Shown: positions 1-8,959, counted from the stretch's first letter. The stretch is 8,959 nt of DNA from Candidatus Desantisbacteria bacterium CG1_02_49_89 (GCA_001871075.1 MNUP01000007.1:1-8959), one strand, 5' to 3'. Numbers and translations: made by a program. The notes: generated from the letters alone by a model not told the origin.

Positions 1-243
1 ATAATTTTTCCTGCTGAAAACGCTTTTAGGCATAACTTTACAGTTAAGGGCAAGCGCGCTTTTAATGGCAAGCTCTATGGCTTTCCTGTTCATGACAGGC
101 AGGACCCCGGGCATGCCCTGGCACACAGGGCAGGTATGGGTGTTCGGCTCTGCCCCGAACTCGGTTGAGCAGGAACAGAACATCTTGGATTCTGTCTTGA
201 GGTGCACGTGCACCTCAAGCCCGATAACTACTTCATAATCCAT
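1..243 (-). CDS. gatB: Asp/Glu-tRNA(Asn/Gln) amidotransferase subunit B, N-terminal 81 residues (partial)
   Basis: GatB is the tRNA-binding kinase subunit of the GatCAB amidotransferase, which converts Glu-tRNA(Gln) or Asp-tRNA(Asn) to the amidated form using ammonia supplied by GatA. The visible N-terminus carries the family hallmark [16 protein letters not shown] at residues 8-23. It also has a CxC...CPVC pair (Cys23, Cys25, Cys38, Cys41), a likely zinc site, and the PGVLPVMN segment. Residues 79-81 (KNY) match the start of the family's RKNYFYPDLPK region, so the frame is intact to the window edge. The ATG at 243-241 is preceded by an AGAGG Shine-Dalgarno site. The gene runs off the left edge. 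Normally it directly follows gatA, but here an amidohydrolase gene lies between them. Confidence 0.96.
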
Positions 244-253
244 TTTGCCTCTT

Positions 254-368
254 AATTATGAATTATGAATGATGAGTTATGAATCAACTGCAAGGATTTT
301 TTAATTTAAAATTCAGGGCTTAAGCCCTGACTCCTTGACTCATAATTCATAACTCATAACTCATAATT
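254..368. repeat. Inverted repeat with 7-bp tandem units in each arm
   Basis: The left arm (254-287) reads as AA, then TTATGAA, TTATGAA, TGATGAG, TTATGAA, then TCAA. The right arm (335-368) is its reverse complement with 5 mismatches in 34: TTGA, then CTCATAA, TTCATAA, CTCATAA, CTCATAA, then TT. The spacer holds a perfect 18-bp palindrome, TCAGGGCTTAAGCCCTGA, at 313-330. The element fills almost the whole gap between gatB and the upstream amidohydrolase, and its right arm overlaps the last codons and stop of that gene. There is no T-run after a compact GC stem, so it does not look like a standard terminator. Its function is unknown. Confidence 0.9.
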
Positions 369-1614
369 GTATTTTAAAGAAGTCAAGCGCGTTGTCGCGG
401 AGGAGCTTGCGGGCGAGCATAAGGCATTCCTCCTCGTCAAACCAGCCCCTTTTGTATTTTTCCTGGATAACCTGGAAAATGATCTCCCTGGCTATGCGCG
501 AGTGAGCGTAAGCCCCTTCGGCAAATATATAATCCCCGCCAAACCCGAATATCTTGTTGTTGGGGATCGTGTCAAGCCAGTCGTGGAGTATCTTCTTAGA
601 GGCGGTGGGCGATATCACGTACATCCAGCACATGTCCGCGTAAACGTTGGGGAAATTCTTCGCCATCACGGCGAGTTCCGAGGAATACGGGTAGCCGGCG
701 TGAAATATGTCGAATTTCAGGCAAGGGTATCTGAAGAAAAGGTTAAGCAGGTGCACGGGGTTTGAATTCGTAAGGTAATTGCCGTTACCCTCCTGTATGC
801 CGGTGTGGACCTGCAAAGGAAGGCCTTTCTTTTCAAGCTTCTCAAGCATCCTGTGCATCAGGAAATCCTGCAAAGGCTTGGGGTCCGTGGCTTCCTTCTT
901 GAGGATCCTGTCAAGAACAATGCCGGCGACGGACTTGTCCGTGTCCTCGAATTTAAGGATGCGGGCGTAGGCAAGCCCGCATTTGGCAGCGCAGGCTCCG
1001 TCCCTGACAGCAGTGTCTATCGCCGCATCAATGGTCCCGGACAAGTCGTCCACCGACGCGATCTCTTTTTTGAAAGCCTTCGATATCGCGTCAATGCTTT
1101 CCCTGTTCCATATCCCGATAAGCCCGTCAGTGTAAACGACAGGCGCGAAAAAATCCCTGTCAAGCTTTCCGAAATAGTGCATGTCCTCGGGCCTAAGGGA
1201 TATGTCGATCCCGGCTTTTTCCTTCAGCACCCATTTGTAGAATCCTTTTTTATTCGCAGCCGAGATCTTTTCGGAAAGCTGAGCGAAGGTTTTTCCGCTT
1301 ATTTCATTTACGCCGTACAGCTCTTTTGCCGCGAAAATCAGGGCCTTACCGTAACCGGTAGTCCTTACGCATTCCCAGTAAGGAGCAAACTTTTTCCATC
1401 TTTCTTCAAGCGGCTTCCCCGTGTCCCTGCATTCATTCAGGTCTTCGGGCTTCATCCCGGCAGAGATCAGGTCGCAGGAGGCGTAGTGGGAAAACCAGTG
1501 GAATAGGTCCACCTTTTGCCCGAGGCGCTCTTCCTCGGTCTCCAGGTGCTCGTGGGTGTCTATTATCCTTATCTCGCTTATTTCTTTTTTCAGCCTATCC
1601 TCGAAATTTTTCAT
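361..1614 (-). CDS. Amidohydrolase-superfamily TIM-barrel protein (amidohydrolase 2 / uronate-isomerase-like)
   Basis: This is a 417-residue predicted metal-dependent hydrolase or isomerase of the amidohydrolase superfamily. Landmarks fit the fold: HxH after strand 1 (IDTHEHL, His21 and His23), a possible ligand lysine (AAKCGLAYAR, Lys211), a strand-5 histidine (LQVHTG, His270), a strand-6 histidine (FHAGYPY, His305) and the strand-8 aspartate (GFGGDY, Asp361). The substrate cannot be read from the sequence; the closest general resemblance is to COG2159-like and glucuronate-isomerase-like members. No signal peptide is seen, so it is probably cytoplasmic. The ATG at 1614-1612 has a GGAGA site 5-6 nt upstream. 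The final codons (QL and TGA) lie inside the arm of a 7-bp repeat element, so the present C-terminus may have been set by that repeat. It sits between gatA and gatB, an unusual place, and may simply be a passenger in that operon. Confidence 0.85.
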   Translation of the reverse strand: MKNFEDRLKKEISEIRIIDTHEHLETEEERLGQKVDLFHWFSHYASCDLISAGMKPEDLNECRDTGKPLEERWKKFAPYWECVRTTGYGKALIFAAKELYGVNEISGKTFAQLSEKISAANKKGFYKWVLKEKAGIDISLRPEDMHYFGKLDRDFFAPVVYTDGLIGIWNRESIDAISKAFKKEIASVDDLSGTIDAAIDTAVRDGACAAKCGLAYARILKFEDTDKSVAGIVLDRILKKEATDPKPLQDFLMHRMLEKLEKKGLPLQVHTGIQEGNGNYLTNSNPVHLLNLFFRYPCLKFDIFHAGYPYSSELAVMAKNFPNVYADMCWMYVISPTASKKILHDWLDTIPNNKIFGFGGDYIFAEGAYAHSRIAREIIFQVIQEKYKRGWFDEEECLMLARKLLRDNALDFFKIQL

Positions 1615-1632
1615 GCTGTCTCCATATTTATC

Positions 1633-1711
1633 GTCATACGTCGTACGTCATACGTCGTACGTAAATCTTTAAGAGCATTAAACGCAAGACGTTCGACTTA
1701 CGACGTTCGAC
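1633..1711. repeat. Second inverted repeat with 7-bp tandem units
   Basis: The left arm (1633-1660) is two perfect copies of the 14-mer GTCATACGTCGTAC, i.e. four GTCRTAC heptads. The right arm (1684-1711), read on the minus strand, is GTCGAAC, GTCGTAA, GTCGAAC, GTCTTGC and matches the left arm at 21 of 28 positions. A 23-nt AT-rich spacer (1661-1683) separates them. It fills the 98-nt gap between gatA (its stop codon begins 2 nt away) and the amidohydrolase start. It has the same architecture as the element at 254-368 but different heptad sequence. It may form a hairpin in the intergenic mRNA. Confidence 0.87.
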
Positions 1712-1713
1712 GG

Positions 1714-3135
1714 TTATTTATTCTGCTCGTACGCGAATGCGGCGCGCAGGATGTCTTCCTCGGCGAAATATTTACCGAGTATCTGCAGGCCCACAGGAAG
1801 CCCGTCCTTTGTCGTTCCGCAGGGGACCGAGATCCCAGGTATCCCGGCAAGGTTCGCGGAGATCGTGAATATGTCCGACAGGTACATCTGCAAAGGATCG
1901 CTTGTTTTCTCCCCTATCCTGAACGCGGGCGTTGGAGATGTAGGTGTCAATATCACGTCCGCCTTTCCAAACGCCTTTTCAAAATCCTGCCGTATAAGAG
2001 TGCGGACTTTATTCGCTTTCAAATAATACGCGTCATAGTATCCGGCGGAAAGAACGTATGTGCCCAGCATTATCCTGCGCTTTGCCTCTTTGCCGAACCC
2101 GTCAGCCCTGGTCTTCTTATACATATCGATAAGGTTTTCGCCTTCTTTCCTGTGCCCGTATTTTACCCCGTCATAACGCTCAAGGTTGGAGCTCGCTTCT
2201 GCTGTCGCGACTATGTAGTAGGTTGCCACGGCGTATTCCGTGTGCGGAAGCGATATGTCCACGCGCCGCGCGCCGAGTTTCTCAAGCGCCTTTATCGCTT
2301 TTTCAACTGCCTGCCTGACCTCAACATCTATGCCTTCTATGAAATATTCCTTCGGTATGCCCAGTTTCATCCCTTTCACGCTGCCTGACAGCGCCTTTTT
2401 ATGATCCGGCACCGGCTTGTCCACAGAGGTTGAATCCTTGGGGTCATACCCGCTTATCGCGTTCAACAGTATCGCGCAGTCAGTCACGTCCCTTGAAAAA
2501 GGCCCTATCTGGTCAAGCGAAGAACCGAACGCTATGAGCCCGTAACGGGAGACCCTGCCGTATGTGGGCTTCATGCCGACAACCCCGCACAGGGAAGCAG
2601 GCTGCCGTATAGAGCCGCCTGTATCCGAGCCAAGCGACACTATTGCTTCGCAGGAAGCAACCGCAGCGGCCGAACCGCCGCTTGAACCGCCGGGAACGTA
2701 TCCTTTTTTTCTGGGATTTTTAGTGGGGCCGAAATGCGAAGATTCAGTGGACGATCCGAAAGCAAATTCGTCCATATTCGCCTTGCCTGTGAAGATGGCG
2801 CCCGCGTTTTTCAGCTTTTCTATGACGAAGGCGTTGTAAGGAGGGATAAAATTGTGCAGTATCTTTGAGCCGGCGGTTGTCTTTCTTCCCTTCATGCACA
2901 TATTGTCCTTTATTGCTATTGGAATCCCATAAAGGGGATCGTCGGACGTCGAGCGTCGGACGTCGAGCAAAGCTGCTTGCTGCTCCATGTCGTCAAAAAC
3001 AGTTATATACGCGTGGATATCCTTCTCGGAAGCGGAGATCTGCTTTTCAACCGCCTTCACGATATCTAAGGGGGAAATTTCCTTTTTTACGAGTTTTTCG
3101 TGCAGCTCATGGCAGGTCAGTTCATTCAGTTCCAT
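1714..3135 (-). CDS. gatA: Asp/Glu-tRNA(Asn/Gln) amidotransferase subunit A
   Basis: GatA is the glutaminase/amidase subunit of GatCAB; it releases ammonia from glutamine for transfer to the mischarged tRNA held by GatB. The 473-residue product is full length for the family. The amidase-signature triad is visible: Lys76 in IPIAIKDN, the cis-serine Ser151 in [11 protein letters not shown], and the nucleophile Ser175 in [13 protein letters not shown]. Other hallmarks include FCGVV-like [42 protein letters not shown] and a C-terminal [13 protein letters not shown]. The ATG has a GGAG site 5 nt upstream (3144-3141). Residues 57-68, just before the conserved [12 protein letters not shown], are encoded partly by a perfect 14-bp tandem repeat. 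No gatC is found upstream in this window, and gatB is separated from it by an amidohydrolase gene. Confidence 0.97.
2941..2968. repeat. 14-bp perfect tandem repeat (four 7-bp units) inside gatA
   Basis: GTCGGACGTCGAGC occurs twice in direct tandem, which can also be read as GTCGGAC, GTCGAGC, GTCGGAC, GTCGAGC. It matches the intergenic 14-mer at 1633-1646 at 10 of 14 positions and shares its 7-bp periodicity. It is translated on the minus strand as part of [11 protein letters not shown]. Because 14 is not a multiple of three, the two copies are read in different frames. It falls in the variable linker before the GatA catalytic lysine region, where inserted residues are likely tolerated. No inverted partner arm is seen nearby. 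Confidence 0.88.
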
Positions 3136-3196
3136 TTTTTCTCCAACGATTGATTACGGTGATTTCAACTAATGATTACGGTGATATTAAAATCAC

Positions 3197-3220
3197 CACG
3201 GAGACACAGAGGCACAGAGA
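3197..3220. repeat. Three 8-bp tandem units; likely left arm of an inverted-repeat element
   Basis: The sequence reads CACGGAGA, CACAGAGG, CACAGAGA and is followed by AAAT. The minus-strand counterpart (TTTTC...TGTG...CGTGG) resembles the sequence at 3307-3382 once the inserted hairpin block there is removed: that leaves two 8-mers, TTTCGTGC and TTTCGTGG. The same motif family recurs between the two dehydrogenase genes (8542-8677). I read it as one arm of an octad version of the inverted-arm elements. Pairing between the arms here is loose. Confidence 0.6.
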
Positions 3221-3310
3221 AAATCTTCAGTGTAAATTAAACAGGTTAACAGGTATAGTTAAAAAGTTTGGTTTGCACAGTTTACAAAGTAAAATCCGTT
3301 GGCTATTTTC

Positions 3311-3378
3311 GTGCTTTCCTCGCCCATCCTTTAAGGTGGGCGAAGTCTCGCCCGCTGAAAGACGGGCGGAGTGCTTTC
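3311..3378. mobile_element. Small two-hairpin insertion flanked by 8-bp direct repeats (MITE/REP-like)
   Basis: GTGCTTTC occurs at 3311-3318 and again at 3371-3378 and flanks a 52-nt block (3319-3370). The block folds into two GC-rich hairpins: CGCCCA/TGGGCG (3321-3342), which continues into CCTT/AAGG, and CGCCCG/CGGGCG (3349-3368). Its ends are weakly inverted (CTCGCCC and the complement of TCCGCCC). Removing the block and one copy of the direct repeat leaves TTTTCGTGCTTTCGTGG, which is itself two 8-bp units. The simplest reading is a short non-coding element that inserted into an older repeat and duplicated 8 bp of target. It has no room for a transposase, so movement would need help in trans. 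Confidence 0.55.
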
Positions 3379-3400
3379 GTGGAAATCTTGTGAATCCGCA

Positions 3401-3769
3401 TCAATCCATAGTTACTGTTATTTTGGTCCCTGATTTTACTTTTCGCAGCAGTTCAGGTTTCGCGGAAGTCTTTCCCACAACCACTACTTCGCTGGCAGGG
3501 ACCGGTTTGTCACCGGAACTCGCAGCGGTGGGCCCGAAGAATATGCAGAGGCACTTTCCTTCAGGCCAGTACGATATGTCGCCGATATTTACGTCAAGCG
3601 TACCTCCCTTTGAAGGCGCGGTAATGCCGGTGTCAAAATATATCTCATCCCCCCAGGTTTTTACTTTAGATTCAATGGGCAGGCGCTCGATGATCTTCTT
3701 CGCGGTCTCATTTTCCAGAAATTCCGCTTCTATGTCTCCCTGGCTGGTTTTAAAAACAACTTTTTGCAT
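3401..3769 (-). CDS. Cyclophilin-like fold protein (TM1367 / DUF369 type)
   Basis: This 122-residue protein resembles the small cyclophilin-like beta-barrel family typified by TM1367. Supporting motifs are the N-terminal strand with GDIEAEF, WGDEIYFDTG (39-48) and the diagnostic run GDISYWPEGKCLCIFFGPT (63-81). These proteins share the fold of peptidyl-prolyl isomerases, but enzymatic activity is generally not established, so the role is unknown. There is no signal peptide. The ATG at 3769-3767 begins only 4 nt after the TGA of the upstream NucS-like gene. Its weak ribosome site (GGGTGAG) overlaps that stop codon, so translation is probably coupled. Its base composition looks closer to the gat genes than to its AT-rich upstream neighbour, so the AT-rich stretch may begin at this boundary. 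Confidence 0.8.
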   Translation of the reverse strand: MQKVVFKTSQGDIEAEFLENETAKKIIERLPIESKVKTWGDEIYFDTGITAPSKGGTLDVNIGDISYWPEGKCLCIFFGPTAASSGDKPVPASEVVVVGKTSAKPELLRKVKSGTKITVTMD

Positions 3770-3773
3770 AAAC

Positions 3774-4832
3774 TCACCCTAATATTTTTTCAATTATGGG
3801 TTTTAATTTTTCTATTTCGTCGGTTGCTGTATTTAAAATTGTTTCGGGATCAATAGATATGTTAGAATATTTAAAAAAACCTAAATATCCTTCTTTTTCC
3901 TCGAAATTATTTTTTTCAATATAATCCATTATTAAATTTTTCTTCTCCCCGGTAATTTTTCGTGATATAATACGTGTAAAAAATTTATATTGTTCGGTTG
4001 TTTCTTCTCGGCACAACCCACAACAAATAGTAAACCCATTATTCCACCACAACACAGACTCAATAAAGGTGCCATCTTTACTTTGGTATTTAGAAAATGG
4101 GTCCCTTTCAACACCAAAACCATTAGCCCAATCTCCAAATTTGGCTTCTAGTTTTTTACATAAATCCAAAATAAGTTTTTTATAAAGATGGGATGGACCG
4201 CCCGTTTTCCCAACTGCTTTGCTTCCCGGGTAAGAACCTTCACTTTCGTAACCATCTTCGCCTATCGGCTGAGTCATAATGTATCTATTTTCTAAATCTT
4301 CAAAAAATTCAAACTTAAAAAATTTATAAATAATATCAACTTTATTGGCTACGGTTGTTCTTGTAGGTCTTTCAGCAATAAAATTATCTTTAAAACTTGG
4401 TGCAAACACAACATCAATAATTGTATTACGATCTAGACGAAACTCATTATTAAAAAAAGATTCGTATTTTTTATGTAACAAGGTATAATCAATATTACCT
4501 TTTTCAAGTTGGTCCTTTACAATTTGTTCTATTTCAAAAATTGGCAATTTACTTAACCATGTAGTATAATCTGAAACCTGTCTAATTACATCCGCCGGGG
4601 CTTCAACATTTTTTACTTCAACAACATTAAATCTTCCTAAGCTATCTATTCCGAGCAAATCTAAAAATCTACCTCTTTCTGTTTTGATTTCACGGCCTAA
4701 ATATAAGATTTTTTCTCCAGTTATTTCACTGTTGATCAATAAAAGATCTTGAACAATTTTTTCATAGCCAATTTGCTTCCTGTTAATTTCCATTGCTTTA
4801 TTATCTTTATTAATTTTAAACAAATAACTCAT
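3774..4832 (-). CDS. NucS/DUF91-like PD-(D/E)XK nuclease-domain protein
   Basis: The protein has 352 residues. The N-terminal region (about 18-95) looks like the nuclease domain found at the C-terminus of NucS endonucleases and in DUF91-like proteins. Asp58 in GRFLDLLGIDSLGRF and Glu72-x-Lys74 in NVVEVKN make the D...ExK signature, followed by RQVSDYTTWL (84-93), matching the family's helix with Gln and Tyr before a Trp-Leu. The second half (about 215-352: SHLYKKLILDLCKKL, DPFSKYQ, WWNNGFTICCGL) is not recognised. A DNA-cleaving or repair/defence role is inferred from the domain alone. The ATG at 4832-4830 follows AGGGGGAT closely. The gene is visibly AT-rich compared with gatA and the dehydrogenases, which hints at acquired DNA. 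It is 45 nt downstream of the TPR gene, and they may be co-transcribed. Confidence 0.72.
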   Translation of the reverse strand: MSYLFKINKDNKAMEINRKQIGYEKIVQDLLLINSEITGEKILYLGREIKTERGRFLDLLGIDSLGRFNVVEVKNVEAPADVIRQVSDYTTWLSKLPIFEIEQIVKDQLEKGNIDYTLLHKKYESFFNNEFRLDRNTIIDVVFAPSFKDNFIAERPTRTTVANKVDIIYKFFKFEFFEDLENRYIMTQPIGEDGYESEGSYPGSKAVGKTGGPSHLYKKLILDLCKKLEAKFGDWANGFGVERDPFSKYQSKDGTFIESVLWWNNGFTICCGLCREETTEQYKFFTRIISRKITGEKKNLIMDYIEKNNFEEKEGYLGFFKYSNISIDPETILNTATDEIEKLKPIIEKILG

Positions 4833-4877
4833 TTATCCCCCTTGTAAGATATGGTCACGGAATGGAGATATTACTTT

Positions 4878-5798
4878 TCATTTTATCCTTTTCTTTTTCA
4901 ATTTAATAGAAAGTTTTGCCACCATATCCTTCAATTCTTCTTCCTGTCTTTGCAGTTCTTTATATTCTCGCAAAGCGCCGGTTTGGTCACCGACTTTAAT
5001 TTTATCAGTAATAAGCTTGGGTAAGAAATCCATATATCCGGGAGAAAGATTCTTTGCTTTTTGAAATATATCTACAGCAAGGTTATATTTTCCTAATTTC
5101 TCATAACAACAACCGACTTCAAAATATGCGGAAGAAAAAAAGGGCAGTAATTCTATCGCTTCTTTATAATTTTCTACAGCTCTTTCATAATTACCTATTC
5201 TGCTATAACAAAAAGCTAAATCATAAAATATGTTACCGCTTTTAGCTAAGTCTGGCCCTCGTTCTAAAGCCTCTTTAAAAAATCCTATTGCTCTTTTATA
5301 CTGCTTTAAATCCATGAACATTTGCCCATAGAGATGAAAGATTTTATAAATCTCAGGAATATTTGTACGTATTGCTTTTTTATAAATTGAGGCTACATCT
5401 TTATAACGCCGTATCTTCTCATAGACTAAACCAAGATTAATATACGAGTCAATAAGAGCTGGTTTAAGTGAGATGGCTTTTTTGTAAGATTTTATGGCTT
5501 CATTATAATTCCTTAATTCTGTAAAAGCTTTGCCAAGATTATGCCATACACGTGCATCTTTTGGATTTTTATTCAGGGCTTTCTTAAATTGCTCTGCTGC
5601 TAAATCATATTTCATATCTTCAATATTTTTGCATCCTTTTAAAAAATTGATTCCTAAATATTTTTTATCTTCTAAATTAAATTCCTCAATCCCTTTTCCG
5701 CTGACAATAATACTTCCCATAAAAACCAAAGCTTCATTATCAGCTATTCTAAACCGTAAAAGACCGCATTTTTTACCTTTATTATTTTTTAAAGTCAA
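4878..5798 (-). CDS. Tetratricopeptide-repeat protein; N-terminus uncertain, frame open further upstream
   Basis: Residues from about 64 onward form five or six TPR units with the usual W-LG-Y---A-A-P pattern, for example ARVWHNLGKAFTELRNYNEA, SYINLGLVYEKIRRYKDV and YDLAFCYSRIGNYERA. The tail is charged and lysine-rich (EEELKDMVAKLSIKLKKKR). TPRs bind other proteins; no partner is evident. The listed start is a TTG at 5798-5796 with no ribosome site. The same frame stays open to 5957, and the added codons (…KKPGQIIIFYDKEIFSQFF…) align with the small protein encoded just upstream (5948-6136). The true coding region therefore very likely extends at least to about 5875. No ATG, GTG or TTG occurs in that extension, so a frameshift joining it to the upstream gene is the best explanation. 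Confidence 0.78.
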   Translation of the reverse strand: MTLKNNKGKKCGLLRFRIADNEALVFMGSIIVSGKGIEEFNLEDKKYLGINFLKGCKNIEDMKYDLAAEQFKKALNKNPKDARVWHNLGKAFTELRNYNEAIKSYKKAISLKPALIDSYINLGLVYEKIRRYKDVASIYKKAIRTNIPEIYKIFHLYGQMFMDLKQYKRAIGFFKEALERGPDLAKSGNIFYDLAFCYSRIGNYERAVENYKEAIELLPFFSSAYFEVGCCYEKLGKYNLAVDIFQKAKNLSPGYMDFLPKLITDKIKVGDQTGALREYKELQRQEEELKDMVAKLSIKLKKKRIK

Positions 5799-5947
5799 GT
5801 TTTTACAATTAGGGTAAAAGAATTGCGAAAAAATTTCCTTATCATAAAAAATAATGATCTGCCCTGGTTTTTTTAAAATTGTTGAAGATAAAGCTTCATT
5901 ATACTTATTATTTTCTTCTATATTAGCGCTATTCTTCTGGTTAAAAA

Positions 5948-6136
5948 CTAAAAACCTTCAAATTCCAACGTTTCATATGTTTTGTTAAAAGAAATTCTTC
6001 CGCGTTCCTCACCTTCTCTATTCTTTAGATAGGAAGTTGATTTTCTCTTACAGCGAAAATGGGCTGAAAAAGAATCTCCTATAAAACTTATAATGATCTG
6101 TCCGGAGCTTTCATCAAACGCATGTTCTTTTTGCAT
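5948..6136 (-). CDS. Small unrecognised protein, paralogous to the N-terminus of the TPR protein
   Basis: The protein has 62 residues, with an ATG at 6136-6134 and a GAGAG site about 8 nt upstream. I do not recognise a named family. Residues 11-62 align with the sequence encoded from about 5867 to 5714 in the TPR frame: GQIII, F-S--F, K, LKN--G---G---F, L-F-G are shared, about 18 identities over 52 positions with one compensating gap. It thus appears to be one copy of a duplicated domain of about 50 residues, probably beta-rich. Its stop (TAG, 5950-5948) follows a run of five T's, and adding one T there would fuse it in frame to the TPR protein. It may be a stand-alone protein or the broken N-terminus of a two-domain TPR protein. 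Confidence 0.6.
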   Translation of the reverse strand: MQKEHAFDESSGQIIISFIGDSFSAHFRCKRKSTSYLKNREGEERGRISFNKTYETLEFEGF

Positions 6137-6160
6137 TTATATACTCTCAATATAATTTTA

Positions 6161-6296
6161 AAGCTGATCAAAGGAACGCAGGATAAATCCTGCGGCTACC
6201 ATTCTATCAAATGTGCCAATATCATGCCTGAGGCAGACCCGCCTAAACCCAGATGGCGGGAATGGCACCGCTACATTTGACCTTTGAGCTTTGAGC
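6161..6296. repeat. Nested inverted-repeat block with heptad remnants
   Basis: The right edge holds three 7-bp units, TTTGACC, TTTGAGC, TTTGAGC (6276-6296). Part of this (CCTTTGAGCTT, 6281-6291) pairs with AAGCTGATCAAAGG at 6161-6174 if three bases bulge. Inside are TCAAATG/CATTTGA (6207-6213 with 6274-6280), TGCCA/TGGCA (6214-6218 with 6263-6267), GCCTGAGGC (6226-6234) and CCCGCC/GGCGGG (6238-6243 with 6255-6260). On paper this gives a stem carrying two hairpins. The outer parts resemble a decayed member of the 7-bp arm elements. Nothing here codes for protein. Confidence 0.55.
6177..6194 (-). terminator. 8-bp hairpin, possible weak terminator for the DUF1016 gene
   Basis: CGCAGGAT and ATCCTGCG form a perfect 8-bp stem with a 2-nt loop. 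On the minus strand it lies about 165 nt past the DUF1016 stop and is followed by TTCCTTTG, only a poor U-tract. It could end transcription before the small gene at 6136, or it may just be another palindromic repeat. The tract is too weak to be sure. Confidence 0.3.
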
Positions 6297-6301
6297 TGCA
6301 G

Positions 6302-6354
6302 TTAACGCATTTCCTGCCCGCCTGCCACATTTATCGCCTGGCCACTCATATAGC
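6302..6354 (-). pseudogene. 3' remnant of a second short-chain dehydrogenase gene
   Basis: Read on the minus strand, this encodes YMSGQAINVAGGQEMR followed by a TAA stop. The complete dehydrogenase at 7720-8517 ends YMTGQAINVTGGQEMR and a stop. Over 51 nt the two DNA segments match at about 43 positions. Upstream of this stretch the frame meets a stop, so no working gene remains. The remnant begins only about 4 nt beyond the stop codon of the DUF1016 gene, so that gene appears to have replaced, or been inserted into, a paralogous dehydrogenase. Confidence 0.8.
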
Positions 6355-6358
6355 ATAT

Positions 6359-7447
6359 TCATTTTAAACGTTTATTATGCTCAAGTAATGACCGTTCCTT
6401 TTTCAGCTCTGCAACGAGCTCTTTTTTAGTAGGCAGGTAAAACTTATATTTGGAAGCAAAAATTTGTCTTTCTCCCCCGGGTAAAGTATAACGGACCACT
6501 GCATCATTTTTATCCGTGCAAAGAACTATCCCGATAGGATGACTCTCCCCCTCCTGTCTCATTTCACGGTCATAGTAATTAACATACATCTGCATTTGGC
6601 CTAAATCCTGATGCAGAAGTCTGCCCACTTTAAGGTCAATTAAGACAAAGCATCTCAGCAGTCGGTTATAGAATACCAAATCAATGTAAAAGTGGTCGCT
6701 CTCGAGGGTAATTCTTTTCTGCCTTGCGACAAACGAGAAACCTTTGCCTAATTCAAGGATGAATTCTTTCAAATGCTCAATCAGAGCATTTTCCAAAGTT
6801 GTTTCCCTTAGACTGGGTTCCTCTTTTAGTCCTGCAAATTCTAAAATATAAGGGTCTTTAATCAGGTCATCTGACTTTTGAATCTCCTGTCCTTTTTTAG
6901 CCAAGCGGAGTAGCCCTTTTTTGTCCTTACTTAATGCCAAGCGCTCAAAGAGAAGAGAACTCATTTGCCTTTCCAATTCCCTGGTTGACCAATGGTTATT
7001 CACGCATTCTATCTCATAAAAACTGCGGGCATCAGGATTATCTACTTTTAGAAGAAAGCGATAGTGTGTCCATGTTAATTTTGAACGCACTGCGTTCAAT
7101 CTTGGGAATTCGTCACGCATCGCGTGACTTTTTTCAGATTCTTTACGCACTGTGTGTAGTTCTGGATAAACAAGATAGAACTGCCGCATGTATTTTAAAT
7201 TTGTCTCTGTAAATCCCTTACCGACTTCGGCAGTCAATCGTAAAGATAATTCGTTAATAAGAAATAGCCCGTATTTCGCCTGCTTTTTACCCCTCTGTTC
7301 TTCTTCTACGATTTCTCTACCGATGAGCCAGTATGCCCGCACCATCTCAGTATTGACCGCGTATAATGCCCTATTGCGCGATTCTTCAATTATGGTGCAA
7401 ACTCGTTCATATATAGAAATTGATTTCTCAATATCTCTTTTTTTCAT
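6359..7447 (-). CDS. YhcG/DUF1016-family PD-(D/E)XK nuclease-like protein
   Basis: The 362-residue protein has the two family parts. The N-terminal DUF1016 helical domain (about 8-170) includes VRAYWLIGREIVEEEQRG, GFTETNLKYMRQFY and LTWTHYRFLLKV. The C-terminal nuclease-type domain (about 215-350) has YIDLVFYNRLLRCFVLIDLK (Asp256; Asp271-x-Lys273, where many relatives have Glu-x-Lys), then GQMQMYVNYYD and PIGIVLCTDKND. The family is often found beside restriction systems and mobile DNA; its biochemical role is not settled, and none is claimed here. The length is normal. The ATG at 7447-7445 has AGGAG 9 nt upstream. Residues about 99-128 are an expanded 10-residue repeat. No restriction or methylase partner is in the window. 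The gene lies between two dehydrogenase 3' ends, which suggests acquisition as a cassette. Confidence 0.9.
   Translation of the reverse strand: MKKRDIEKSISIYERVCTIIEESRNRALYAVNTEMVRAYWLIGREIVEEEQRGKKQAKYGLFLINELSLRLTAEVGKGFTETNLKYMRQFYLVYPELHTVRKESEKSHAMRDEFPRLNAVRSKLTWTHYRFLLKVDNPDARSFYEIECVNNHWSTRELERQMSSLLFERLALSKDKKGLLRLAKKGQEIQKSDDLIKDPYILEFAGLKEEPSLRETTLENALIEHLKEFILELGKGFSFVARQKRITLESDHFYIDLVFYNRLLRCFVLIDLKVGRLLHQDLGQMQMYVNYYDREMRQEGESHPIGIVLCTDKNDAVVRYTLPGGERQIFASKYKFYLPTKKELVAELKKERSLLEHNKRLK
7081..7160. repeat. Three 30-bp in-frame units with palindromic cores inside the DUF1016 gene
   Basis: The minus-strand units encode HTVRKESEKS, HAMRDEFPRL and NAVRSKLTWT, an exact 10-residue period (the ACG of each unit starts at 7085, 7115 and 7145). 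Each carries a small palindrome at the same place: TTGAACGCA/TGCGTTCAA (7081-7099), GTCACGC/GCGTGAC (7112-7128) and TACGCAC/GTGTGTA with one G-U pair (7144-7158). The last unit runs into the conserved LTWTHYR motif. The frame is kept throughout. Confidence 0.8.
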
Positions 7448-7719
7448 TTATCGTGTCTCCTCATCTTTTTATCAAAAGCGAGGGAATATCCAATTACTTT
7501 TAGCTGCCGCGCATGTCCGCCAATCTTCTGGGTGGAAGGTGCTTTCTCCACCTCTGAATATTTGTCGGATCTTCGACCGTAGCGGGCTTCAAGAAATTTT
7601 GCCTGAAACTGCGGCCGGGCAAAATTTCCAGAGTGAGCAGGTAATCAGATGCGAACGGCCCGCCGAGGGAAACACCGACAAAAGGCAGCTATTACCTGTT
7701 TGAAGCGATATTCCCGAGC
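7448..7719. other. Hairpin-rich gap upstream of the DUF1016 gene
   Basis: This 272-nt gap shows no gene I can defend. It has several inverted repeats in series: GGTGGA/TCCACC (7531-7552), GTCG/CGAC (7564-7577), a perfect 11-bp pair GAAATTTTGCC/GGCAAAATTTC (7593-7603 with 7618-7628, 14-nt loop), and CAGGTAAT/ATTACCTG (7638-7645 with 7691-7698). On the minus strand it would be the 5' leader of the DUF1016 gene and starts right after the dehydrogenase stop. A minus-strand frame (…KFLEARYGRRSDKY…) is open for about 60 codons but has no good start. This could be a structured leader, a non-coding mobile piece or a gene relic. Confidence 0.55.
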
Positions 7720-8517
7720 CTACCGCATTTCCTGCCCGCCGGTCACGTTGATCGCCTGGCCTGTCATATAGCCTGCCTCGTCGCCTGCCAGGAACACGAG
7801 CACGTTGCAGATGTCCTCATACGCGCAGCCCCTGCCCAGCGGCACCTGTTCGGCGTATTTCTTGCGCACTTCCTCTTTGGAGATGCCCCATTTTTTCGCG
7901 TATTGCTCGTAGAGGCTGTCCTGCCACAGCGGCGAGTCTAACAGGTTTCCGGGGCATATCGCATTTACGCGAACACCATATGGAGCAAGGTCAAGAGCTA
8001 TGCTCTGCGTCAGTCCGATGCCCCCGAACTTGGACGCCGCGTACGCGGAGTTCCAGAAACTGCCTTTTTTCCCTGATTTTGAATTTATCTGGATGATAAC
8101 GCCGGATTTCTGCTCCTTCATAACCTTAGCCGCTTCCTTCGCGCAGAGGAAATAGCCGACAAGGTTCACTTCCAGGACCTTGCGCCACGCGTCGTCCGGG
8201 AATTCCGTGATCTCGAACGCCTTGAGTATCCCGGCGTTGGAAACCATGAGGTCAAGGCGCCTGTATTTCACGGTTGCTTCCTTCACCATCTTTTCAACAT
8301 CAGACGCTTTTGTCACGTCCACCTGCACGCCGAAGGACCTGTCCTTCCCGAATTCCGCGTTTATCCTTTCAGCGACCTTCTTAGCCCCGTCAAAATTCAT
8401 ATCCGCGACTATTACTTTTGCGCCCTCGGCGCCCAGGCGCAGAGAGATGGCCTCGCCCAGGCCCTGCGCTCCTCCGGTAACAACGGCTATTTTATCCCTT
8501 AACAGCGGCTCGCACAT
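7720..8517 (-). CDS. Short-chain dehydrogenase, sorbitol-6-phosphate 2-dehydrogenase-like
   Basis: This is a 265-residue classical SDR, likely using NAD(H) to interconvert a phosphorylated polyol and ketose. The cofactor loop is TGGAQGLG (14-21), Asp39 after strand 2 favours NAD, NAG is at 94-96, and the catalytic Ser146, Tyr159 and Lys163 lie in NSKSG and YAASK. Similarity to E. coli SrlD is strong by eye in VNLVGYFLCAKE, QINSKSGK, KFGGIGLTQSIALDLA, PLGRGCAYED and the C-terminus GQAINVTGGQ. The exact substrate may differ. I chose the ATG at 8517-8515 because GGAGG (8528-8524) lies 6 nt upstream; a TTG seven codons earlier would start within the ribosome-site region and has no site of its own. 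It follows a zinc-type dehydrogenase gene, consistent with a sugar-alcohol pathway. Confidence 0.9.
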   Translation of the reverse strand: MCEPLLRDKIAVVTGGAQGLGEAISLRLGAEGAKVIVADMNFDGAKKVAERINAEFGKDRSFGVQVDVTKASDVEKMVKEATVKYRRLDLMVSNAGILKAFEITEFPDDAWRKVLEVNLVGYFLCAKEAAKVMKEQKSGVIIQINSKSGKKGSFWNSAYAASKFGGIGLTQSIALDLAPYGVRVNAICPGNLLDSPLWQDSLYEQYAKKWGISKEEVRKKYAEQVPLGRGCAYEDICNVLVFLAGDEAGYMTGQAINVTGGQEMR

Positions 8518-8523
8518 TTCTTT

Positions 8524-8528
8524 CCTCC
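8524..8528 (-). promoter_or_regulatory. Ribosome binding site deciding the dehydrogenase start
   Basis: GGAGG on the minus strand, 6 nt before the ATG at 8517-8515. It is a near-perfect Shine-Dalgarno sequence and argues for the shorter protein rather than the TTG at 8538-8536. Confidence 0.8.
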
Positions 8529-8541
8529 AATTTTCCAAGAA

Positions 8542-8677
8542 ACCACAGAGGACACAGAGAAAATAGTTTTACTCTGTGACCTCCTGAAAACTATATTCTG
8601 AAGATACTAAGAGAGCACACGGAGCTTTCATTGTATTTGAATTTAATATACCCGCAAATCTCTGTGCACTCTGTGGT
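8542..8677. repeat. Inverted-arm element between the two dehydrogenase genes
   Basis: ACCACAGAGGACACAGAGA (8542-8560) and TCTCTGTGCACTCTGTGGT (8659-8677) are inverted copies differing at 2 of 19 positions. Between them ATAGTTTT (8563-8570) pairs with AAAACTAT (8587-8594), and further CTCTGTG-like and CACACGGAG-like pieces occur. The arms are close to the 8-bp units at 3197-3220. The element fills most of the 187-nt gap between the zinc dehydrogenase stop and the SDR start. No protein-coding gene or clear promoter is seen in the gap. Confidence 0.82.
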
Positions 8678-8704
8678 ATATTTTTATTTGAATCTCAATC
8701 TGTT

Positions 8705-8959
8705 TTATGGTTTGATAAGGATCTTAAGGAAATCGCCGTGTTCCAGCATGAGGTTGAAACCCTGCATAAACTCGCTGAGGCTGAACTGGTGGGAGGCAAG
8801 AGACCTGACGTCGATCGAACCGGATTGTAGGAGTTTGATGGCAGACGGGAAATCGTGGAGTAGGCTGAAGGTTCCGTAGATCGTAAGCTCCCTCTTGTAA
8901 ACCTCGTAAGGATTTATGCTTATCCTGGAATCAGGCGGGCAGACCCCGAAGAAAAGGAG
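8705..8959 (-). CDS. Zinc-type (MDR) alcohol/polyol dehydrogenase, C-terminal 84 residues (partial)
   Basis: The minus-strand frame is open from the window edge to a TAA at 8707-8705. It reads FFGVCPPDSRISINPYEVYK, then RELTIYGTFS, AIKLLQSGSIDVRSLASHQF, and ends FLKILIKP. This is the typical C-terminus of medium-chain dehydrogenases of the sorbitol, threonine and alcohol dehydrogenase group: a catalytic-domain return, the KEL-I-GS-like segment, a helix ending in SG-ID, and a final LK--I-P. The metal site and cofactor fold lie outside the window, so the substrate is unknown. It is followed 187 nt downstream by an SDR of the sorbitol-6-phosphate type and is probably in the same transcript, although a repeat element separates them. 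Confidence 0.88.
   Translation of the reverse strand, partial: LLFFGVCPPDSRISINPYEVYKRELTIYGTFSLLHDFPSAIKLLQSGSIDVRSLASHQFSLSEFMQGFNLMLEHGDFLKILIKP

Follow-up and report, generated by a model that had tools for sequence, protein, structure and literature searches.

Seven-base-step arrays in a Candidatus Desantisbacteria genome: a lineage-specific population of many words, possibly spread by short-patch copying

Heptad arrays in the window

The window, i.e. the whole stretch of 8,959 nucleotides from Candidatus Desantisbacteria bacterium CG1_02_49_89 analyzed here, contains an amidohydrolase ORF (361–1614, minus strand) and gatA (1714–3135, minus strand; amidase PF01425, E 6.6e-158). The three repeat sites described in the initial annotation of this DNA are all present, and a fourth array was found in addition (Table I). 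Site 1 (254–368) consists of two arms of four TTATGAR heptads separated by a core of 53 nt. Its left arm, AATTATGAATTATGAATGATGAGTTATGAAT, matches itself at lag 7 in 20 of 24 positions and has as third heptad ATGATGA, a family-specific variant that occupies the same place in other TTATGAR copies, whereas the right arm supplies the stop codon of the amidohydrolase ORF. In site 2 the left arm has a lag-7 match of 21/24; the inverted arm (reverse complement CGTCGAACGTCGTAAGTCGAACGTC; lag-7 match 14/18) follows after a spacer of 25 nt and stops just short of the gatA stop codon.

Table I. Repeat features of the window
Feature	Position	Strand	Basis and remarks
TTATGAR element, left arm (site 1)	254..284	+	four heptads + 3 nt; Tandem Repeats Finder
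TTATGAR element, core (caactgcaagg...ccttg)	285..337	+	alignment of 17 same-genome copies
TTATGAR element, right inverted arm	338..368	-	Tandem Repeats Finder
GTCRTAC pair, left arm (CGTCATA...) (site 2)	1632..1662	+	period 7 and 14; between amidohydrolase ORF and gatA
GTCRTAC pair, inverted second arm	1688..1712	-	mixed words GTCGAAC and GTCGTAA
GTCGRRC single array (CGTCGGACGTCGAG twice) (site 3)	2940..2968	.	in gatA CDS; one arm only
Fourth array, TTTGACC/TTTGAGC (TTTGACCTTTGAGCTTTGAGCT)	6276..6297	+	Tandem Repeats Finder and sequence-blind scan

Site 3 lies inside the gatA coding sequence and not in a spacer, and is translated in frame as DVRRSTSDD. The sites had been regarded as united by architecture (a 7-nt period and inverted arms) rather than by sequence. 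Site 1, however, is not a matter of architecture only, as it belongs to a sequence family whose copies have a conserved core, and the pairs of GTCRTAC arms, site 2 included, have in common an 'aaatctttaa' motif that adjoins the arms, as found by inspection. Elsewhere in the window, the regions 3144–3220 and 8530–8690 hold a 22-nt direct repeat, CAACGAATGATTACGGTGATTT, together with CACAGAG/CTCTGTG words in short inverted arrangements; the latter represent a further repeated word type of the source genome.

Period 7 in the source genome

The source genome (G000) comprises 2.48 Mb in 150 contigs, of which a sample of contig-start stretches amounting to 830 kb (approximately 33%) was scanned for self-match at a given lag, the sequence itself being ignored, with first-order Markov shuffles as control. 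The expected enrichment over shuffled DNA was borne out: 207 period-7 arrays were observed and none in the shuffles, which excludes chance, the density corresponding to 1 array per 4 kb, an estimate that is not strictly unbiased because some contigs of the third batch were picked for a surface domain described below, the unbiased first batch of 264 kb having a similar density. The 207 arrays fall into 71 heptad classes and their length shows a sharp mode at 31 nt, i.e. four heptads plus three bases. Periods 3–6, 11–13, and 15 yielded 0–6 arrays each, and periods 8, 9, and 10 yielded 48, 47, and 20 arrays, respectively, mostly of few words. These arrays of period 8 (TGAYACGY), period 9 (AGTTTACAN), and period 10 (CACGAATTNN, CTGTGTTNAC), encountered in stretches L031–L050 and L220–L258, are approximately 28–40 nt long, have mostly one or two words per period, and in the case of period 9 occur in part as inverted pairs.

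Such an excess of 7-nt tandem units over shuffles and over other periods is what characterizes heptanucleotide repeats of the LSSR or STRR type, whereas 71 classes among 207 arrays depart from the one or few words of the published repeats (a trait of these repeats rather than a formal definition). The proposed 7-nt rule that is independent of the word is a strong one, and extends to unrelated genomes. The inverted arms, on the other hand, stand at sites 1 and 2 but not as a general plan. The scan of the same third of the genome for inverted same-word pairs recovered 25 of them among 273 period-7 arrays (looser threshold), with TTATGAR in the majority; for array pairs taken at random, an inverted match was seen in only 2.3%. 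Inverted pairs are thus a minority, and most arrays are without an inverted partner. The three-heptad pattern of TTATGAR, searched in the whole genome, gave 262 matches compared with 1 for the reversed control. Assembly joins at repeats were rejected as an origin of the arrays, since many of them sit inside continuous conserved genes (gatA, lepA, ispG, carB).

Recurrence of words and of whole arrays

Grouping the 174 non-TTATGAR arrays by word leads to 69 classes, compared with 158 expected from random 7-mers of the genome and a minimum of 148 in 300 random draws. The idea of a family defined by architecture rather than by sequence is supported for the period, which is independent of the word, but not for the words, which are reused far above chance. 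Nearest-neighbour distances between the word classes differ little from those between random words.

The recurrence extends to whole arrays, which reappear at unrelated sites while the sequence around them differs. In 38 pairs of non-TTATGAR arrays the two members have 24 or more identical nucleotides (24–33 in most cases), and in nearly all of these pairs the identity of the next 25 nt on each side is 0.12–0.5, mostly 0.2–0.5, like that of unrelated sequence; the few tandem or paralogous pairs have more flank sequence in common. The array GTTAAAGGTTAAAAGTTAAAGGTTAAAAGTT is present at two unrelated sites. Its imperfect heptads follow one another in identical order at both, for which independent growth would be hard to invoke. 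The occurrence of whole arrays at unrelated places suggests that DNA is copied in short patches, by a process that has an inherent step of seven bases.

The TTATGAR element

The TTATGAR word also moves as a MITE-like element of approximately 105 bp, in which two inverted arms enclose a conserved core. The element is asymmetric, was aligned in 17 copies from the same genome and is found in both orientations; its arms are approximately 83% complementary, and most copies carry, at the same place on one arm, a variant third heptad that is usually ATGATGA. TTATGAR arrays are nearly all intergenic, with only one in an ORF. The TTATGAR element is short and non-coding, with terminal inverted repeats, a conserved core, and many copies, as MITEs are. 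The target-site duplication that belongs to the definition of MITEs was not detected, flank identity over 2–9 nt not being above that of permuted flanks (lowest p 0.07). Screening against Rfam gave no match to a known RNA family.

Occurrence in other genomes

The only relative of the same order, Candidatus Desantisbacteria CG1_02_38_46 (G001), contains only 3 period-7 arrays in 267 kb, and its whole genome lacks TTATGAR arrays. Nineteen stretches of other genomes contain 2 period-7 arrays in 362 kb, and 16 occur in the 1.24 Mb of 80 gatA neighbourhoods belonging to many phyla. Among 386 genomes, a TTATGAR array is present in 23, and CGTTACA arrays in the source genome only. The array population is lineage-specific, and similar period-7 arrays exist in at least three unrelated genomes: in the stretches from G116, G191, and G318, all of other families, period 7 lies far above other periods, with several words in each genome and array lengths that are often near 30 nt. 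As the majority of these stretches were picked for containing TTATGAR, their array densities are biased, but neither the period nor the diversity of words is explained by this choice. The ATGATGA variant was also seen in TTATGAR arrays of two genomes from one other family, G318 (stretches L348, 8215, and L349, 2592) and G185 (L355, 3435), which hints at a shared origin or a transfer with the source genome. The genome collections yielded no close relative with an empty site, and consequently no event is seen at the nucleotide level.

Arrays inside coding DNA

About a third of the arrays (73/207) lie within ORFs, according to simple ORF calls. The first 60 residues contain 30 of the in-ORF arrays compared with 11.7 expected, and these N-terminal arrays are often located in apparent signal peptides. 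The modal length of in-ORF arrays is 31 nt, which is not a multiple of three, and yet the frames are open; the edges of the arrays must therefore vary.

A surface-protein domain (FYYKD..G.PVI....DTQTE), present in approximately 90 copies in giant ORFs of up to 5280 amino acids, constitutes a natural laboratory for these arrays. It was encountered on contigs C21, C28, C49, C58, C62, C70, C72, C91, C116, C127, and C138 of the source genome (e.g. stretches L033, L043, and L247). The slot PVI-x9-DTQ of this domain is occupied by arrays of several different words in eight copies and has a length of nine residues in all eight, as well as in 15 of the 19 copies that have a weak array or none; in paralogous copies whose flanks are comparable, this slot holds CTATSAG, CGCGTAT, or CCACTGR words. 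Arrays that fill the nine-residue slot without lengthening it argue for a replacement of native DNA rather than insertion only. The peptides encoded in the slot still show much of the native pattern T-[VA]-x-R-x-x-L-x-A; for their fit to the native slot they rank in the top 0–2.3% of the 1168 possible array peptides of the genome, ranks that are approximate because the candidate set includes close versions of the same words. Such a fit could come from selection alone.

Comparison of protein lengths, every one of which is blurred by variable loops, leads to a mixed picture (gene names other than gatA are our reading of the sequences). With respect to G001, the net difference is −4 residues for GatA, −1 for the N-terminus of a radical-SAM protein, and about 0 for PyrK; with respect to homologues it is about 0 for PurD and about −4 for the second site of IspG. 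MiaB (+11), LepA (+9), HypF (+8), and CarB (+7) are longer than their homologues, as are IspG (at one site), ProRS, and Dxr, the gains being overall roughly +4 to +11. Since some coding arrays add residues, plain insertion happens as well, and on comparison of the sequences both insertion and replacement, the latter often at little or no cost in length, occur at coding arrays. The clean insertion of a fixed unit was consequently rejected as a general rule, considering also the in-ORF mode of 31 nt and the several comparisons without net gain. The G001 orthologues (L161–L164, L271, L279) often have a different insert, one of their own, in the same protein loops, e.g. DKKGTVPDPDDKMGTVP or repeated ECVTQDF.

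A copying model and its alternatives

We tentatively consider, with somewhat less than even confidence, that the sites of the window belong to a lineage-specific array population dispersed over the whole genome, with a step of 7 nt, a size of approximately 31 nt, and some 70 words, and that this population spreads by short-patch copying. One copying process, as the initial annotation had suggested, is the best reading of the data, and we infer that the spread takes place at replication forks, through either short-patch template switching or the annealing of short single-stranded DNA. As an array presents the same short word in four registers, a nascent 3' end finishing in this word could prime there; the primed strand would copy about four heptads and would then return to its own template. 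Words would diversify by mutation, slippage by 7 nt would re-homogenize the arrays, and coding copies would persist only where the encoded peptide fits. The copying model leaves the 7-nt step and the length of approximately 31 nt without explanation. A wider form of the model appears possible but doubtful: several unrelated lineages would possess a word-independent activity that copies DNA in steps of 7 nt and patches of approximately 31 nt, overwriting sequence, including that of essential genes, from a changing pool of heptads, and the words would be selfish replicators without a transposase of their own.

A search of the literature yielded no tested cause of heptanucleotide repeats, and a genome with hundreds of arrays of approximately 70 words, which recur whole and rewrite coding sequence in frame, opens this cause to testing: any mechanism must yield the 7-nt step, the size of approximately 31 nt, the independence of the word, and length-neutral replacement. 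If the model is true, the arrays would bring about changes of protein sequence in signal peptides, linkers, and surface-domain loops, and would represent an unrecognised kind of very small replicator.

A spread of the MITE or REPIN type, where a Y1 (RAYT-like) or other transposase would act in trans on hairpins and the lone arrays would be decayed halves, agrees with the structure of the TTATGAR unit (inverted arms and conserved core over approximately 105 bp, 17 aligned copies, both orientations) and with the 10 Y1_Tnp matches in the source genome. We nevertheless judge it unlikely. Eight of the 10 Y1 loci, inspected with flanks of approximately 1.5 kb, are devoid of period-7 arrays besides one weak array of 20 nt (period-8 and period-10 arrays lie near two of the eight), whereas flanking REPs are a constant feature of the RAYTs in PMC3116915. 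Nor does Y1 follow the arrays, as the array-poor G001 has 3 matches and G222, with TTATGA arrays, has none. The TTATGAR element has no target duplication, the lone arrays have only the array itself in common, and 70 words would require many transposases.

Polymerase slippage acting locally, with 7 nt as the preferred step, was proposed for heptanucleotide repeats in work cited in PMC4679880 and would let each array grow in place from its own seed. It accounts for the word-independent period and for the dominance of period 7 in the stretches from G116, G191, and G318, but seems quite improbable in view of words common to many sites far above chance and of imperfect arrays with the same variant order at unrelated places. 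Moreover, lengths cluster near 31 nt instead of being spread, and growth in place should lengthen proteins, whereas the slot copies of the surface domain keep their length.

That the arrays are selected regulatory elements, retained for a function as hairpin, terminator, or binding site, is very unlikely for the population. A regulatory role was proposed for the TAACTGA repeats of Beggiatoaceae (PMC4679880), the TTATGAR pair of the window folds far better than shuffles (z −7.5), and nearly all TTATGAR copies are intergenic. However, once the elements were oriented, the complementarity of own arms was 0.831, compared with 0.850 for shuffled arms, i.e. arms of other elements, and the own-arm value was reached by 99.96% of the shuffles; furthermore, 29 of the intergenic TTATGAR arrays could be placed, and not one of them lies between convergent genes. 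As own arms pair worse than shuffled ones and convergent placement is lacking, hairpin formation, put forward earlier as a possible selected property, is not visibly favoured. Selection for a perfect hairpin and quasi-palindrome correction were rejected on the first of these results and terminators on the second. The 73 arrays in ORFs also speak against a regulatory reading, and the words are too many for one regulator; for single copies such a role is possible.

Reverse transcription, in which a telomerase-like or DGR-like enzyme would make cDNA of heptads for integration into the genome, was judged highly improbable: DGR retrohoming preserves target length and the source genome holds a reverse transcriptase gene, truncated and with a GNLTSQ motif, but this gene is incomplete at a contig end, and RVT_1 matches do not follow array content, being absent from the array-bearing G191, G318, and G345 and full-length in the array-poor G001. 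The truncated gene (L297, 1303–1923, at the contig end of G000:C119) has the motif IPIGNLTSQ, of a kind seen in DGR and related reverse transcriptases.

Comparison with known repeats

Heptad arrays and inverted pairs are already known from the GGGAATC repeats, of which four units are the commonest form and 70–75 convergent inverted pairs occur per Xanthomonas genome (PMC4692102). The GGGAATC and GGGGA(C/T)T repeats of Xanthomonas and Nostoc likewise have period 7 and mostly four units, are dispersed, and form convergent inverted pairs (PMC4692102); few are in genes and their placement varies among related species, which we count as a likeness. They differ by having one G-rich word per genome, with G-quadruplex potential, whereas the source genome has approximately 70 words, mostly lacks G-runs, and has about a third of its arrays in ORFs. 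According to a survey nearly twenty years old that is cited in PMC4679880, the long simple repeats of most bacterial genomes are more often heptanucleotide repeats than repeats of any other unit length. The TAACTGA direct repeats of marine Beggiatoaceae described in PMC4679880 are likewise short heptanucleotide arrays at more than 100 sites with a patchy taxonomy; unlike the present arrays, they consist of a single word, with related words rare, in 2–6 units mostly just upstream of start codons, and neither a many-word rule nor overwriting was found for them in the accessible parts of that paper.

REPINs and their RAYTs resemble the present arrays in forming inverted doublets that fold into hairpins, with genome-specific sequences and extragenic copies (PMC3116915). 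REP units, however, are not period-7 arrays and flank a RAYT gene, a linkage that the eight Y1_Tnp loci do not show. The Rickettsia palindromic elements (reviewed in PMC10969869) are likewise selfish repeats lying in frame in conserved genes. They are insertions of approximately 150 bp with a conserved peptide, whereas the heptad arrays measure approximately 31 nt, have many words, and are frequently length-neutral; in-frame palindromes of approximately 150 bp are not what the ORFs of the source genome contain, the in-ORF arrays being mostly single and approximately 31 nt long. Neither the many words per genome, nor the recurrence of the array as a unit, nor length-neutral, in-frame replacement was found in the literature accessible to us, most subscription journals lying outside it.

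Cyanobacterial STRR are reported by Elhai (2008; cited in PMC3116915) to host very small mobile dispersed repeats set in tandem heptamers, with nested insertions. There the element is a sequence of 21–27 nt inside the heptamers, whereas in the source genome it is the heptad array itself that recurs. The nested insertions of these small repeats may be compared with the small palindrome CAGGGCTTAAGCCCTG inside the core of site 1, which is absent from most other TTATGAR copies. Small palindromes nested in TTATGAR elements (CAGGGC..GCCCTG and CCCCTTGGGG) were noted at window 314–329 and in stretches L228 near 9740 and L250 near 1330, and they resemble nested small dispersed repeats.
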